A stretch of 64,000 nucleotides of DNA from Pedobacter sp. SYSU D00535 (lineage in GTDB: Bacteria; Bacteroidota; Bacteroidia; Sphingobacteriales; Sphingobacteriaceae): contig NZ_JAFEWD010000003.1 in NCBI RefSeq assembly GCF_017355855.1, forward strand, positions 186,001 to 250,000, in the 5' to 3' direction. The notes beneath the pieces are model-generated. The model searched no databases. It saw nothing but the letters and a program-made list of their open reading frames with translations, and was not told the DNA's origin. Below are positions 1 to 64,000 of the stretch, in pieces. The position numbers and the translations under genes are program-made. The first letter of the stretch is position 1. Each line of letters opens with the position of its first letter.

Positions 1-145
1 CGCTGCTGCCGGCTGGAATCTCAGTTTGGAGCAGATGCAGCGATTGGATGCGGTGAGTGACCAGCCTACTATTTATCCTTACTGGCATCAGCGGCAGAAC
101 ACCCGGTTGAATCCGCTGCCCGATCTTTATGGGCGCTTGAAATAG
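1..145 (+). CDS. Aldo/keto reductase, C-terminal fragment
   Basis: Only the last 47 codons are inside the window, read in the frame beginning at base 2 and ending with TAG at 143-145. The peptide contains NLSLEQMQRLDAVS followed by YPYWHQRQNT and a Pro-rich end. This is the usual tail of NADPH-dependent aldo/keto reductases of the YajO/IolS type: a helix with a Leu-Asp pair, then the Tyr-Pro-x-Trp segment. Catalytic residues lie upstream and cannot be judged. A hairpin follows about 16 bases after the stop. The family call is by resemblance of a short tail, so moderate. Confidence 0.6.
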   Translation, partial: AAAGWNLSLEQMQRLDAVSDQPTIYPYWHQRQNTRLNPLPDLYGRLK

Positions 146-161
146 TCCAAGCACCTCGGGT

Positions 162-208
162 AAAAGCCGTGCACGGACTTTTGGGGCCAAAAGCCGCTTT
201 TTGGCTTC
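162..208 (+). terminator. Two adjacent hairpins after the aldo/keto reductase
   Basis: AAAAGCC (162-168) pairs with GG(A)CTTTT (175-182) around GTGCAC and runs into a T stretch. A second stem, GCCAAAA (186-192) with TTTTGGC (199-205), follows directly. Together they look like an intrinsic terminator for the upstream gene, placed before the kinase start at 233. Confidence 0.45.
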
Positions 209-232
209 TCCGATAATTTGTTATGTTTGAAT

Positions 233-2155
233 ATGACGTCTATCCCGCTCTCTTCGATCTCAAAAAGCAATATACCTGTTCTCCTCCTTCATCCTGATCC
301 ACCGTATTCTATTGCCCAGGCCAATAGCCTCTATTTAGATTGGATTCAGAAGAACGAGAATGACTTGCTGGGGAAAAGCCTTTTTGAAATAATAACACCT
401 TATGAAGGCGAGAGCAGGAGGGCGTTGGAGGATTCCCTTTCCATCGTGGTAGAATCGATGGCAACACAGTTTTTTCCCCAGACAACTTATCGCGTGCAGA
501 GGAACAACGGGGAGGAGAAGGAGCAGGTTGCTTTTATTCACGCTCCGGTCTTGAACGACGCAGGGGAACTGGTTTATATCAGTCAAAGTGTAATAAAAAT
601 AAATGTTGAAGAGCGGGGGCCGAGTCAGGATAATGTATGGAAAAGATCTTCGAATGAGCAGCTGAAGTCAGTTTATAATCTCTTCGATAACGCTCCTGCT
701 CGTATTGTCGTTTTCAGTGGTCCTGACCTAGTCTTTGAGCTCATCAATCCCACCTATCAGTCTTTCTTTCCTGGCCGGGAACTGCTGGGTAAACCGTTGT
801 TAGAGGCAATTCCCGAGTTAGCAGGGCACCCCTTAGTTGATGGTTTTAAGCGAGCATATCACCAGGGGGAGACGTTTGAAGGAAATGAAGTGATGACGCA
901 GCTGTACCGAGGCAACAACGTTGAACCGGATGAAAGTTACTGGAACTTCGTGGGGCTGCCGCGACATAGTGAGAACGGCGACATCGACGGGGTATATATG
1001 TTCGGCTTCGAAGTGACCGAGCTGGTACAATCTCGCAGGCAGTTGGAAGTGATATTGAATGAAAAACTGGCGGCGGAGAATGAATTGCTGAACACGGAAG
1101 TGCGGTTTAATCAGGTACTTGAAGCCATGGCCGAAGGAGTAGGAATTATAGACACGGAAGGTAACCTGATTTACGCTAATCGGATGGCTCAGGAGATACT
1201 GGGTTTAAAACGAGACGAAATTTTGGACAGGACTTATCACGACGCTAAGTGGACGAACCTTCGGCTCGATGGCAGTCCCTTGCCGGAGCACGAACATCCC
1301 ATGTATATTTCCCTTAGCACAGGTAAGCAGGTGTTTGACCATGAGATAGCGGTACAACCTCCGAATGGCGAGCGTTTTTATATCTCTATCAATGCGGCGC
1401 CCTTGAAGGACTTAAACGGGAATATTACAGGGGGAATCGGCTCCTTTATGGATGTCACCGCCCGCAGGAAATCCCTGCAGTTGAAAGATGAATTTATAAG
1501 TACTGTAAGCCACGAGTTGAAGACTCCCGTCACCTCCATCAAAGCTTATGCACAGGTGTTGCAACGCCTGTTAACAGGAGATCAAAACAACACTAAAAAT
1601 TTCCTTCAGCGGATCAACGTCCAAATAAATCGCCTTGAACAGCTGATTAAGGATCTGCTGGAAATCGCCCGTCTGGACCACGGAAAATTAGCTTTGAAGC
1701 AGGAGGAGGTGCATTTGGACATACTGCTGCTAGAGGTAGTAGAAGAGCTACAGCTCCTCAACGCAAGCCACGAGCTCAAAATTGAAGAAAGTGAATCCCT
1801 CTGGGTGCTTGCCGATCGGCACCGTGTGATTCAAGTGATTACCAATATTGTGAACAATGCGGTGAAATATTCTCCGGGAGCCGAAAAGATTGAGATCAGG
1901 CTCAGAGAAGAGCAAGGGCTTGCCTTGTGTAGCGTGCGGGATTTCGGGATGGGGATAGCCGAAGAGCAAAAACCTTATGTTTTTGAGCGCTTCCATCAAG
2001 TGGCAAGCGGAGGGCAAAACCTTGGCCTGGGCTTAGGGCTATATATTTCCAAGGAAATAATTCAAAAATCAGGCGGAAAGTTGTGGTTTGAGAGTGAACC
2101 TGATAGAGGAAGTACGTTCTACTTTACGCTGCCCGTAAGCAATAGAAAGATGTAA
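233..2155 (+). CDS. Triple-PAS sensor histidine kinase
   Basis: A 640-residue soluble-looking histidine kinase with no obvious membrane segment. Three PAS-type segments are visible at roughly residues 10-125, 145-270 and 290-410. They are followed by a HisKA H-box (STVSHELKTPVTS, phospho-acceptor His427) and a HATPase_c domain with N-box (NNAVKYSP, near 540), DFGMGIA (near 570) and the GLGLGLYIS lid (near 600). It should autophosphorylate on His and pass phosphate to an unlinked response regulator; no classical receiver gene is adjacent. I chose ATG 233 over the in-frame TTG at 218, which adds only five residues. The PAS-LuxR gene converges from the other side, so partnership is possible but unproven. 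Confidence 0.9.
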   Translation: MTSIPLSSISKSNIPVLLLHPDPPYSIAQANSLYLDWIQKNENDLLGKSLFEIITPYEGESRRALEDSLSIVVESMATQFFPQTTYRVQRNNGEEKEQVAFIHAPVLNDAGELVYISQSVIKINVEERGPSQDNVWKRSSNEQLKSVYNLFDNAPARIVVFSGPDLVFELINPTYQSFFPGRELLGKPLLEAIPELAGHPLVDGFKRAYHQGETFEGNEVMTQLYRGNNVEPDESYWNFVGLPRHSENGDIDGVYMFGFEVTELVQSRRQLEVILNEKLAAENELLNTEVRFNQVLEAMAEGVGIIDTEGNLIYANRMAQEILGLKRDEILDRTYHDAKWTNLRLDGSPLPEHEHPMYISLSTGKQVFDHEIAVQPPNGERFYISINAAPLKDLNGNITGGIGSFMDVTARRKSLQLKDEFISTVSHELKTPVTSIKAYAQVLQRLLTGDQNNTKNFLQRINVQINRLEQLIKDLLEIARLDHGKLALKQEEVHLDILLLEVVEELQLLNASHELKIEESESLWVLADRHRVIQVITNIVNNAVKYSPGAEKIEIRLREEQGLALCSVRDFGMGIAEEQKPYVFERFHQVASGGQNLGLGLGLYISKEIIQKSGGKLWFESEPDRGSTFYFTLPVSNRKM

Positions 2156-2261
2156 ACAAAGGAGTAGTAGAGCGGAAAAAATTATCATTCCCCAATGCTA
2201 CTCCCACCGGTGCAATCTCTGAAAAACCGATACTGGCGGTAAGCTGTCTTCACCCTCTCTA

Positions 2262-3023
2262 TTATTTCCCTGCAACATTTACCGCTGCTGCCATATTACC
2301 AACGCCCATCTTGGCAATAATATTCTTGCGGTGGCTTTTTATCGTTTCCACGCTTACAAATAGACGCTCCGCTATCTTTCGCGTAGTCATCCCCTGTTTT
2401 ACCAGTTCCATCACTTCTCGTTCCCGCTGCGATAGTATACTTGTAGGTTCAGAGAACTCCTTCTCAAAGCATAAAACATAGCGTCCAGAATCAGAAAGGG
2501 TGTGTATGGTAAGTGTAAGGTGTTCAGAGGGGCTGAAGTTAGTAATATCTGTTGCGTTGATAAATTCCAGACCGGGCTTACCATCAGAGCTAATGTCAGT
2601 AAATGAGCTTTGCCGCAGGATTTGCCTATAGCTACCCTCCGCAGTCCTAGCCCTGAAGTTATAACAGAATACCAACTTTTGCCTCTCCTCTGCAGGTACG
2701 GTATAGTAGTAATTGAAAATACAGAGGTGGATGTCCCTGAACTGCTCAAGATCTGACGGGTGAATGATCTGAAAAAAGAGCTTCAGGCCCTTGTCAAGAA
2801 ATTCCTCATCGCTATAACCCAAGACTGTTTGAATAGAGGGGCTCACAAACTCATAGCTCATCAATCTCCAGTTGAAGATGCACGAATAGCCGTTTAAAGA
2901 TTTTAGCGGCTCATGAGGTGCGCGCCATTGCAAACGCTCGTACGAAGCGCTGTCTTCATTAAGCTCACGTGAATATCCTGCCAGGAGCTGCAGGTCGTCG
3001 GTTAAGTATGTTGCTTGAGGCAT
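2262..3023 (-). CDS. PAS-domain LuxR-family transcriptional regulator
   Basis: A 253-residue protein. Residues about 50-165 look like a PAS domain (NWRLMSYEFVSPSIQTVLGYSDEEF is the typical PAS start). Residues about 193-250 are a LuxR/GerE helix-turn-helix: LSQREREVMELVKQGMTTRK, then VSVETIKSHRKNIIAKMG. There is no receiver domain, so its activity is probably set through the PAS domain. It is divergent from the six-gene operon starting at 3158, with a 134-bp shared upstream region, and is the most obvious local candidate regulator of that operon. That link is inference only. Confidence 0.85.
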   Translation of the reverse strand: MPQATYLTDDLQLLAGYSRELNEDSASYERLQWRAPHEPLKSLNGYSCIFNWRLMSYEFVSPSIQTVLGYSDEEFLDKGLKLFFQIIHPSDLEQFRDIHLCIFNYYYTVPAEERQKLVFCYNFRARTAEGSYRQILRQSSFTDISSDGKPGLEFINATDITNFSPSEHLTLTIHTLSDSGRYVLCFEKEFSEPTSILSQREREVMELVKQGMTTRKIAERLFVSVETIKSHRKNIIAKMGVGNMAAAVNVAGK

Positions 3024-3088
3024 ATCCTGTGAAGGCTTAGATTAAAGTTAAAGAAAAAAGCGGAATTTAAAATTGTGAAAATCACCCT

Positions 3089-3120
3089 TTTGGGGGATAA
3101 GAGAAAAGGAAATTAGTTTG
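3089..3120 (+). promoter_or_regulatory. Candidate Bacteroidota-type promoter for the 3158-11624 operon
   Basis: TTTG at 3089-3092, a 20-base spacer, then TTAGTTTG at 3113-3120. The -7 box matches TANNTTTG at all but one position, and the spacer is one base longer than the 19 usually quoted. It sits 38 bases upstream of the ATG at 3158. Confidence 0.4.
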
Positions 3121-3157
3121 GAAATTGTCCCTTTAAACTTCAATTATCACAACTCGT

Positions 3158-4342
3158 ATGTTCGGGAGTGCTACCCTCGAGGTAATTATATCGCTCGTTT
3201 TCATCTACCTGCTTTACAGTTTGCTGGCAACAGTAGTAGCCGAGATTATTGCCACGGCTCTGGCTTTACGAGCTAGAAATCTGAAAGAAGCCGTAGACAG
3301 AATGTTGAATGATGAAATTGATTCTTCACGTTTCCAAAGGTTTTTGAACTTCCTTAAACTCTGGAAGAATCCGAGCAACAAGCTGATCAATAATTTTTAC
3401 AACCATCCAGAAATAAAATACCTGGGTAGTTCCGGCTTGTTCAGAAATCCCTCCTCCTTCAAAGCGGTCAGCTTTTCTAAAACCGTGATATTCCTCCTTA
3501 ACTGCAGCCGGGAACTAGACGCGGATAAGATAGACACGCTACTTCGTACTAAAGCAGCAACAGTATTTGGAGAAGAAACGGCAGGATATGTCTTGAACAT
3601 ATGGGAGGATTCGCAACGCGATCTGGTACGGTTTAAGCTGCAGTTGGAGGCCTGGTTCGATCGGACGATGGAGCAAGCCACCGAATGGTACAAACGGAAA
3701 ATCCAGGTCATTCTCCTTTTTCTTGGTTTTCTGCTGGCCTCCCTTTTTAATGTGGATACCATCGCGATCTCTAAACAGCTTTCCAAAGACAAGGGAGCAC
3801 GCGAGCAGATGGTTCAGCTAGCCAGTGCCTATTTGGAAAGCCATCCCGAGCGTCCCCGTACAGTAGGTGCAAGCCTGGATTCCGCTGCGGCGCGGGAATA
3901 CAAGGAGCAGATGGACTCGCTGATGGCGATTAAGCAGGAGCTTCAGCGAGATATTATCGCTACCCAATCTATTCTTGGTGTTGGAAGCTGGCTGCCCGAC
4001 TCGCTTGAAATAAAGACAAATCCGAAAACAGGGCAAAGGACTTTTGGCGCTTCGATAGATGCCACTTTGCTGCCGAAGTACAAGGAGGAGATGGTAAACA
4101 ACCAGCTTTTTGCATTTTTTAGCTTCCGCAACAAGTGCTCCTACTTTTTTTCTCTCCTGGGGAAACATTGGCCCGGTTTTCTTCTCACCGCTCTTGCCAT
4201 TTCACTTGGAGCGCCCTTCTGGTTTGACTTGCTTAACAAGTTGATGAAACTCCGGACCTCAGTAAAACAACCTCAATCGAGCACAAATACCAACAGCGAC
4301 AACACGGTTTTACCATCCGATAGTAGCCGCAGAACCGAGTAA
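3158..4342 (+). CDS. Uncharacterised membrane protein with N- and C-terminal membrane segments
   Basis: First gene of the six-gene operon, 394 residues. A hydrophobic segment lies at about residues 8-36, a second near 183-202 (IQVILLFLGFLLASLFNVDT) and a third near 336-360, followed by GAPFWFDLLNKLMKLR. A segment with FYNHPEIKYL sits near residues 80-90. I have seen this arrangement (FYxHPxIK near the start, GAPFWFDLLNKL near the end) in unnamed bacterial membrane proteins, but no function is established that I know of. The tail after residue 370 is polar and low-complexity (Gln/Ser/Thr/Asn). The next gene starts 10 bases after the stop, consistent with one transcript. Confidence 0.75.
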   Translation: MFGSATLEVIISLVFIYLLYSLLATVVAEIIATALALRARNLKEAVDRMLNDEIDSSRFQRFLNFLKLWKNPSNKLINNFYNHPEIKYLGSSGLFRNPSSFKAVSFSKTVIFLLNCSRELDADKIDTLLRTKAATVFGEETAGYVLNIWEDSQRDLVRFKLQLEAWFDRTMEQATEWYKRKIQVILLFLGFLLASLFNVDTIAISKQLSKDKGAREQMVQLASAYLESHPERPRTVGASLDSAAAREYKEQMDSLMAIKQELQRDIIATQSILGVGSWLPDSLEIKTNPKTGQRTFGASIDATLLPKYKEEMVNNQLFAFFSFRNKCSYFFSLLGKHWPGFLLTALAISLGAPFWFDLLNKLMKLRTSVKQPQSSTNTNSDNTVLPSDSSRRTE

Positions 4343-4352
4343 ATAAGAACAT

Positions 4353-4775
4353 ATGGCCAATACCAATCCCACCCAAACCAAAGATCCTCAAAGCTATGCT
4401 GACTTTTCAATTGATGAGCAGTATAGTGGCTCTGATATCTACCTCAGTACAGAAACTATTATAAGTGAACCAGGCTGGCAATTAGACCTTACTCATGTGC
4501 TTAGTCTGGACGGTAATCCGCTTGATTTTGATGCAAACCCTGATATCAAGAGACTGATGCTGGGAACAGGAGCTAATTTGGATGGAATGCAGTTCGCGCT
4601 CTGTTCGGCAGCTGCAAGAATTAGAAACGGCGCTGCAAGTTCTGACCCGCCACCAGTATCCTATAAGTTCAAACTCGAGGCCGGTGGAACCACAATCGCT
4701 GAATTCACAACCACTACGGATAAGACCAATCCCGTATCGCTTTATACTAAAATCACCTTTAAACTACAATCATGA
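4353..4775 (+). CDS. Hypothetical beta-rich protein in the six-gene operon
   Basis: A 140-residue protein that I do not recognise. It has no signal peptide or membrane segment. The second half alternates hydrophobic and Thr/Ser-rich stretches (VSYKFKLEAGGTTIAEFTTTTDK), suggesting a beta-sandwich. It begins 10 bases after the upstream stop. Its own stop (TGA 4773-4775) overlaps the ATG of the next gene at 4772, so translation is probably coupled. Position and overlap support a real gene; the function is unknown. Confidence 0.65.
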   Translation: MANTNPTQTKDPQSYADFSIDEQYSGSDIYLSTETIISEPGWQLDLTHVLSLDGNPLDFDANPDIKRLMLGTGANLDGMQFALCSAAARIRNGAASSDPPPVSYKFKLEAGGTTIAEFTTTTDKTNPVSLYTKITFKLQS

Positions 4776-6043
4776 TGCGATACATCTTACCCGTTCTTTT
4801 AATTCTTTATACGGCAAAGGGCTATAGCCAGAGCAGTGATATCGAAAAGCAGTTTAAGTCGTTACAAATTAACTCTTCCCCCGGGTACGTTATCCTCGGA
4901 GTAGAGCCTGAAAATATCCAGCGCCCTAATTCTCCTACTGATTTCGCCGCCAATGTTCAGTCTGCCCTAGTCAATCAGCGCCTCCAGCCAAACTTTGCTA
5001 TTGAAACCTCCCCCTATTTCTGGGGAAAGCCAGGGCCGGACTCTCTCAAGTTCAATATTGTAGATTATCTTATCAGTAATAACTACTGGCAGAACCTTGC
5101 CCGCAGCCTTACCTTTTCTTTTGCAACCTCCACGATCGATACGACAACTTTCCCAAACTTCAGCTCCGGGACGGGACTCGGAATTGGTATGCATGTTCAG
5201 CTGGTGCAGGGTAGCGTAAGTAGCCGGGTGAAAGACAAATTGTTCGCCTGGTACTACAGTTCCCGGATGAAGGGACTTCTGGAAAGCACCATTCAGAAAC
5301 TGGAGGCAAGAAATAACAATTACATCGACGATGTGGATGGCTGGATTGACGACCTGCTCGGGATCGGTGACAATAAAAAAATTCCGATTGCTGAAAAGTC
5401 AGTCATTAAGAATCTACTCAAGACGAAAATTAATAAGCAGTCGCTTACTGCGGAGGACCTTCCTTTTTTACGCAGGATGAGGTCGGACATTGAAAGACGA
5501 AGCCAGCGTAGCCTCAGCGATGTGAACAAGTATCAGTTTCCCCTTACGAGGGAAGGGTTCATGCTCGAGCTGTCTGTTGCAAATGGGCGTGTGGCAGAAG
5601 ATAGCAACTGGGATAATTTGAGCAACGCTAAAACTGCCATCTGGTTGACCCCTTCTTATCGCTTTAATGTAAATAAAGATCCTTCCATTATTGACTTTGT
5701 AGATATCATGGCAGTAGCCCGTTTTACTGCCAATTCCAGCCGCATTGATTCTTCAGACTACCTGGATTTGGGCGGAAAGCTGCAGTGGATCCATAACCGG
5801 GTAAGCCTTTCTGCCGAGGGCGTTTTTCGTTATCTCACCGATAAACCAGCGGGCCAAAGAAAGGGCTATACTTCCAAAACCGGCCTTACCCTAAGTTATA
5901 AGTTGAATGATCTGGTCACATTTAAGACCACTTTTGGGAGTAACTTCAATGGAAACTCAACAACCTACAGCGAGCCCTCCAGAATGTTCATTGTTGGTGG
6001 TTTCAATTTTGGCTTTAGCAGCTTCTTTCCCTCCAAAAACTAA
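4772..6043 (+). CDS. Predicted outer-membrane beta-barrel protein, unknown function
   Basis: 423 residues with a Sec signal peptide at about 1-20 (LPVLLILYTAKGYSQ). The C-terminal half (about 255-423) is a series of amphipathic strands such as EGFMLELSVANG, AIWLTPSYRFNV and RMFIVGGFNFGF, ending in an aromatic-rich segment, as in porin-like outer-membrane proteins. The middle (about 150-250) is charged and helical. ATG 4772 overlaps the upstream stop; a second ATG directly follows at 4775. It is likely the outer-membrane component of the operon. No family name can be given with confidence. Confidence 0.7.
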   Translation: MMRYILPVLLILYTAKGYSQSSDIEKQFKSLQINSSPGYVILGVEPENIQRPNSPTDFAANVQSALVNQRLQPNFAIETSPYFWGKPGPDSLKFNIVDYLISNNYWQNLARSLTFSFATSTIDTTTFPNFSSGTGLGIGMHVQLVQGSVSSRVKDKLFAWYYSSRMKGLLESTIQKLEARNNNYIDDVDGWIDDLLGIGDNKKIPIAEKSVIKNLLKTKINKQSLTAEDLPFLRRMRSDIERRSQRSLSDVNKYQFPLTREGFMLELSVANGRVAEDSNWDNLSNAKTAIWLTPSYRFNVNKDPSIIDFVDIMAVARFTANSSRIDSSDYLDLGGKLQWIHNRVSLSAEGVFRYLTDKPAGQRKGYTSKTGLTLSYKLNDLVTFKTTFGSNFNGNSTTYSEPSRMFIVGGFNFGFSSFFPSKN

Positions 6044-6070
6044 TCAGCAAATCAGATAAATCCGCAACCC

Positions 6071-6508
6071 ATGGAATTAAAACTTGTACGCTCCGTTTTC
6101 AACCCAAAGTCCACCTTCGGAAAGCTCTTCGTAAATGGCGAATTCTTCGCTTATACCTGCGAAGACACAGTCCGGGATTTAAAAGCCGACTGCAGTGGAA
6201 AAATTAAAAATCAGACAGCTATCAGGGATGGTCGGTATGAGGTGGTGCTTAGCTACAGTAACCGCTTCAAGAAATACCTCCCGCTGCTGCTGAATGTGAA
6301 GTGCTTTGAAGGAATTCGTATCCACGGCGGAAACACCGCAGAAGATTCAGAAGGTTGCATTTTAGTTGGTGCCGAAGGGGATATGAAAACGAAGATCTGG
6401 AATTGTGCCAGCAAAGTAAATGGCCTGATAAGTCTCCTGAGAAGCATCGAGAAAAAGGAGAAGATGTGGATCGAGATAGTGAGGGAAGAAAAAGCTCCTT
6501 TGGCTTGA
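6071..6508 (+). CDS. DUF5675-like protein
   Basis: 145 residues without a signal peptide. It begins with the family-typical strand pattern (MELKLVRSVFNPKSTFGKLF, then an FAYTCED segment) and carries IRIHGGNTAEDSEGCILVG. His85 and Cys96 in this segment resemble the H...S.GC catalytic block of YkuD-type L,D-transpeptidases; that similarity is my inference. Members of this family are frequently met in phage or conjugative-element lysis contexts, but no phage genes are near. It lies 27 bases after the barrel-protein gene and 48 before the giant membrane protein, in the same operon. Confidence 0.7.
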   Translation: MELKLVRSVFNPKSTFGKLFVNGEFFAYTCEDTVRDLKADCSGKIKNQTAIRDGRYEVVLSYSNRFKKYLPLLLNVKCFEGIRIHGGNTAEDSEGCILVGAEGDMKTKIWNCASKVNGLISLLRSIEKKEKMWIEIVREEKAPLA

Positions 6509-6556
6509 TATCGACCTTAAAACTACCTGTACTCCTGTCCCTAATACTCGTAGCGC

Positions 6557-9500
6557 ATGAAAAACTTTTTCTCTTTCAGCCGAAATAAGCGAATAGCCTT
6601 TTCCACGCTGTTCTTTGTGCTGGTACTTGCTGCAGTGTACTTATTCATTTACGTACCCAGCAACGTCCGACACCTGGAAGCGCGGCAGTACCGCAGCCTA
6701 CAAAACGCAGAAAAGAACATTCAGGCAAAGATTGACAATTCGGTTGGCCTTTTGGGTAATCTACTTTACAGGTACCGGGAAAGTCGGGAAGAGTACGATG
6801 CTACGAAGGTAGTAAGCTACATCAGGAACTATTCTACAGAAAATTTTAAAATTTTACCGATAAAAAGAGTGGCAGGGAACGGGAGAGGGAGCTCTTCCGA
6901 TAGTAGCTCTGCGGTGGCGTTCAGCAACGGGGAGCTGCTGATCACACATAGAAAGGACAGTTTCGAAATCGGTATGAGCTACAAAATCGAGGCATTCCTA
7001 CGGCCTTTGCTTTCCGACGACAAATTCGACGAATATCTGCTGCTGAAGAAGAATAACATCGTCTACCAGACCTTCCCTAGTGGGGCTACCAACATTCCAA
7101 CTGATTCACTGCGTTTAAGAAAAAGTGCATCTTTAGAGCTCGATGAAAAAACAATCCGCCTTAGCGGAACAGATTATAAAGTTTTTTCGCAGCAGCTTCA
7201 CATCTCGGTTGATTCACTGACGCTTACCGGTCTGCTGAGAGAGAAAAATTATCAGTACCTCAAGAACAAACTACCTGAAAATATCACCCTGCTGTTGCTT
7301 ACGTTGGCGATTGCGCTGGTTCTGTTTCTACCCTGGATTAAGCTTTACCAGATGGGAAGCAAAGACCGGCTTACGGTAGCAGACGGGGCGGCTTGCCTGA
7401 GCGTCTCCATGCTGCTGATGTCGCTACTGTTTTTTGCCTTCCTGAAATACAATGCCGTTTTCAGGCATGCACCAGAAAACTCCGGACAACCCTTACGAAA
7501 TCTGGCCGCATCGGTTCAGCAATCTTTTCAAAAAGAACTGCTGGCTGCTGTGGGGGCATTAAAAGGGCTTGATTCAGAGAGACAGCGAGATAGTGTGTTA
7601 CAGAAGTTGTCGGTAGCTGCCGATACTGCCGGATCATTAGCAATAGAGTCTCGGGCCAAACCCTTGAGGAGAAAGCTGGATTCCCTTGAAAAGAAAGGGG
7701 TAGATATTAACCAGGTGTTCTGGCTCGACTTCAACGGTAATGAAATCAATAGCTGGACTGCAGAGCGGCAAATAGCGCCGCCAAACAATTTAAGCAAGCG
7801 GGAGTATTTTCGCCGCATTATTAAGGCTAACACTTACTTCCTCAGTGACAACAGCGGCCAACCTTACTATCTCGACCAGATTCTTTCTCTTACCAGCGGA
7901 AAGTTCACTTCTGTTATATCAATTCCCGCCGAGAAGCAGGAGGTAGCTGTAATGTCGTTTAATTTTAAATCACTTCAAAAGCCGGTTCTACCTCGAGGCT
8001 ATCTATTTAGCATGGTGGATAAGGATGGGAAGGTGTTGTATCATTCAGACAATACCAAGAATCTGAACGAAAACCTGTTGGCCGAATTTACCGAGCCTGG
8101 TGAACTGTCTACTGCCTTAAACTCGGGAACAAGCAAGCTCTTCCAGACACGTTACCTGGGAAAGGAATTTAAGGTCCTGGCAATGCCGCTGCCTCACTTA
8201 CCCTATCATCTGGTCGTTTTTGAAGATACTTCCTTCAAGCACTCCCGCGATGCCAAGAATTTTATTTTCAGTTTCCTGATGCTGTTTGGTGTGTTCTTTA
8301 TTTTGGTACTGGAACTGCTGGTCGTTTTTATAGTATCCAGAAGGCAATCCTTTCTAAAAAAGCAATATTCGGATATCTCGTGGATAGGACCGCATAAATG
8401 CTTTTACGAATTGTATAACACGGCCATTCTACTTAATGTGGTCAACATCCTGCTCCTTATTATTTTCTACTTCTTTTCTAGCTTTTTACAGTTCCTTTTT
8501 ATACTCCTTCTTTCCGGGGCGGCAATTACCCTCGCACTTAATTATCTCTACCTGAGGTTTTATGAGATTAACCGGCCAGAGCAAGTAGTGTTCAAGAAAA
8601 GAGCAGTCATTGCCCTTGTAGTGATCCTTCTGGTTATCAACATTGCCGCTGGGTGTCTGTCAGGCTTCGGGACCTTTTATGCCTTCGAAGTTCTGCTCGC
8701 ACTGTTGTCGGTGCTGCTGCTCAAGTATCAACAGTTTATCCAGGGAAGGCTATCCAGGCTGAAAGAAAAAATGCGGTGGAGGTGGACTTACACCTCTGGT
8801 TATTCCCTCATGGTATTTACGCGATTGATCATCACCAGCGGTATCCCGGTAATTCTGTTTTACGAAGGGGTATACGATTATGAACTCCGGTTGGCAGCCA
8901 GGTATAAACAGGCTATGTTTCTCCAGGATCTGGTGGAGACCGGAAGCTTTAGCGGCAAGGGCGAATTTAAACCGGCTACGTATTACACGGATGGTGTTTG
9001 GGTAGAGGCATTACAAAATCCAGCTGCTGCTGATGGCCTACAGGACTTGGTAAAGAAAGAGGATTCACTGGGATCTCGTGAAGAAAAGGCGTCGTTATCC
9101 TTGTTCAAAACCCTGACCAGCCTGGATATCTTTGATATGGAAGGGCGCGTACGAGGTGCACAAGAGAGTTCTTCCGGTTTCTTCAGATACAACCAGCTTT
9201 TAGACACAGCTGTCACCCGAACCTACTACGCTTTGGGTAACGGAACCTACCTCGGGCTAAAATCCGCCAAAATGGGCTATAGCCTTTCCGGAGGAGTGCC
9301 TGAACTCGTTCTGTACCTGCTTATCTTCCTGGTAGCGCTGCTCCTTTTCTGGCAGATCCTTCATCGCATTATTCGTAAGCTTTTTGCACAAAACCTGCCG
9401 CGGGAGGACGGCTGGGAAACGGTAGACAGCGTGTTACTTACTGACTGCCGGACGAATTCCCTGGTATTTATGATCGGTGCACCGGGGGCTGGTAAGTTGA

Positions 9501-10579
9501 AGAAACTGAAAAAGCTGATAGCCGATGGAGTTTTGAAAGGAAAAGCGGAGGAGGGCCGGGAGAAGCTGTTATTTGATCAGGAAGATCCGGCGGGAAGCAA
9601 CGTTAAGGTAGTTGATATGATCCTTATTCCCGCCAATGAAGAGGAAGCAGGAGCAGACGCCGACTGGCTCGCTGTCCAACAGGATGTGTTCTCGAGAGAT
9701 TATTCCTTAATCATCGTCAATCACTTCGAATACGATATCCAAAATGCCGCTACTAACCGAATAAAACTGGATTTTCTGGAGGCCTTGTTGCAGAAGCGGG
9801 TACGAAGTAAAATCTTTATACTCTCTACGGTCCATCCCATTACCTTTCTTGATTCACTGAACCAAACGGAGCTGAAAAAGGATGAAAGCTGCCGGCAGCC
9901 CCTGCACGATCTGGAGCGCTGGCATGTGCTGCTGGGGCATTTCTGCATCGTGGTAGAGAAGCTCGACCAGAAGGACGTGGTTTTTGAAGATGAAGCTCCG
10001 CTCTGGAAAAAGAACCTTCAGCTGGAAACGGCTCGCACCCACTTCCTTATACGGATGCGAGAACCGCTGGAAAAGGAGCTCGGGGCGAGGAACGAACTTG
10101 ATATTGATCCAGATTCTCTGGCTTTTAAGCTACAAACCGCCTCCCACTACTTTTACATGTACATCTGGCAGTCACTAACAAAGGAGGAGAAGTTTTTACT
10201 GTACGATTTGGCGGAGGACGGCCTGGTGAATCCCTACGACGACTACAACCTCTCGCTACTTTTAAGCAAGGGGCTGATTGTGAGGGAGGAGGGACGGTTG
10301 ACGCTTTTCAACAAAGGCTTTCGGAATTTTATCCTCACTGCCATTGGCGCTGTGGAGGTGATGAAGATCCGGCAGCAAATCAAAGACACCGGAAACTGGG
10401 GCAGGCTAAAAGTTCCGTTTATGATCCTCATCGTAGGCGTTCTGGCTTTCCTTTTTGCATCCCAGCAGGAAACCTACTCTACCCTACTCACTTATCTTGG
10501 CATCCTTACGGCCGCAGTACCTGTAGTACTCCGGTTCTTTACCTTGTTTGAAACCACTAACACTCCAAAAAATACCTGA
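6557..10579 (+). CDS. Giant multispanning protein with sensor-like region and degenerate P-loop NTPase-like region
   Basis: 1340 residues. A membrane segment lies near 12-32, then an extracytoplasmic part to about 240, a hairpin of two segments (about 245-300), and a second extracytoplasmic region of some 265 residues whose pattern (FWLDFNGNEI, SKREYFRRI, FSMVDKDGKVLYHSD) looks like a double Cache sensor. Further segments follow between about 568 and 800, and another near 925-945. A cytoplasmic part has GAPGAGKL at 974-981 (Walker A-like, but Leu replaces the usual Ser/Thr) and an SLIIVNHFEYD Walker-B-like strand near 1050. A winged-helix-like stretch (LLSKGLIVREEGRLTLFNKGFRNF) and two final membrane segments close the protein. 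I know no named family. Its gene ends 4 bases before the next start. Inference: a transmembrane sensor whose NTPase-like module controls a partner. Confidence 0.7.
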   Translation: MKNFFSFSRNKRIAFSTLFFVLVLAAVYLFIYVPSNVRHLEARQYRSLQNAEKNIQAKIDNSVGLLGNLLYRYRESREEYDATKVVSYIRNYSTENFKILPIKRVAGNGRGSSSDSSSAVAFSNGELLITHRKDSFEIGMSYKIEAFLRPLLSDDKFDEYLLLKKNNIVYQTFPSGATNIPTDSLRLRKSASLELDEKTIRLSGTDYKVFSQQLHISVDSLTLTGLLREKNYQYLKNKLPENITLLLLTLAIALVLFLPWIKLYQMGSKDRLTVADGAACLSVSMLLMSLLFFAFLKYNAVFRHAPENSGQPLRNLAASVQQSFQKELLAAVGALKGLDSERQRDSVLQKLSVAADTAGSLAIESRAKPLRRKLDSLEKKGVDINQVFWLDFNGNEINSWTAERQIAPPNNLSKREYFRRIIKANTYFLSDNSGQPYYLDQILSLTSGKFTSVISIPAEKQEVAVMSFNFKSLQKPVLPRGYLFSMVDKDGKVLYHSDNTKNLNENLLAEFTEPGELSTALNSGTSKLFQTRYLGKEFKVLAMPLPHLPYHLVVFEDTSFKHSRDAKNFIFSFLMLFGVFFILVLELLVVFIVSRRQSFLKKQYSDISWIGPHKCFYELYNTAILLNVVNILLLIIFYFFSSFLQFLFILLLSGAAITLALNYLYLRFYEINRPEQVVFKKRAVIALVVILLVINIAAGCLSGFGTFYAFEVLLALLSVLLLKYQQFIQGRLSRLKEKMRWRWTYTSGYSLMVFTRLIITSGIPVILFYEGVYDYELRLAARYKQAMFLQDLVETGSFSGKGEFKPATYYTDGVWVEALQNPAAADGLQDLVKKEDSLGSREEKASLSLFKTLTSLDIFDMEGRVRGAQESSSGFFRYNQLLDTAVTRTYYALGNGTYLGLKSAKMGYSLSGGVPELVLYLLIFLVALLLFWQILHRIIRKLFAQNLPREDGWETVDSVLLTDCRTNSLVFMIGAPGAGKLKKLKKLIADGVLKGKAEEGREKLLFDQEDPAGSNVKVVDMILIPANEEEAGADADWLAVQQDVFSRDYSLIIVNHFEYDIQNAATNRIKLDFLEALLQKRVRSKIFILSTVHPITFLDSLNQTELKKDESCRQPLHDLERWHVLLGHFCIVVEKLDQKDVVFEDEAPLWKKNLQLETARTHFLIRMREPLEKELGARNELDIDPDSLAFKLQTASHYFYMYIWQSLTKEEKFLLYDLAEDGLVNPYDDYNLSLLLSKGLIVREEGRLTLFNKGFRNFILTAIGAVEVMKIRQQIKDTGNWGRLKVPFMILIVGVLAFLFASQQETYSTLLTYLGILTAAVPVVLRFFTLFETTNTPKNT

Positions 10580-10583
10580 TCAT

Positions 10584-11624
10584 ATGAAACGTATCATCAC
10601 CTGCAGCGACGGCACCTGGAACCTTCCGGGTGATACAGAGGGGGGCAAGGTAGTCCGCACCAATGTTCAAAAAATTTTCGAAGCCATTTGCAATGAAGAT
10701 CCTTCAGGGATCCATCAAATAAAGTACTACGACGAAGGAATTGGGGTAGAAGGAAGTAAGTTGCGACGTATGATCGATGGTGCGATTGGCGGTGGTATTG
10801 ATCAGAACATCTTAGACATCTATAAATTTATCTGCTGGAACTACTCCCAGGGTGATGAAATTTATTTGTTCGGCTTCAGTCGCGGAGCTTACACCGCCCG
10901 TAGTCTGGCCGGTCTCATCCGCAACTCCGGTCTTGTGAAGAATAATAATCTGACCCTCATCAATAAAGCCTATGAAATCTATCGCGATCGCTCGGAAGAA
11001 ACCAGTCCGGATGGACCGGTTTCCCGCAGCTTTCGCGAAAAGTACAGCCAACCTGACGTTCGTATTAAATTTATTGGTGTTTGGGATACCGTGGGCTCTT
11101 TGGGAGTACCGGTGAATATTCTTGGGAGCAACAAGAAATACGAGTTTCACGATACCAAGCTAAGCAGTTACGTCGATTATGCCTACCAGGCCCTGGCGCT
11201 GGACGAACGTCGGAAGTCATTTAAACCTGCGGTTTGGCAGCAGAGCGAGTATGTAATTAAACACAGACTGCCACAGGTGTTGGAACAGGTCTGGTTCTGC
11301 GGCGTTCATTCGGATGTCGGCGGCGGCTATCCGGAGGAAGGCTTAAGCGATATTCCCCTTGCCTGGATGCTGGAGAAGGCCGAAAAGACAGGGCTAGCTT
11401 TTGAGAAGGGCTACGTACAACAGAATATACATCCCAATGCCTTAGCAGCGATTCATGATTCATTCGCCGCGCCGTTTTCCTGGCAGGGCCAGCATGTTCG
11501 AAAGATTGCTGAGAGACCGGATTCGCATGAAACGGTTCATCCTTCTGTTTACGATCGCATGCAGGCAGGCCTCGGTTACAAGCCCGAGAACGTTCCTGCC
11601 CTGTCTTTAGCTGGTGTTCAATAG
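10584..11624 (+). CDS. DUF2235 (Tle1-like) alpha/beta hydrolase
   Basis: 346 residues from ATG 10584. This start gives the family-typical opening MKRIITCSDGTWN; a longer reading frame from 10548 would overlap the upstream gene. The nucleophile elbow is GFSRGA (Ser99), followed by GVWDTVGSLG (Asp168) and CGVHSDVGGGYP (His242), so the Ser-Asp-His triad looks complete. DUF2235 includes type VI secretion phospholipase effectors of the Tle1 group, but also many housekeeping hydrolases. No signal peptide or membrane segment is visible, so it is probably cytoplasmic unless exported by another route. It is the last gene of the operon, and its substrate is unknown (phospholipid ester is a guess). Confidence 0.85.
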   Translation: MKRIITCSDGTWNLPGDTEGGKVVRTNVQKIFEAICNEDPSGIHQIKYYDEGIGVEGSKLRRMIDGAIGGGIDQNILDIYKFICWNYSQGDEIYLFGFSRGAYTARSLAGLIRNSGLVKNNNLTLINKAYEIYRDRSEETSPDGPVSRSFREKYSQPDVRIKFIGVWDTVGSLGVPVNILGSNKKYEFHDTKLSSYVDYAYQALALDERRKSFKPAVWQQSEYVIKHRLPQVLEQVWFCGVHSDVGGGYPEEGLSDIPLAWMLEKAEKTGLAFEKGYVQQNIHPNALAAIHDSFAAPFSWQGQHVRKIAERPDSHETVHPSVYDRMQAGLGYKPENVPALSLAGVQ

Positions 11625-11737
11625 TGAAGGGGAACTTGCTTTCGTGTAACCTTAACTACCCCGGATCCCTATAAGGACAGGGATTTGTCTTGCCAAGTTT
11701 TTTTGAGGGAGATAAATTCTATGTTCAATGATCAGAT

Positions 11738-12541
11738 ATGACACAAGTAAACCACCGAGTAAACAGAGTTGAAAAATACACGCTGCAAGTAAGGCCGCTT
11801 GCTCTTATTGTTCTGGCTATTATCTTTAATACGAATGTGCAGGCTCAGACTCTGAAGAACCTGGTGAAAAAGAATTTGGGTAAAGACAGTTCACTGGTTA
11901 AAACAGTAAAAGCTTCGGGAGTACTGCAGCCTTCATCGCTGAGTCTTGCAGAGATCACTTCTGGCTTGAAGGAGGCACTTAACAAAGGAGTAGAAAAAGG
12001 GACAGGTCGTTTATCCATGACAGATGGTTTCTTCAAAAGGGAAGCAGTGAAAATTCTGATGCCTGAAGAAGCACGGAAAATAGAAAGCACGCTAAGAAGT
12101 GCCGGCATGGGTAAACTAGTAGACGACGCGATCCTCACCATGAACAGGGCAGCAGAAGATGCGGCAAAGGGCGCCTCCCCAATCTTTCTTAGCGCAATTA
12201 AAAACATGAGTATTGCTGATGCAAAAGCTATTCTTAGCGGACCAGATACCGCTGCTACCGGATATCTGCGCAAGCAGACAAGTGCTTCACTAGTCGCAGC
12301 GTTTAAACCCCTTATTCAGCAGTCGCTCGACAAGGTGAATGCGACAAAAAATTGGAATACGATGATCACTGCTTACAACAAAATTCCCCTGGTAAAAAAG
12401 CAAAACCCCGACCTTGCCGCTTTTGTGACCGGGAAGGCGATCTCGGGTGTATTCTATGAAATCGCAGCAGAGGAAATACTGATCCGAAAAGATCCATTAG
12501 CCAGGACGTCCGACCTTCTGAAAAAAGTGTTTGGAAGATAA
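11738..12541 (+). CDS. DUF4197 family exported protein
   Basis: 267 residues. The N-terminus is rather long (basic residues 1-18, hydrophobic about 22-33, cleavage plausible after NVQAQ). The body matches my memory of DUF4197: EITSGLKEALNKGVEKG, then KILMPEEARKIE, MNRAAEDAA and AAFKPLIQQSLDKV. It is all-helical and predicted periplasmic; function is unknown. It is 113 bases after the DUF2235 gene with only a weak hairpin between (ATCCCT 11665-11670 with AGGGAT 11679-11684), so it may or may not share that transcript. Confidence 0.8.
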   Translation: MTQVNHRVNRVEKYTLQVRPLALIVLAIIFNTNVQAQTLKNLVKKNLGKDSSLVKTVKASGVLQPSSLSLAEITSGLKEALNKGVEKGTGRLSMTDGFFKREAVKILMPEEARKIESTLRSAGMGKLVDDAILTMNRAAEDAAKGASPIFLSAIKNMSIADAKAILSGPDTAATGYLRKQTSASLVAAFKPLIQQSLDKVNATKNWNTMITAYNKIPLVKKQNPDLAAFVTGKAISGVFYEIAAEEILIRKDPLARTSDLLKKVFGR

Positions 12542-12644
12542 ATTCTTTCCCTGGAAGTAGCGATAAAACTTGATCTAATCCTTAATTCAGTTTAACCTTC
12601 AGTTAATAGCCTGTAGCTAGAATTGCGCATTCAAAACTATAGGC

Positions 12645-15446
12645 ATGAATTTAAGTTTACGTTTCTTTCAATTTCTTGTTTTTATTTCCCTCAGCACGTT
12701 TACAGCTTTTGCTCAAAACGGGCTGGTAGTAGGAAAGGTGGTGGATAGTCAGAAGCTGTCTTTGCCCGGCGCCACATTGCGGCTTAGCGGCGATAATAGA
12801 TATACTGTTTCCACGGAGAAAGGAACCTTCGAGTTTCTTAATGTTCCGGCAGGCAACTATACATTAACAGTCAGCTACCTGGGCTACAAAACCTGGTCAA
12901 AGGATATCGCCGTAAATGCCGGTCGCGCTACTGATGTTGCGGTAGCTCTTGAGGAGGCCTCCATTATCGGGAAGGAAGTAGTAGTGATGGGCGACCGTCT
13001 CCGCGGACAAGCACGGGCGTTGAACCAGCAGAAAACAAACGCAAATATTTCTAACATCGTTTCAACGGATCAGATCGGTCGTTTTCCAGATGCGAACATC
13101 GGCGACGCTATCAAAAGAATTCCCGGTGTAACCATGCAGAACGATCAGGGAGAAGCACGGGATATCATCATCCGCGGCCTCGCACCTGAACTTAATTCAG
13201 TTTCCCTTAACGGGGATAGGATCCCGTCTGCGGAAGGAGACAACCGACGCATTCAAATGGACCTGATCCCATCGGATATGATCCAAACGATAGAGGTGAA
13301 CAAAACACTCACGCCCGACATGGATGCCGATGCAATTGGGGGCTCGGTAAATCTGATTACCCGGGCTGCACCTAATGGTTTACGCCTATCCGGAACCTTG
13401 TCGTCTGGTTACAATCCGATCCGCTCAAAAGCTTTGTACACAGGTTCTTTTGTAGCTGGAAACCGATTCCTGGAGAATAAACTGGGAGTGGTCTTAAGCG
13501 GATCTTACAATAACAACGACTACGGCTCTGACGATATCGAGGCTACCTGGAAACAAGAGGACGGAAAAGTGTTCGTGGAAGAGCAGGAAGTGCGCCAGTA
13601 TTTTGTGCAGCGGATCAGAAGAAGTGTGTCGCTGGCATCCGACTTTAAATTTAATCCTAAGAACACGATATCCTTTACCGGAATGTACAACTGGCGGGAT
13701 GATCGCGAGAACCGCTACCGTCTTCGTTTTACTGACATTGAGATGGATGGAAACAGCTTTGTAGGTAATATCGAACGCGAAACAAAAGGCGGAATCGGGA
13801 ACAACAGAAATAAAGACACTCGTCTGGAAGACCAGCGTGTGCAGAATTATTCCCTTCGCGGCGATCACCTTTTAGGTGCTGCTGTGGATTTAGACTGGGG
13901 ATTTTCTTATTCAACTGCCCGCGAGTTGAGGCCCAACGAGCGATATATCAACTTTGAAGCGGAAGAACAAGATATAAGTCTTGATCTGGCCAATCCTGAG
14001 CGTCCTTTTGCCAACAGCAGTACGGGTCTTGCTGATTTCGAACTTAACGAGATCACGGAAAATAGAAACTTCACAAAGGAGGATGAACTGGGCGGCCGGA
14101 TCAACTTCAGACTTCCCTTAAGCTTGGTGAACGGACAAAAAGGTCGCCTGAGATTTGGAGCGCGCTTACGTCTGAAAGATAAAGAGCGCGAAAATAACTT
14201 TTTTGAATTCAGTCCCGAAGGCGCCAATGAGGATGCTTTCGAGAATTTAGGCACAGTCCCCACCCTTTCATTCGATCCGAAGAATTATCAGCCTGGGGCT
14301 CATTACCTGAGAGGACCGTTTGTCGATGCGCAGTTTTTGGGCAAACTGAACCTTGGAAATGGGTTTGAGCAGGAAGCTAAGCCGGAAGAGTACGCGTCGA
14401 TCAACTACAACGCAAAAGAGACAATCGGAGCCGGATATGTTCGTTTTGACCAGGATTTCAACAGAAAGCTTTCAGGTATCTTCGGTGTTCGCTTCGAACA
14501 AACCTGGTTGAAATATACGGGGAATATCGTAGAAGATGAAGAAGAGCTGGTAGGATCGAGAACAAACAAGAATAATTATCTCAATATTCTTCCCTCTGCT
14601 ACCTTGCGTTTTAATGCTACGGACAACCTGATTTTCCGTTTGGCTGCAACCACTTCTTTGGCAAGGCCAAACTACTACGATCTGGTACCTTACTTCGATA
14701 ATAGGATTAGCGACGAGGAGCTGTTTGTAGGCAACGAATCCTTGAAGGCAGCTTACGCTACGAACTTTGATTTCATCGCCGAAAACTACTTTAAGTCTGT
14801 TGGTCTTATCTCTGCAGGAGCATTTTACAAGAACATCAGCGATTTCATTTATCGTTATCGCAGCAACTCTTACACTACAGCTAACTTTGGCGCTGATTTT
14901 CCTGGTGTCGCTAATCCGATTGCTGCAGGCGACGAGTGGACGTTCATACAACCTCGTAACGGAGATGACGTTCAGGTTTACGGATTTGAAATTGCGTTGC
15001 AGCGCCAGTTAGATTTCCTTCCGGGATTTCTGAAAGGTTTTGGAGTGTATGCGAATTACACGTTTACACGTTCTAAGACGGATGGTATTTTCAACGAGGA
15101 CGGAGAAGAAAGAACCGACGCGAAGTTCCCTGGCACCGCTCCGAATCTTTACAACTTCTCTCTGTCTTATGAAACGAAGCGCTTCAGCTCACGCCTCTCT
15201 GCTAACTATGCCGACTCTTATGTTTTTGAGTTAGGAGGAAACGCGTTCGAAGACAGCTATTACGATAGCCAGTTTTTCCTCGACGCCAACGCCTCTTACC
15301 GCTTTACATCGAAATGGCGTCTTTTTGCCGAGGCCAACAACCTCACCAATCAGCCGCTGCGTTTTTATCAAGGTGTGAAGAGCCGCACCATGCAGGAAGA
15401 ATTTTACCGCCCTCGTTATAACGTTGGCCTTAAGTTTGATTTTTAA
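12645..15446 (+). CDS. TonB-dependent receptor, phytase-associated
   Basis: 933 residues. A signal peptide (about 1-23, ending FAQ) is followed by a carboxypeptidase-regulatory-like beta-sandwich (about 27-108: VVGKVVDSQKLSLPGATLRL). The TonB plug comes next (about 130-240: IGRFPDANIGDAIKRIPGV, DIIIRGLAPELNSVSLNGDR), then a 22-strand-type barrel ending in Phe (VGLKFDF). The plug motif resembles the TonB-Xanth-Caul group. The next gene is a beta-propeller phytase, a pairing known from Gram-negative bacteria, so I infer uptake of inositol phosphate or a phytate-derived ligand across the outer membrane. A strong hairpin immediately follows its stop, so much transcription may end before the phytase gene. 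Confidence 0.9.
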   Translation: MNLSLRFFQFLVFISLSTFTAFAQNGLVVGKVVDSQKLSLPGATLRLSGDNRYTVSTEKGTFEFLNVPAGNYTLTVSYLGYKTWSKDIAVNAGRATDVAVALEEASIIGKEVVVMGDRLRGQARALNQQKTNANISNIVSTDQIGRFPDANIGDAIKRIPGVTMQNDQGEARDIIIRGLAPELNSVSLNGDRIPSAEGDNRRIQMDLIPSDMIQTIEVNKTLTPDMDADAIGGSVNLITRAAPNGLRLSGTLSSGYNPIRSKALYTGSFVAGNRFLENKLGVVLSGSYNNNDYGSDDIEATWKQEDGKVFVEEQEVRQYFVQRIRRSVSLASDFKFNPKNTISFTGMYNWRDDRENRYRLRFTDIEMDGNSFVGNIERETKGGIGNNRNKDTRLEDQRVQNYSLRGDHLLGAAVDLDWGFSYSTARELRPNERYINFEAEEQDISLDLANPERPFANSSTGLADFELNEITENRNFTKEDELGGRINFRLPLSLVNGQKGRLRFGARLRLKDKERENNFFEFSPEGANEDAFENLGTVPTLSFDPKNYQPGAHYLRGPFVDAQFLGKLNLGNGFEQEAKPEEYASINYNAKETIGAGYVRFDQDFNRKLSGIFGVRFEQTWLKYTGNIVEDEEELVGSRTNKNNYLNILPSATLRFNATDNLIFRLAATTSLARPNYYDLVPYFDNRISDEELFVGNESLKAAYATNFDFIAENYFKSVGLISAGAFYKNISDFIYRYRSNSYTTANFGADFPGVANPIAAGDEWTFIQPRNGDDVQVYGFEIALQRQLDFLPGFLKGFGVYANYTFTRSKTDGIFNEDGEERTDAKFPGTAPNLYNFSLSYETKRFSSRLSANYADSYVFELGGNAFEDSYYDSQFFLDANASYRFTSKWRLFAEANNLTNQPLRFYQGVKSRTMQEEFYRPRYNVGLKFDF

Positions 15447-15464
15447 TTTTTCTATCAATTTATG

Positions 15465-15493
15465 AAGCCGGAATATCAGTTTCCGGCTTTTTA
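15465..15493 (+). terminator. Hairpin terminator after the TonB receptor
   Basis: AAGCCGGAA (15465-15473) pairs perfectly with TTCCGGCTT (15481-15489) over a 7-base loop, followed by a T-rich run. It lies between the receptor stop and the preferred phytase start at 15504, so it may act as a partial terminator within the pair. Confidence 0.7.
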
Positions 15494-15503
15494 TGCTTTT
15501 ATT

Positions 15504-16553
15504 ATGTTCAGAACCAGCCTTTTTTTAATCGCTTCAATAAGTCTCTTCGCTTGCAGCACCAAAAGGAGTATCGCTCCAAATGCGCTAAAACCAACCGTTA
15601 TCTCTCAACAAGTAGAATTTGATACCGACGACCCCGCTATCTGGATCAATAAGGCAGATCCTGCAAAAAGCCTTGTAATCGGCACAGACAAAGAAACTAA
15701 CGGTGGGATTTATGCTTTCGACCTTCAGGGTAAGATTGTGAACAAAGTAACCGGCATTCAGCGACCAAATAACGTCGATGTAGCATATAATTTCAAGGTA
15801 GGAGGTAAAACGGTAGATATTGCTGTAGCTACCGAAAGGGAAACTGATAAAATCCGTGTATTCAGTCTTCCTGATCTTCGTCCGCTCGATAATGGTGGCA
15901 TAGAGGTTTTTGGTGGAGAAACCGATCGTTCTCCGATGGGAATAGCGTTGTACACGCGGCCGTCTGATCAGGCAGTTTTCGCCATCGTTGGTCGGAAATT
16001 TGGTCCGGAAGACAACTACCTCTTTCAATATCAATTGCAGGAGGAAAACGGTGTAGTCGGGGCTAGTCTGGTAAGACGATTCGGTAAATTCAGCCGTAAG
16101 AAGGAAATCGAGAGTATCGCTGTAGATAATGAGCTCGGCTTTGTTTACTTTTCCGACGAAGGATCTGGGGTGCACAAGTACTATGCCGACCCGCTGAAAG
16201 GAAATGAAGAACTGGCTTTTTTTGGTGGAAAGGACTTCAAGTCTGACATCGAGGGCATTTCCATTTATAAAACGGGGGATAAAACCGGCTATCTTCTGAT
16301 CTCCAACCAACAAGCGAACAGCTTTAATGTCTATCCAAGGGAAGGGAGCGGTTCTAACATTCATGCCCACCATCGCATTACCGAAATACCTTTTTCTACG
16401 CTGGAGAGCGATGGCTCTGAGGTGACCAATGTAAACCTGGGACCAGCATTTCCAAAAGGCTTGTTTGTGGCAATGAGCAATGGAAAGGTTTTTCATTACT
16501 ACGATTGGCGACTGATCGAATCTCGAATTCTCGAACCTCTGAACAAAAAATAG
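15504..16553 (+). CDS. Beta-propeller phytase lipoprotein (3-phytase type)
   Basis: 349 residues from ATG 15504. The start gives a clean lipoprotein signal (LIASISLFAC, Cys17). The upstream in-frame ATG at 15462 would put the first codons inside a terminator hairpin. Beta-propeller phytase marks are present: DTDDPAIWIN near residue 40, GTDKETNGGIYAFDLQG, RPNNVDV, then ESIAVDNELGFVYFSDEG and DIEGISIY. These acidic loops bind the Ca ions and phosphate groups. It should remove phosphate from phytate at the cell surface or in the periplasm, working with the preceding TonB receptor. Confidence 0.85.
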   Translation: MFRTSLFLIASISLFACSTKRSIAPNALKPTVISQQVEFDTDDPAIWINKADPAKSLVIGTDKETNGGIYAFDLQGKIVNKVTGIQRPNNVDVAYNFKVGGKTVDIAVATERETDKIRVFSLPDLRPLDNGGIEVFGGETDRSPMGIALYTRPSDQAVFAIVGRKFGPEDNYLFQYQLQEENGVVGASLVRRFGKFSRKKEIESIAVDNELGFVYFSDEGSGVHKYYADPLKGNEELAFFGGKDFKSDIEGISIYKTGDKTGYLLISNQQANSFNVYPREGSGSNIHAHHRITEIPFSTLESDGSEVTNVNLGPAFPKGLFVAMSNGKVFHYYDWRLIESRILEPLNKK

Positions 16554-16558
16554 CCACC

Positions 16559-16600
16559 AAAACAGGGCAGGCAGCTAAATGCTGGCTACCCTGTTTTGCT
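16559..16600 (+). terminator. Terminator after the phytase gene
   Basis: AAAACAGGG (16559-16567) pairs with CCCTGTTTT (16589-16597), with an inner CAGC/GCTG stem. It starts 6 bases after the phytase stop. Confidence 0.7.
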
Positions 16601-16703
16601 TTAGCTCTCATCAGGCGCTTTATCACCTGAAGTTGGAACGCCGGTATCCCCGGCTTTCTTTGCTTCTGTCCTTAAATTCTTAGATACTTGTTGCGTCATT
16701 TCA

Positions 16704-17198
16704 ATGCTTCACGTTATGACAGAACTAAAAAGAATGATCACATTAAGAAAAGCTGCCCTCGAAGATATCCCATCCTTACAACAATTGTATGTCGATACGA
16801 TCAGTAATAGCTGTGGTAATGACTATGACGAGGAGCAGTTGGCGGTATGGAAGTCTTCCATTAAAAATGGAGAACGTTGGAGGCAGGCGGTAGAGAGTCA
16901 GTATTTCCTTGTTGCCGAGTTGGCCGGACAAATCGCAGGATTTGGCTCTCTGAAAGAGGGAGAATATGTAGACTTTATGTACACCCATCATCTCTTTCAG
17001 CGCTGCGGTATTGCTGATGCTATTTTCGCGGCGCTTGAGCAAGAAGCTGAAAGGCAAAATAAAGATCGGCTGTATGCGGATGTAAGTAAGACAGCTCGAC
17101 CGTTTTTTGAGCGGAAAGGCTTCAAGGTTTTGAAAGAGAATGACAATTTGATAAAAGGGGTACACATCACGAATTATCGGATGGAAAAGCTGAGGTAA
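16704..17198 (+). CDS. GNAT family N-acetyltransferase
   Basis: Up to 164 residues. The GNAT fold is seen from ITLRKAALEDIPSLQQLY (strand 1 and helix 1), through a YFLVAELAGQIAGFGSL hairpin and YVDFMYTHHLFQRCGIADAIFAALEQEA (acetyl-CoA loop and helix), to a C-terminal ADVSKTARPFFERKGFKVLKENDN. The acetyl-CoA loop is QRCGIA rather than the canonical R/QxxGxG/A, still within the family range. Internal ATGs at 16716 and 16734 are possible starts; the last begins exactly at the domain. The substrate cannot be predicted. Confidence 0.85.
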   Translation: MLHVMTELKRMITLRKAALEDIPSLQQLYVDTISNSCGNDYDEEQLAVWKSSIKNGERWRQAVESQYFLVAELAGQIAGFGSLKEGEYVDFMYTHHLFQRCGIADAIFAALEQEAERQNKDRLYADVSKTARPFFERKGFKVLKENDNLIKGVHITNYRMEKLR

Positions 17199-17230
17199 AA
17201 CCGAAATCAACAGAGCTTGATAGTCAAAAC

Positions 17231-17614
17231 CTAAGCGATCAGCCAGTCCCGGGCGGCAGCAGCATCACGGAAAATGCGGCAGTCTAGGTTTAGCTCATTA
17301 GCTTTCTGTGTTAACGATTCTGCAGCCACCTTCCCGAAGTAGTGCTGAGGGCAAACCATGGCAACCATGTCAACGCCCGTCCTCACGAGCTTCGGTATGA
17401 ACTCCTCCGCCAGCCACTTTTGGTCGTCCTGACTGATCATCAGCATGTCCTTTACATCCGCCAGCACCTTCGAGCACTTGTAGTTCTGAACTAGTTCAAA
17501 CATAAACGCTGTGCCCGCATGGAACTCGGAACTTGTTGCATAGCCATCCCAATCCATTACTACCATCTTCTCTGTTTCCTGGTAATAAATATGATATGGT
17601 TTTTGCGTTGTCAT
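17231..17614 (-). CDS. STAS/SpoIIAA-like domain protein
   Basis: 127 residues, a single alpha/beta domain: VVMDWDGYATSSEF (strand), FELVQNY helix, SKVLADVKDM (strand and turn), WLAEEFIPKLVRTGVDMVAMVCPQHYFGK, ending in CRIFRDAAAARDWL. It resembles SpoIIAA/STAS-like regulators common in Bacteroidota. The same pattern forms the C-terminal domain of the histidine kinase at 61989-64000 (VDWKGF, SKVLNDN, AGLTHFAWV, AAEWL). Function is unknown, but a link to phospho-signalling is plausible. It converges with the upstream GNAT gene. Confidence 0.7.
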   Translation of the reverse strand: MTTQKPYHIYYQETEKMVVMDWDGYATSSEFHAGTAFMFELVQNYKCSKVLADVKDMLMISQDDQKWLAEEFIPKLVRTGVDMVAMVCPQHYFGKVAAESLTQKANELNLDCRIFRDAAAARDWLIA

Positions 17615-17631
17615 GTTAATTATTGATCCTG

Positions 17632-17663
17632 CAAAAATATCGGCTTAAGAGATAACTGCCAAA
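17632..17663 (-). promoter_or_regulatory. Bacteroidota-type promoter for the STAS-like gene
   Basis: On the minus strand: TTTG (17663-17660), a 20-base spacer, then TATTTTTG (17639-17632), a full match to TANNTTTG. It lies 17 bases upstream of the ATG at 17614, implying a very short leader. Confidence 0.55.
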
Positions 17664-17769
17664 CCCATTCGAATTTCTGAGCTGGCGAATAGGTAGATTC
17701 AATCCAAATCATAGCGAATGCTGGTAAAAGTAAAACCTTCTTCAAATATTTGCAGCAATCCTTTCGGAC

Positions 17770-18354
17770 ATGGAATCTGCTAAACTTCAAAATACGATCG
17801 AGGGTATCAGGCGTTATTACCCCGTTTCCGATTCGGTCATCGATCGGTTGTCAGGCCATTTGGTCGAGAAGCGTTTTCCCAAAAATTATTTACTCACCGA
17901 GCCTGGAATCCGTAATCATTATATCTACTTTATCGAAGAGGGCTGCGCCCGGACCTTTTTCCTGATCGACGGAAAAGAACACACCAACTGGTTTAGTCGC
18001 GAAGGCGACGTCACGTTTTCTTCTACTGCCCTGTACCACGGTACTCCTGCACTTGAGTACGTTCAGTTGTTGGAAGATTCGCGACTATATCTGCTTCCCA
18101 TCGAAAGGCTTAATCACTTGTACGAAACAACTATTGAAATTGCAAACTGGTCTCGGGTGATCCATCAGGAAGTGCTGTTGAAGATGCAGACTTTACGTAT
18201 CGATCGGCTGTCTCTTTCGGCAAAAGAAAGGTATGAGAAGTTTGTGGCGGAAAACCCGGACCTGATCAACCGGGTGAACCTGGGCTTCATCGCCTCCTAT
18301 CTGGGGATGACCCAGCAGCACCTCAGCACCTTGCGAGGAGAGGTGCGATTTTAA
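17770..18354 (+). CDS. Crp/Fnr-family transcriptional regulator
   Basis: 194 residues with the cyclic-nucleotide-binding-like barrel at about 20-120 (FPKNYLLTEPGIRNHYIYFIEEGCAR, FSREGDVTF) and a C-terminal helix-turn-helix (RVNLGFIASYLGMTQQHLSTLRGE). This is the common short Bacteroidota Crp type. The Arg/Glu pair needed for cAMP binding is not evident, so the ligand is unknown. The hexapeptide acetyltransferase gene follows 44 bases downstream after a weak hairpin. Confidence 0.85.
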   Translation: MESAKLQNTIEGIRRYYPVSDSVIDRLSGHLVEKRFPKNYLLTEPGIRNHYIYFIEEGCARTFFLIDGKEHTNWFSREGDVTFSSTALYHGTPALEYVQLLEDSRLYLLPIERLNHLYETTIEIANWSRVIHQEVLLKMQTLRIDRLSLSAKERYEKFVAENPDLINRVNLGFIASYLGMTQQHLSTLRGEVRF

Positions 18355-18367
18355 GATATATGAAAAT

Positions 18368-18394
18368 ATAGAAATCCCGGCTTTTCTATTTTTG
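18368..18394 (+). terminator. Possible weak terminator
   Basis: ATAGAAA (18368-18374) pairs with TTTCTAT (18383-18389), then five T. The same bases hold a TATTTTTG (18387-18394) that fits a Bacteroidota -7 box just before ATG 18399, so the function is ambiguous. Confidence 0.35.
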
Positions 18395-18398
18395 GTGT

Positions 18399-19010
18399 AT
18401 GAAGGACGAGCTACAGAAATGCCTGGATGGCGAACTTTTTAACACTTCTGATGGGGAGATTCAAAAGCTGATTCACCAGGCACGGCGTCTTACTAAAATT
18501 TATAACGCAACAGCCAGCACCGAAACCGTGAAGAGACGGGAGATTCTTAATGATCTATTGGGAACTTTAGGTTCCAACGTCAATATTGATACGCCTTTCT
18601 ACTGCGACTATGGTAAACACATCTCCCTTGGCAGCAATGTGATCATCAACATCAATTGCACTTTCGTGGATTGTAATAAGATCACAATCGGCAATAATGT
18701 GCTGATCGCTTCCAATGTGCAGATTTATACTGCTACACATCCTGTTCCGCTTGTAGAGCGGATAGTTGATGATTGGGATGAAAGTTCGGGATTGCCGTAT
18801 TTTAGGACCTATGCTTTACCAGTAAGCATTGAAGACAACGTCTGGATCGGAGGTGGGGTGGTCATCCTGCCAGGCGTTACCATTGGGAGGAACTCAGTCA
18901 TTGGAGCCGGCAGCGTGGTAACTAAATCAATTCCGGAAAATTGCGTGGCTGTTGGAAATCCCTGCCGTATCATCCGGGAAATAAACAAAGAAGAGCGACC
19001 CTTGTCTTAA
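18399..19010 (+). CDS. Hexapeptide-repeat sugar O-acetyltransferase (Maa/LacA-like)
   Basis: 203 residues. An N-terminal helical cap (about 1-55, as in maltose/galactoside acetyltransferases) is followed by the left-handed beta-helix: ISLGSNVIININCTFVDC, ITIGNNVLIASNVQIYTATHP with the catalytic-type His, then VWIGGGVVILPGVTIGRNSVIGAGSVV and VGNPCRIIREI. It should transfer acetyl from acetyl-CoA to a sugar hydroxyl. An insertion of about 15 residues after the catalytic His (IVDDWDESSGLPYFRTYALP) is slightly longer than in the E. coli enzymes. A HAD phosphatase gene follows 8 bases downstream, probably co-transcribed. Confidence 0.9.
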   Translation: MKDELQKCLDGELFNTSDGEIQKLIHQARRLTKIYNATASTETVKRREILNDLLGTLGSNVNIDTPFYCDYGKHISLGSNVIININCTFVDCNKITIGNNVLIASNVQIYTATHPVPLVERIVDDWDESSGLPYFRTYALPVSIEDNVWIGGGVVILPGVTIGRNSVIGAGSVVTKSIPENCVAVGNPCRIIREINKEERPLS

Positions 19011-19018
19011 CCTAAACC

Positions 19019-19672
19019 ATGGAAAAAATAAAAGCAGTGATATTTGATCTGGACGGGACTTTAGCCAACACGCTCCCTCTGTGTATCCAGGCTTTTCGCG
19101 AATCCATCGAACCTCTGATTGATCGATCTCTTGCAGACGATGAAATTGTGGCAACCTTCGGTCCTTCAGAGGAAGGTACGATCATGGCATTGGCGCCCGA
19201 TCATTACGATAAGGGTGTTGCGGATTACCTGTTCCACTACGAACGACTGCATCCTTCTTGCTCCGAACCATTTGACGGAATGAGAAGTCTACTGGAAGAG
19301 CTTCAAAGGAGGAAGGTGCCGATGGCGATGGTAACGGGCAAAGGGCCGCACAGCGCAAAAATCTCCCTCGACTATTTTAGCCTTTCTGCTTTCTTTGACC
19401 GCATCGAAACAGGTTCTCCTACAGGACCGAGAAAAGCAGAAGGAATTCAACACATTTTAAACGACTGGCCCAACCTCCGCAAGGAAGAGGTTTGGTACGT
19501 GGGGGATGCCCCGAGCGACATCACGGCCTGCCGGGCAGCGGGAATCCCCATCGCAGCAGCAGCCTGGGCGGAAACGGCAGAGGTGGAAGTGCTGCGACAG
19601 CTACATCCGGACAAATTATTTGAGAGCGTGCAGGATTTCATCGAATGGGTATTGGCAAACGTGGAAGAGTAG
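19019..19672 (+). CDS. HAD-family phosphatase (subfamily IA)
   Basis: 217 residues. Motif I is VIFDLDGT (nucleophile Asp10, acid/base Asp12), followed by an alpha-helical cap (about 18-80), motif II MVTGK near 105 and motif IV YVGDAPSDITACRAAGI near 165. A phosphoglycolate-phosphatase-like fold is likely, but the substrate is not determinable. It is 8 bases after the acetyltransferase and may form a two-gene unit with it. It converges with the Crp-type gene at 19690. Confidence 0.85.
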   Translation: MEKIKAVIFDLDGTLANTLPLCIQAFRESIEPLIDRSLADDEIVATFGPSEEGTIMALAPDHYDKGVADYLFHYERLHPSCSEPFDGMRSLLEELQRRKVPMAMVTGKGPHSAKISLDYFSLSAFFDRIETGSPTGPRKAEGIQHILNDWPNLRKEEVWYVGDAPSDITACRAAGIPIAAAAWAETAEVEVLRQLHPDKLFESVQDFIEWVLANVEE

Positions 19673-19689
19673 TTGAGTACGCTGGAACA

Positions 19690-20262
19690 TCAGTTGTACG
19701 TTTTCATCCCCTTTAACACCCGGTTGAGCGACCGGATAGTGATACCAAGGTAGGCAGCCATGTCCTCTTTGGAGATTAGGAGACCGTGTTTTGCCTGTAA
19801 TTCCAGCAACTTGCCCAAAGCGTGTTCAACTGTGTACAACTGCTGAAAGGACGCTCTGCTGCTGGTATTGACAATCCTTTCAGCCAGCTCACTGATCAGC
19901 ATTTTATTGAATTGCAGGTTCTCATTCATCAGCGAATGGAAATAGGGGAGGGAAATGGAGTAGGCCTCCACCTCAGTTATTGTCTCGACGTTGCAGAGGC
20001 AGTTGATGCCTCGGATGGCTTCTATCTCACCTAAAACTTCTCCTTCTCCCAGAAACTCCACAATATACTGTTTGCCGTTTTCTTCGTTAAAAAAGCACTT
20101 GGAGATTCCTTTCTTTAAAACCAGTACCCTCGGCACCCGGTCGCCCTGCCGAAAGAGCAAGTTGCCAGGGGAAAAGCGCTTGAGCAGGATATTGTCCTTT
20201 CGCTCCTGGCGATCATATAGGTCTTGTATCAGCGAAAGAAAGGATGGATTGGTTCTTAACAT
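19690..20262 (-). CDS. Crp/Fnr-family transcriptional regulator
   Basis: 190 residues from ATG 20262; a TTG at 20277 would only add five residues. The cNMP-binding fold is visible: FSPGNLLFRQGDRVPRVLVLKKGISKCFF, FLGEGEVLGEIEAI, NVETITEVEAYSI. A winged-helix end follows, with DMAAYLGITIRSLNRVLKGM as recognition helix. It is divergent from the HAD/CAT-like operon at 20336-21657. The intervening 73 bases contain a perfect 8-bp inverted repeat that is a plausible operator for this or a related regulator. Confidence 0.85.
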   Translation of the reverse strand: MLRTNPSFLSLIQDLYDRQERKDNILLKRFSPGNLLFRQGDRVPRVLVLKKGISKCFFNEENGKQYIVEFLGEGEVLGEIEAIRGINCLCNVETITEVEAYSISLPYFHSLMNENLQFNKMLISELAERIVNTSSRASFQQLYTVEHALGKLLELQAKHGLLISKEDMAAYLGITIRSLNRVLKGMKTYN

Positions 20263-20309
20263 AATTGTGCGGGACAAATGTCCTTTTACGTGATTACTTC
20301 TCTACTCAC

Positions 20310-20329
20310 TTTTGCTCTGTTGAGCAAAA
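20310..20329. promoter_or_regulatory. Palindromic operator candidate between crp-type and HAD genes
   Basis: TTTTGCTC (20310-20317), four bases, GAGCAAAA (20322-20329): a perfect 8-bp dyad ending 6 bases before ATG 20336. Size and symmetry fit a Crp/Fnr-type homodimer site, next to a divergently transcribed Crp-type gene. At RNA level it would also form a hairpin at the start of the HAD transcript. Confidence 0.5.
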
Positions 20330-20335
20330 ATAACA

Positions 20336-21028
20336 ATGAGAAATAAGATTAAGGTGATTGCATTTGATGCCGATGATACCCTTTGGGTAAACCTGCCGCA
20401 TTTCCTCGAAACGGAGAGGGAGTTTTGTACGTTGTTGCAGGACTATCTGCCAGCGGCTGAAGTAGGCCGCCTGCTGTTTCAAACGGAAATGAAGAATTTA
20501 CCGCTGTACGGGTATGGGGTGAAAGGCTTTGTCCTTTGTATGATCGAGACGATCTGTAGCGTTTCAGCAGGAGCTGCCCGCCTGGAGTTGGTGGCAAAAG
20601 CGATTGAGCTTGGAAAAGAGCTGCTTCAGAAACCCATTGAACTGCTGGAAGGGGTAGAGGAGACCCTGGAAAGGCTGAAAGGGAAGTACCGGCTGATAGT
20701 GGCCACTAAAGGCGATTTATTAGATCAGGAACAGAAGATACAACGGTCAGCTTTGCAAACGTACTTTCATCATATTGAAATCATGAGCGATAAGAAAACA
20801 GCAGACTATAGAAAGCTGCTGCAACACCTCGACTGCCGGCCGGAAAATTTCCTGATGCTGGGTAATTCTCTCAAGTCGGATATTCTGCCGGTGCTCGAAC
20901 TGGGTGGTTTTGCTGCTCATATTCCCTATCATACCACCTGGGAGCATGAACAGCACAGCGAGGAGATCACTCATCCTCATTTTATAGAACTTACCCGAAT
21001 CGATGAAATTATTAATTACCTCGACTAG
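20336..21028 (+). CDS. HAD-family hydrolase (subfamily IA)
   Basis: 230 residues. Motif I is VIAFDADDTLW (Asp11, Asp13), with the Asp-Asp-Thr variant instead of Asp-Gly-Thr. A helical cap follows (about 20-100), then LIVATKGD (motif II), SDKKTADYRKLL (Lys motif III) and FLMLGNSLKSDILPVLELG (motif IV, where Asn-Ser replaces the more common Gly-Asp). It is a phosphatase of unknown substrate. The stop is two bases before the ATG of the CAT-like gene, so the two are almost certainly co-translated. Confidence 0.85.
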   Translation: MRNKIKVIAFDADDTLWVNLPHFLETEREFCTLLQDYLPAAEVGRLLFQTEMKNLPLYGYGVKGFVLCMIETICSVSAGAARLELVAKAIELGKELLQKPIELLEGVEETLERLKGKYRLIVATKGDLLDQEQKIQRSALQTYFHHIEIMSDKKTADYRKLLQHLDCRPENFLMLGNSLKSDILPVLELGGFAAHIPYHTTWEHEQHSEEITHPHFIELTRIDEIINYLD

Positions 21029-21030
21029 CG

Positions 21031-21657
21031 ATGAAAACAGTAGTAAACATAAATGAATGGGCAAGAAAAGACCATTATCGTTTTTTCTCCCGGTTTGAAG
21101 ATCCCTTTTTCGGCGTTACTGTAGAAATTGACTGCTCAAAAGCTTATTGGGCAGCTAAAGAACGACAGCAGTCTTTCTTTCTGTACTATTTATACCGGGC
21201 ACTAAAGGCAGCGAATCAGATAGAAGCTTTCCGCTATCGTATTGTAGGGGAGGAAGTTTTTTTATATGATAAGGTTCATGCGTCTCCCACCATCAATCGA
21301 CCGAATGGAACTTTTGGTTTCGCCTATATGGATTACGAGGAAGATGAAAATCTATTCCTGGAGAAGGCCAAAGAAGTGATCCTGCAAGTGCAGCAAACAG
21401 AAGGACTGATCCCTGCGGTCTCCGGAGAAAACGTGATTCATTTTTCAGCGCTACCCTGGTTAAACTTCACGGCAATATCCCATGCCCGAAGCTTCAGCTT
21501 TCCGGATAGCAGTCCGAAAATATCTTTTGGAAAAGTAACCGAAAAAGATGGAGCACGAAAGATGCCTGTTTCGATCCATGTACACCACGGCTTGGCGGAT
21601 GGTTATCATGTAGGTTTGTTTGTCGAGCGGTTTCAGGAATTGTTGGATGGGAACTAA
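21031..21657 (+). CDS. Chloramphenicol acetyltransferase-like (CatA-fold) acyltransferase
   Basis: 208 residues with the classical CAT layout: KDHYRFFSRFEDPFFGVTVEIDC at the N-terminus, SALPWLNFTAISHARSF near 145-160, and the active-site block SIHVHHGLADGYHVGLFVERFQ. His186 (second His of HHxxxDG) and Asp190 match the catalytic His and structural Asp of CAT. The full family length and both motifs argue for an active acyltransferase. Many Bacteroidota homologues are housekeeping, so drug resistance should not be assumed. Tight coupling to a HAD phosphatase points to a metabolic pair. Confidence 0.85.
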   Translation: MKTVVNINEWARKDHYRFFSRFEDPFFGVTVEIDCSKAYWAAKERQQSFFLYYLYRALKAANQIEAFRYRIVGEEVFLYDKVHASPTINRPNGTFGFAYMDYEEDENLFLEKAKEVILQVQQTEGLIPAVSGENVIHFSALPWLNFTAISHARSFSFPDSSPKISFGKVTEKDGARKMPVSIHVHHGLADGYHVGLFVERFQELLDGN

Positions 21658-21708
21658 GCTCGCAAGCGAAAAAGGAGCTGAAAGATTACCTCAGTCGATT
21701 CAGTAAAA

Positions 21709-21733
21709 TAGCGGAGAGCTGCGCTCCCCGCTA
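21709..21733. terminator. Hairpin between convergent genes
   Basis: TAGCGG (21709-21714) pairs with CCGCTA (21728-21733), with an inner GAG/CTC stem. No strong T run follows. It lies between the convergent CAT-like gene and the lipoprotein gene ending at 21783. Confidence 0.35.
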
Positions 21734-21782
21734 CCTGTCTAACCTTCCGGATATCGAGTTTAGATGCCGGCTTACATGTCCC

Positions 21783-22898
21783 CTAGTTTCCGCTCATTCG
21801 TTTTATCCCATGGGCATAGAAACGAACATCGGAAACGGGCATACCCCAGGAATAATATTTGAAATTGCACAACTGAATCCTTCGTATATCACCACCGAGT
21901 AGTTCCGGTAGCCCGAAGTTAAACGGAGATCCATTGTAGAAGCTATTCCATTGCAACAGCGGAGTATTTCCCTTTGCTTTATTTTCACCCTTTTTGTAGA
22001 TGGTAAATACACTAAAAGGCTTTCTCCGGATTTCTCCGGCAGGGGTAATGTTGTAGAACATAGCCGGATAATCGAGGTCTACCCAAGCCGTTTGGTTGTC
22101 AGATCCCTGAGAGAGGTTGGTGTTAAGGGTAGCCACAAATTCCTCCGGCGATATTACCTCGCGGTAGCGGCTGTTAAGCACCCCCGGGTTTAAATATTGT
22201 ACATACCAGTAGGAATGGTAGATGTCTACTTCTGTTTCTTCAAGGGCAGAAGGATCGGTCATGGAGCTGAAGAAACTCAAATAGATTTTGGTACTGTCGT
22301 TGAAGTCATGCGACATATTTTCCCTCAACACCTGTAACTGGTACTTTGTATGGTCATCCAAGTCACTACTGATCGATTGAAGGGTATAGTACTGCCCAGC
22401 CGACAACTCCAAAATGGTATCAAGAACGATACTCTCCTTTTTGTACCGAAACGGCTTTTGTGATTCATCATATCTAAGGAAGGTAAAGCGATGCTTTCCC
22501 GGTTCAATTTGCATCCATGCACTCAAATCTGCTTTGTTTATGCTGGGCCCTACAGGATTAAACGTTTTATTCCCCGGGAATTCAGTGGTAGAAGTTCCTG
22601 AATACCGGTAAAAGCCCGCCTGGAAATTGCTACGGGGCCAAAGCGCTTCTGCTGAACTTGCCCCGAAGGGGTGCTGATCCTGCCTGGTAAAATCTCCGTC
22701 GATGATAAAATAGAGCTTGGGATTGCCCGTAGGGATACCGACTGCGCCCATGGGGCCTTCTCCGAGGCCGAAGTTTGTTTGTCCCTGGAATGCCCGGATG
22801 TAGGCGGCATTGTCCAGAGGTTTCATGTCCTCCTTCTCGCACGATACGAAAAGCAATACGGCAAGGATAAATGATAGTATATAAAAATTTCTTCTCAT
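21783..22898 (-). CDS. Hypothetical surface lipoprotein, DUF4397-like context
   Basis: 371 residues with a lipoprotein signal (LLFVSC, Cys20). The mature part is beta-rich: AAYIRAFQGQTNFGLGEG, a KLYFIIDGDF strand, then IEPGKHRFTFLRYDES and SAGQYYTLQSISS. The PGKHRF and AGQYYT phrases are the kind seen in DUF4397 domains. It is the last gene of the ECF sigma/FecR/TonB receptor cluster, 38 bases after the preceding lipoprotein gene. It is likely a surface-exposed ligand-binding partner of the receptor in place of a SusD; that role is inference. Confidence 0.65.
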   Translation of the reverse strand: MRRNFYILSFILAVLLFVSCEKEDMKPLDNAAYIRAFQGQTNFGLGEGPMGAVGIPTGNPKLYFIIDGDFTRQDQHPFGASSAEALWPRSNFQAGFYRYSGTSTTEFPGNKTFNPVGPSINKADLSAWMQIEPGKHRFTFLRYDESQKPFRYKKESIVLDTILELSAGQYYTLQSISSDLDDHTKYQLQVLRENMSHDFNDSTKIYLSFFSSMTDPSALEETEVDIYHSYWYVQYLNPGVLNSRYREVISPEEFVATLNTNLSQGSDNQTAWVDLDYPAMFYNITPAGEIRRKPFSVFTIYKKGENKAKGNTPLLQWNSFYNGSPFNFGLPELLGGDIRRIQLCNFKYYSWGMPVSDVRFYAHGIKRMSGN

Positions 22899-22936
22899 AA
22901 TAGTATTTGAATTAATGGTGCTGCCATGGACTTAAC

Positions 22937-24520
22937 TTACCTGTTCGAATGCGGAATTACCACAATTCTGGCCTTGTCATGTCTGCCTGCCGAGGCACTG
23001 CGGCCAATTAAAAACACCGAATAAATGTCGGGATCCGCCTTTTCTGGCCCTAGTTGGGAGTAGGTGAAGGGATAGTCAATTTCCACTCCATCCAGTCGTG
23101 TCCCCGGCAGGGGTTCACTTTGGGATGTATTCGTGAATACAGAAAGCTTGATGGGGAAATAGTCGCTCCAGGGCTCGAAGTCAAAAACAGAGTATTCGAT
23201 GATCCAGTCATCAATCTTCTTTTGCTCTGTCAAAGTTTTTCCCTGTTGCAAATATGTACTCTTATTAGCGATGGGCTCCCACTGGGTATTGGTGATCGGC
23301 TCGTCATTATTTTTCATAAAGCTAACCAGCGGAGCATCCGAAAAATTGAAGTACTGCGTTTTCACACCTGCTAACTCAGAGCCTGTTTTAAGAACGTTTT
23401 GGATTGCTTTCAATGCAGGCTTGCCATCTTTCTCGTACAGTACTAGTGTAAGGTTGTCGTTCGGCTTCAAGGTTACTTTCTCGTCGATGATAGTAGCGCC
23501 GCTAGCTTTAACTGAGAGCGAATGTTCCCCTGCAGGCATCGTCAGGTATCCCGAATAGTTTCCAAAATCAAGCATTCCTGTTTTATGAGGACCGGAACTG
23601 AGCTCAGCGCCGGCGGCACCTGGAAGGGCATTCAGCAATAAAATCTTACCAAATTGTTCTTGCTCGAAAACATGGTCTTCGATGATGTCGAACAGGTGGT
23701 AGCCCTGGCTGTAGCTGGATGCAGAAATGCAGACAACCGTATAGTTGCCTCCAGGTTTGAAGTAAACAGGGGTGCTGGCAGCCCTTCCTCCCGCAATTTC
23801 GGGTAGAAAGTTGGCCATTACCTGCGATCTTATATTGTCATCGTTGTCCTTCACAGCAAGGCGATAGGTCCCGTAAGGCAACTCCACAAACGCCGATCTT
23901 TCTCCCAGCGGCACGTCCTTTATCAGTTCTCGTCCATCCGTCAGGTTCAGCGAGCAAAACTGAGCAGCGGCAGCGGTCACCGGAAAGGTAGATCCATAGT
24001 CCAAATTCAATAGCCGGATCTTAAACTTGCCCGGAGCCGGTGCTTCATTTTTTTTAGGGAACTCCTTCAGCGCGTAAGAGGCGGATCTGGAATTATTGTG
24101 GGTCACCCTACCTCCGGCAGCATAGTAGTATATGTCCTTTTCGCCCTTGGAAATTACCTGATTAACCACAGGTACCCCCGTTTGGAAAATACGAAGACGT
24201 AGAGTGTCGTTTGTGAAGGCTGCAGATGGGATATTGATGGGATTGCCTGGTTTGATGGATGCTGAGCTGGTACCGATAAAGCCAGTGCTTTCATTCCATA
24301 TCCCGATTTGAAACTTCCCATAAAGTGTTGGTTTCCCGCTTAAACGGTCCTCTTCATAATTTACCCTATGTATACCCTCGTTTTCTCCTTTTGCTACATT
24401 GTACAGCGTTACTGTAGAATTCGACTGATCCGGCACTTCAAAGAGATTCTCCGACTCACGGCAGGAGAAAAGGAGGGCCGTAATTATAAATAGTAGTTGT
24501 GATATCAGAATTCTTTTCAT
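22937..24520 (-). CDS. DUF4397-domain lipoprotein, partner of TonB receptor
   Basis: 527 residues with a lipoprotein signal (ALLFSC, Cys20). At least two DUF4397-like repeats are seen: FKIRLLNLDYGSTFPVT ending in VELPYGTYRLAVKDND, and ILLLNALPGAAGAEL followed by GYLTMPAGEHSLSVKASG and NLTLVLYEKDG. Its start lies two bases from the TonB receptor stop, so the two are translationally linked and probably form an outer-membrane complex. The ligand is unknown. Confidence 0.75.
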   Translation of the reverse strand: MKRILISQLLFIITALLFSCRESENLFEVPDQSNSTVTLYNVAKGENEGIHRVNYEEDRLSGKPTLYGKFQIGIWNESTGFIGTSSASIKPGNPINIPSAAFTNDTLRLRIFQTGVPVVNQVISKGEKDIYYYAAGGRVTHNNSRSASYALKEFPKKNEAPAPGKFKIRLLNLDYGSTFPVTAAAAQFCSLNLTDGRELIKDVPLGERSAFVELPYGTYRLAVKDNDDNIRSQVMANFLPEIAGGRAASTPVYFKPGGNYTVVCISASSYSQGYHLFDIIEDHVFEQEQFGKILLLNALPGAAGAELSSGPHKTGMLDFGNYSGYLTMPAGEHSLSVKASGATIIDEKVTLKPNDNLTLVLYEKDGKPALKAIQNVLKTGSELAGVKTQYFNFSDAPLVSFMKNNDEPITNTQWEPIANKSTYLQQGKTLTEQKKIDDWIIEYSVFDFEPWSDYFPIKLSVFTNTSQSEPLPGTRLDGVEIDYPFTYSQLGPEKADPDIYSVFLIGRSASAGRHDKARIVVIPHSNR

Positions 24521-24522
24521 CT

Positions 24523-27500
24523 CTAAAAGTTATAGTTTAAGCCCAGCATGAACTCCGTACCTCTACGGTAGTTTCTTCTTACATATTCTTCATTGTAGGT
24601 GCCGTATTTGCCATCCCTTCCTGGTTTGGTGTATACCCTTTTGAAGTCAGGGTCAAGAAGGTTTTTGGCAAAGCCAGTTAACTGAAGTCCTTTGTAGATC
24701 TTCTGCTTAAAAACGGCGTCCAGGACGCCGGCGGGTTGCTCGTACACGTCCGGTCCACCATTCAGCTGTACTTCAACCAGGCGCTCCCCGATCTGATTAA
24801 ACTGTACGTTAAAGATCGAGCCCGACTTTTTATTGTCGTACGAGAGACTGGCGTTGATAACATAGGGCGGCTGCTCGAACACGGGGCTTTTGTCCGGGGC
24901 ATAACGATCAATAAGCCTGGCAGAGCTAAGTCGGTCTTTATTCAGTTTTACAGAGCTGTTCGCCAGCATTAAGGAGGTGTTCAGACTAAAATGTCTGAAG
25001 CCTCGTCCCAATAAACTCAGGTTTTTTTGAATTTCAAATTCCAGTCCCAGTACTCTACCTGTCTCCGAATTATTCTGGTAAGACACAGAAGGAGTAAAGG
25101 CAGGCCCATTAGCTGCAATTCCTGCTGGTCCGCTAAACACCTTCTCCAATTGGTTCTCTATCTTCTTGTGAAATACGGATACGGATAGGACATCCGTCAG
25201 GGTGGGAAACCACTCCCATCTGAAATCGAGGTTTTGAGCGGTAGAGTTCCTCAATTCCCGATTCCCTCTTACAAAGGCATTTTCAAAAGCATCGAACTGC
25301 GTAGTAGGAACAAACTCCCGGATTTCCGGGCGTTGAAGTGTCCTCGAATAGGCCGCGCGGAAATTCATCTTCGGGTTGTGGTGGTAAATGAAGGTACCCG
25401 ACCAGAATGGCTTGAAGTCGGTATTATACGAGCTGCCAGAGAGCGAGTCTTTTTGGAATCGGGTAAAATTGCTTTGGTCGATGCCAATACCGATGGTGTC
25501 AACATCGCCACGCATTCTTGTTTGTTCAAATCGCACACCGCCCACCAATTGGATTTTATCTTTCCATTTCACATCCACCATCTGATAGAGGGCGTCCACT
25601 TTCTGTGAACCTGTATAATTATTCCTTGTGGGACGAACATTGTACAAGTGAGCAGTGGCTAAAGCGCCTCCTTCAGCTCCCTGGCCCCCTTCCCGGATGC
25701 CGATATTTCCGGGCGCTACCAAAGCGTTTAGATCTCCGTTCAGATACATCAACTGGCCGGCATCCGGCAGACCAAGCACTTGTTCGTTGTAGTTCCTGGA
25801 GCGCTTCAAAAAGAAATATCCGAACTTAAGATTGAGTTTTAGATCTTCATTTACCACGAATTCCCGGGTTAGATCTCCCAGATAGTTCCGGTTTTGCTCC
25901 TTCATATTTCTGAAGTAGCGGCCGCTCAGCTCGTCGCCTTCCGGAAAGCTATATTCCGGGTAAGTCACCCGGTTCACTTCATAGATCTGATTTGTGTCGA
26001 TAACCAGGTTGACGCTCCTGAAGTCGGGATCATTTTGCATTGCGTTCGACCCGCTGGCATTCCAGTTAAACCTCCAGGCGGACGGACTTTTCCCGAGCTT
26101 GTGTTCCCCCTTCAACTGCAGCGTGTGGAAATCCCTCTCCGTCGTACGAAGGTTATAGATCTGGTTCCCAATATTAAATTTCTTCTCAGAGATAAGATTT
26201 GAAGAAGGGTACCCGCCGATCAAATTCATGCCGGTAGCTTCGGCCCCCTTACTTCCCACATAGTGAGCACTTACCTCGTGCTCGTTGGAGATTTTATAAG
26301 CAAGGGCAGCGAGTCCTCCGTAGGTAAGCTGTTGCGTACCACTGTGCTCTTTATACCGTTGATAGGGAAGTAGTTTAATGTTGTTTGGAGTGATGAAGTC
26401 AGGTATTTCAGTCCCCGTATTGTATCCACCTGTTGCTGCCCCGGCGTAGAATGAATAGGTGTTAAACTCGCCTCCCTGATTAGCATCAGTCCGGCTAAAG
26501 TAGTTTGCACCAAGAATTACCCCCAACTTGCGCTTAAGGACCGTGTAATTGTTTCCTATGGTGAAGGAGTAAAGCTGATTAGCCTCCGCTTTCTTCAAGG
26601 AGGTAGTCAAGACGGGATCAAAGGCCTCCATCAGCCGGTTAATTCGCAAAGCCTCCTGGTAATTGGCCATGCTGCTCGCACTATTTTTAAAAGCCGACTC
26701 AATTCCTCCTTCTATATCAAGGTACTGGTAACGCAAGTTCCTGAACTCTGAAGAGAGATTTCGTTTACCTGCTAGCTGACCGAACGTTCCCAGATCGCTG
26801 CCCTGAAAGGAGGTGAAGTTTCCACTTGCTCCTATCCTGTTGTTAAAGCCGGTAGAAGCCGTGAAGTTGATTGTTAGTTGCTCCGGGATTGACTTTGTTT
26901 TTAGCTCTACCACTCCGGCAGTTGCATCCGCTGGCTTATCGGGTGTAAGGGTTTTGATCACAGAAATGTTATCGAGAAGCATTGCCGGGATTAGGTCGAG
27001 TGGTACGGCACTTCTGTCTGCATTGGCCGTCGAGAGGCGGGCACCGTTTAGCTGAGCTACAATATTCCGGTCGCTCAAACCCCTGATTGCTACGTACTTT
27101 CCGTCAGCAACCGACACACCCACTACCCGTTGCAGCGCTTCGGTTGTATTGATGCTTCCCGCTTTTGCAATTCCTTCAGCGCTGATTCCGTCTTGCACAG
27201 CCGTTGATTTTTTCCGCGCTGATAAAAGAGCAACGTCTGAAGCACTTGAGCGACGGCCGTGCACCACCACTTCCTTCAAATCCTGGTTACTCTCCTTCAG
27301 TTGTACAGCTACATAGTTTTCACCCGAATACGTAAGGGTTTTCGTCTCGAAGCCCAGGAACTGAAAAATAAGCTTGTCGCCTTGTTCAACCTGAATAGAG
27401 AAAGCCCCGTTTACGTCAGAAACGGCTGATCGAAGTTTGCCTTCGATTTTCACAGATACCCCGGGAAGGGTGTTCCCTTTTTCATCCGTAACCTTTCCCT

Positions 27501-27891
27501 GAAGAAATTTTGGAGGTACCGGAGGAGCCTTTTCTTCTATCACCACATAATCTTTCACTAGCTTGTAGGTGAGATTAGTTTGGGATAGGATAAGCCGGAG
27601 GGTGTTGGCAACAGAGATAGCCTTTTGGTTGATGGTCACCTTTTTCTTCTCTTTGGCCACGGTTTGGTTTAGGAAGGAGATTTGAACGCCGCTCTTCCTT
27701 TCGAGGGTCACCAGCGATTCTGATAAACTCGCATCTTTTACCTGAAAATCAATTTTTATCTTATCAATATTTTGTTCGTTCCTGTGCTTGCCGTACACGA
27801 GGGCTGCCGACTCGGAGACGAGTAACAGGATAAGCCACAGGCTTTTCCTAACAAAACAGATACTAGCGTACTGTTGTAGTACTTTTTGCAT
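24523..27891 (-). CDS. TonB-dependent receptor with STN domain (FecR/ECF-regulated)
   Basis: 1122 residues. A long signal region (about 1-34) is followed by an STN domain (about 45-115: KIDFQVKDASLSESLVTLERKSG) and a carboxypeptidase-regulatory-like domain (about 132-210: LQGKVTDEKGNTLPGVSVKI). Plug (about 225-335: YVAIRGLSDRNIVAQLNGAR) and barrel follow, ending with a terminal Phe (MLGLNYNF). The STN domain is the usual contact with the periplasmic part of a FecR anti-sigma factor, and fecR plus an ECF sigma gene lie just upstream. Downstream genes encode two lipoproteins rather than SusD, so the cargo may not be a glycan. Confidence 0.9.
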   Translation of the reverse strand: MQKVLQQYASICFVRKSLWLILLLVSESAALVYGKHRNEQNIDKIKIDFQVKDASLSESLVTLERKSGVQISFLNQTVAKEKKKVTINQKAISVANTLRLILSQTNLTYKLVKDYVVIEEKAPPVPPKFLQGKVTDEKGNTLPGVSVKIEGKLRSAVSDVNGAFSIQVEQGDKLIFQFLGFETKTLTYSGENYVAVQLKESNQDLKEVVVHGRRSSASDVALLSARKKSTAVQDGISAEGIAKAGSINTTEALQRVVGVSVADGKYVAIRGLSDRNIVAQLNGARLSTANADRSAVPLDLIPAMLLDNISVIKTLTPDKPADATAGVVELKTKSIPEQLTINFTASTGFNNRIGASGNFTSFQGSDLGTFGQLAGKRNLSSEFRNLRYQYLDIEGGIESAFKNSASSMANYQEALRINRLMEAFDPVLTTSLKKAEANQLYSFTIGNNYTVLKRKLGVILGANYFSRTDANQGGEFNTYSFYAGAATGGYNTGTEIPDFITPNNIKLLPYQRYKEHSGTQQLTYGGLAALAYKISNEHEVSAHYVGSKGAEATGMNLIGGYPSSNLISEKKFNIGNQIYNLRTTERDFHTLQLKGEHKLGKSPSAWRFNWNASGSNAMQNDPDFRSVNLVIDTNQIYEVNRVTYPEYSFPEGDELSGRYFRNMKEQNRNYLGDLTREFVVNEDLKLNLKFGYFFLKRSRNYNEQVLGLPDAGQLMYLNGDLNALVAPGNIGIREGGQGAEGGALATAHLYNVRPTRNNYTGSQKVDALYQMVDVKWKDKIQLVGGVRFEQTRMRGDVDTIGIGIDQSNFTRFQKDSLSGSSYNTDFKPFWSGTFIYHHNPKMNFRAAYSRTLQRPEIREFVPTTQFDAFENAFVRGNRELRNSTAQNLDFRWEWFPTLTDVLSVSVFHKKIENQLEKVFSGPAGIAANGPAFTPSVSYQNNSETGRVLGLEFEIQKNLSLLGRGFRHFSLNTSLMLANSSVKLNKDRLSSARLIDRYAPDKSPVFEQPPYVINASLSYDNKKSGSIFNVQFNQIGERLVEVQLNGGPDVYEQPAGVLDAVFKQKIYKGLQLTGFAKNLLDPDFKRVYTKPGRDGKYGTYNEEYVRRNYRRGTEFMLGLNYNF

Positions 27892-28007
27892 ATTTTTGAA
27901 ATTGTAACGGTATTAAAAAAATTAAAGCTGTTATATCTGAAGCATGCTTCAGTTGAAGGCCCGGCTTAACCCCATGACTGTCAATCGTTGGTTAAGTAAG
28001 GCATTTT

Positions 28008-28029
28008 CCGTCCGCTCCACGGCGGACGG
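28008..28029. repeat. GC-rich inverted repeat between fecR-like gene and TonB receptor
   Basis: CCGTCCGC (28008-28015) and GCGGACGG (28022-28029) pair perfectly around TCCACG. In the minus-strand transcript it lies 22 bases after the FecR stop, without a following T run. It may be a partial terminator or an RNA-stability hairpin that uncouples regulator and receptor expression. Confidence 0.45.
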
Positions 28030-28051
28030 TTTATTTTCCTTTCTCTCTACC

Positions 28052-29056
28052 TCATTTTCTTCCTCCTTTTTTGAGTGTTACAGTTTGCCCTTCAATTATG
28101 TACTTGATATTTGCGGTGCTGGAAATTATTTCCATGATATGGCTTAAGGGTTGGCTCCCGTTGACTGACAGTGTGAGCCGGTAACTCGACAGCTCTTCAT
28201 CTTGCAGCAGGATCTTCGCTCCATACCAATTCTGTAGCCTTCCAGTAATATCCTTAAGGGCGGTGTTGTTAAACAGGAGCTTGCCCTCTTTCCAGGCGGT
28301 CAGCTCGTAGGTATCGGTCTCACTTTTTTCCATTATTCCAGCCAATTCATTATAGCTAAGCTTAGCACCCGGTAGCAATTCAGCAAGGGTATTTGTCTTA
28401 GCCCCCTCAACACTGCTTACCCGAACTTTACCCGTTGCCACTGCAACCGCCACTCGCCTGTCTCTGGAATCTATTTTGAACGATGTGCCCAAAACTCTTG
28501 TCTCGACCTTACCGGATCTGACAATGAAGGGTCGTTTAGCGTCTCTTCGAACTTCAAAAAAGGCTTCTCCTTCCAGACTTAGCTCTCGACGGTTACTATC
28601 AAATGTTTCGGGATACGAAAGGCAGCTGGCAGGACCGAGGTAGACTACTGAACTATCGGGCAAGAGAATTTTTGAACGCTGGCCTGCCGGGTTTTCCCGT
28701 TCGATCAGTTCTACCATTGGGGCAGGAGTGGAGGACTCTCCGGCCGTCCACAGCCAGGCTATAAATGCAAGCAGAACAGAAGCCGCTACGGTATAGGAAA
28801 CCAGTCGGTAGATGCTTCCCTTTTTTGCATTGTCCCCATCAGGTTTTTCATAGAAAAAACGAATTTTCCAACGTCTTAGCCTTACTTCGTCTGATTCTGC
28901 TTCCTGAATTGTATTCCAGTCCTCGTCGAGCAGATTTTCCAGCTCTTTTTGACCCGCAGGCTGGTCTAGTAGCTGTCGAACCTGTTTTAACTCTTCAGCG
29001 TTGCACTGCTGGTTAATATATTTCTGAAGCAGTTGCCTGTTATTGTTCTCAGTCAT
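28052..29056 (-). CDS. FecR-family anti-sigma factor
   Basis: 334 residues from ATG 29056; the longer frame to 29092 opens with TTG, so I prefer this start (MTENNNRQ). An N-terminal cytoplasmic sigma-binding part (about 1-80) is followed by one membrane segment (about 88-108: SYTVAASVLLAFIAWLWT). The FecR domain comes next (about 125-225: RSKILLPDSSVVYLGPAS, LSLEGEAFFEV, FIVRSGKVETRVLGTSF), then DUF4974 (about 255-330: LLFNNTALKDITGRLQNWY). It transmits receptor occupancy from the periplasm to the ECF sigma factor encoded upstream. Confidence 0.9.
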   Translation of the reverse strand: MTENNNRQLLQKYINQQCNAEELKQVRQLLDQPAGQKELENLLDEDWNTIQEAESDEVRLRRWKIRFFYEKPDGDNAKKGSIYRLVSYTVAASVLLAFIAWLWTAGESSTPAPMVELIERENPAGQRSKILLPDSSVVYLGPASCLSYPETFDSNRRELSLEGEAFFEVRRDAKRPFIVRSGKVETRVLGTSFKIDSRDRRVAVAVATGKVRVSSVEGAKTNTLAELLPGAKLSYNELAGIMEKSETDTYELTAWKEGKLLFNNTALKDITGRLQNWYGAKILLQDEELSSYRLTLSVNGSQPLSHIMEIISSTANIKYIIEGQTVTLKKGGRK

Positions 29057-29135
29057 ATAGAAGGTCAGCTTTTCTGTACCTGACATGCACAATGACGAAA
29101 AGAGCGGGGCCAGCCCCCAATGCTATGTTAATTTT

Positions 29136-29714
29136 TTATCGGATCATGAACAGAAGGATTCCGGCAATGCCAGATTTCTTAAGATGCTGCCTCAAGAAGG
29201 TTAGGGCGGCTGTCATATGGTTTTCGACGGTTTTGGTAGAGATGTCGAGCTTTTCGGCGACTTCAGTTACTGAAAGGAGTTCATGTCTGCGCAGTTCGAA
29301 TACCTTGCGGCGCTGATCGCTTAGCTGGCTAAGGCCCTGTAAATAAACCTTTCGAGTTTCCTGCAGACAAATGGCGGCATCTGTATGGTCGGGGGAGCTA
29401 AGGGAAACAGTTGTTTCTTCAATCGGCTCAGTATAAATGGCTTTTTTTCGATAATGATCTACAATCTTATTTCTGACGCTTTGATAGAGAAAAGCTTCAA
29501 TGTTTTGAACTGCAGAAAATCGGTCTCGCTTTTCCCAAAAATTAAGCATCACATCCATCAGGAGGTCTTCCGCCTGGTGCTCGTCCCTCAGGTGCTTGCA
29601 AGTAAATAGAAATAGCTTGTGGAAATACCTCCTGAATAGCAGATCGAATGCTTTACTCTCATCCTCTTTGAGATACTTTAATATAAGATCTTCCGGGTTT
29701 TTTGTTGCAGGCAT
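29136..29714 (-). CDS. ECF sigma factor, Bacteroidota sigma-70 expansion family
   Basis: 192 residues from ATG 29714; a TTG at 29732 gives a longer frame. Sigma region 2 is at about 15-85 (AFDLLFRRYFHKLFLFTCKHL, AEDLLMDVMLNFWEKRDRF, FLYQSVRNKIVDHYRKK). Region 4 is at about 120-175 (LSDQRRKVFELRRHELLSVTEVAEKLDISTKTVENHM). The C-terminus is hydrophobic (IAGILLFMIR), as in many family members. The gene order sigma, FecR, TonB receptor is the standard cell-surface signalling unit. Confidence 0.9.
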   Translation of the reverse strand: MPATKNPEDLILKYLKEDESKAFDLLFRRYFHKLFLFTCKHLRDEHQAEDLLMDVMLNFWEKRDRFSAVQNIEAFLYQSVRNKIVDHYRKKAIYTEPIEETTVSLSSPDHTDAAICLQETRKVYLQGLSQLSDQRRKVFELRRHELLSVTEVAEKLDISTKTVENHMTAALTFLRQHLKKSGIAGILLFMIR

Positions 29715-29788
29715 ACCGATTTCGCCTGCCAAACTAGAGCATGGATTTTTCTAAAGCATTAAGTTTAAGTTAAATGATGGTGCATTAT

Positions 29789-29830
29789 GGCGGGAAGTTG
29801 TTCCTCGAGGAAGGGAACCTTCTTCCCGCC
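29789..29830. repeat. Nested inverted repeat upstream of the ECF sigma gene
   Basis: GGCGGGAA (29789-29796) pairs with TTCCCGCC (29823-29830). Inside is the 12-bp perfect palindrome TTCCTCGAGGAA (29801-29812). It lies between the ECF sigma start and the 3' end of the YciI-like gene, so it could be a terminator for the latter or an operator for the former. Confidence 0.4.
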
Positions 29831-29914
29831 CGCTGTATGCTGTTTCCTGTCCGCTCTAACCTTTTTTCATTCTTAAATCTCCTGAGATTCAGCTTTTACT
29901 GCTTAGGCTACTTA

Positions 29915-30211
29915 TTACTGCCGTACCAAGCCCACCATCATTGGCAGCAGCTCATACTGATTGATTCCGGAAGTGACAGCAGGATCTTCGCTGATCATCT
30001 GCTGTGCTTCTTCTTCAGACTCCACTTCCAGTATCGCCAGACCGAATACTCCTTTCGGATCCAGCACCGGACCGTAAACCAGCGTCTTTCTTTCGGCGAA
30101 CAAGCCGTTCCAGTATAGGATATGTGATTCCATCACCGCTTTTTCTTCCTCGTTCATGTCCAGATGAAAGGTAGGACGGGGAGGAATTAGTTTATACATA
30201 AAGTAGTTCAT
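29915..30211 (-). CDS. YciI-like (YCII-related) protein
   Basis: 98 residues. The dimeric alpha/beta ferredoxin-like pattern of YCII-related proteins is visible: FMYKLIPPRPTFHLDMNEEEKAVMESHILYW, VYGPVLDPKGVFGLAILEVESEEEAQQMISEDPAV, and a final strand YELLPMM. The enzymatic role in this family is mostly unknown. It lies 7 bases after the VOC-protein gene, so the two form an operon, with the AraC pseudogene probably once its first gene. Confidence 0.8.
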   Translation of the reverse strand: MNYFMYKLIPPRPTFHLDMNEEEKAVMESHILYWNGLFAERKTLVYGPVLDPKGVFGLAILEVESEEEAQQMISEDPAVTSGINQYELLPMMVGLVRQ

Positions 30212-30218
30212 GTCTATC

Positions 30219-30584
30219 TTAATTATGCTGTAAACCTAGTCTATTTCCTTCTGTATCGGCAAACATGCCCACGTATCCTGCCTCTTCTGATAAAAATGTT
30301 TTTTCCATCAATACGGTTCCTCCTGCTGCTTTTACTTTTTCCAGAATCAGGTTTAAATCCTCTCCTCCGTCCAGGTAAATAACAATTCCATTTTCCGAGG
30401 GCTGGTAGTACTCTCCTTTAACCAGTGCCCCGGTGTTCTTCTGGTCTTCCGTCGGAAATAATCCATACTGCATACCGCCCATTTCGAACACGTTGATTTC
30501 CGCACTTAAAATGGCTGCATAAAATTTAACAGCTCTCTCGAAGTCAATTACCGGGATCTCTACCCAGTTCACCAGATGTTTCAT
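30219..30584 (-). CDS. VOC (glyoxalase/bleomycin-resistance fold) protein
   Basis: 121 residues. It has the typical VOC opening VNWVEIPVIDFERAVKFYAAIL and second-half module VIYLDGGEDLNLILEKVKAAGG, ending GYVGMFADTEGNRLGLQ. The final Glu of EGNRLGL is a usual metal ligand; the first ligand position (WVEIPV) is Glu instead of His. Function is unknown. Predicted operon partner of the YciI-like gene. Confidence 0.85.
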   Translation of the reverse strand: MKHLVNWVEIPVIDFERAVKFYAAILSAEINVFEMGGMQYGLFPTEDQKNTGALVKGEYYQPSENGIVIYLDGGEDLNLILEKVKAAGGTVLMEKTFLSEEAGYVGMFADTEGNRLGLQHN

Positions 30585-30656
30585 ATGCTTTTCTGTTTTG
30601 ATTACAGCTCAAAAGTAGCCTGAGGTGAAGAGGTATAATTGTAAAAATCGGAAGTG

Positions 30657-31477
30657 CTAACCTTTGTAGAAAAAGCGGTCGTAATCGTTGCTTTGATGCA
30701 GAAGTTGTTTAGGTGCGAAACCCGTAAAGCGCTTAATGTCTTTGATGAAATGTGATTGGTCGTAGTAATAATTATAAAATTCGCGTTCAAAAAAGAAGGC
30801 TTCTTTGTTCGAGTTGACCGCCTGATAGTAATGCTGGAAACGGAGGATAGAGCCCAGATTCTTTGCACTCGTTCCGATCTTCTCGTTGAACTTGGCGTTA
30901 ATCCAGCGGGTGGTATAACCGCTTGCTCGCTCCAGGTTTGTGATTAGTGTGCGGCCATTATCCTGCATCAACCGTCTGACGCAGAACTCAAACACCCGGT
31001 CTTCCTCCCGCTTCATAAACACGCCGAGCAGAAAGTTCTGGATCACCTGAAGCTTCTCCTCGAGGCTAGCCGCCCCTTGCAGCCGTTCTTCCAGTCGCAA
31101 ACTCTCATTGCCCAATACATCCTCCAGTAAGTAGATTGTATTTTTAATCTCCGAAAAGCGAAGGTTCAGAAAGCGGTAGGCGCCCAGGGGACTAAACTCG
31201 ACTGTGATATTTCCTGAAGGACGGTCCTCGCCAATGTCCACTACCGATGGTAGGTCGCTCAGTCCAATGAGGGTAATCTTATTCTCTTTCGACTGAAATG
31301 TACTGCCATTAAAGTTGGCAGTAATAGAGTTTTTGAAAGGGAAAACCAGCTTTACCCGCGCATTGGGTACGATCGTTTCAGGTCGTCTGCAGGCAGCTTT
31401 CCCTCACATTCGAGCACGAAGATGCGGTCGATACAGCTGCGAAGCGAGGGGTAAGGGCTTATTTCCTGAAACTTCAT
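30657..31477 (-). pseudogene. AraC-family regulator interrupted by a frameshift
   Basis: The N-terminus starts at ATG 31477 (MKFQEISPYPSLRSCIDRIF...LPADD) and stays open to about 31382. The same frame then meets a TAA about 30 bases later. A continuation in another frame begins at about 31379 (ETIVPNARVKLVFPFKNSI) and runs without a stop through SKENKITLIGLSDLP and the AraC helix-turn-helix part to 30657. One missing base near 31379-31382 would rejoin both halves into a normal-length regulator of about 273 residues. ATG 31241 inside the second frame is therefore unlikely to be a true start. The HTH part reads LITNLERASGYTTRWINAKF and FIKDIKRFTGFAPKQLL. Either a true mutation or an assembly/sequencing error. 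Confidence 0.75.
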
Positions 31478-31702
31478 ATTGCACTGCTCAGCTGATGCTG
31501 ATTCGCTTGATCTAACTTACAAAATCGGTTTGAGTTTCAGAATATGAATTACAGTAGGGGAAAGTATTTGGGAAGAAAGAAAAGAAAGCCGGCTTCATTG
31601 CGTACTAGTGGGAAATTTTAGACTTTTGCATTTAACCAATATTTGCATCTAACACGTTCCAATATTTTTTGTTAATTCAACCGATTAGTAGTCCCTAATG
31701 CC

Positions 31703-33355
31703 ATGAGATTGTTTCTGATTTTGTTATTGCTGTTTACGCGATCGCTGGCTTCAAAAGCGAGCACATATCAGGACAGCCTTTTTGACAAACTGAACGAGAC
31801 GCTGGCTGAAAAGGATCGCTACGATAAAGCCAAGGAACTTCGTATACGCCGGCTGAAAAACAACTTAGCCAATACCCCGGTCACTAACTCGCTCAGGAGA
31901 TATACTATTGCAGAGGATATCTACGAAGAGTACAAAGTTTATCAGTTTGATAGTGCTTATGTCTACTTAAAACAGTTGCAGATCCTGGCGACCAAACTGA
32001 ATGACAGGTCGAAGGAGGCTGACTCAAAAGTAAAACTAGGATTTATCCTCTTATCGTCGGGGATGTTTAAAGAGGCTTTTGAAAGCGTAGAGGACGTTAA
32101 CCCTGCGAACTTATCAGCCGGAGGGAAAAAGAATTACTATAGTATGCTGACAAGGGCATATTTCGATTTGGCCGCTTACGACAGTGATAATTATTATGCA
32201 CCTGAGTACAATCGTCTGGCCAATCGCTATATCGATTCGGCCATTCAGCTCTGGGAGCCTGGCTCTTTTGAGCGAAAGTATTGGGATGGCTACCGGGATT
32301 TGAAGCAACAGAGGTATAGCCGGGCCCGGGCTAAGTTTGAGAAAATTTTAAGTAGCGATAGGTTAACACAACACCAATATGCTATTGTGGCGTCTACCTT
32401 AAGCACGATTTATGCCAGGCAGGGGGATGCTAATCGATCGCAGAGCTTACTTATTGAAGCTGCTATGGCGGATATCCGATCGTCTACTAAGGAAACGCTG
32501 GCCCTGTTCTGGCTCGCCGAAGCTTTATATAAAAAAGGCGATGTGGAAGTTGCTTACGGTTATATTACTCACGCTATGCAGGATGCAGAGTTCTATGGCG
32601 CCCGTCAACGGAAGTTTCAGATAGGGACTGTCTTGCCGATTATTGCAGGCGCAAAAGTGAGTAACTCAGAACGTGAAAAGAATCAATTTCTGATTGTCCT
32701 GGCATCCGTGCTGCTCCTCGCTGCTGTCATTGCGGTTTTCTCTGTGTTGCTGTACAAGCAGTTGCAAAAATTAAAGGCTAAAGAGCGCATCATCGAAGAA
32801 ACTAACGCCGAACTCGAACTGATTAACCAGCAGCTGGTAGAGGGTACTGCCATTAAAGAGAACTATATCGGATACTTCTTCAATGTTATTTCGGAATATA
32901 TCCTGAAGCTGGAAAAACTGAAACACTCTGTGGAGATGAAGCTGAGTGTGAAGAGGTTCGAGGATATTCAGGCCATTATCAATAAGATTAACATCAAGAA
33001 AGAACGGGATACCCTTTACAATACCTTTGACCATGTCTTCCTGAAGATCTTCCCGAACTTTATCTCGGAATTCAACAAGCTGTTTAAGCCCGAAGATCAG
33101 ATGTGGCCGAAAGAACACGAGGTGTTAACAACCGACCTGCGAATTTTTGCCCTGATCAGGATGGGAATTGAAGACGACGCTACTATCGCTAACGTCCTTG
33201 AATATTCTGAAAAGACCATTTATGTGTATAAGATGCGGATCAAAGCCAAAGCCTTGGTACATGGTGATGAATTTCAGAAAAGGTTGATGGCAATAAAGGC
33301 AGTAGAAACACAAAAAAGGGCGTCCCTCGAATCCCCGGAAGTTATTCCCGCGTAG
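31703..33355 (+). CDS. SusR-like membrane-bound regulator (DUF6377 type)
   Basis: 550 residues. The signal/anchor is at about 1-18. A periplasmic TPR-like helical region spans about 60-320 (LKQLQILATKLNDRSKEADS, ALFWLAEALYKKGDVEVAYGYI). One membrane segment lies near 329-350 (FLIVLASVLLLAAVIAVFSV), then a coiled coil (about 355-378) and a C-terminal cytoplasmic part with LTTDLRIFALIRMGIEDDAT and LEYSEKTIYVYKMRIKAKA, a LuxR-like helix-turn-helix. This layout matches the Bacteroides SusR activator, which senses maltose or longer oligosaccharides and turns on the sus genes. It lies upstream of a SusCDE-amylase cluster in the same direction, as expected. Confidence 0.85.
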   Translation: MRLFLILLLLFTRSLASKASTYQDSLFDKLNETLAEKDRYDKAKELRIRRLKNNLANTPVTNSLRRYTIAEDIYEEYKVYQFDSAYVYLKQLQILATKLNDRSKEADSKVKLGFILLSSGMFKEAFESVEDVNPANLSAGGKKNYYSMLTRAYFDLAAYDSDNYYAPEYNRLANRYIDSAIQLWEPGSFERKYWDGYRDLKQQRYSRARAKFEKILSSDRLTQHQYAIVASTLSTIYARQGDANRSQSLLIEAAMADIRSSTKETLALFWLAEALYKKGDVEVAYGYITHAMQDAEFYGARQRKFQIGTVLPIIAGAKVSNSEREKNQFLIVLASVLLLAAVIAVFSVLLYKQLQKLKAKERIIEETNAELELINQQLVEGTAIKENYIGYFFNVISEYILKLEKLKHSVEMKLSVKRFEDIQAIINKINIKKERDTLYNTFDHVFLKIFPNFISEFNKLFKPEDQMWPKEHEVLTTDLRIFALIRMGIEDDATIANVLEYSEKTIYVYKMRIKAKALVHGDEFQKRLMAIKAVETQKRASLESPEVIPA

Positions 33356-33902
33356 TTCCGATCTTCTGTTCTCCTTCCTGAAAATCTTCACTCACCCCTA
33401 ATTAATCTCAACCTTCGGCAGGTCGCCCAGCAGAGGAAGCTTCGCACTTTGGTCTGTTAACTTCCGATATCAGCAGGGGAAGAACGAGTACCGCGTCTTT
33501 TAGCCGTTTTTTTAAGATTATCGGCTAAAAATCTCTTAAATTTTTCGACTGTCACTTGTTTGTATTCTCTTCCTAATCAAGAAGTTAGTTGTTTTTAATA
33601 GCGCTTTTTGTTATAAAATCTCTATACGCATTCTAAATGAGAACAAGTTGCTCAGATTTGCATTAGTCAATTATGTCGGGGTCGCTAAGTCGCCTGGCGA
33701 TAACCAATAGTAACCAATCAAATCTGATATTATGAAAACGAATAATGAGTGTAATCTGCATCGGTGGCAGCAAGCCTGCAGAAGAGAGCACGGTTAAGAC
33801 TACCGCGGCGGGGAGGATCATTTGGGTTCTTTCATGCCCACTCTAAATCTTGCACTAACCAAGTTCAAATTGCTTCAAAACAACCACTAAATTATCTGTA
33901 AA
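33356..33902 (+). promoter_or_regulatory. Regulatory intergenic region upstream of susC-like gene
   Basis: 547 bases without a long gene. A dyad TTTTAGCCG (33498-33506) / CGGCTAAAA (33532-33540) and a GC-rich hairpin-like stretch around 33678-33705 are visible. I could not find a clear TTTG-N19-TANNTTTG promoter. A 21-codon reading frame (33732-33797) lies in the presumed leader. The SusR-like protein probably acts here. Confidence 0.4.
33732..33797 (+). CDS. Possible short leader ORF upstream of susC-like gene
   Basis: ATG 33732 to TAA 33795-33797, 21 codons. The peptide begins MKTNNECNLHRW and is Gln/Arg/His-rich at its end. It ends 105 bases before the SusC start. There is no homology argument and a frame this short occurs by chance, so this is only a candidate. 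Confidence 0.2.
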   Translation: MKTNNECNLHRWQQACRREHG

Positions 33903-36902
33903 ATGAAAAGAATTTCTACAATAAGAGGTGCTTTTTTATGCCTGATACTACTATTCCCCTTCCTGGTATTGGCGCAGGCGGGAAGTATCTCGGGAACGGT
34001 TTTCGATGAAAATAACCTTCCCTTGCCAGGAGCATCTGTTACCATCAAGGATATCGGGAAAGGAACTTCTACCGGCCCTGATGGAAGTTACCGTCTGAGC
34101 GGTTTATCCTCCGGGGAGTTGACCCTCGCAATCTCTTTCATCGGCTACCAGTCCCTGGAGCGTAAAGTGACCGTAGACGGGAATACCGTTATTAACTTCA
34201 ATCTGAAGCCTAATCCGAAAGCCCTAAATGAAGTAGTTGTAATTGGTTACGGAACTACTACCCGTCGCGACGTAACGGGTTCAGTTGCCACCGTTTCCGA
34301 GAAAGATTTTCAGGAGGGAGTAATTTCTACACCTGAACAGTTGATCACGGGCAAGGTAGCCGGTGTGCAAATAACTTCAAATAGCGGTCAGCCAGGAGCA
34401 GGTAGCCAGATCCGCATCAGAGGTGGCGCCTCATTGAACGCAAGTAATGATCCGCTCATTGTGATCGATGGAGTTCCGGTTTCTGACCCAATGAAAGCCG
34501 GAGGCGGTAATGATCGGGGAATTTCAGGCGCGACAAACATTCTGAGCACGATCAATCCTAACGATATTGCTTCTATCACGGTACTAAAAGATGCTGCGTC
34601 TACTGCTATTTATGGCTCCCGGGCTTCGAATGGCGTTATCCTGATCACCACTAAAAAAGGATCCTCGGGAAAACCCGCCCTTACTTTCAATACCCAGAAC
34701 TCTTTTTCAACCCTGCGCAATCGCCTCGATCTGCTTTCTGCCGACGAGATTCGCTCCTTTGTAGGCGCCAACGGCAGCCCGGCCTTCCAGGGACTTTTAG
34801 GAACTGCTAATACGGATTGGCAGGATGTGATCTACCAGAGTGGATTTTCCTCGGATAACAGTCTTGGCCTCTCTGGTACCTACAAAACGATGCCTTACCG
34901 CTTTACTGTAGGTTATCTCAACCAGACCGGCTTGCTGGTAAGCGACCGGCTGGAGCGAACTACCGGAAGCATTAACCTGAGTCCGAAGTTTTTTGACAAG
35001 CACCTGTCCGTACAGCTAAACCTCAAGGGTTCTATCACCAACTCGCGCTTTGCTAACACCGACGCTATCGGTTCTGCCATCAGTTTTGATCCGACCCAGC
35101 CCGTTTATGCAGAGAACGAATATGGAGGATACTTCGAGTGGCTTGAAAGCAATGGAAATCCAAAGTCTTTTGCGCCCAGGAACCCGCTTGGACAAATCGA
35201 GCAGCGCGAGAATAAAGGGGAGGTGCAAAGGAGCTTCGGGAACGTTCAACTCGACTACTCCTTCCACTTCCTGCCCGAATTACATGCTAATTTGAATCTG
35301 GGATATGATATTTCAGAAGGGAAAGGCCGCGACTATGTCGAGCCGAACGCGCTCCAGGCTATTTCCAGTCTCGGCAGAAACAACCCGTATCTACAGGAAA
35401 ATAACAATAAAGTGGCCGAGTTTTATTTCAGCTACAACAAAGACCTGATGAATCTGAACAGTAATATCAATGCCGTTGCCGGGTACGGATATTACGATAA
35501 CAAGTCCCGCAACTACTTTTATGGGAATTACAGCGCTAATGGAGAGTTAGCTCCGGGGGCCAGCGAACCTGCTTTTCCTTTCGCGGATCAGGCAAACCGG
35601 ATGATCTCGTATTACGGTCGTCTGATCTATACGTTGAATAATAAATATATCGCATCGGCTTCCCTCAGAACGGATGGCTCTTCCCGTTTTAATCCTGACG
35701 GCAGATGGGGGACCTTCCCTGGTCTTGCTTTAACCTGGAGGATGAACGAGGAACGTTTCTTCAAACAGTTCAACTCACTTTCTGATTTGAAGCTGCGCCT
35801 GAGCTACGGGGTCACTGGTCAGCAGGAGGGGATTGCTAACTATTCTTACCTGGCCAACTATGCCATTAGCGGTCCTGACGCACTGTATCAGATCGGCGGC
35901 CAGTTCTACCCGATGTATGCACCAACCGCCTACGACGAGAACCTTAAGTGGGAAACTACAGACACCTATAACGCCGGCCTGGACTATGGCTTCCTGAACA
36001 ACCGGATTAACGGTAGCGTGGATGTGTATTACAAAAAGACGAAAGATCTCCTGGCGACAGTACCCATATCAGTTGGTACTAACTTTAGCAACTACCTCTT
36101 AACGAACGTAGGTAATATGGAAAACAGAGGTGTGGAGTTCAGTTTTAACGCAGTGCCTGTTACCAATAAGGAACTTAACTGGAATGTGGGAGTAAACTTT
36201 ACCTATAACAGAAGCAAGGTGACCAAGATTTTTTTGGTAGACGATCCAACCTTTGCAGGCATTTCCACCGGTGGAATTTCAGGAGGTACGGGAACGAACG
36301 TGCAGATCCATTCTTTAGGTTATGCTCCCAGTACCTTCTACCTCTACAAGCAGGTGTATAGCGCCGACGGCAGGCCCATTGAAGGGGTTTATGAAGACGT
36401 GAACGGAGACGGCCTGGTAAATGAATCGGACCTTAGCTTTTCTGAAAAAGCGGCTCCTGATGCTATCATCGGCTTCAACTCCCAGTTTAGCTATAAGAAA
36501 TGGAGCTTAAGCACCATCGTCCGCTCAAACATTGGCAACTACGTGTACAACAACGTTTCGTCGAATACTGCCACCAGGAATAACCTGATCAGTACAACTA
36601 CCAACGTAATTGGTAACGCTACAACCGAAATTTTCAGAAGTAATTTCTCTAACCGTCAGCTTTTGTCTGATTATTACCTAGAGAATGCTTCTTTCGTGCG
36701 AATGGACAATCTAACACTTGGTTACAATGCAGGTAGGGTGTTCAGAAACCTGAATAGCACACTGCGGATCAATGCAACCTGCCAAAACGTATTTGTAATC
36801 ACTAAATACAGCGGTTTGGATCCTGAGATCAGCAGCGGGATCGACAATAACTTCTATCCGCGTCCGCGCACATTTGTACTAGGGTTTAATCTTGACTTTT
36901 AA
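33903..36902 (+). CDS. susC: SusC/RagA-type TonB-linked outer-membrane transporter (starch locus)
   Basis: 999 residues. Signal peptide about 1-24 (ending VLAQA), carboxypeptidase-like domain about 28-105 (ISGTVFDENNLPLPGASVTIKD), and the SusC signature motif LNEVVVIGYGTTTRRDVTGSVA near 110-130. The plug (ITGKVAGVQITSNSGQPGAGSQIRIRGGASL, PLIVIDGVPV, ASTAIYGSRASNGVILITTKKG) and a barrel ending VLGFNLDF follow. It forms the channel through which SusD-captured malto-oligosaccharides enter the periplasm. It is followed 18 bases later by SusD and then SusE, two GH13s and a GH97, which gives a firm substrate assignment (starch or other alpha-glucan). Confidence 0.93.
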   Translation: MKRISTIRGAFLCLILLFPFLVLAQAGSISGTVFDENNLPLPGASVTIKDIGKGTSTGPDGSYRLSGLSSGELTLAISFIGYQSLERKVTVDGNTVINFNLKPNPKALNEVVVIGYGTTTRRDVTGSVATVSEKDFQEGVISTPEQLITGKVAGVQITSNSGQPGAGSQIRIRGGASLNASNDPLIVIDGVPVSDPMKAGGGNDRGISGATNILSTINPNDIASITVLKDAASTAIYGSRASNGVILITTKKGSSGKPALTFNTQNSFSTLRNRLDLLSADEIRSFVGANGSPAFQGLLGTANTDWQDVIYQSGFSSDNSLGLSGTYKTMPYRFTVGYLNQTGLLVSDRLERTTGSINLSPKFFDKHLSVQLNLKGSITNSRFANTDAIGSAISFDPTQPVYAENEYGGYFEWLESNGNPKSFAPRNPLGQIEQRENKGEVQRSFGNVQLDYSFHFLPELHANLNLGYDISEGKGRDYVEPNALQAISSLGRNNPYLQENNNKVAEFYFSYNKDLMNLNSNINAVAGYGYYDNKSRNYFYGNYSANGELAPGASEPAFPFADQANRMISYYGRLIYTLNNKYIASASLRTDGSSRFNPDGRWGTFPGLALTWRMNEERFFKQFNSLSDLKLRLSYGVTGQQEGIANYSYLANYAISGPDALYQIGGQFYPMYAPTAYDENLKWETTDTYNAGLDYGFLNNRINGSVDVYYKKTKDLLATVPISVGTNFSNYLLTNVGNMENRGVEFSFNAVPVTNKELNWNVGVNFTYNRSKVTKIFLVDDPTFAGISTGGISGGTGTNVQIHSLGYAPSTFYLYKQVYSADGRPIEGVYEDVNGDGLVNESDLSFSEKAAPDAIIGFNSQFSYKKWSLSTIVRSNIGNYVYNNVSSNTATRNNLISTTTNVIGNATTEIFRSNFSNRQLLSDYYLENASFVRMDNLTLGYNAGRVFRNLNSTLRINATCQNVFVITKYSGLDPEISSGIDNNFYPRPRTFVLGFNLDF

Positions 36903-36920
36903 TTAGTAAAGGAGCTTAAC

Positions 36921-38489
36921 ATGAAATTGAAATATAAAGGTCTGAGCATCATCGCACTATTTCTCCTGGTGCTCATATCCTGCAAGCAGGACCTGGACCT
37001 GGAACCAACAAACGATATTACTGCCGACAGAGCTTATAACTCCCTGCAGGGATATAAGCAGGTATTGGCGAAAGTGTACGGAGCTTATGCGTTAACGGGT
37101 AACGGTGTGCGCAGCAGCGACCTGGGTGGCATTGATGCTGGAAACTCGGATTTCCTGAGGCTGTACTGGAACTTGCAGGAAATGCCTACCGATGAAGCAG
37201 TGAATGCCTGGGGCGACCGCGGCCTGGTGGATTTACAAACAAATACCTGGACTTCTGACAATGTACAGATTCAGGGTTTGTATACGAGGAGTTTATACCA
37301 GATCACCGTCGCCAATGCTTTTCTCCGGGAAACCACAGATGAGAAAATCGGCTCCCGTGGCCTTTCTGCCGAAGCCGAACAAATCAACTATTTTGCTGCC
37401 GAAGCACGTTTCATCCGGGCATTCCAATACTGGGTGTTGTTAGATATCTTCGGAAATCCGCCCTTTGTTACTGAGCAGAGCCCAATTGGGAAAAACCTGC
37501 CCCCGCAAACTAGTCGCAAGGATTTGTTCAACTATATCGAGTCAGAGCTGTTGGCCATCGAACCGCTGATGGTAAATGCCCGTCAAAACGAATACGGAAG
37601 AGCAGATAAGGCGGCCGTATGGGCGTTGCTTGCCCGGTTGTACTTAAATGCAGAAGTATATACAGGCGAGCCGAAATATACCGAGGCCATTACTTACGCT
37701 TCCAGAGTGATCAATGCCGGATATTCACTAATGCCGCAGTATAGAAACCTGTTCCGTGCCGACAATCATCTGAATAATAACGAGGTGATCCTAAGCATCA
37801 ATTATGACGGAGTTAATTCTCAGAATTTTGGAGGGACTACCTTTTTGGTGAATGCTGCTATTAAAGGCGACTGGAAAGCAGAGTTCGGACTGACAGGACC
37901 TGAAGCAGGATGGGCCGGCAATCACTCGCGTGACAATCTGCCGGCTCTCTTTACAAATGCAAATGATAAGAGAGCGATGTTTAAAGGCAATGATCCCAAA
38001 ATGGATGACTACAATGTGTTTGATGAAGGGCTGGCCGTAGCAAAATGGAACAACCTGACCTCCGACGACAAAATCGTTCCAGGTTATGAGGGGCGTGTCT
38101 GCTCCATCGATTTCCCATTATTCCGTCTGGCAGAAATGTATCTGATCTATGCTGAAGCAGTGAAAAGAGGAGGCTCAGGAGGAAATGAAGGTACTGCAGT
38201 CAATTACCTGAATCTTCTGCGGCAGCGGGCATATGGTAACACTTCCGGAAATATCAGTGCTTACACACTAAATGATATTATTGATGAACGAGGACGCGAG
38301 CTTTACTGGGAAGGGTTTAGAAGGACAGATTTAATCCGGTTCAACCGCTTTTCTGAGGGTACCTACTTGTGGCCTTTCAAGGGTGGTGTTAAAGCTGGGC
38401 GGGAATTCAGTGCAGATAGGAAACTATATCCCTTGCCAGCCTCTGATATTTCTTCCAACCCTAATCTGACTCAAAATAAGGGCTACTAA
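36921..38489 (+). CDS. susD: SusD-like starch-binding lipoprotein
   Basis: 522 residues with a lipoprotein signal (LVLISC, Cys21). It has the SusD/RagB pattern: an N-terminal DLDLEPTNDITADRAYNSLQGY, TPR-like helices (AEARFIRAFQYWVLLDIFGNPP; AVWALLARLYLNAEVY) and a C-terminal LAEMYLIYAEAVKRGG...LNLLRQRAYGN, IIDERGRELYWEGFRRTDLIRFNRF. It caps the SusC barrel and binds glucans at the cell surface. Gene spacing (18 bases from susC, 31 to susE) indicates one operon. Confidence 0.93.
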   Translation: MKLKYKGLSIIALFLLVLISCKQDLDLEPTNDITADRAYNSLQGYKQVLAKVYGAYALTGNGVRSSDLGGIDAGNSDFLRLYWNLQEMPTDEAVNAWGDRGLVDLQTNTWTSDNVQIQGLYTRSLYQITVANAFLRETTDEKIGSRGLSAEAEQINYFAAEARFIRAFQYWVLLDIFGNPPFVTEQSPIGKNLPPQTSRKDLFNYIESELLAIEPLMVNARQNEYGRADKAAVWALLARLYLNAEVYTGEPKYTEAITYASRVINAGYSLMPQYRNLFRADNHLNNNEVILSINYDGVNSQNFGGTTFLVNAAIKGDWKAEFGLTGPEAGWAGNHSRDNLPALFTNANDKRAMFKGNDPKMDDYNVFDEGLAVAKWNNLTSDDKIVPGYEGRVCSIDFPLFRLAEMYLIYAEAVKRGGSGGNEGTAVNYLNLLRQRAYGNTSGNISAYTLNDIIDERGRELYWEGFRRTDLIRFNRFSEGTYLWPFKGGVKAGREFSADRKLYPLPASDISSNPNLTQNKGY

Positions 38490-38520
38490 GCCCGATGTCT
38501 AATCATTAATTGATATAGAA

Positions 38521-39579
38521 ATGAAAAAATATATTTGGAAAGCTTTACTGTCGCTGCTGGTAGCAGTCACAGCAATTTCCTGCCAAAAAGAAGGGGATAT
38601 GACAATGGTAAGTGAAAGCGTCACCCCGGCCAGCCTTACTGCTCAAAATACGAACGTCGTTCTGTCCAAACAGTCGATCAGCGATACGGTGGCAACCTTT
38701 AGCTGGACAAAGGCCGATTTCGGTTACCAGGCCGGCGTCCTCTACACCATAGAAGTAGATAAGAAAGGAAATAACTTCGCCAATCCTAAGTCGGTGCCGG
38801 TTGGAACCTTTGCCGCCGATGCTGCTCCTAAAAAGGCTTTTAATGGCTTGGATTTCAACAACGTTTTGTTGGCCCTCAATCTGCCTACAGGCGTTGCCTC
38901 TCAGGTAGAGCTACGGGTTAAATCAGAAGTGAGCACGCTTGGGACAGTGCAGAGCCCGGCAGTTTCCATCGCTCCTGTTTATTCCGCTCCTGTAACGATC
39001 ACCGCCACTCCATTTGCGCTGGTGTCTTACCTGTACGTGCCAGGTGCATATCAAGGCTGGAATCCAGCAAATGCTGACAGCTTGGTGTCGCTCACCTCTA
39101 ATGGTATATATGAGGGCGTTATCGAGTTTACTCCTGGAAATTTAGGATTCAAGGTACTTACTAAGAAATCATGGGGTCCTCCCGAATATGGAAGGGGGGC
39201 AACAGCTGGAAGTATTGCAGTTGGAGGTGGCGACCTTTCTGCTCCAAATGCCGGAACTCTTAAGGTGACAGTGGACTTAAACGCTAACACCATTGCTTTC
39301 AGCCGGCATTCCTGGGGAATTATTGGAACCTCAACCGCGGGAGGATGGACTACCGATACTGATATGAAGTACAACAATGGCACTCAAACCTGGAGCATCA
39401 CCACCACGCTGACTCCTGGCGTCTTCAAGTTCAGGCTTAATGACGACTGGGGGGTAAACCTGGGCGGAAGCAACGGAACGCTGACAGCCGGCGGGGGAGA
39501 CATTGCGGTGACCATAGGCGGTACTTACAAGATCGAGCTCAACACCACAGCCAACACCTATACATTGACAAAACTTTAG
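38521..39579 (+). CDS. susE: SusE/SusF-like starch-binding lipoprotein
   Basis: 352 residues, lipoprotein signal (VTAISC, Cys21). An N-terminal SusE-type Ig-like domain (about 40-155: LSKQSISDTVATFSWTKADFGYQAGVLYTIEVD) is followed by two starch-binding modules. The first starts at YLYVPGAYQGWNPANADSLV (about 178), the second at WGIIGTSTAGGWTTDTDM (about 263). The Trp residues in each would stack on glucose rings. With two binding modules it is closer to SusE than to the three-module SusF; no separate SusF is present. A long perfect hairpin follows its stop. Confidence 0.9.
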   Translation: MKKYIWKALLSLLVAVTAISCQKEGDMTMVSESVTPASLTAQNTNVVLSKQSISDTVATFSWTKADFGYQAGVLYTIEVDKKGNNFANPKSVPVGTFAADAAPKKAFNGLDFNNVLLALNLPTGVASQVELRVKSEVSTLGTVQSPAVSIAPVYSAPVTITATPFALVSYLYVPGAYQGWNPANADSLVSLTSNGIYEGVIEFTPGNLGFKVLTKKSWGPPEYGRGATAGSIAVGGGDLSAPNAGTLKVTVDLNANTIAFSRHSWGIIGTSTAGGWTTDTDMKYNNGTQTWSITTTLTPGVFKFRLNDDWGVNLGGSNGTLTAGGGDIAVTIGGTYKIELNTTANTYTLTKL

Positions 39580-39587
39580 TAGTTAAC

Positions 39588-39625
39588 AGGCTCAACCCGG
39601 AACGTCCTGCTTCCGGGTTGAGCCT
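39588..39625 (+). terminator. 15-bp perfect hairpin between susE-like and amylase genes
   Basis: The arms 39588-39602 and 39611-39625 (AGGCTCAACCCGGAA and its complement) pair without mismatch over an 8-base loop. No T run follows, so it looks more like an attenuating or mRNA-stabilising element than a full terminator. It excludes the TTG at 39618 as start of the amylase gene. Confidence 0.6.
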
Positions 39626-39641
39626 CCCTCATCTTAAAATC

Positions 39642-41018
39642 ATGTCAGCTGTGACCAAACTAGCGAATAGCACTTTTTATTGCCTGATAGTTGCTGTCCT
39701 TGGGCTCTTCCATTCAGGGTGCTCCAAAGATGGGAGCTCCGACACCGAACAATTTGTGTCTTCTGCGGAAGCAGTAAGGCCGGATGCTCAAATCCTGATG
39801 CAAACGTTCTACTGGGACGTGAAGCCTGAGGGGACCTGGTGGGATACGATCAGTTCAAAACTCGACAGTTGGAAGTCTTCCGGTGTTACTGCCTTGTGGC
39901 TGCCGGTGGTATCGAAGGGACAAAGTGGGATACACTCGATGGGATATGACCCCTACGATTATTTTGATTTCGGCCAGTACGACCAGCATGGCAGCATAGA
40001 AACACGTTTCGGTTCATTCGCTGAGTTGAAATCGCTCATCGTACGAGCGAAAGCGCGGAACTTTAAACTCATTGCTGATATCGTTCTGAATCACAACTCG
40101 GGCGGCGACCTGGAATACAGTCCCTACTCCAAAAAGAGCTATTGGACCAGGTTCAGCCCCAGGTCCGGGAAGTTTTTCAGGTCTTTTGAAGATTTTCATC
40201 CAAATGCCCTGCATGCGAATGATGAAGGCGTATTTGCTGAGTTTCCAGACCTCTGCCATCATACAGAGAACGTGAAGGACTGGCTGTACAACCGACCCGA
40301 CGGGATTGGGAAGTACTATCGTGATAGTCTTCAGTTCGATGGCTGGCGCTTCGACTATGTAAAAGGCTTCAGTCCCTCGGTAGTTAAGAGCTGGAATGCA
40401 GCAGTGGGTGGGATTTCCATTGGAGAGTACTGGGATGGGGATGTGAACCTGGTGAATAACTGGTGTAAAGCGGCCAACAGCGCCGCGTTCGACTTTCCCC
40501 TGATGTACGCCATGAAAGCTGCTTTCGATGGCTTAAACCTAGCTGAACTGCAGTCGAAAGGCTTGATAGCCGCAAACCCGGCTCAGGCTTACACTTTCGT
40601 TGCAAATCACGATGTAGACGAGATCAGCGTTGCGTCTAAACCGCTGGCTTATGCCTATATTATGGTTGCTGAGGGGACGCCCTGCATTTTCTATAAAGAT
40701 TTTGAGGCGGGGCTGGATAAAGTGAAGTTGAATCAGCTGATCTGGGTGAAGAAAAACCTGGCCGCAGGCTCTACAAAAACGCTGTTGTCCTCGCAGTATG
40801 AATACATTCTGCGGAGAAATGGCACTCCGGGCGTGATTGCTTATTTTAATATCAACAATTCCGATGTCAGCCGGAGGGTACAAAGCAACTGGGCCAATAC
40901 CTTGCTGAAAGATTATACGGGGGCAAATGCGGATGTAAGCACAGATGCATCGGGCATGGCTACCATTACCTGCAAGGGGAAAAGCTACGCTGTTTATGCA
41001 CCGAAGGAGTTAAATTGA
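39642..41018 (+). CDS. Surface lipoprotein alpha-amylase, GH13 (archaeal/plant-like subfamily)
   Basis: 458 residues from ATG 39642, which gives a lipoprotein signal with Cys27 (LGLFHSGC). The catalytic barrel starts with ILMQTFYWDVKPEGTWWDTI and SMGYDPYDYFDFGQYDQHGS. This is the layout of GH13 enzymes of the archaeal/plant type (subfamilies 6/7), not of Bacteroides SusG. Catalytic residues are in place: Asp238 (GWRFDYVKG, nucleophile), Glu262 (SIGEYW, acid/base) and Asp324 (ANHDVDE). The C-terminal beta domain (about 380-458) ends ATITCKGKSYAVYAPKE. As a surface lipoprotein it probably cuts starch before SusCD import, the SusG role. It is 62 bases after susE and 37 before the next GH13. Confidence 0.88.
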   Translation: MSAVTKLANSTFYCLIVAVLGLFHSGCSKDGSSDTEQFVSSAEAVRPDAQILMQTFYWDVKPEGTWWDTISSKLDSWKSSGVTALWLPVVSKGQSGIHSMGYDPYDYFDFGQYDQHGSIETRFGSFAELKSLIVRAKARNFKLIADIVLNHNSGGDLEYSPYSKKSYWTRFSPRSGKFFRSFEDFHPNALHANDEGVFAEFPDLCHHTENVKDWLYNRPDGIGKYYRDSLQFDGWRFDYVKGFSPSVVKSWNAAVGGISIGEYWDGDVNLVNNWCKAANSAAFDFPLMYAMKAAFDGLNLAELQSKGLIAANPAQAYTFVANHDVDEISVASKPLAYAYIMVAEGTPCIFYKDFEAGLDKVKLNQLIWVKKNLAAGSTKTLLSSQYEYILRRNGTPGVIAYFNINNSDVSRRVQSNWANTLLKDYTGANADVSTDASGMATITCKGKSYAVYAPKELN

Positions 41019-41055
41019 AATCACTAAGAACTTACAAAAAACAGGAAATTAATCT

Positions 41056-42618
41056 ATGACACTGTCTTTGAAGCTCTATCTGTTCCTATTGCTTGGTCTG
41101 TTCACTGTAGCGGAGCCCACTGCGGGAGTCGCGCAGGAGGCCAGGGTAAGCAAGTGGCCGCGGGGCGTCACCTACGAGATCTTTGTGCAGGCTTTCGCCG
41201 ATTCTGATAATGACGGTATTGGGGATATCAGGGGGATGACAGCCAGGCTGGACTACCTGAAAGCCCTCGGGGTGGAGGGAGTCTGGCTCATGCCCATCAA
41301 CCCTTCGCCTTCCTACCACAAGTACGACGTGACGAACTACTACGATATCCACCCGGACTATGGCACTTTAGACGATTTCAAAACCTTCATCCGTGAAGCG
41401 CATAAGCGGAATATCAAAGTGGTGATGGATCTGGTGCTGAACCATTCGAGTTCGCAGCACCCCTGGTTTCTGGAAGCTAAGGCTAAGAAGGATAGTCCAT
41501 ATCGCAACTACTTCGTTTGGGCACATAAAGACGACCCGCAGGTGCAAACCAAAGGGAAGATCATTGCGGGCGACTCGGATAATGTGAACCGCTGGAACAA
41601 GCTGGATGATTCTGATTACCTGTATTACTCCTATTTCGGGGGAGGAATGCCGGATTTGAATTACGATAACCCTGACTTGCGGGAAGAGGTTTTCAAGATT
41701 GGCCGCTTTTGGATGTCGGAAGTAGGAGTGGACGGCTTTCGCCTCGACGCTGCTCGACACATCTTTCCAGATGATCGCGCTAAAGACAATCACCGATGGT
41801 GGGTTTATTTCCGTAACGAGATGCAGAAAGTAAACAAGGAGGTGTATCTGGTAGGAGAGGTATGGGCACCTGCAGAAGTGGTAGGACCGTACATGCAGGG
41901 CTTGCCCGCACTATTCAACTTCGACATGGGCGGGGCAATTATTAACGCCGTAAACTCAGCAAGGGCTGATTCTTTGGTGTTCAAGCACCGAAAGATCCGC
42001 AGCTTTTACCAGTCTGTTAATCCGGCCTATGTAGATGCCACATTCCTTACCAACCACGATCAGAACAGGATTATGAGTTCGGTGAACAATAACATCGACA
42101 AGGCAAAGATGGCTGCCGCCCTGCTGCTCACACTGCCGGGCTCACCCTATCTCTATTACGGAGAGGAGCTGGGGATGCGCGGCAAGAAACCAGATGAGTA
42201 TATCCGGGAACCCTTTCTCTGGGATGTCGCCATGAAAGATAAGGTAAGAAGCAAATGGATAAGCCCCCGGTATAGTACCGATTCAACAGTAGTGCCGGCC
42301 AGTAGGCAGATGGCGGATAAAAGTTCCCTGTATAATCATTACAAGGCTTTAATTCAACTAAGGAACAACAGCCAGGCACTGAGCTACGGAGAGGTGGAGG
42401 CCCTGGAAACAGGATATCCGGAAGTATGCGCTTTTGTAAGGATGACAGAACAAGAGTCGGTACTTGTGCTCCATAATTTATCCTCTCAGGAAAAGACGGT
42501 ACAGTTGCCATCTACTTACAGCGTTTACAGCAAGGTGGAATTTAAGAACAAAAAGGCGTCTGTAAGAAATAGGTTGGTGCAATTGCCGGCTTACAGTAGC
42601 CTCGTGCTGAGTCGCTAG
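41056..42618 (+). CDS. Periplasmic alpha-amylase family enzyme, GH13
   Basis: 520 residues. Signal peptide about 1-26, no lipobox, so periplasmic. The GH13 pattern is complete: VTYEIFVQAFADSDNDGIGD, GVEGVWLMPINPSPSYHKYDV, VVMDLVLNHSS, then Asp231 (GFRLDAARH), Glu268 (YLVGEVW) and Asp335 (TNHDQNR). A C-terminal beta domain follows (about 430-520). The sequence style resembles GH13 subfamily 36-like enzymes and neopullulanase or alpha-glucosidase relatives. It probably trims imported malto-oligosaccharides, the SusA role. It precedes the GH97 gene by 61 bases. Confidence 0.88.
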   Translation: MTLSLKLYLFLLLGLFTVAEPTAGVAQEARVSKWPRGVTYEIFVQAFADSDNDGIGDIRGMTARLDYLKALGVEGVWLMPINPSPSYHKYDVTNYYDIHPDYGTLDDFKTFIREAHKRNIKVVMDLVLNHSSSQHPWFLEAKAKKDSPYRNYFVWAHKDDPQVQTKGKIIAGDSDNVNRWNKLDDSDYLYYSYFGGGMPDLNYDNPDLREEVFKIGRFWMSEVGVDGFRLDAARHIFPDDRAKDNHRWWVYFRNEMQKVNKEVYLVGEVWAPAEVVGPYMQGLPALFNFDMGGAIINAVNSARADSLVFKHRKIRSFYQSVNPAYVDATFLTNHDQNRIMSSVNNNIDKAKMAAALLLTLPGSPYLYYGEELGMRGKKPDEYIREPFLWDVAMKDKVRSKWISPRYSTDSTVVPASRQMADKSSLYNHYKALIQLRNNSQALSYGEVEALETGYPEVCAFVRMTEQESVLVLHNLSSQEKTVQLPSTYSVYSKVEFKNKKASVRNRLVQLPAYSSLVLSR

Positions 42619-42646
42619 GTGGAAATAACAGGATGAAAATTAGTAA

Positions 42647-44881
<2,235 letters not shown>

Positions 44882-45327
44882 ATTAGCTCTACCTCAAAGC
44901 TGCGGCCTCTTTTTAGTCTTTTGTTTCGGACAATAGTCAACCGCTGACAGATCGGAATCTGTCGGCGGTTTCTTTTTTGCGGAAGGCTTCATCTGATTAG
45001 GAAGAATAAGCATCGGAGCTGTCTTATCTGCCCGGACGAGATAGCTATCTTAATGAATAGATGACGCAGTCTGCTTAATAATTTCGTCTCCCTCCAAATC
45101 GGATTGTTTGATAAGATGAATAAACTCCTGCCGATTTTCAGATTGCTCTATATGGGTACCTCTGAAATAGCACTACTTCAAAGGATCTCTGGGATGTTTT
45201 GTGATAGAAATTCATTCTCAGCTGCCAAACCGATGCATGTTGCTTGCCTTCTCCTGATTTTTTCTTATTTCCATATTATTAGTAGCTTTAAATAATTAAC
45301 CAAGTGTGTAACCAAACCTAAAAGTCG
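44882..45327 (+). other. Intergenic region, mostly without recognised features
   Basis: The first part holds the terminator of the starch operon (listed separately). From about 44979 to 45327 I see no convincing gene. A 63-codon frame (45104-45295) has no recognisable pattern and is probably chance. TAGCTTTA near 45281 resembles a -7 box, without a good upstream partner. Confidence 0.4.
44939..44978 (+). terminator. Strong intrinsic terminator of the starch operon
   Basis: The 14-base arms 44939-44952 and 44957-44970 pair with a single G:T wobble around CGGA and are followed by TCTTTTTT. It lies 58 bases after the GH97 stop. Confidence 0.85.
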
Positions 45328-47523
45328 ATGAAAGCCCTTCACCTTGCCTTTCTTCTGTTGTTGCTAACTAGCTCGATTCAGGCAAAGACCGTCATTAATC
45401 ACCCCTCCTTTGAGTTTTCCAATTCAGGTGTTACCCATATCAAGAAGATTGAGTTAACTAGGAAAGAAACAAAGCTCTTCATCCATTGCCAGTTTCTTCC
45501 CAAATGGTGGGTCAGGTTTTCAAAGAAAACCTTTATACAAGATGCGGTTTCGGGTGAGAAGTATTTCCCGGAGGCAATGGAAGGAGGTGATTTTGATAAG
45601 GAGATCTTTATGGGCGCTTCCGGCGATTCCAGCTTTGTGCTCGTCTTTCCCGCGCTACCGAAAAACGTCAAAAAAATACATTACGGACAGGATGACAAGG
45701 CCAGTATTTTCGGACTCTCGTTGAATCCCAGGGCTTCGGGATCTCCAAAAGAATCAGGCATTCCCGCCCGTGTACAATCCTGGCTCGATTCAGAACATGC
45801 AAGGGCTAAAAGGAAGACGCTAGTTGATTACAGTGCTGCTGAGTTTTTCAGTCCTGATACTGCCCGCCTCATTGGGTACATAAAAGGGTATGATCGCCGG
45901 GCAGGCTTCAATACCGGAATGATCTATGGGAAGAACGAGATCACTAATGAAGATTATCCTTTGGTGGTAAACATCCACGACGATGGCCGGTTTGAAGCGT
46001 CTATTCCCATGTACTTTCCGAAACATACCTACGTCGCTTTTCAAAGGTCCATCATCAACTTTTATCTGGAACCTGGACAGACCCTGTCAATGGTTTTGAA
46101 CTGGGAAGAGTTCCTGACTGCCGACAGGCTCCGTAACATCCGGTACCGTTTTAAGGATATAGCATTCGCTGGACCTTCTGCGACTATAAATAAGGATTTG
46201 AATAGCGTGGAAATCCAGACCTTCGACTACAAAGAACTTCAACAGGCGATAACCAAGCAGAAACCCGATGAGTTTAAAAAGATGTTGACAGTGCATTGGA
46301 ATACAAGTAAAGGCCGACTGGAACAAGAGATGAGCGCCAACCCGATTTCCCCTCAGGCACAAGCAATCCTTCGTAGTGAGGTAGACCTTGCGTACGCCGC
46401 CAGCATGCTGGATTTTTTAAGCAACCGGGAGTCGATTGCCCGGAAAGACACCGCTAACAAAATCGTGCGGATAAAAGCGGCTCCCGACTATTATGACTTT
46501 CTTAAAAACATGAACCTGAACGACCGGACCTTGCTTGTCGCTCCCGACTTCTGGGTGTTTGCTAATCGCTTTGAATTCACGAGCGCACTCATCACTCTGC
46601 CCGACAGGTATTCACGGAAACCTTTCCATGTCTTCCTGTTCGACGAGCTGAAATTAAAAGCGGGTGCTGATGATCGGCCCTATCTCGACTCGCTTGCTGC
46701 TCTTAATAATAGGCTGAGTAAAGCAGCAAGTGCGGCCGAGCGATTTCGGCTGGTGTCTGCCCTAAACGAGCCCCGTCAAAACTTTGAAAAGAAGTACAGC
46801 AAGTACCTGAATCAATATGAAACGAAGTATCCTGCAAAGAAAAGCCCTACTATTCCTGAACGCTTTCTAGGCGACTGGGTGGTCAAGGATAGCCTGCTGG
46901 TCAATTATTTCGGACTGCAGCATAACCTCATTTACGATATCTTGAAAGCCCGTTCTCTGAAGTATGTTTTCAACAGTCATTTGAAAGGTCAGAAGGAGGA
47001 AGCTCGAAATTACCTAAGCACACTGGAGAGGGGGATGAAGAATGAATCCGTTCTTCAGATGGTGGAAGCCTTCTATCATCGCAGCTACCCGGCAGGTGTT
47101 AAGGCCGTTTATGATCTGCCTGCCGGAAAAGGAACGGAGATCTTTAGAAAAGTAATCGACCAGTACAAAGGAAAGATGCTGTTTGTCGACTTTTGGGCAA
47201 CCAGTTGTGGACCCTGTGTAGCGTCCATCAAGGCAAACAAATCTGTTCGCTCGAATTATAAGGGAAGTAAGGATATTGAATTTATCTTCCTGACGTCTGC
47301 ACAGGAGTCGCCGGAAGAGCGTTATAATGCATTTGTGAAAGAGCAGGAGCTGCAGCACACCTATCGCTTATCTGCTGATGACTTCCGCTACCTGCGCCAA
47401 TTGTTTAAGTTCAACGGTATTCCTCGATATGTGGTAATTAACCGGGAAGGTCAGGTGTTGAACGATGATTTTGCGATGCACAACTTTGATGGAGAATTGA
47501 AAAAACTGTTGGCTCAACAATAG
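45328..47523 (+). CDS. Large exported protein with C-terminal TlpA/thioredoxin domain
   Basis: 731 residues, signal peptide about 1-19. The first 590 residues are a beta-rich N-terminal domain and a long helical region without an assigned family. Residues about 600-731 are a TlpA-like thioredoxin fold: GKMLFVDFWATSCGPCVASI with redox pair Cys627 and Cys630, and cis-Pro segment FNGIPRYVVINREG. It should act as a periplasmic thiol-disulfide oxidoreductase. Long proteins of this build occur beside SusC/SusD pairs in Sphingobacteria, and one lies about 1 kb downstream here, but a direct link is not shown. Confidence 0.8.
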   Translation: MKALHLAFLLLLLTSSIQAKTVINHPSFEFSNSGVTHIKKIELTRKETKLFIHCQFLPKWWVRFSKKTFIQDAVSGEKYFPEAMEGGDFDKEIFMGASGDSSFVLVFPALPKNVKKIHYGQDDKASIFGLSLNPRASGSPKESGIPARVQSWLDSEHARAKRKTLVDYSAAEFFSPDTARLIGYIKGYDRRAGFNTGMIYGKNEITNEDYPLVVNIHDDGRFEASIPMYFPKHTYVAFQRSIINFYLEPGQTLSMVLNWEEFLTADRLRNIRYRFKDIAFAGPSATINKDLNSVEIQTFDYKELQQAITKQKPDEFKKMLTVHWNTSKGRLEQEMSANPISPQAQAILRSEVDLAYAASMLDFLSNRESIARKDTANKIVRIKAAPDYYDFLKNMNLNDRTLLVAPDFWVFANRFEFTSALITLPDRYSRKPFHVFLFDELKLKAGADDRPYLDSLAALNNRLSKAASAAERFRLVSALNEPRQNFEKKYSKYLNQYETKYPAKKSPTIPERFLGDWVVKDSLLVNYFGLQHNLIYDILKARSLKYVFNSHLKGQKEEARNYLSTLERGMKNESVLQMVEAFYHRSYPAGVKAVYDLPAGKGTEIFRKVIDQYKGKMLFVDFWATSCGPCVASIKANKSVRSNYKGSKDIEFIFLTSAQESPEERYNAFVKEQELQHTYRLSADDFRYLRQLFKFNGIPRYVVINREGQVLNDDFAMHNFDGELKKLLAQQ

Positions 47524-47611
47524 TAGCTATCAGGCATGATGTCCGTTCGGAGCTCAAATAACTCCTTTAGGGCCGAAAGACAAGAATAAAGGATTATACA
47601 TAGCCAAGACG

Positions 47612-48175
47612 ATGGAAGCCGATGACCAAATGAAAAAACTCCTGTCATCCGAATTATTAACGCTGCGTCCCGCAAGGCTCGGCGACAAAATCAAAATATT
47701 CAATTGGCTTACGAACTCCAACCTCACGGCTGAAATGCTTGGCCCTCCAACCTTTCCCGATAATCCGGTTCCCAACTGGGAAGAATTTGACGGCGACTAT
47801 CTGGATTATTATTTCGATGGCTCCCAGCCAATGAAAGGGCGCTGTTTTGTTTTGGAATACGAAGGACAGGAGATCGGCCAGATTAACTATAACGTGATTA
47901 ACCCGCAGCGAAAATCGACAGAAATAGATATCTGGCTCGCTGACCGGAAATTTAGCGGCAAAGGTTTAGGTACAGAAGCAGTAAAAATACTATGCAACTA
48001 TCTCGAAAGATCGTTTGACTGCGAAGCCATTTACGTGGCTCCTTCCAGCCGGAATTTAAATGCGATCAAGTCCTACCAAAAGGCGGGATTTATTAAAACT
48101 GACCAACTACCGGAGAACTTTGCTGCTGATTATGCCGATACAATCGTGTTAGTCCGAACTGCTAACACGCTGTAG
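47612..48175 (+). CDS. GNAT N-acetyltransferase (RimJ/AAC(6')-like)
   Basis: 187 residues. The GNAT core starts LTLRPARLGDKIKIFNWLTNSN. Motifs: CFVLEYEGQEIGQINYNVIN, TEIDIWLADRKFSGKGLGTEAVKIL (acetyl-CoA-binding KGLGTE) and VAPSSRNLNAIKSYQKAGFI. The general order resembles AAC(6')-type and ribosomal-protein acetyltransferases, but the substrate cannot be inferred; drug resistance should not be assumed. ATG 47630 is an alternative start. Confidence 0.85.
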   Translation: MEADDQMKKLLSSELLTLRPARLGDKIKIFNWLTNSNLTAEMLGPPTFPDNPVPNWEEFDGDYLDYYFDGSQPMKGRCFVLEYEGQEIGQINYNVINPQRKSTEIDIWLADRKFSGKGLGTEAVKILCNYLERSFDCEAIYVAPSSRNLNAIKSYQKAGFIKTDQLPENFAADYADTIVLVRTANTL

Positions 48176-48497
48176 CAGTAGTGAACTTCCGGTGAGCAGT
48201 AGGTTTTATTTTACCCTCATATTTTTTCTATTCATCCCCTGTTTTTCATTCAGGGCCTGCTACTTCGAGCTATCATGCTAACATTCTACACAGGTTTGCT
48301 AAAAAAATACAGTCTTCCATCTCTGCAATTGGAGATTTTTATCCCCTGTTGAACTAACTAACTAACAAGCCTGGAAAGAAAAAGGATTCCGCGGCGAGAT
48401 TAACCAACAAAACATCTAAAGAGCTCTTGAATACCTCATATTCCTCAAGGAAGTAGGCTTGCTATGAACTATTAACTAACATTATAAACACAAAATC
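48176..48497 (+). other. Intergenic region upstream of second SusC-like gene
   Basis: 322 bases without a gene. It is AT-rich, with a short tandem AACT repeat near 48352-48364. CAGGTTTG at about 48291-48298 resembles a -7 box but lacks a TTTG 19 bases upstream. No riboswitch or terminator recognised. Confidence 0.4.
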
Positions 48498-51400
48498 ATG
48501 AAGTTACCTTTGCGAAAGTCCTCCATGAAGGGTAAGACTTTAATGGGCCAGAGCGCTCCATTACTTTTTGCCCTGCTGTTGCCAATAGCGTCCTCCGCTG
48601 TTGAAGGCAATTCCAGTCTCAAACTGATGGCAAAAGTTGCCGTTCAGAAAAACCAGGTCACAGTAAGTGGGACCGTAAGAGATAGTAAAGGCACACCATT
48701 GCCGGGCGTAACGGTCAGAGTGAAGGAGACCGGAAAAGCAACGAGCACGAATGTTGACGGACTTTTCCGTATCGAACTACCAAACGGCACTGAAACCCTT
48801 CAATTCAGTATGCTGGGCTTTGTAACTAAAGAAGTCAAGGCCGAAGGAAGGAGCACGATAGATGTGACACTCGAAGAGTCCGCCTCTACACTGGACGAGG
48901 TGGTGGTAATCGGCTACGGGACGGTCAAAAAGAGAGATCTCACCGGATCGGTGGTTTCAATTAGAGAAGCAGATATTACCGCTACCCCGGTGAATAATAT
49001 CATGGAAGCCCTGCAAGGAAAAATTGCCGGAGCTGACATCATGCGTAGTTCGGGTGCGGTAGGTACTAACGCCAGCGTGTTGCTCCGCGGTACCCGCAGT
49101 ATCTATGGCGACAACTCACCTTTATACATAGTGGACGGGATTCCTTCCACCTATTCCCAAATCAACCCTTCAGATATTGCAAGTATCGACGTGTTGAAGG
49201 ACGCTTCTTCCACCGCTATTTATGGATCAGCGGGTGCGAACGGAGTAATCATCATTACCACTAAGAAGGGTAGGGAAGGGAAGTCTTCTATTGACTTCGA
49301 TATGTTCTACGGCTTCAACGGTCGTCCGCATTTCTATAAAGGGATGACCGGACAGGAATACACCGATTATCGGAGAGAGCTTTACCGTACCACAAACGGC
49401 AACTATCCTGCAGATATGTCGCTGGTTTTCACTAACAGCGATATTCTAAACGCCTACAACGAGGGTAAGTGGATCGACTGGATTGATGAAATTACCAGCA
49501 CAAGTGGGGTTCAGGAGAAGTACAATCTGTCGTTCAGCACGGGAGTGAAAAAGACGAAAGTATATAGTTCCTTCACCTATACCAATGAGGGAGGCTTGCT
49601 TCCCCGTGAAAGCCAAAAGATGGCGGGTTTCCGCTTGAACCTCGATCACGAACTGCTGAAGTGGGCAAAGGTGGGGACTAATGTCAATGTGAACTATACC
49701 AACAGGAACGCCAGAAACAATAACATTTTCACTAAGGCACTGGGCGCCTTTCCGTTGGGAGAGGTTCGCGATGCCGATGGAAATATTAATGCTCAATTTA
49801 TCGACGGCGAAGTTACCCCGCTGGGTGATGAGATCCCTGATCAGTATGCTGACAATACCAGGTCAACCTTTGGATTTTTGAACACTTATGTAGAACTGGC
49901 GCCTTTGGCAGGCTTGTCTTTACGGTCTAATATCGGCTTAACCCTTAATAGCAGTCGTCAGGGCCGCTATTTCGGAAGGCAATCGACGGCACTCCCACCC
50001 TCAGGATACGCGCTTCCGGTGGCCACCCTCGATAATTACTTCGGTTATGGCTATGTGTGGGAAAATACACTGACCTATAACAGAACGATTGCCACTGATC
50101 ATAATGTTACCCTGACCGGAATTACCTCTTACGCAGACAGCCGCTTCGATCGGAATAATTCGCTGGGACAGGGCCAGGATTTAGATTACTACCTTTTCTA
50201 CAACATTGGTACGGGCACCCAGAAAACCGGCATCGCTTCTGCTTATCAGCAAAAAAATCGCTTGTCTTTTGCCGGAAGGATGAATTATTCTTACAAGGGC
50301 AAGTACCTGTTTTCATTCACCAACCGCTGGGACGGCGTATCGCACCTGGCCGAGGGGCATAAGTGGGCTTCCTTCCCTGCAGCATCAGCCGCGTGGCGGA
50401 TTTCTGATGAGAACTTCATGTCAGGGGTAAGAGGAGTAGTTAGCGACTTGAAACTGCGTGCAGGATACGGTGTAACAGGTAACTCCGGAGGTATGGATGC
50501 CTACTCGTCACAAACCCAGGCCTATGCTTATCAGGTAATTTCGTTAAACGGAGCCCTGGTTCCTAACCTGCAGAACGTGGGTACTTTCTCGAACCCGGAA
50601 ATCACCTGGGAGAAGAGTTACAACCTGAATGTCGGACTTGATCTCTCAGTGCTGAAGGACCGCATCAGCCTTTCGGCCGATGTGTACAACACGGATACTA
50701 AAGGACTTCTCTTCAGACGTACCCTGCCTGTTACGGCAGCCATTACTGCCTGGGCTTCTCCAATGCAGACCTGGCAAAACATTGGCGAGACCAACAACAG
50801 AGGCTACGAGCTTACTTTGAGAACGGTGAACATCGATAAGAAGGCCTTTAACTGGAGTTCAAACTTCTCTTTTACCAGAAACAAGGAGAAGATCGTAGAT
50901 CTGCCTAACGGTGATGTAATATCTGAAAGACTGTTCGAGGGGCATCCCATTCAGACCTTTTATGATTACCGCTATCAGGGCATTTGGTCAATGGACGAGG
51001 CAACAGAAGCAGCAAAATATGGAGCTCAACCGGGCTACGTAAAGGTGGCTACTAATGAGAAGTTTACAAACGGAGTAGGAGACGGCGGAGCTCATCCATA
51101 CACGGACAGCGATCGGATGATCCTTGGATCCAATGTGCCTAAATGGTTACTGGGAATAAACAACACAATCACCTTCAAAAACTTTGACCTGAACGCCTTC
51201 GCGATGATACGCTGGGGACAGATGATCAACAGCTCGCTGCTGGGCTGGTACAGGGCGAACGATGACGGTCAGCCGGCTGGGGTAGATTACTGGACGCCAG
51301 AAAATCAGTCAGCCTACTTCCCACGTCCGGGTATCGCCAGCACTTCCGGTATCGGGTCTTTGAAGTATGTTGACGGATCCTTCGTGAAGCTAAAAACGCT

Positions 51401-51596
51401 GACATTAGGATATACACTGCCAGAGAAGATCAGAAGTGCGGCTTTCATGTCTAATGCCCGGATTTATGCTACCGCTTATAATCCACTCGTATTTACCAAA
51501 GAAGAAAAGTTGAAAGGTACCGACCCGGAAAACAATGGATCTGATACCTTCCCATTGTACCGAACTTTTGTATTAGGCCTTAATGTTTCTTTTTAA
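48498..51596 (+). CDS. SusC/RagA-type TonB-linked outer-membrane protein
   Basis: 1032 residues. The signal region is long (about 1-36). The carboxypeptidase-like domain is at about 53-130 (VSGTVRDSKGTPLPGVTVRVKETG), then LDEVVVIGYGTVKKRDLTGSVV. The plug (LQGKIAGADIMRSSGAVGTNASVLLRG, PLYIVDGIPS, SSTAIYGSAGANGVIIITTKKG) and a barrel ending LGLNVSF follow. It forms a transporter with the SusD-like lipoprotein that follows. No glycosidase or FecR gene is adjacent, so the substrate is unknown and may be peptide or glycan. Confidence 0.92.
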   Translation: MKLPLRKSSMKGKTLMGQSAPLLFALLLPIASSAVEGNSSLKLMAKVAVQKNQVTVSGTVRDSKGTPLPGVTVRVKETGKATSTNVDGLFRIELPNGTETLQFSMLGFVTKEVKAEGRSTIDVTLEESASTLDEVVVIGYGTVKKRDLTGSVVSIREADITATPVNNIMEALQGKIAGADIMRSSGAVGTNASVLLRGTRSIYGDNSPLYIVDGIPSTYSQINPSDIASIDVLKDASSTAIYGSAGANGVIIITTKKGREGKSSIDFDMFYGFNGRPHFYKGMTGQEYTDYRRELYRTTNGNYPADMSLVFTNSDILNAYNEGKWIDWIDEITSTSGVQEKYNLSFSTGVKKTKVYSSFTYTNEGGLLPRESQKMAGFRLNLDHELLKWAKVGTNVNVNYTNRNARNNNIFTKALGAFPLGEVRDADGNINAQFIDGEVTPLGDEIPDQYADNTRSTFGFLNTYVELAPLAGLSLRSNIGLTLNSSRQGRYFGRQSTALPPSGYALPVATLDNYFGYGYVWENTLTYNRTIATDHNVTLTGITSYADSRFDRNNSLGQGQDLDYYLFYNIGTGTQKTGIASAYQQKNRLSFAGRMNYSYKGKYLFSFTNRWDGVSHLAEGHKWASFPAASAAWRISDENFMSGVRGVVSDLKLRAGYGVTGNSGGMDAYSSQTQAYAYQVISLNGALVPNLQNVGTFSNPEITWEKSYNLNVGLDLSVLKDRISLSADVYNTDTKGLLFRRTLPVTAAITAWASPMQTWQNIGETNNRGYELTLRTVNIDKKAFNWSSNFSFTRNKEKIVDLPNGDVISERLFEGHPIQTFYDYRYQGIWSMDEATEAAKYGAQPGYVKVATNEKFTNGVGDGGAHPYTDSDRMILGSNVPKWLLGINNTITFKNFDLNAFAMIRWGQMINSSLLGWYRANDDGQPAGVDYWTPENQSAYFPRPGIASTSGIGSLKYVDGSFVKLKTLTLGYTLPEKIRSAAFMSNARIYATAYNPLVFTKEEKLKGTDPENNGSDTFPLYRTFVLGLNVSF

Positions 51597-51612
51597 CTCA
51601 AAAACAATAGCA

Positions 51613-53433
51613 ATGAAATTCAAAAAGATAATCCGAAATATATCCTTTGCACTGATCACCGCTGGTCTGTCGGCCTGTGACACCTCTCTTGAAGAATATA
51701 ATCCCTCCGGTTTCACGATGGAAGCGGTGGCGAAATCTTCAGTGGATGGCTACAAGAAGATATTGAACAACTGTTACTTCGGCATGGAGCGGCAGTTATA
51801 CGGCTTCAACCAGTGGATGATGTTCACCGAGGCGGGAACTGATATCTGGACCAATCAGAAAAACAGCCCGACGTCTAATATTAACTTTTTTAAGTACGGA
51901 GGAGCTTCGAATATTCCAGCCAACACATTGAACACTGTGTGGAATGTATGTTATGATGGGATAGGTTATTGTAACCTGGCCATTAAATACGCCGACATAG
52001 CTCCCTTCAAAACGGAACAGGAGAAAAACGCTTTGGTAGCACAGGCCTATTTCCTGCGTGCCATGTACTACTACAATCTGGTAGAGCAATTTGGTGGAGT
52101 CACAGCTCCTACTGAGCCCCTGGCTACGGTAAATCTTCGTCCGGAGCGCGTTGCTCCCCTCGAAATCTATAAAACCATCATCATTCCTGACCTAGAATTT
52201 GCTGCACAATGGCTGCCGGTGAATAACGGAATTACCTCTCCGTCTAAAAAGTCGGCGATGGGCTTCCTTGCAAGAGCTTATCTGCAAACGGTGGAGTATG
52301 ATGATACAAAAGCATTTGCACCGAAAGCGTTGGAAGTTGCAAAAACCCTTATTCAAGATTGCGAGACTGGAGGCTCTACTTACAACACCTTCATGTATCC
52401 AACCTTCGACGAGGTGTTTCGGGAGTCAAACAATCTGCAAAACAGGGAGTCATTGTGGTCACACCGCTTTGTAGTAGGAGGGGTAAGCAATCAGGCCTGG
52501 TTCATGAATATGAATAACGAGTTGTTCTATGCCGTGGTTACTGATTTTCCTGCTATGCAGTTTTCAGGTGCCGACTACACTACCTGGGGCCGCCGTTCCG
52601 GGGGAAGCTTTATGCCATCGCACCACTTGCTAAGCTTGTACGTGCAGGCGGATGGTACACTGGATCCCCGCTATCATAAGTCTTTTCAAACCACCTGGAC
52701 AGTGAACCGCCCCTCTTTCACCTGGAGCAGTGCCAATCTTACTACTTTCGACAGAAGTGCGGCAGTTACCACCAGCAGCAGCCTGGCGGCAGGGAATACA
52801 GCGATCGACTTTATTCATCCGAATGATCCTGATTACACGACAAAGGCTGCAACAAAGTTAGACCAGAAATATCTGGTGGTAGATTATAATGACGTGTATG
52901 ACCCGGTTACCAAGACTGTAAAAATGACCTATACGCGGGTTAACAGAGATCCGGGAACCCAGGCACCCAACCCTTTCTTCGGATTTTATCCTTCGCTTAT
53001 TAAACACAATAGCAGCAACTATTACGTGAATAACGCAAATAGCAACCGGTACGGGAATCTTAATGCTACCTTCATGATGCGGATGCCCGAGGTTTACTTG
53101 ATTGCAGCAGAGGCGGATATTTATGCAAATGGTGGTGCAAACGCGATGGGCTACATCAATAAGGTGCGTCAACGCGCAGGTGCACAGCCTTTAACCGGAG
53201 CTGCATCGATGCAAACGGTTCTTGACGAGCGCGCCCGGGAATTGTGTGGCGAGTATGTGCGTTTTTACGACTTGAAACGTACCAAAAACTTAAGCAAGAG
53301 CTATCTTACTCAAACCAACCCGGATGTTGGCCAGTTCTTCAGAGACGGTGTCAACGAAGTGCGGCCAATTCCAACCAACTTCCTCAACACCATTGAAGAG
53401 GGCGGAACATACTACCAGAATAACGGCTACTAA
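51613..53433 (+). CDS. RagB/SusD-family nutrient-binding lipoprotein
   Basis: 606 residues from ATG 51613, which gives a lipoprotein signal (LITAGLSAC, Cys22). A longer frame from 51583 would overlap the SusC gene out of frame and spoil the signal peptide. SusD features: AQAYFLRAMYYYNLVEQFGGV, MGFLARAYLQTVEYDD, MPEVYLIAAEADIYANGG...INKVRQRAG and VLDERARELCGEYVRFYDLKR. It pairs with the preceding SusC-like protein. It is longer than the starch SusD because of an insertion of about 100 residues near 330-470. Confidence 0.92.
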   Translation: MKFKKIIRNISFALITAGLSACDTSLEEYNPSGFTMEAVAKSSVDGYKKILNNCYFGMERQLYGFNQWMMFTEAGTDIWTNQKNSPTSNINFFKYGGASNIPANTLNTVWNVCYDGIGYCNLAIKYADIAPFKTEQEKNALVAQAYFLRAMYYYNLVEQFGGVTAPTEPLATVNLRPERVAPLEIYKTIIIPDLEFAAQWLPVNNGITSPSKKSAMGFLARAYLQTVEYDDTKAFAPKALEVAKTLIQDCETGGSTYNTFMYPTFDEVFRESNNLQNRESLWSHRFVVGGVSNQAWFMNMNNELFYAVVTDFPAMQFSGADYTTWGRRSGGSFMPSHHLLSLYVQADGTLDPRYHKSFQTTWTVNRPSFTWSSANLTTFDRSAAVTTSSSLAAGNTAIDFIHPNDPDYTTKAATKLDQKYLVVDYNDVYDPVTKTVKMTYTRVNRDPGTQAPNPFFGFYPSLIKHNSSNYYVNNANSNRYGNLNATFMMRMPEVYLIAAEADIYANGGANAMGYINKVRQRAGAQPLTGAASMQTVLDERARELCGEYVRFYDLKRTKNLSKSYLTQTNPDVGQFFRDGVNEVRPIPTNFLNTIEEGGTYYQNNGY

Positions 53434-53453
53434 GGCGGCCGCTTAATACAATC

Positions 53454-53498
53454 AACGGGAAGCACTGAAGGAATAACTACAGGCTTCCCGTTTTTTTT
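53454..53498 (+). terminator. Intrinsic terminator after the second SusC/SusD pair
   Basis: AACGGGAAGC (53454-53463) pairs with GCTTCCCGTT (53483-53492), followed by a T run ending at 53498. It lies 20 bases after the SusD stop. Confidence 0.85.
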
Positions 53499-53686
53499 GC
53501 TCCAGTGTTCCCTTCCAGATCAAGCCTTACCACACCTCTCATTCCTCCTGGTCTTTAAACACCCGAAACAGTCCATTTTGGACCAATTCTTTTTACCTGA
53601 AACAAACTTCCCATCTAAGCCTTAATTGACGTAGTACATCCTGCGTCTATCACATGCTCATTTTAAACACCTATAATTAATACATT

Positions 53687-54571
53687 ATGAAACAGTTTCT
53701 ATTGACCATCGCTGTTGCTAGCAGTGTCCTGTTCTCATGCAAAGAAGAACAGGGATTAGCGGAAAAAAGTGAGAAAAAGGTTAATGTGACCTTTGCCGTG
53801 TCAGATTTTAGTGAGGAGATTGTGAATTATGGGAAGACTGCGAGGACATCCGCCGCAGGGGACACATTACTAAATTATGCCAGTCGGCTGGAGTACCATG
53901 TTTATGACTCGGTTGGAATGTTCGTCAAGTCTATCGTGCAGGATAGTACCGCAAGTAATTTTGGCCAGATAGAAGATCAGCTCTCCGCGGGGCAATATAC
54001 ACTGTATTTTGCAGCCTTCAGGGGAAATGGTTATGTGAGTTTGCACTTACCGTACTTCATGCCAAGGGGCGATTGGTACGATACATTTGTTAAAAAAATG
54101 AGCCTCACCGTCGGAAGCCAGGATATAGAGCAACAAGTCAGGTTGGCGAGAATTGTATCGGCTATTGAAGTAACATTAACTGATCCGATCCCGGTGAATA
54201 CCTCGAAACTTGAATTGCTGGTGTCGAATGAAGCGGACAGCTACAGTTTGGAACGGGAGGAACCGGTTATCAGCGCGAACACTACCAAGTCAAAGACTTT
54301 CCTGCTAAGTCGGGATGATGAGAATAAAACGGGTAAAAAGCTCTTTATGTATGTTGGAAATACGGCCGAACCTGTATCGGTTACCATTAGAGCCTACAAC
54401 GCTACAAATCAAGTTATTGCTGAAAAAGTAGTGACTAGCGTAACTACTGTTAAGAATAAGATGACCTTATTACGCGGCCGGCTTTTTACTCCGACTGGCA
54501 GTCCGATGGCCAACTTTTCGGTGACGGTAAGTCCGGAGTGGTTAGCTCCCTCTGACCCGATCCTGTTTTGA
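53687..54571 (+). CDS. Lipoprotein, possibly FimB/Mfa2-like fimbrial accessory
   Basis: 294 residues with a lipoprotein signal (SSVLFSC, Cys18). The mature part has the run VNVTFAVSDFSEEI, LEYHVYDSVGMFVKSIVQDS, LSAGQYTLYFAAFRGNG and VRLARIVSAIEVTLTDPIP. These resemble the two beta-sandwich domains of FimB/Mfa2-type fimbrial anchor proteins of Bacteroidota, though no fimbrillin gene is adjacent. It has its own terminator and is separated from SusD by another, so it is probably monocistronic. Family call is tentative. Confidence 0.6.
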   Translation: MKQFLLTIAVASSVLFSCKEEQGLAEKSEKKVNVTFAVSDFSEEIVNYGKTARTSAAGDTLLNYASRLEYHVYDSVGMFVKSIVQDSTASNFGQIEDQLSAGQYTLYFAAFRGNGYVSLHLPYFMPRGDWYDTFVKKMSLTVGSQDIEQQVRLARIVSAIEVTLTDPIPVNTSKLELLVSNEADSYSLEREEPVISANTTKSKTFLLSRDDENKTGKKLFMYVGNTAEPVSVTIRAYNATNQVIAEKVVTSVTTVKNKMTLLRGRLFTPTGSPMANFSVTVSPEWLAPSDPILF

Positions 54572-54609
54572 GCAGGGACTAAACCCTACAAGCCTATCAG
54601 GTAAAAAAG

Positions 54610-54642
54610 AAAGGGATCGTTCATCGGGGACGATCCCTTTTT
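54610..54642. terminator. Bidirectional terminator
   Basis: AAAGGGATCGT (54610-54620) pairs perfectly with ACGATCCCTTT (54630-54640). T runs flank it on both strands, so it can serve the plus-strand lipoprotein gene and the minus-strand receiver-PAS gene ending at 54671. Confidence 0.85.
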
Positions 54643-54670
54643 ATATTGATCGCAACGGGCATCGTATTCT

Positions 54671-56818
54671 TCAAAGACTGGATGAAGTAGCACTGTCCTG
54701 CGATGCCGTATTAGCGATTTGCTTAATGATATCGTCCAGCTCAAGCCCCGATTCCTTGATCAAGCTGATGATCTCCTGCTGAGTTTCCAGCTGTTCGGTG
54801 TTAAGCAGGTCGAGTAGCCCGAGAATGTTGGCAAGTGGTTTCCTGAGCAGGTGCGAATTAGAAAAGGCAATTTTTGCAAGTCGGGATTCTTTTTCTTTCA
54901 GCTTCTGAAGGTTAATAATAGAGCCGGTTAAATGGGTCGGTCTGTTATTCAGATCCCGTACAATGTGTATCCTCCCGTGCACGTGATGGTAGTTGGATTG
55001 GGCATCTAATAGCCGGTATTCCTGTTCCCAAAAATTCTTATTGTTCTCCATGCACTCGTGCACGGTGGTTACCACGCGTTCACGGTCCTCGGGGTGAATT
55101 CGTGCTTCAAACCAATCAAGAGTAGTAGAAATATCGGCAGGGTAGCCGTATTCGGTAAAGAAGTTTTTGTTGAAATGGACATGGTTCGTGGTTAGATCTG
55201 CTTCCCATATTACATCATGGCTGGTTGCCTTGATCAGTTCTGCCTTCTCCAGCGCCCGGCTTAACTCGAGTTCTCTCATCAGTTCCTCGGTCATGTCATC
55301 CAGGTAGATAGCCAGTCCTTCTTCGCTCGGATGCACGTTTACCCTGAACCATTTCTCTAAAGGAACATAGTACTCTTCAAAGGAGCAGGATCTACCTGTG
55401 CGGAGACAAGCAGAATACTCACTGTAGAAGCGGGTTTCCCGGCTTCCCGGAAAAAGATCCCACAATACTTTTCCCAATGTTTCCTGCTTTTTCAGTCCGA
55501 GGAAATCTTCGCACTTTTTATTCCAATAAGTAATCTCCCAGGCTATATTGCAAGTAAAGAAGGCTTCGTTAATCGATTCAACCGTTTGCAGCAATTTCAG
55601 CTCCGTGTTGTGAAGCTTGTTTTCAATATTCCGGAATCCACTCAGGTCTTTTGATGCGGTGACCATCCGGAGCAAACGACCTGACTGGTCATACAGGCAG
55701 AAGGACTGCGCAAACAGTTCTTTGAAGGAACCATCGCTGCACCGCACCCGGCACTCGGCAGACCAGTTATTTTCCCTTTTGAAGATCGCCGATTCGAAGG
55801 TTCGTTTCATGTGATGCCAGTCGTCGGGATGTACCACCGATTCCCACCAGTCCTCCGGATGGCCGATGCTCTCCTTGCTATATCCAAGCACTTTCCCGAG
55901 ATTACTGTTGAAGTCCAAGGTATTCGACATCACGTCCCAATCACTAATGATATCGTTAGTAGCCTTATTAACCAGCTTATATCGCTCATAAAGCTTCAAA
56001 AATTCGAGTTCGTTGTTCTTTTCCTCCGTTTTATCCTGTACCGCTCCAATTATTTTATAGGGCTTGTTGTTCCGTATTTCTACTTTCCCGGCCTGATGCA
56101 GGTACTTTCTTCCAATCGGAGTGTCGTAGTAATGAGAAAAACTGAAGGTCGCGCGGTGCTCAGAAAACCTCTTCACCACATAAAGGTATTTTTCATGATC
56201 CTCCTGCGAAAGGGAACTAAGAAAATCATTCAGGGTGAGCTCCTGTTTTCCATTCAGGCCCAGAAGCTTGTACACTTCAGGGGCGCATACCAGCTCCTCA
56301 TTTTCAAAATAATACTCCCAGCTGGCGATCTTGGCCAGCTTCTGCGTGATCAACAGCTTTTTCCGTTCGCGGGAGAGCGAGAGTACCAGTTTTTTCTGAT
56401 GATCAAACAGGCGCTTTACTTCCTCCTGTTGCCTTTTTATCTCGATGCGGTTTTGAACAATCTCGTATAACGCTTTTACACGTGTCAGAAGCAGGGTGGG
56501 ATCTATAGGCTTAGTAATGTAATCAACTGCACCTACGCCGTAGCCCTGAAGAATATTCTCAGGAGTGGTATAGTTGGCTGATAGGAAGATAATTGCAGAA
56601 TCTTTCGCCTTGCTGTAGCCCGACAGGATTTCTGCCACTTCGAAGCCATCCATTCCTGGCATCTGAACATCCAGCAAAATCAGCGTATAACTGGTTTTTA
56701 AGATCTTTCGTAAAGCTTCTTCCCCAGAAGAAGCGGTATCAACTTTGAACTGGTTATATTCAAGTACACTTTTAAGTGAAAATAGGTTCTCGGGGGTATC
56801 GTCAACAATTAATATCAT
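54671..56818 (-). CDS. Receiver-multi-PAS protein with orphan HisKA-like end
   Basis: 715 residues. A canonical receiver domain is at 1-115 (acidic pocket Asp6/Asp7, phospho-acceptor Asp50 in LLDVQMPGMDG, Lys103 in ITKP). A coiled coil follows (about 115-155), then four PAS/PAC segments (about 160-275, 285-400, 405-515, 520-640; e.g. LVNKATNDIISDWDVMSNTLDF, HPEDWWESVVHPDDW). The C-terminus resembles a HisKA dimerisation helix pair with a possible acceptor His656 (NSHLLRKPLANILGLLDLL). No HATPase_c domain follows. It might act as a phosphorelay hub or scaffold phosphorylated by other kinases in the genome. It is transcribed alone. Confidence 0.85.
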   Translation of the reverse strand: MILIVDDTPENLFSLKSVLEYNQFKVDTASSGEEALRKILKTSYTLILLDVQMPGMDGFEVAEILSGYSKAKDSAIIFLSANYTTPENILQGYGVGAVDYITKPIDPTLLLTRVKALYEIVQNRIEIKRQQEEVKRLFDHQKKLVLSLSRERKKLLITQKLAKIASWEYYFENEELVCAPEVYKLLGLNGKQELTLNDFLSSLSQEDHEKYLYVVKRFSEHRATFSFSHYYDTPIGRKYLHQAGKVEIRNNKPYKIIGAVQDKTEEKNNELEFLKLYERYKLVNKATNDIISDWDVMSNTLDFNSNLGKVLGYSKESIGHPEDWWESVVHPDDWHHMKRTFESAIFKRENNWSAECRVRCSDGSFKELFAQSFCLYDQSGRLLRMVTASKDLSGFRNIENKLHNTELKLLQTVESINEAFFTCNIAWEITYWNKKCEDFLGLKKQETLGKVLWDLFPGSRETRFYSEYSACLRTGRSCSFEEYYVPLEKWFRVNVHPSEEGLAIYLDDMTEELMRELELSRALEKAELIKATSHDVIWEADLTTNHVHFNKNFFTEYGYPADISTTLDWFEARIHPEDRERVVTTVHECMENNKNFWEQEYRLLDAQSNYHHVHGRIHIVRDLNNRPTHLTGSIINLQKLKEKESRLAKIAFSNSHLLRKPLANILGLLDLLNTEQLETQQEIISLIKESGLELDDIIKQIANTASQDSATSSSL

Positions 56819-56963
56819 AGCAGGTGTTGATTAGTTCCGAGAGCGAAATCGATCATCTAAATTAGAAGAATTAGGATATAGCCGGTGATTGTAACAAAAT
56901 TGTGATCCGATAATAAGGTGGTAGTGCTATACACAGCTCGGTGAAGCGAAGCACCCTGGCACT

Positions 56964-57044
56964 GTTAGCTGTTGTGGCTTTACAGGTCCGCGATAGTTTG
57001 CTAAGGCAGCACGTAAAGTTAGCGCCGCCACTGGCCCCGCTAAC
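56964..57044. repeat. GC-rich, self-complementary segment, possible structured element
   Basis: GTTAGCG (57018-57024) pairs with CGCTAAC (57038-57044), with an inner GCC/GGC stem across a symmetric CC/CC internal loop. CTTTAC (56978-56983) can pair with GTAAAG (57013-57018), and a second GTTAGC (56964-56969) competes for the same partners. It lies upstream of the promoter at 57097, so it is not part of that leader. An independent small RNA or a DNA-level feature are both possible. Confidence 0.35.
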
Positions 57045-57096
57045 GACATCTCACCTGAATCCCATCTAAAAGAAAGTTAGTTGCCTGAGAAAATAT

Positions 57097-57127
57097 TTTG
57101 CAAACCAGAAAAGCAAATCTATATTTG
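57097..57127 (+). promoter_or_regulatory. Consensus Bacteroidota promoter
   Basis: TTTG (57097-57100), exactly 19 bases, TATATTTG (57120-57127): a full match to TTTG-N19-TANNTTTG. The predicted transcript start is about 57131-57134, giving a leader of about 170 bases before the receptor ATG. The palindrome TCTATAGA (57137-57144), within CAAATCTATAGAGT, would lie right at or after +1, a natural place for an operator. Confidence 0.75.
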
Positions 57128-57167
57128 TCTACCAAATCTATAGAGTATATAATAAAAGTAGCTTATA

Positions 57168-57245
57168 ATGGAGAAGTCAATTACTAACATCACCTGTCTT
57201 ACTTATCGTTCAGTCTGTTGTTCGCTGTGTCCTTGTCGGGACTAG
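57168..57245 (+). CDS. Short Cys-rich leader peptide ORF
   Basis: ATG 57168 to TAG 57243-57245, 25 codons. The peptide holds five Cys, four of them in the last nine residues (SVCCSLCPCRD), all encoded by TGT. It starts about 35 bases after the predicted transcript start and ends 61 bases before the TonB receptor ATG. Clustered Cys codons in a 5' leader recall cysteine-responsive leader peptides described for mycobacterial sulfur genes. Here the mechanism would be ribosome pausing when charged Cys-tRNA is scarce. Role inferred from position and composition. Confidence 0.55.
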   Translation: MEKSITNITCLTYRSVCCSLCPCRD

Positions 57246-57306
57246 TGCTCAATGATTCCTTTTAAATTTTTTTCGATCACCCAATCACTTAACAAAAATT
57301 CAAGTA

Positions 57307-59880
57307 ATGAAACGTTTTTCATATGCATTAAAACTGTTACTCCTTATTTCCTTTCTCGGTTATTTTAGTCCCGCAATTGCTCAGCACCTGGTTGTTGGAA
57401 ATGTAAAAGACAACCGCGGACCGCTCGCCGGCGCCAACGTTCAGGTAAGAGGAACCACTATTTCTACCACTACTGACACTGCCGGTAATTTCAAACTAAC
57501 CGTCAATACCGAAACTCCCTTCTACCTGCGGGTAAGTTTTGTTAGTTACAAGCCACAGGACTTCCAGGTGCTTAGGTTTCAAGACGAACCCTTTCAGATA
57601 ACTCTTTTGCAGGACGACCTGTTGGAGGAGGTAGTGGTAACATCCAGACGCCGTTCGGAAGTACTTCAAAACGTGCCTATTCCCATATCGGTAGTGGGTG
57701 GCTCACAGATCGATCAGGCGGGAGCCTTTAATGCCAACCGTGTGAAAGAAATAATCCCTACCGTGCAGCTGTATTCTTCCAATCCACGTAACACGACGCT
57801 GAACATCCGGGGCTTAGGGTCCACTTTCGGACTAACCAATGATGGTATTGATCCGGGCGTAGGATTTTACGTAGATGGCGTCTACTACGCCCGTCCTGCA
57901 GCGGCTACGCTCGACTTTATCGATGTGGAGCGTATCGAAGTGCTTCGTGGTCCGCAGGGAACGCTGTTTGGAAAGAACACCAGCTCCGGCGCATTTAACA
58001 TTGTGACCCGCAAAGCAAGTTTTTCCCCTGCTGCAAGTTTTGAGACCAGCTTTGGTAATTACGGTTATGTGCAGGCGAAAGCATCTGTGACAGGACCGCT
58101 GGGCAGGTATTTTGCCGGTCGTTTATCTTTCTCGGGAACACAGCGCGACGGTCTGATCGAGAACGTGCGCACATTGAAAAACATCAACGACATCAATAAC
58201 CTGGGTTTCCGCGCTCAGTTGCTTTTCCGTCCTACAGACCATCTATCAATTACCCTTGCGGGGGATAATTCCCGCCAGCGTCCCGACGGCTATGCACAGG
58301 TAGTTGCAGGAGTAGCACCCACACTCCGTCCTCAATACCGCCAGTTTAATTCGATCATTGCGGATCTTGGATATTCACTTCCAAGTACCAATCCTTTCGA
58401 TCGTAAAGTAGACCACGATACGCCATGGAATTCCGGAAATGACCTGGGAGGAGTATCGCTGAATGCAGATATCAAAATTGGTCCCGGCACGCTGACATCT
58501 ACCTCTGCATGGCGTTATTGGAAATGGGATCCCTCTAACGACCGGGATTTTACGGGTCTGCAGTCGCTGGCTAAATCGAACAACTACTCCAGGCACCATA
58601 ACTGGTCGCAGGAAATTCGGTATGCGGGAGAGTTTAGTTCGAAGTTAAGTGGGGTGGTAGGCCTGTTCTACATCGATCAGGAAGTACAAACCGATCCGGT
58701 AGCAATCGAAGAATCAGGATCTGCTACCTGGCGTTTCTCGCAAAGTACCACTAGTGATCTGTGGAAAACCCCCGGCCTTTTCGAAGGTTACGGAATCAGG
58801 AACCGCTTTTCCATCAAATCTCTCAGCGCTGCAGTCTTTGCTAACGTCGATTGGGAAGCTACTCCAGGTTTTCACATTCAGCCAGGTATCCGTTTTAATT
58901 ACGATAGAAAGGACGTAGTTTACAACAGAACTACCTACGGAGGTTTGCAAACAAATGATCCCGCCTTGCTTGCGCTGAAAAACCTTATTTATACCAACCA
59001 GGCCTATGAGGCCGATGCAGATGAGGACAACTTTACCTATCAGTTGACGCTGGCTTACAAACCGAATCAGCGCCTGAATGCTTTTGCAACCTACTCGACC
59101 AGCTTCAAACCTATCGGGGTGAATGTTTCTGGTTTGCCAACCATTAACGGAGCAGTGGCCACAGATCTGGCTGTAATTAAACCGGAGGATACAAAGCATT
59201 ATGAAGTAGGTGTGAAAACAAATCCTACAGATTATCTGACGTTCAACGTAACACTTCATAATTCAGATATTGACGACTACCAGACTAACGTGCAGTCGCC
59301 GGAGATCGGCGTAAACCGTGGCTACCTCGCTAATGCCGAGAAGGTCAATGTAAAAGGAATTGAGATTGATGCCAACCTGAGGGCGGGCCGTCATTTCTCT
59401 TTCTTCGGAGCTGGTGCCTATACCGATGGGAAGTACGTACGCTTTACCAATGCGCCGCTTCCGCTGGAAGAAACAGGACTGACCGTGGATGGAAAGCAAG
59501 TAGCATTTAAGGACATTTCAGGAAGCCGCCTGCCGGGTATTTCTAAATGGGCCGGATCATTAGGAGGTGAGTTCACTACTCCGGCGAAGCTTTTCGAACG
59601 CGAGTCTAAATTCTTTACCGCTCTTGATGCTTCTTACCGCTCTGAATTTTCTTCCAGTCCATCACCTTCAGCCTACTTGAATATCGATGCTTATTCTCTT
59701 GTCAATGCAAGAATTGGCTTTAGATCAACTACCGGCTTGTCTGCCTATCTATGGGCCCGCAACCTGCTCGATAAAAACTACTTTGAGCAATTGCTGCCGG
59801 CAGGCGGTAATGCAGGCCATTATGCGGGAGTACTTGGGGATCCGCGTACCCTCGGTCTGACTTTAAGATACGTTTTATAA
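57307..59880 (+). CDS. TonB-dependent receptor behind a Cys-rich leader
   Basis: 857 residues. Signal peptide about 1-25 (ending AIAQ), a short carboxypeptidase-like domain (about 28-105), then LLEEVVVTSRRRSEVLQNVPIPISVVGG, the start of a classical TonB plug (NTTLNIRGLGSTFGLTNDGIDPGVGFYVDGVYYAR; VLRGPQGTLFGKNTSSGAFNIVT). The barrel ends LGLTLRYVL. The PQGTLFGKNT type is common in receptors for small hydrophobic or siderophore-like ligands, unlike SusC proteins. No SusD partner is present. If the leader senses cysteine, the cargo may be a sulfur compound; that is inference. It has its own terminator. Confidence 0.9.
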   Translation: MKRFSYALKLLLLISFLGYFSPAIAQHLVVGNVKDNRGPLAGANVQVRGTTISTTTDTAGNFKLTVNTETPFYLRVSFVSYKPQDFQVLRFQDEPFQITLLQDDLLEEVVVTSRRRSEVLQNVPIPISVVGGSQIDQAGAFNANRVKEIIPTVQLYSSNPRNTTLNIRGLGSTFGLTNDGIDPGVGFYVDGVYYARPAAATLDFIDVERIEVLRGPQGTLFGKNTSSGAFNIVTRKASFSPAASFETSFGNYGYVQAKASVTGPLGRYFAGRLSFSGTQRDGLIENVRTLKNINDINNLGFRAQLLFRPTDHLSITLAGDNSRQRPDGYAQVVAGVAPTLRPQYRQFNSIIADLGYSLPSTNPFDRKVDHDTPWNSGNDLGGVSLNADIKIGPGTLTSTSAWRYWKWDPSNDRDFTGLQSLAKSNNYSRHHNWSQEIRYAGEFSSKLSGVVGLFYIDQEVQTDPVAIEESGSATWRFSQSTTSDLWKTPGLFEGYGIRNRFSIKSLSAAVFANVDWEATPGFHIQPGIRFNYDRKDVVYNRTTYGGLQTNDPALLALKNLIYTNQAYEADADEDNFTYQLTLAYKPNQRLNAFATYSTSFKPIGVNVSGLPTINGAVATDLAVIKPEDTKHYEVGVKTNPTDYLTFNVTLHNSDIDDYQTNVQSPEIGVNRGYLANAEKVNVKGIEIDANLRAGRHFSFFGAGAYTDGKYVRFTNAPLPLEETGLTVDGKQVAFKDISGSRLPGISKWAGSLGGEFTTPAKLFERESKFFTALDASYRSEFSSSPSPSAYLNIDAYSLVNARIGFRSTTGLSAYLWARNLLDKNYFEQLLPAGGNAGHYAGVLGDPRTLGLTLRYVL

Positions 59881-59911
59881 TTCCAACCTCCACGTTCGTG
59901 GATGCCTTTTC

Positions 59912-59947
59912 AGAGCCGACGCAGATGGTGTGTCGGCTCTGTTCTTT
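59912..59947 (+). terminator. Terminator after the TonB receptor
   Basis: AGAGCCGAC (59912-59920) pairs perfectly with GTCGGCTCT (59932-59940), followed by GTTCTTT. It lies 31 bases after the stop. Confidence 0.75.
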
Positions 59948-59969
59948 GCTGTGTACCTCTCCCTCGATT

Positions 59970-60530
59970 CTATTTCAACCGCTCCCGAATCTCCTTCAAC
60001 TTCTTTATTTCCACCACGTAGGTAGTACAAACATCGTTGTTAAAGCTCATAGTACCTCTTTTTACCCGGCCGGTAGCGCTCCACCAGGGATAGGAAAATA
60101 GTGACAAGATGGGATTTTTGGCCAAATTACCCAGGCAGAGGATGTTGCGCTTGAGCGATAGCCGAAAATTCGGTTTAGTCCCCAGGTCATTAATGACACA
60201 AAGCCCTAACAACCATTTGCCCGGGGTAGTCCCGAAGTAGTATTCCATAACCGACCCATAAATTATTACCATGGAAACAGAGATGGCAACAGCCACTACC
60301 TCCAGACCGAAAATATCGATAGATAAGCCAACTCGTACAAGGTAGCCATAAACAGGTATAAGAAAGGGGAGAAGATCAATCAACTTAGCCCAAAACCGTA
60401 GCACATCATTCTCTACGTTCGGTTTATACCTTTCCGTGTAATCCAGGTATTCATAGTATAGCAGGCCGTCTGCTCCACGGTATGGACGACCTACCCTACG
60501 GGTGATAGCGATTTCAGATATTCTTTTCAA
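59970..60530 (-). CDS. RDD-family membrane protein
   Basis: 186 residues. The RDD pattern is visible: RFWAKLIDLLPFLIPVYGYLV (first membrane segment with the Arg and Asp), a second segment near 75-92 and YYFGTTPGKWLLGLCVINDLG. The basic C-terminal half ends in a Lys/Glu-rich tail. The frame has no ATG before the RDD region and an in-frame TAA lies five codons upstream, so the start is TTG 60530. The function of RDD proteins is largely unknown (some are Na+/H+ antiporters). Confidence 0.75.
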   Translation of the reverse strand: MKRISEIAITRRVGRPYRGADGLLYYEYLDYTERYKPNVENDVLRFWAKLIDLLPFLIPVYGYLVRVGLSIDIFGLEVVAVAISVSMVIIYGSVMEYYFGTTPGKWLLGLCVINDLGTKPNFRLSLKRNILCLGNLAKNPILSLFSYPWWSATGRVKRGTMSFNNDVCTTYVVEIKKLKEIRERLK

Positions 60531-60815
60531 TTGTGATTGGGTTTAAGTAAAGATAGGAACAGCGAGCTAAAAATCGAATAGTGATAAACATGAGATTCGT
60601 AAGCAATTTCAGCCGTCACAGAAAATGTATCGATCCAGCATCGGAAGCAGGTGGAAGAAGACAGCTTGACTATCGCGAAGCAGGTAGTTCCCCCTTTATA
60701 TGACCTACTCACGCTCTGAATCCGAAAGGGATTGCCTGCAGTGGCAGATGCCATTGAAGATGTGGAAAAGTAGAGAATACCAGGGTTAACGTAAAAATAA
60801 ACACCTTCCGGCCAT
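60531..60815. other. Intergenic region without recognised features
   Basis: 285 bases between the RDD gene and the DUF6688-like gene, both on the minus strand. I see no open frame of recognisable type and no clear terminator or promoter box. Confidence 0.4.
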
Positions 60816-61865
60816 TCAGCGATTCCCTAAATACTGCCGGCCAATCCTGTTCTCGGGCTTTCGGTCGAAAGTGTAAAGCGTCAGCAAAAAGAAGCATTCG
60901 AGGGGTTTCATCAGGATATAAATAATGTTCGATACCCATTTGTGATTGAAAATCCCGTAATACTGGTGAATTAAACTCCCGATTTTGTTGTACTGTCTTC
61001 TGATCTGCCCATGGATGAATGGAACTTTTTCCGCAAGGAGCTCCTCGAAGGCATTGGAAACTAGTAGCTGCCTGTTGCAAAGAATGGCCACTCCTCCTCT
61101 CATACCCGGTCTGAGCGGTTTTACGAGCTCGGGATGTCCCTTTGCCGCCACTGAACAGAGAAAATGCCCTTGTGGGCAAACTACTTCTTTACATTCGTAG
61201 TCCAGTTGAGAAAAACCATGTTTATAAGTATCTGTAAAAGCGCGAATCATGGAGTCGGGACGCTGTCCGAATAACAATAAAATCGTCGATAGCACAACGA
61301 TCAGCGGGAGGCACAGCAGCAGTAATATCGGATATTTTACAAATGCGGGTAAACGCAGCACGGAGGCGGAAAAGCCCTGCCTGTAATTTTCATCAAGACC
61401 AGCCTCTTCCATAAAAAGCCGTTGATTTTGAACAAGCGCATAAATGAAATGTACGATCACCGGTAGGTGAAACAGATGTAGCAATTCATCCGAATGATGG
61501 ATCATCATCAGGATATTGAGGCCGATCCCGATAAGCAGCAGACAGTTTACCGCAACTTCTAAAAGGGGTGGCGCCAGCAAGCTTCTCCAGCGGGAGTAAA
61601 GGAAGGCAGCCCAGCATAAAACAATCAAGCTCAGCATGCTGAGCCGATGCTCAGGGGAAAAAAAGGCAGAGTCGCTACAGCAATCATTTTTAGTCTCATC
61701 ACCAACCGTCAGAAATAGCAGGGGAAGCAGCACCACGTTCCACAGCTCTACCGCATTGAACAACTGCCGCGAGAGGACTTGCTCACCGGAAATAGTAAAG
61801 TAGAGAAATTCGACTAAAAGCAAGATGGCTGGAATGGCAATTAAGAGAAGTACAATGATAAACAT
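60816..61865 (-). CDS. DUF6688-like membrane protein
   Basis: 349 residues. Membrane segments lie at about 1-26, 40-55, 75-92, 104-120, 125-145 and 177-200. The C-terminal half is conserved-looking: YECKEVVCPQGHFLCSVAAKGHPELVKPLRPGMRGG, ILCNRQLLVSNAFEELL, then NKIGSLIHQYYG and VSNIIYILMKPLECFFLLTLYTFD. I associate these blocks with DUF6688; function is unknown. The three Cys residues in and around the CPQGH segment could bind metal. A full TATATTTG -7 box lies on the minus strand at 61895-61888, 22 bases upstream of the ATG. Confidence 0.7.
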   Translation of the reverse strand: MFIIVLLLIAIPAILLLVEFLYFTISGEQVLSRQLFNAVELWNVVLLPLLFLTVGDETKNDCCSDSAFFSPEHRLSMLSLIVLCWAAFLYSRWRSLLAPPLLEVAVNCLLLIGIGLNILMMIHHSDELLHLFHLPVIVHFIYALVQNQRLFMEEAGLDENYRQGFSASVLRLPAFVKYPILLLLCLPLIVVLSTILLLFGQRPDSMIRAFTDTYKHGFSQLDYECKEVVCPQGHFLCSVAAKGHPELVKPLRPGMRGGVAILCNRQLLVSNAFEELLAEKVPFIHGQIRRQYNKIGSLIHQYYGIFNHKWVSNIIYILMKPLECFFLLTLYTFDRKPENRIGRQYLGNR

Positions 61866-61887
61866 GATAAGGCGGTTTTCCTTAGCC

Positions 61888-61895
61888 CAAATATA
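61888..61895 (-). promoter_or_regulatory. -7 box (TATATTTG) before DUF6688-like gene
   Basis: A full match to TANNTTTG on the minus strand, 22 bases upstream of the ATG at 61865. No TTTG is found at the expected distance upstream, so this is half a promoter only. Confidence 0.3.
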
Positions 61896-61988
61896 GGGTA
61901 TTTAAGGAGTGAGAATTAATGATGATTTTTCTCCCTAATCTGTTAGATCAATCTATATCTGGTTGCCCCTTTTATTTACCCTCAATTC

Positions 61989-64000
61989 CTACACACTTTT
62001 CAGCCACTCCGCCGCCGCATTCAGGTTATTAAACAGACGGGTAGTTACCCCAGCTTTCAGAACGTTCACGCTTTTATCGGCGGAAAGCTGACTGAACCTG
62101 CTCGGCGAATAGACCCACGCAAAGTGTGTTAGGCCTGCAGCTTCCATCATCGGAAACCAGTCTTTCCCCACCCACTCGGCCGCATCCGACCAGGTGCCCA
62201 GAACATTTGTATTATCATTCAATACTTTGCTGAAGGAGTGCTGCTTCAGCAGTTCAAGCATTTTCATACATCCGCGTTGTACGCTCTCGCTATTCTGAAA
62301 ACCTTTCCAGTCGACATACAGCCACTTTTGCTCCCCGTCGGCTTTGATGCTTATAAAACGGTTGGAGTAGAAGTCAACTTCGTCGACTACGGTGGCTTCC
62401 TTAGCAGAGCCATCTTTAAGGGGCAGCATAAAATAGAAGGTGGAGCCTTTGCCCTGCTCGCTTTCCAGCCAGAACCTTCCCTTGTGACGGCCCAGTATCT
62501 CGGCCACGATGAACAAGCCGAGTCCCATTCCCTGAAAGTGCATGGCAGTTTCTTCGATCCGGTAGAACCGCTCGAACAACCTGTTGATGCGGTCCTGCGG
62601 GATGCCGATACCGAAATCCTGTACAGAAACTACTAGCTGGTCATTGATCAAAGAGGAACGGACCAGCACCTTGTCCGCCTTGGGCGAGTACTTCACCGCA
62701 TTACTGATCATGTTGTTGATAACCTGCTCCAGCCGCTGATAGTCTCCCTCAATCTTTACGTGTACCTTTTCGATCAGCTCGATAGTATGACTGCTGATGG
62801 TCGACTGGTAGCTCGCTATCGCCTCTTCCAACACCTCATTGAAGTCGAATTCGCTCATCTTATAGTCCAGCCGACCCGCATTGATCTTCGATACATCCAG
62901 CAGATCGGATGTCAACTTCTGCAGCCTGTCGAGCTGCTTCAACGCTCCGCTAATAAACTTCTCATTCCCGTCCTTACTGGCTGTTTTGGCGGCTAGCTGC
63001 AAATAAGCTTTCGCACTCGTCAGTGGTGTCTTCAGTTCGTGGCTGGCAACGCTGATAAACTCATCCTTTTTAATCGATAGCTCTTTAATTGCTTCCAACT
63101 GTTCTTCCTCCTGCTTCCGCATCTGGAAGTGCTCGTACTGGTTCTGAAGGTACTTGCCCGTCAGCCTTAAATATTGCTTATAGCTGTCGTTAAACACCGC
63201 CCGGGCGCCCAGTCCCATCAGCACGATATTTCGCTTTTTATAATGATTGTAAGAATAAGCGATTAGGTAGCATTGCCGGGGCTGCTCCTCCCAGGGATTC
63301 AGGTAGAAATCCAGTCCGCTTTTCAAAACGAGGCTAGTGTCAAACAGCTCCTCGGTTTCTATCGACTTGACGATTTGTACTCCTTCGGGACTTAGAAAGG
63401 ATTGGGTCCCCAGGCCGTTTCTTACCCCAAATGAGGAGAGACAGCGCAAATGTCCGCTAGCCAGGTCCTGTTCAATAAATAAAGAGAAGGGTAGGTCTTT
63501 AGGACTGAGCGAGAGCTGCTTGTGACTCTCCAGCAGAAACTGATCGGAACGCTCCTTCTCGTAGTGGATGGGGATGGCCGTCGCCAGCGTCTCCATCCTG
63601 CGTTCATGCAATACCCTATCTGTGGTTTCCAGACAGCTCAGAAACAGGCCGCCCGCCGAACCGTCGTCGTTTCTGATAGGGCTATAGGAGAAATCAAAAA
63701 AGGTTTCTTCGATCAAGCTGGTCGTTCTTCTTCGCAGGAACAGGTTGAAGCCCGGAAAGCCATGGCTTTTTCCCTCGTGCAGGACGCTCTCAAACATGGG
63801 GCCTATCACGTCCCAGATCTCCTTCCAGGTATCCCAGGTAGACTTGCCGATTTCATTTTCCCTTTTCTCGCCAAGAATCGGGATATAGGCGTCGTTATAG
63901 AACTGGATGAAATCCGGTCCCCATGCAATATACATCGGTATCTGCGCCTCAAGAATGTTAGAAACAGAAGTCCTGAGGTTACCCGGCCAGTCTTCAATCT
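61989..64000 (-). CDS. PAS sensor histidine kinase with C-terminal STAS-like domain (5' end outside window)
   Basis: At least 670 residues; the open frame continues past the window edge. Upstream of the in-frame ATG at 63935 it reads IEDWPGNLRTSVSNILEAQIPMYIAWGPDFIQFYNDAYIPILG, the usual start of this PAS type, so 63935 is not the true start. A PAS/PAC region comes first, then a GAF-like segment, HisKA (SVASHELKTPLTS) and HATPase_c (NNMISNAVKYSP, DFGIGIP, GMGLGLFIVAEIL). The last 120 residues form a separate alpha/beta domain (WLYVDWKGF...SKVLNDN...AAEWL) like the free-standing protein at 17231-17614. This suggests a built-in regulatory or partner-binding module. Confidence 0.88.
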   Translation of the reverse strand, partial: IEDWPGNLRTSVSNILEAQIPMYIAWGPDFIQFYNDAYIPILGEKRENEIGKSTWDTWKEIWDVIGPMFESVLHEGKSHGFPGFNLFLRRRTTSLIEETFFDFSYSPIRNDDGSAGGLFLSCLETTDRVLHERRMETLATAIPIHYEKERSDQFLLESHKQLSLSPKDLPFSLFIEQDLASGHLRCLSSFGVRNGLGTQSFLSPEGVQIVKSIETEELFDTSLVLKSGLDFYLNPWEEQPRQCYLIAYSYNHYKKRNIVLMGLGARAVFNDSYKQYLRLTGKYLQNQYEHFQMRKQEEEQLEAIKELSIKKDEFISVASHELKTPLTSAKAYLQLAAKTASKDGNEKFISGALKQLDRLQKLTSDLLDVSKINAGRLDYKMSEFDFNEVLEEAIASYQSTISSHTIELIEKVHVKIEGDYQRLEQVINNMISNAVKYSPKADKVLVRSSLINDQLVVSVQDFGIGIPQDRINRLFERFYRIEETAMHFQGMGLGLFIVAEILGRHKGRFWLESEQGKGSTFYFMLPLKDGSAKEATVVDEVDFYSNRFISIKADGEQKWLYVDWKGFQNSESVQRGCMKMLELLKQHSFSKVLNDNTNVLGTWSDAAEWVGKDWFPMMEAAGLTHFAWVYSPSRFSQLSADKSVNVLKAGVTTRLFNNLNAAAEWLKSV

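Follow-up and report, generated by a model that had tools for sequence, protein, structure and literature searches.

An Rrf2-type operator and a predicted cysteine-codon attenuator probably control a putative sulfur-scavenging outer-membrane receptor in Bacteroidota

Introduction

Cysteine leader peptides were predicted in Actinobacteria in 2005 (PMC1262725), and the polycysteine leaders of mycobacteria have support from ribosome profiling (PMC4633059). Two further systems bear on the locus considered here: CruR, in which early termination is brought about by Rho (PMC9426467), and CymR, the Rrf2-family regulator of the cysteine regulon of Firmicutes (PMC5015018). We analysed a 64,000-nucleotide stretch of DNA from Pedobacter sp. 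SYSU D00535 (the window), in which a short cysteine-rich ORF precedes a gene for a TonB-dependent receptor. Judged from sequence, this region probably governs an outer-membrane receptor that scavenges sulfur, combining an Rrf2-type operator with a predicted cysteine-codon attenuator (cysteine plus methionine in Flavobacterium).

Results

The features of the control region and the receptor are as follows.

57097..57100, + strand: -33 element TTTG of a presumed Bacteroidota-type promoter (read from sequence)
57120..57127, + strand: -7 element TATATTTG, 19 bases 3' of the -33 element (read from sequence)
57128..57144, + strand: operator TCTACCAAATCTATAGA, consensus TCTAY-N7-RTAGA, including TCTATAGA (ortholog-upstream counts; box before cysH)
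57168..57245, + strand: leader ORF from its ATG, 25 codons, MEKSITNITCLTYRSVCCSLCPCRD (equivalents 5' of orthologs; same-genus leader alignable)
57216..57236, + strand: cysteine-codon cluster, TGT at 57216, 57219, 57228 and 57234, predicted ribosome pausing site (39-fold Cys excess in the leaders of orthologs, above every other residue)
57246..57306, + strand: 61-base spacer, C 13, G 4, candidate Rho-loading stretch (composition, terminator search)
57307..59880 (stop included), + strand: TonB-dependent receptor, 857 aa, with CarboxypepD_reg-like, plug and beta-barrel domains (ORF translation, domain search)

An earlier note on this DNA had proposed a promoter of the form TTTG-N19-TATATTTG, and our reading of the letters places it at the same positions. 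We take TTTG to be a Bacteroidota-type -33 element, and a TAnnTTTG-like element lies close to the operator box in several relatives. The operator would overlie the expected transcript start, and the leader ORF would begin approximately 30 bases inside the transcript. The short ORF is likewise as the note described it, with five TGT codons (the cluster plus 57195), four of them within codons 17-23, and a stop 61 bases 5' of the receptor ATG. Its longest run of cysteines is two, and it has no match in Pfam.

Short ORFs with a cysteine cluster were found in 58 of 164 distinct Bacteroidota receptor upstreams (168 minus four repeats, for leader and operator counts alike) compared to 1.5 in shuffles, a 39-fold excess among related orthologs whose counts are not independent events. 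Methionine came next (19 versus 1.4, 13-fold), and all other amino acids reached at most 2.8-fold. In the same receptor family, 35 of 88 orthologs carry such an ORF (the count was taken from 92 genomes, with G162, G168, G183 and G198 left out), compared to 0.6 in dinucleotide shuffles and one on the antisense strand. The leader thus recurs upstream of orthologs as had been anticipated, but not of all: 53 of the 88 have none at the threshold used, so that it was gained, was lost or is too degenerate to see. Within the same loci, Cys-leader ORFs precede 24 of 74 receptors and only 7 of 552 other ORFs, and these seven include one PAPS-reductase-family gene (cysH), one sulfite/nitrite reductase and one TonB receptor.

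In two leader alignments, the cysteine columns are invariant and their codons alternate between TGT and TGC. Alignment A1 was made without L022, whose receptor frame has a stop, and one leader-region alignment took in 9 of 12 regions. The cluster often sits at or near the end of the short ORF; in genus group g13 it is about 14 codons before the stop, and Flavobacterium leaders end in MCMC(W). The words SVCC and CPCR, put forward earlier as candidates for conservation, are not conserved; the recurring feature is the cluster, with spacing that varies among orthologs (CCCCC, CCSLCPC, MCMCW).

The window's own genome contains a second receptor, a SusC with an MCCCN leader beside a sulfite-oxidase-type gene. 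Among 30 loci of this SusC (30 of 41 match rows were used), 11 carry Cys leaders, the locus in the window's genome being one of them. A pattern of three Cys codons plus a stop matches the genome at 38 places, compared to 18 for the reversed control, and a reading of all 38 yielded no other convincing ATG-started leader before a gene.

The palindrome TCTATAGA, also reported in the earlier note, is indeed present at 57137-57144, but it proved to be the right part of a longer, 17-bp operator that abuts the -7 element. The consensus TCTAY-N7-RTAGA occurs exactly in 58 of the 164 receptor upstreams, compared to 0.2 expected from shuffles, and at 19 of 563 other genes. A near-copy lies 5' of cysH-cysD-cysN in the window's own genome, and the box precedes cysH in 16 of 30 close relatives (30 of the 80 genomes with a match were scanned). 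The palindrome is part of an operator common to receptor and cysH; a leader, by contrast, was found at 0 of these 30 cysH genes. Allowing up to three mismatches, the box occurs at 30 places in the window's own genome versus 24 for the reversed control, so the two-mismatch box at the second receptor carries little weight alone; two further two-mismatch places make no sense.

Genes beside the receptor orthologs encode Rrf2, TauE, siroheme, CysN/D/H and sulfite-reductase functions. An Rrf2 regulator gene is present in 30 of 80 receptor loci, directly upstream on the same strand in 22 of these, and one representative neighbour regulator matches Pfam Rrf2. One Rrf2 protein of the window's genome resembles the Flavobacterium Rrf2 at 47%, compared to 24% for the other Rrf2 of that genome, and its gene adjoins one with siroheme-synthase and TauE domains. 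On this regulation and gene context, the cargo of the receptor would be a sulfur compound. Taken together, the recurring leader, the operator shared with cysH and the sulfur neighbourhoods support, as a prediction, the earlier reading of a Cys-sensing leader on an importer.

The leader could instead sense metal as a nascent peptide, in the way that CruR senses copper, with cysteines that bind a metal ion during translation and a receptor that imports metal. A copper-responsive upstream ORF governs a TonB receptor in Bordetella (PMC9426467). The window leader includes CSLC, a CXXC pattern, which orthologs with plain Cys runs do not keep as such. Cysteine and methionine are, moreover, both copper ligands. 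However, the window leader has no Pfam match and therefore no DUF2946, its sequence shows no RAPP arrest motif, and it has 25 codons versus the 145 residues of CruR in Bordetella. The variable Cys spacing fits codon counting better than a single binding site, and the operator and neighbours belong to sulfur genes. We consider metal sensing unlikely, and rejected CruR-type copper sensing as the main reading on the lack of DUF2946 and RAPP and on the sulfur context.

It is quite improbable that the leader, with cysteines that sense nothing, just boosts translation of the receptor by delivering ribosomes or through re-initiation. Leader ORFs have been proposed to act in this general way (PMC4833913), but such a role would need no Cys codons, and the enrichment is limited to the two sulfur amino acids and rare at other genes in the same loci.

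That the Rrf2-type operator alone matters, with base composition or repeats giving rise to the ORF incidentally, appears highly improbable. The operator does stand near the start without a leader at cysH of close relatives and at the receptor orthologs L156 and L157. Against this, the Cys excess (58 versus 1.5 expected) has no leucine counterpart, and the invariant Cys columns show synonymous TGT/TGC switches. A leucine leader in another frame of TGTTGC repeats was itself rejected, with 48 seen versus 39 expected in the 164 upstreams.

Methanobactin loci have small Cys-rich precursors adjoining TonB receptors, and the genome encodes one MbnB-family protein, but a Cys-rich product peptide of this kind, such as a metallophore precursor re-imported by the receptor, is barely credible here: the MbnB-family gene lies on contig C12 and the receptor on C13, no maturation enzyme was seen among the scanned neighbour representatives (10 + 1, a minority of the neighbours), and leader sequence beyond the Cys cluster differs widely between groups.

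As for the output of the preferred reading, a cysteine-codon attenuator, no intrinsic terminator was found in the spacer 57246-57306, and Rho is present in the genome. Spacers of 11 close leaders contain 3.5% G, compared to 14.7% in 105 controls with crudely called starts. A Rho step at the window is suggested by this base composition. A riboswitch search with Rfam at eight loci matched only a tRNA, and a known riboswitch was rejected. The window UTR folds more weakly than shuffles (z 1.35), and there is no pairing between its Cys codons and the spacer (z 1.66); a start-sequestering hairpin was thus not found, and the Flavobacterium hairpin does not apply to the window. In Flavobacterium, 12 of 15 related rows pair at z <= -2.5 (mean -3.46) and 12 rows share a 14-pair helix, in which no compensatory change was seen, no pair having changed on both sides. 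Genus group g13 has an 8-pair version (-2.7 kcal/mol, mean z -0.27) with no excess over shuffles. The Flavobacterium MCMC codons and the TACTAATCACATATA element may represent such pairing or a second operator.

Discussion

We propose two layers of control. In the first, suggested by the operator and gene neighbourhood, an Rrf2-family, CymR-like repressor would occupy TCTACCAAATCTATAGA across the transcription start when sulfur is ample. In the second, predicted from the leader and its codon bias, the transcript would begin with the 25-codon ORF, whose end is dense in Cys codons. With ample charged Cys-tRNA, the ribosome would complete the ORF at 57245 and leave, and the transcript would end early, most simply because Rho loads onto the 61-base spacer, which is unstructured and poor in G. 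When Cys-tRNA is scarce, the ribosome would pause on the Cys codons and shield the spacer, and the receptor would be made. Since Flavobacterium leaders end in MCMC(W), methionine is probably read there too, and the Cys/Met codons could pair with sequence immediately 5' of the receptor start, a second route from pausing to expression.

With somewhat less confidence, we favour the view that a class of sulfur-amino-acid attenuators is particular to Bacteroidota, in which short ORFs with terminal Cys codons, or Cys plus Met codons, gate outer-membrane sulfur importers on top of an Rrf2 operator. The output would differ by lineage: in Sphingobacteriaceae a G-poor spacer, probably with Rho, and in Flavobacterium and Chitinophagaceae either pairing of the Cys/Met codons with the region of the receptor start or a second operator in that region. 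If so, a Cys-codon leader with a TCTAY-N7-RTAGA operator would be a sequence mark of sulfur importers in a phylum that has many receptors with unassigned cargo. Codon-based cysteine sensing would reach beyond Actinobacteria and be placed mostly on import, not biosynthesis, with joint Cys/Met reading suggested.

Among known systems, CymR likewise belongs to the Rrf2 family and is linked to genes for cysteine and sulfate, whereas here the phylum is another, a leader layer is added and Rrf2 would be the presumptive binder of the operator. The CymR operator of Firmicutes is not known to match TCTAY-N7-RTAGA. In E. coli TnaC, the stall is caused by free tryptophan and the nascent peptide; in both cases a ribosome held near the short-ORF end would keep Rho off the downstream transcript, although here codon hunger is the proposed cause of the stall. 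CruR, too, is a cysteine-containing upstream ORF that precedes a TonB receptor, but its product is a copper-sensing DUF2946 protein of 145 residues that has CXXC and RAPP and is predicted to be exported (PMC9426467), and the window leader lacks DUF2946 and RAPP.

Closest are the actinobacterial attenuators, in which, as here, a short ORF has Cys codons near its stop 5' of sulfur genes, with no conserved terminator hairpin and Rho proposed as one possible output. A passage citing the mycobacterial study describes translation attenuation, counter to the Rho step. Canestrari 2020, reportedly a functional study of a mycobacterial polycysteine attenuator, is said to call the ORFs leaderless in its title, whereas the window ORF would start well inside its transcript. 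Unlike the actinobacterial cases, the leaders described here stand in another phylum, mostly at outer-membrane receptors and hardly at cysH, are joined to an Rrf2-type operator and include Met codons in Flavobacterium. From sequence comparison, we predict that the Bacteroidota leader works like the actinobacterial cysteine attenuators; what differs is the phylum and its use mostly on importers.

Control region and receptor in the window

Rereading the sequence bore out the elements described in the earlier note upstream of the TonB receptor: a promoter (TTTG-N19-TATATTTG), a palindrome, an ORF with five TGT codons, and a 61-base spacer before the receptor start.

57128-57144, putative Rrf2-type (CymR-like) operator TCTAY-N7-RTAGA, here TCTACCAAATCTATAGA
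57137-57144, palindrome TCTATAGA
57168-57245, Cys-rich leader ORF of 25 codons, five of them TGT
57307-59880, TonB receptor (857 aa)

The palindrome, which had been placed at the expected transcript start, is reassigned here as part of the operator. By Pfam, the receptor comprises CarboxypepD_reg-like, plug and beta-barrel domains. A sequence search for solved relatives (E <= 1e-8) yielded only the receptors for pesticin and enantio-pyochelin, matched over 159 and 208 residues, so the sequence does not reveal the cargo. The window is part of contig 13 of a 4.9 Mb genome; on the same strand, 5' of the receptor (48498-53433), lie a 1032-aa SusC-like and a 616-aa SusD-like ORF, named by sequence likeness.

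Cys-rich leaders recur at orthologous receptors

Receptor orthologs (E <= 1e-80) were found in 92 of 201 same-family genomes, and upstream regions were read for 88. A leader was called when an ATG-started ORF of 4-60 codons, at most 300 bases upstream, contained at least three cysteines within six residues. Such ORFs precede 35 of the 88 receptors, compared to 0.6 in dinucleotide shuffles and 1 on the antisense strand (examples include ...LCCCCC, ...LCCGCCR, ...NRCCC, ...SYCCCSHSKTVIEYFRTSH and MNRIIHSSSPCCCCCCVSCN). The same test over 350 bases was positive at 28 of 80 named loci, including Daejeonella, Desertivirga, Mucilaginibacter, Chitinophagaceae and some Flavobacterium. Most Flavobacterium rows fall below the threshold, and many of these carry, about 45 bases 5' of the receptor, a leader of about 36 residues whose end reads MCMCW or a related sequence.

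Pooling both sets (164 distinct upstreams) gave 58 with Cys clusters against 1.48 expected, and 19 with Met clusters against 1.43 expected; the other 18 residues all stayed at or below 2.8-fold (Leu, 48 versus 39 expected). Other genes of the named loci seldom have such a leader: where the upstream region is free, 24 of 74 receptors are preceded by one, versus 7 of 552 other ORFs, the latter including a PAPS-reductase family gene (cysH), a sulfite/nitrite reductase and a TonB receptor. The Cys-rich ORF recurs in relatives, and its cysteines belong to a class of leaders present in several Bacteroidota families. Together with the operator and gene neighborhoods described below, this supports the proposal that a Cys-sensing leader controls an importer, probably of a sulfur compound.

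The window's leader can be aligned to that of a same-genus relative (score 37, matched by 4 of 2000 shuffles). Across two leader alignments, the first with one of its 13 rows (L021) not a true member, Cys columns are invariant, TGT/TGC switches occur at four of five Cys columns, and median dN/dS is 0.46 and 0.64. The genome containing the window has 38 places where three Cys codons and a stop occur together (18 in the reversed control); inspection of every one revealed no other convincing leader. In one genus group, the Arg-Thr codons CGA ACG follow the Cys cluster without synonymous change in 12 of 12 leaders (L078, L083, L084, L085, L093, L094, L095, L097, L099, L101, L104 and L113), and may act as an RNA element or else as an arrest motif. 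The receptor orthologs of two loci, L013 (genome G097) and L022 (genome G110), contain one in-frame TAA each.

The operator is shared by receptors and cysH

TCTAY-N7-RTAGA occurs exactly in 58 of the 164 receptor upstreams (0.2 expected) and with at most one mismatch in 128 (5.9 expected), compared to 19 and 50 of 563 other genes; some of the 19 are transcribed divergently from a receptor and have their intergenic region in common with it. The operator is reversed in some relatives, which suits a DNA site. The window's own genome has 30 boxes at up to three mismatches, against 24 in the reversed control, so only the best places count: the window receptor (0 mismatches), cysH (1) and a second receptor, SusC (2), the last accompanied at two mismatches by two places that make no sense.

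Across 61 genomes, boxes with at most one mismatch numbered 26 (6 in the control) and, judged by sequence, preceded TonB receptors (11), cysH (8), a periplasmic-binding-like protein (2) and nothing sensible (5). Leaders accompany 8 of these receptors (one with just two cysteines), both binding-protein genes and none of the eight cysH genes. The earlier note had also suggested aligning the upstreams of sulfate-assimilation genes; at cysH the operator recurs and the leader does not. Of 30 further cysH loci, scanned separately, 16 (the 15 closest and one other) have the box in a looser form, and 0 have a Cys leader; in the remaining loci, cysH may not be the first gene of its operon. One unusual cysH, at 628-1359 of locus L193, is preceded by a Cys/Met leader of its own, MEQKQNIIITSIMRCMCKQCAGCC. 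At L141 and L142, a box and a leader ending in MQRCCCM precede a gene weakly resembling a periplasmic binding protein (for L142, the PBP_like_2 match is below cut-off).

The second box-bearing receptor lies in a locus of the same genome:

L067, 48-9771 (contig C12), SusC, SusD, two membrane-like proteins, cytochrome c and molybdopterin oxidoreductase

The oxidoreductase is read as sulfite-oxidase type, and the membrane-like proteins have no Pfam match. With its 2-mismatch box and a leader ending in MCCCN ahead of SusC, the locus is a candidate second sulfur-scavenging system. Among 30 loci that carry this SusC, 11, including this one, have Cys leaders.

Sulfur-related genes near the receptors

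Of the 80 named loci, 30 have an Rrf2 gene in the neighborhood of the receptor, and in 22 of these, all Flavobacterium, it is directly upstream on the same strand. Other neighbors include TauE/SafE (19 loci), siroheme methylase (9), cysN (7), sulfite-reductase flavoprotein (6), and cysD, cysH and sulfite-reductase haemoprotein (5 each); one representative per family was checked in Pfam, and the cys names are read from those families. The window's genome encodes two Rrf2 proteins, and the one closest to Flavobacterium Rrf2 (47% identity; the other, 24%) adjoins a gene whose product combines siroheme-synthase and TauE domains. That genome also encodes one MbnB/TglH/ChrH-family protein, far from the receptor (C12, 497452-498069).

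Mechanism and output step

The operator, leader, codon bias and gene context are established, whereas the position of the transcript start, binding by Rrf2, leader translation and pausing on its Cys codons are inferred. Ribosomes would pause there through codon hunger: Cys spacing is variable, Cys context is mixed and Met is raised jointly, a pattern less well explained by metal binding or by a fixed arrest peptide.

No terminator-like hairpin was found in the window's leader region, whose 204 bases fold worse than shuffles (z 1.35). In 11 close leaders, the 60 bases that directly precede the receptor are poor in G, at 3.5%; in 105 control upstreams the figure is 14.7% (p about 2e-7, with related rows), and C stands at 22% versus 19%. 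Rho is encoded in the genome, and its loading on this stretch may be the output step; the G-poor stretch is compatible with this, but lack of structure around the start would by itself give the same picture.

In Flavobacterium, the Cys/Met codons can pair with TACTAATCACATATA just 5' of the receptor start (14 pairs; 12 of 15 rows reach z -2.5 or below), with no pair altered on both sides. The same element looks like a further copy of the operator, and at least five Chitinophagaceae loci (L161, L165, L188, L193 and L203) have a complete second operator 37-60 bases ahead of the receptor start, 3' of the leader. By sequence, TACTAATCACATATA could serve either RNA pairing or regulator binding. The window's own Cys codons do not pair with the spacer (z 1.66), and when the 45 rows outside Flavobacterium, including the window, are averaged, no pairing is seen (group means -0.16 and -0.27).

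Comparison with known systems

Among the matches listed in mostly open-access searches, no Bacteroidota report appeared in the general literature on cysteine attenuators, nor any such report in the Bacteroidota and Flavobacterium literature on cysteine leaders, TonB receptors, sulfur starvation or Rrf2/CymR. Canestrari et al. reportedly studied Cys leader attenuators functionally. A citing paper speaks of translation attenuation in this connection (PMC13236596). For Flavobacterium psychrophilum, amino-acid operons have been described as subject to leader-peptide attenuation, in a section that does not mention cysteine (PMC9723704). As early as 2005, actinobacterial cys operons were predicted to have Cys leader peptides ahead of them, and Rho was considered a possible output (PMC1262725); such ORFs are supported by ribosome profiling in mycobacteria (PMC4633059).
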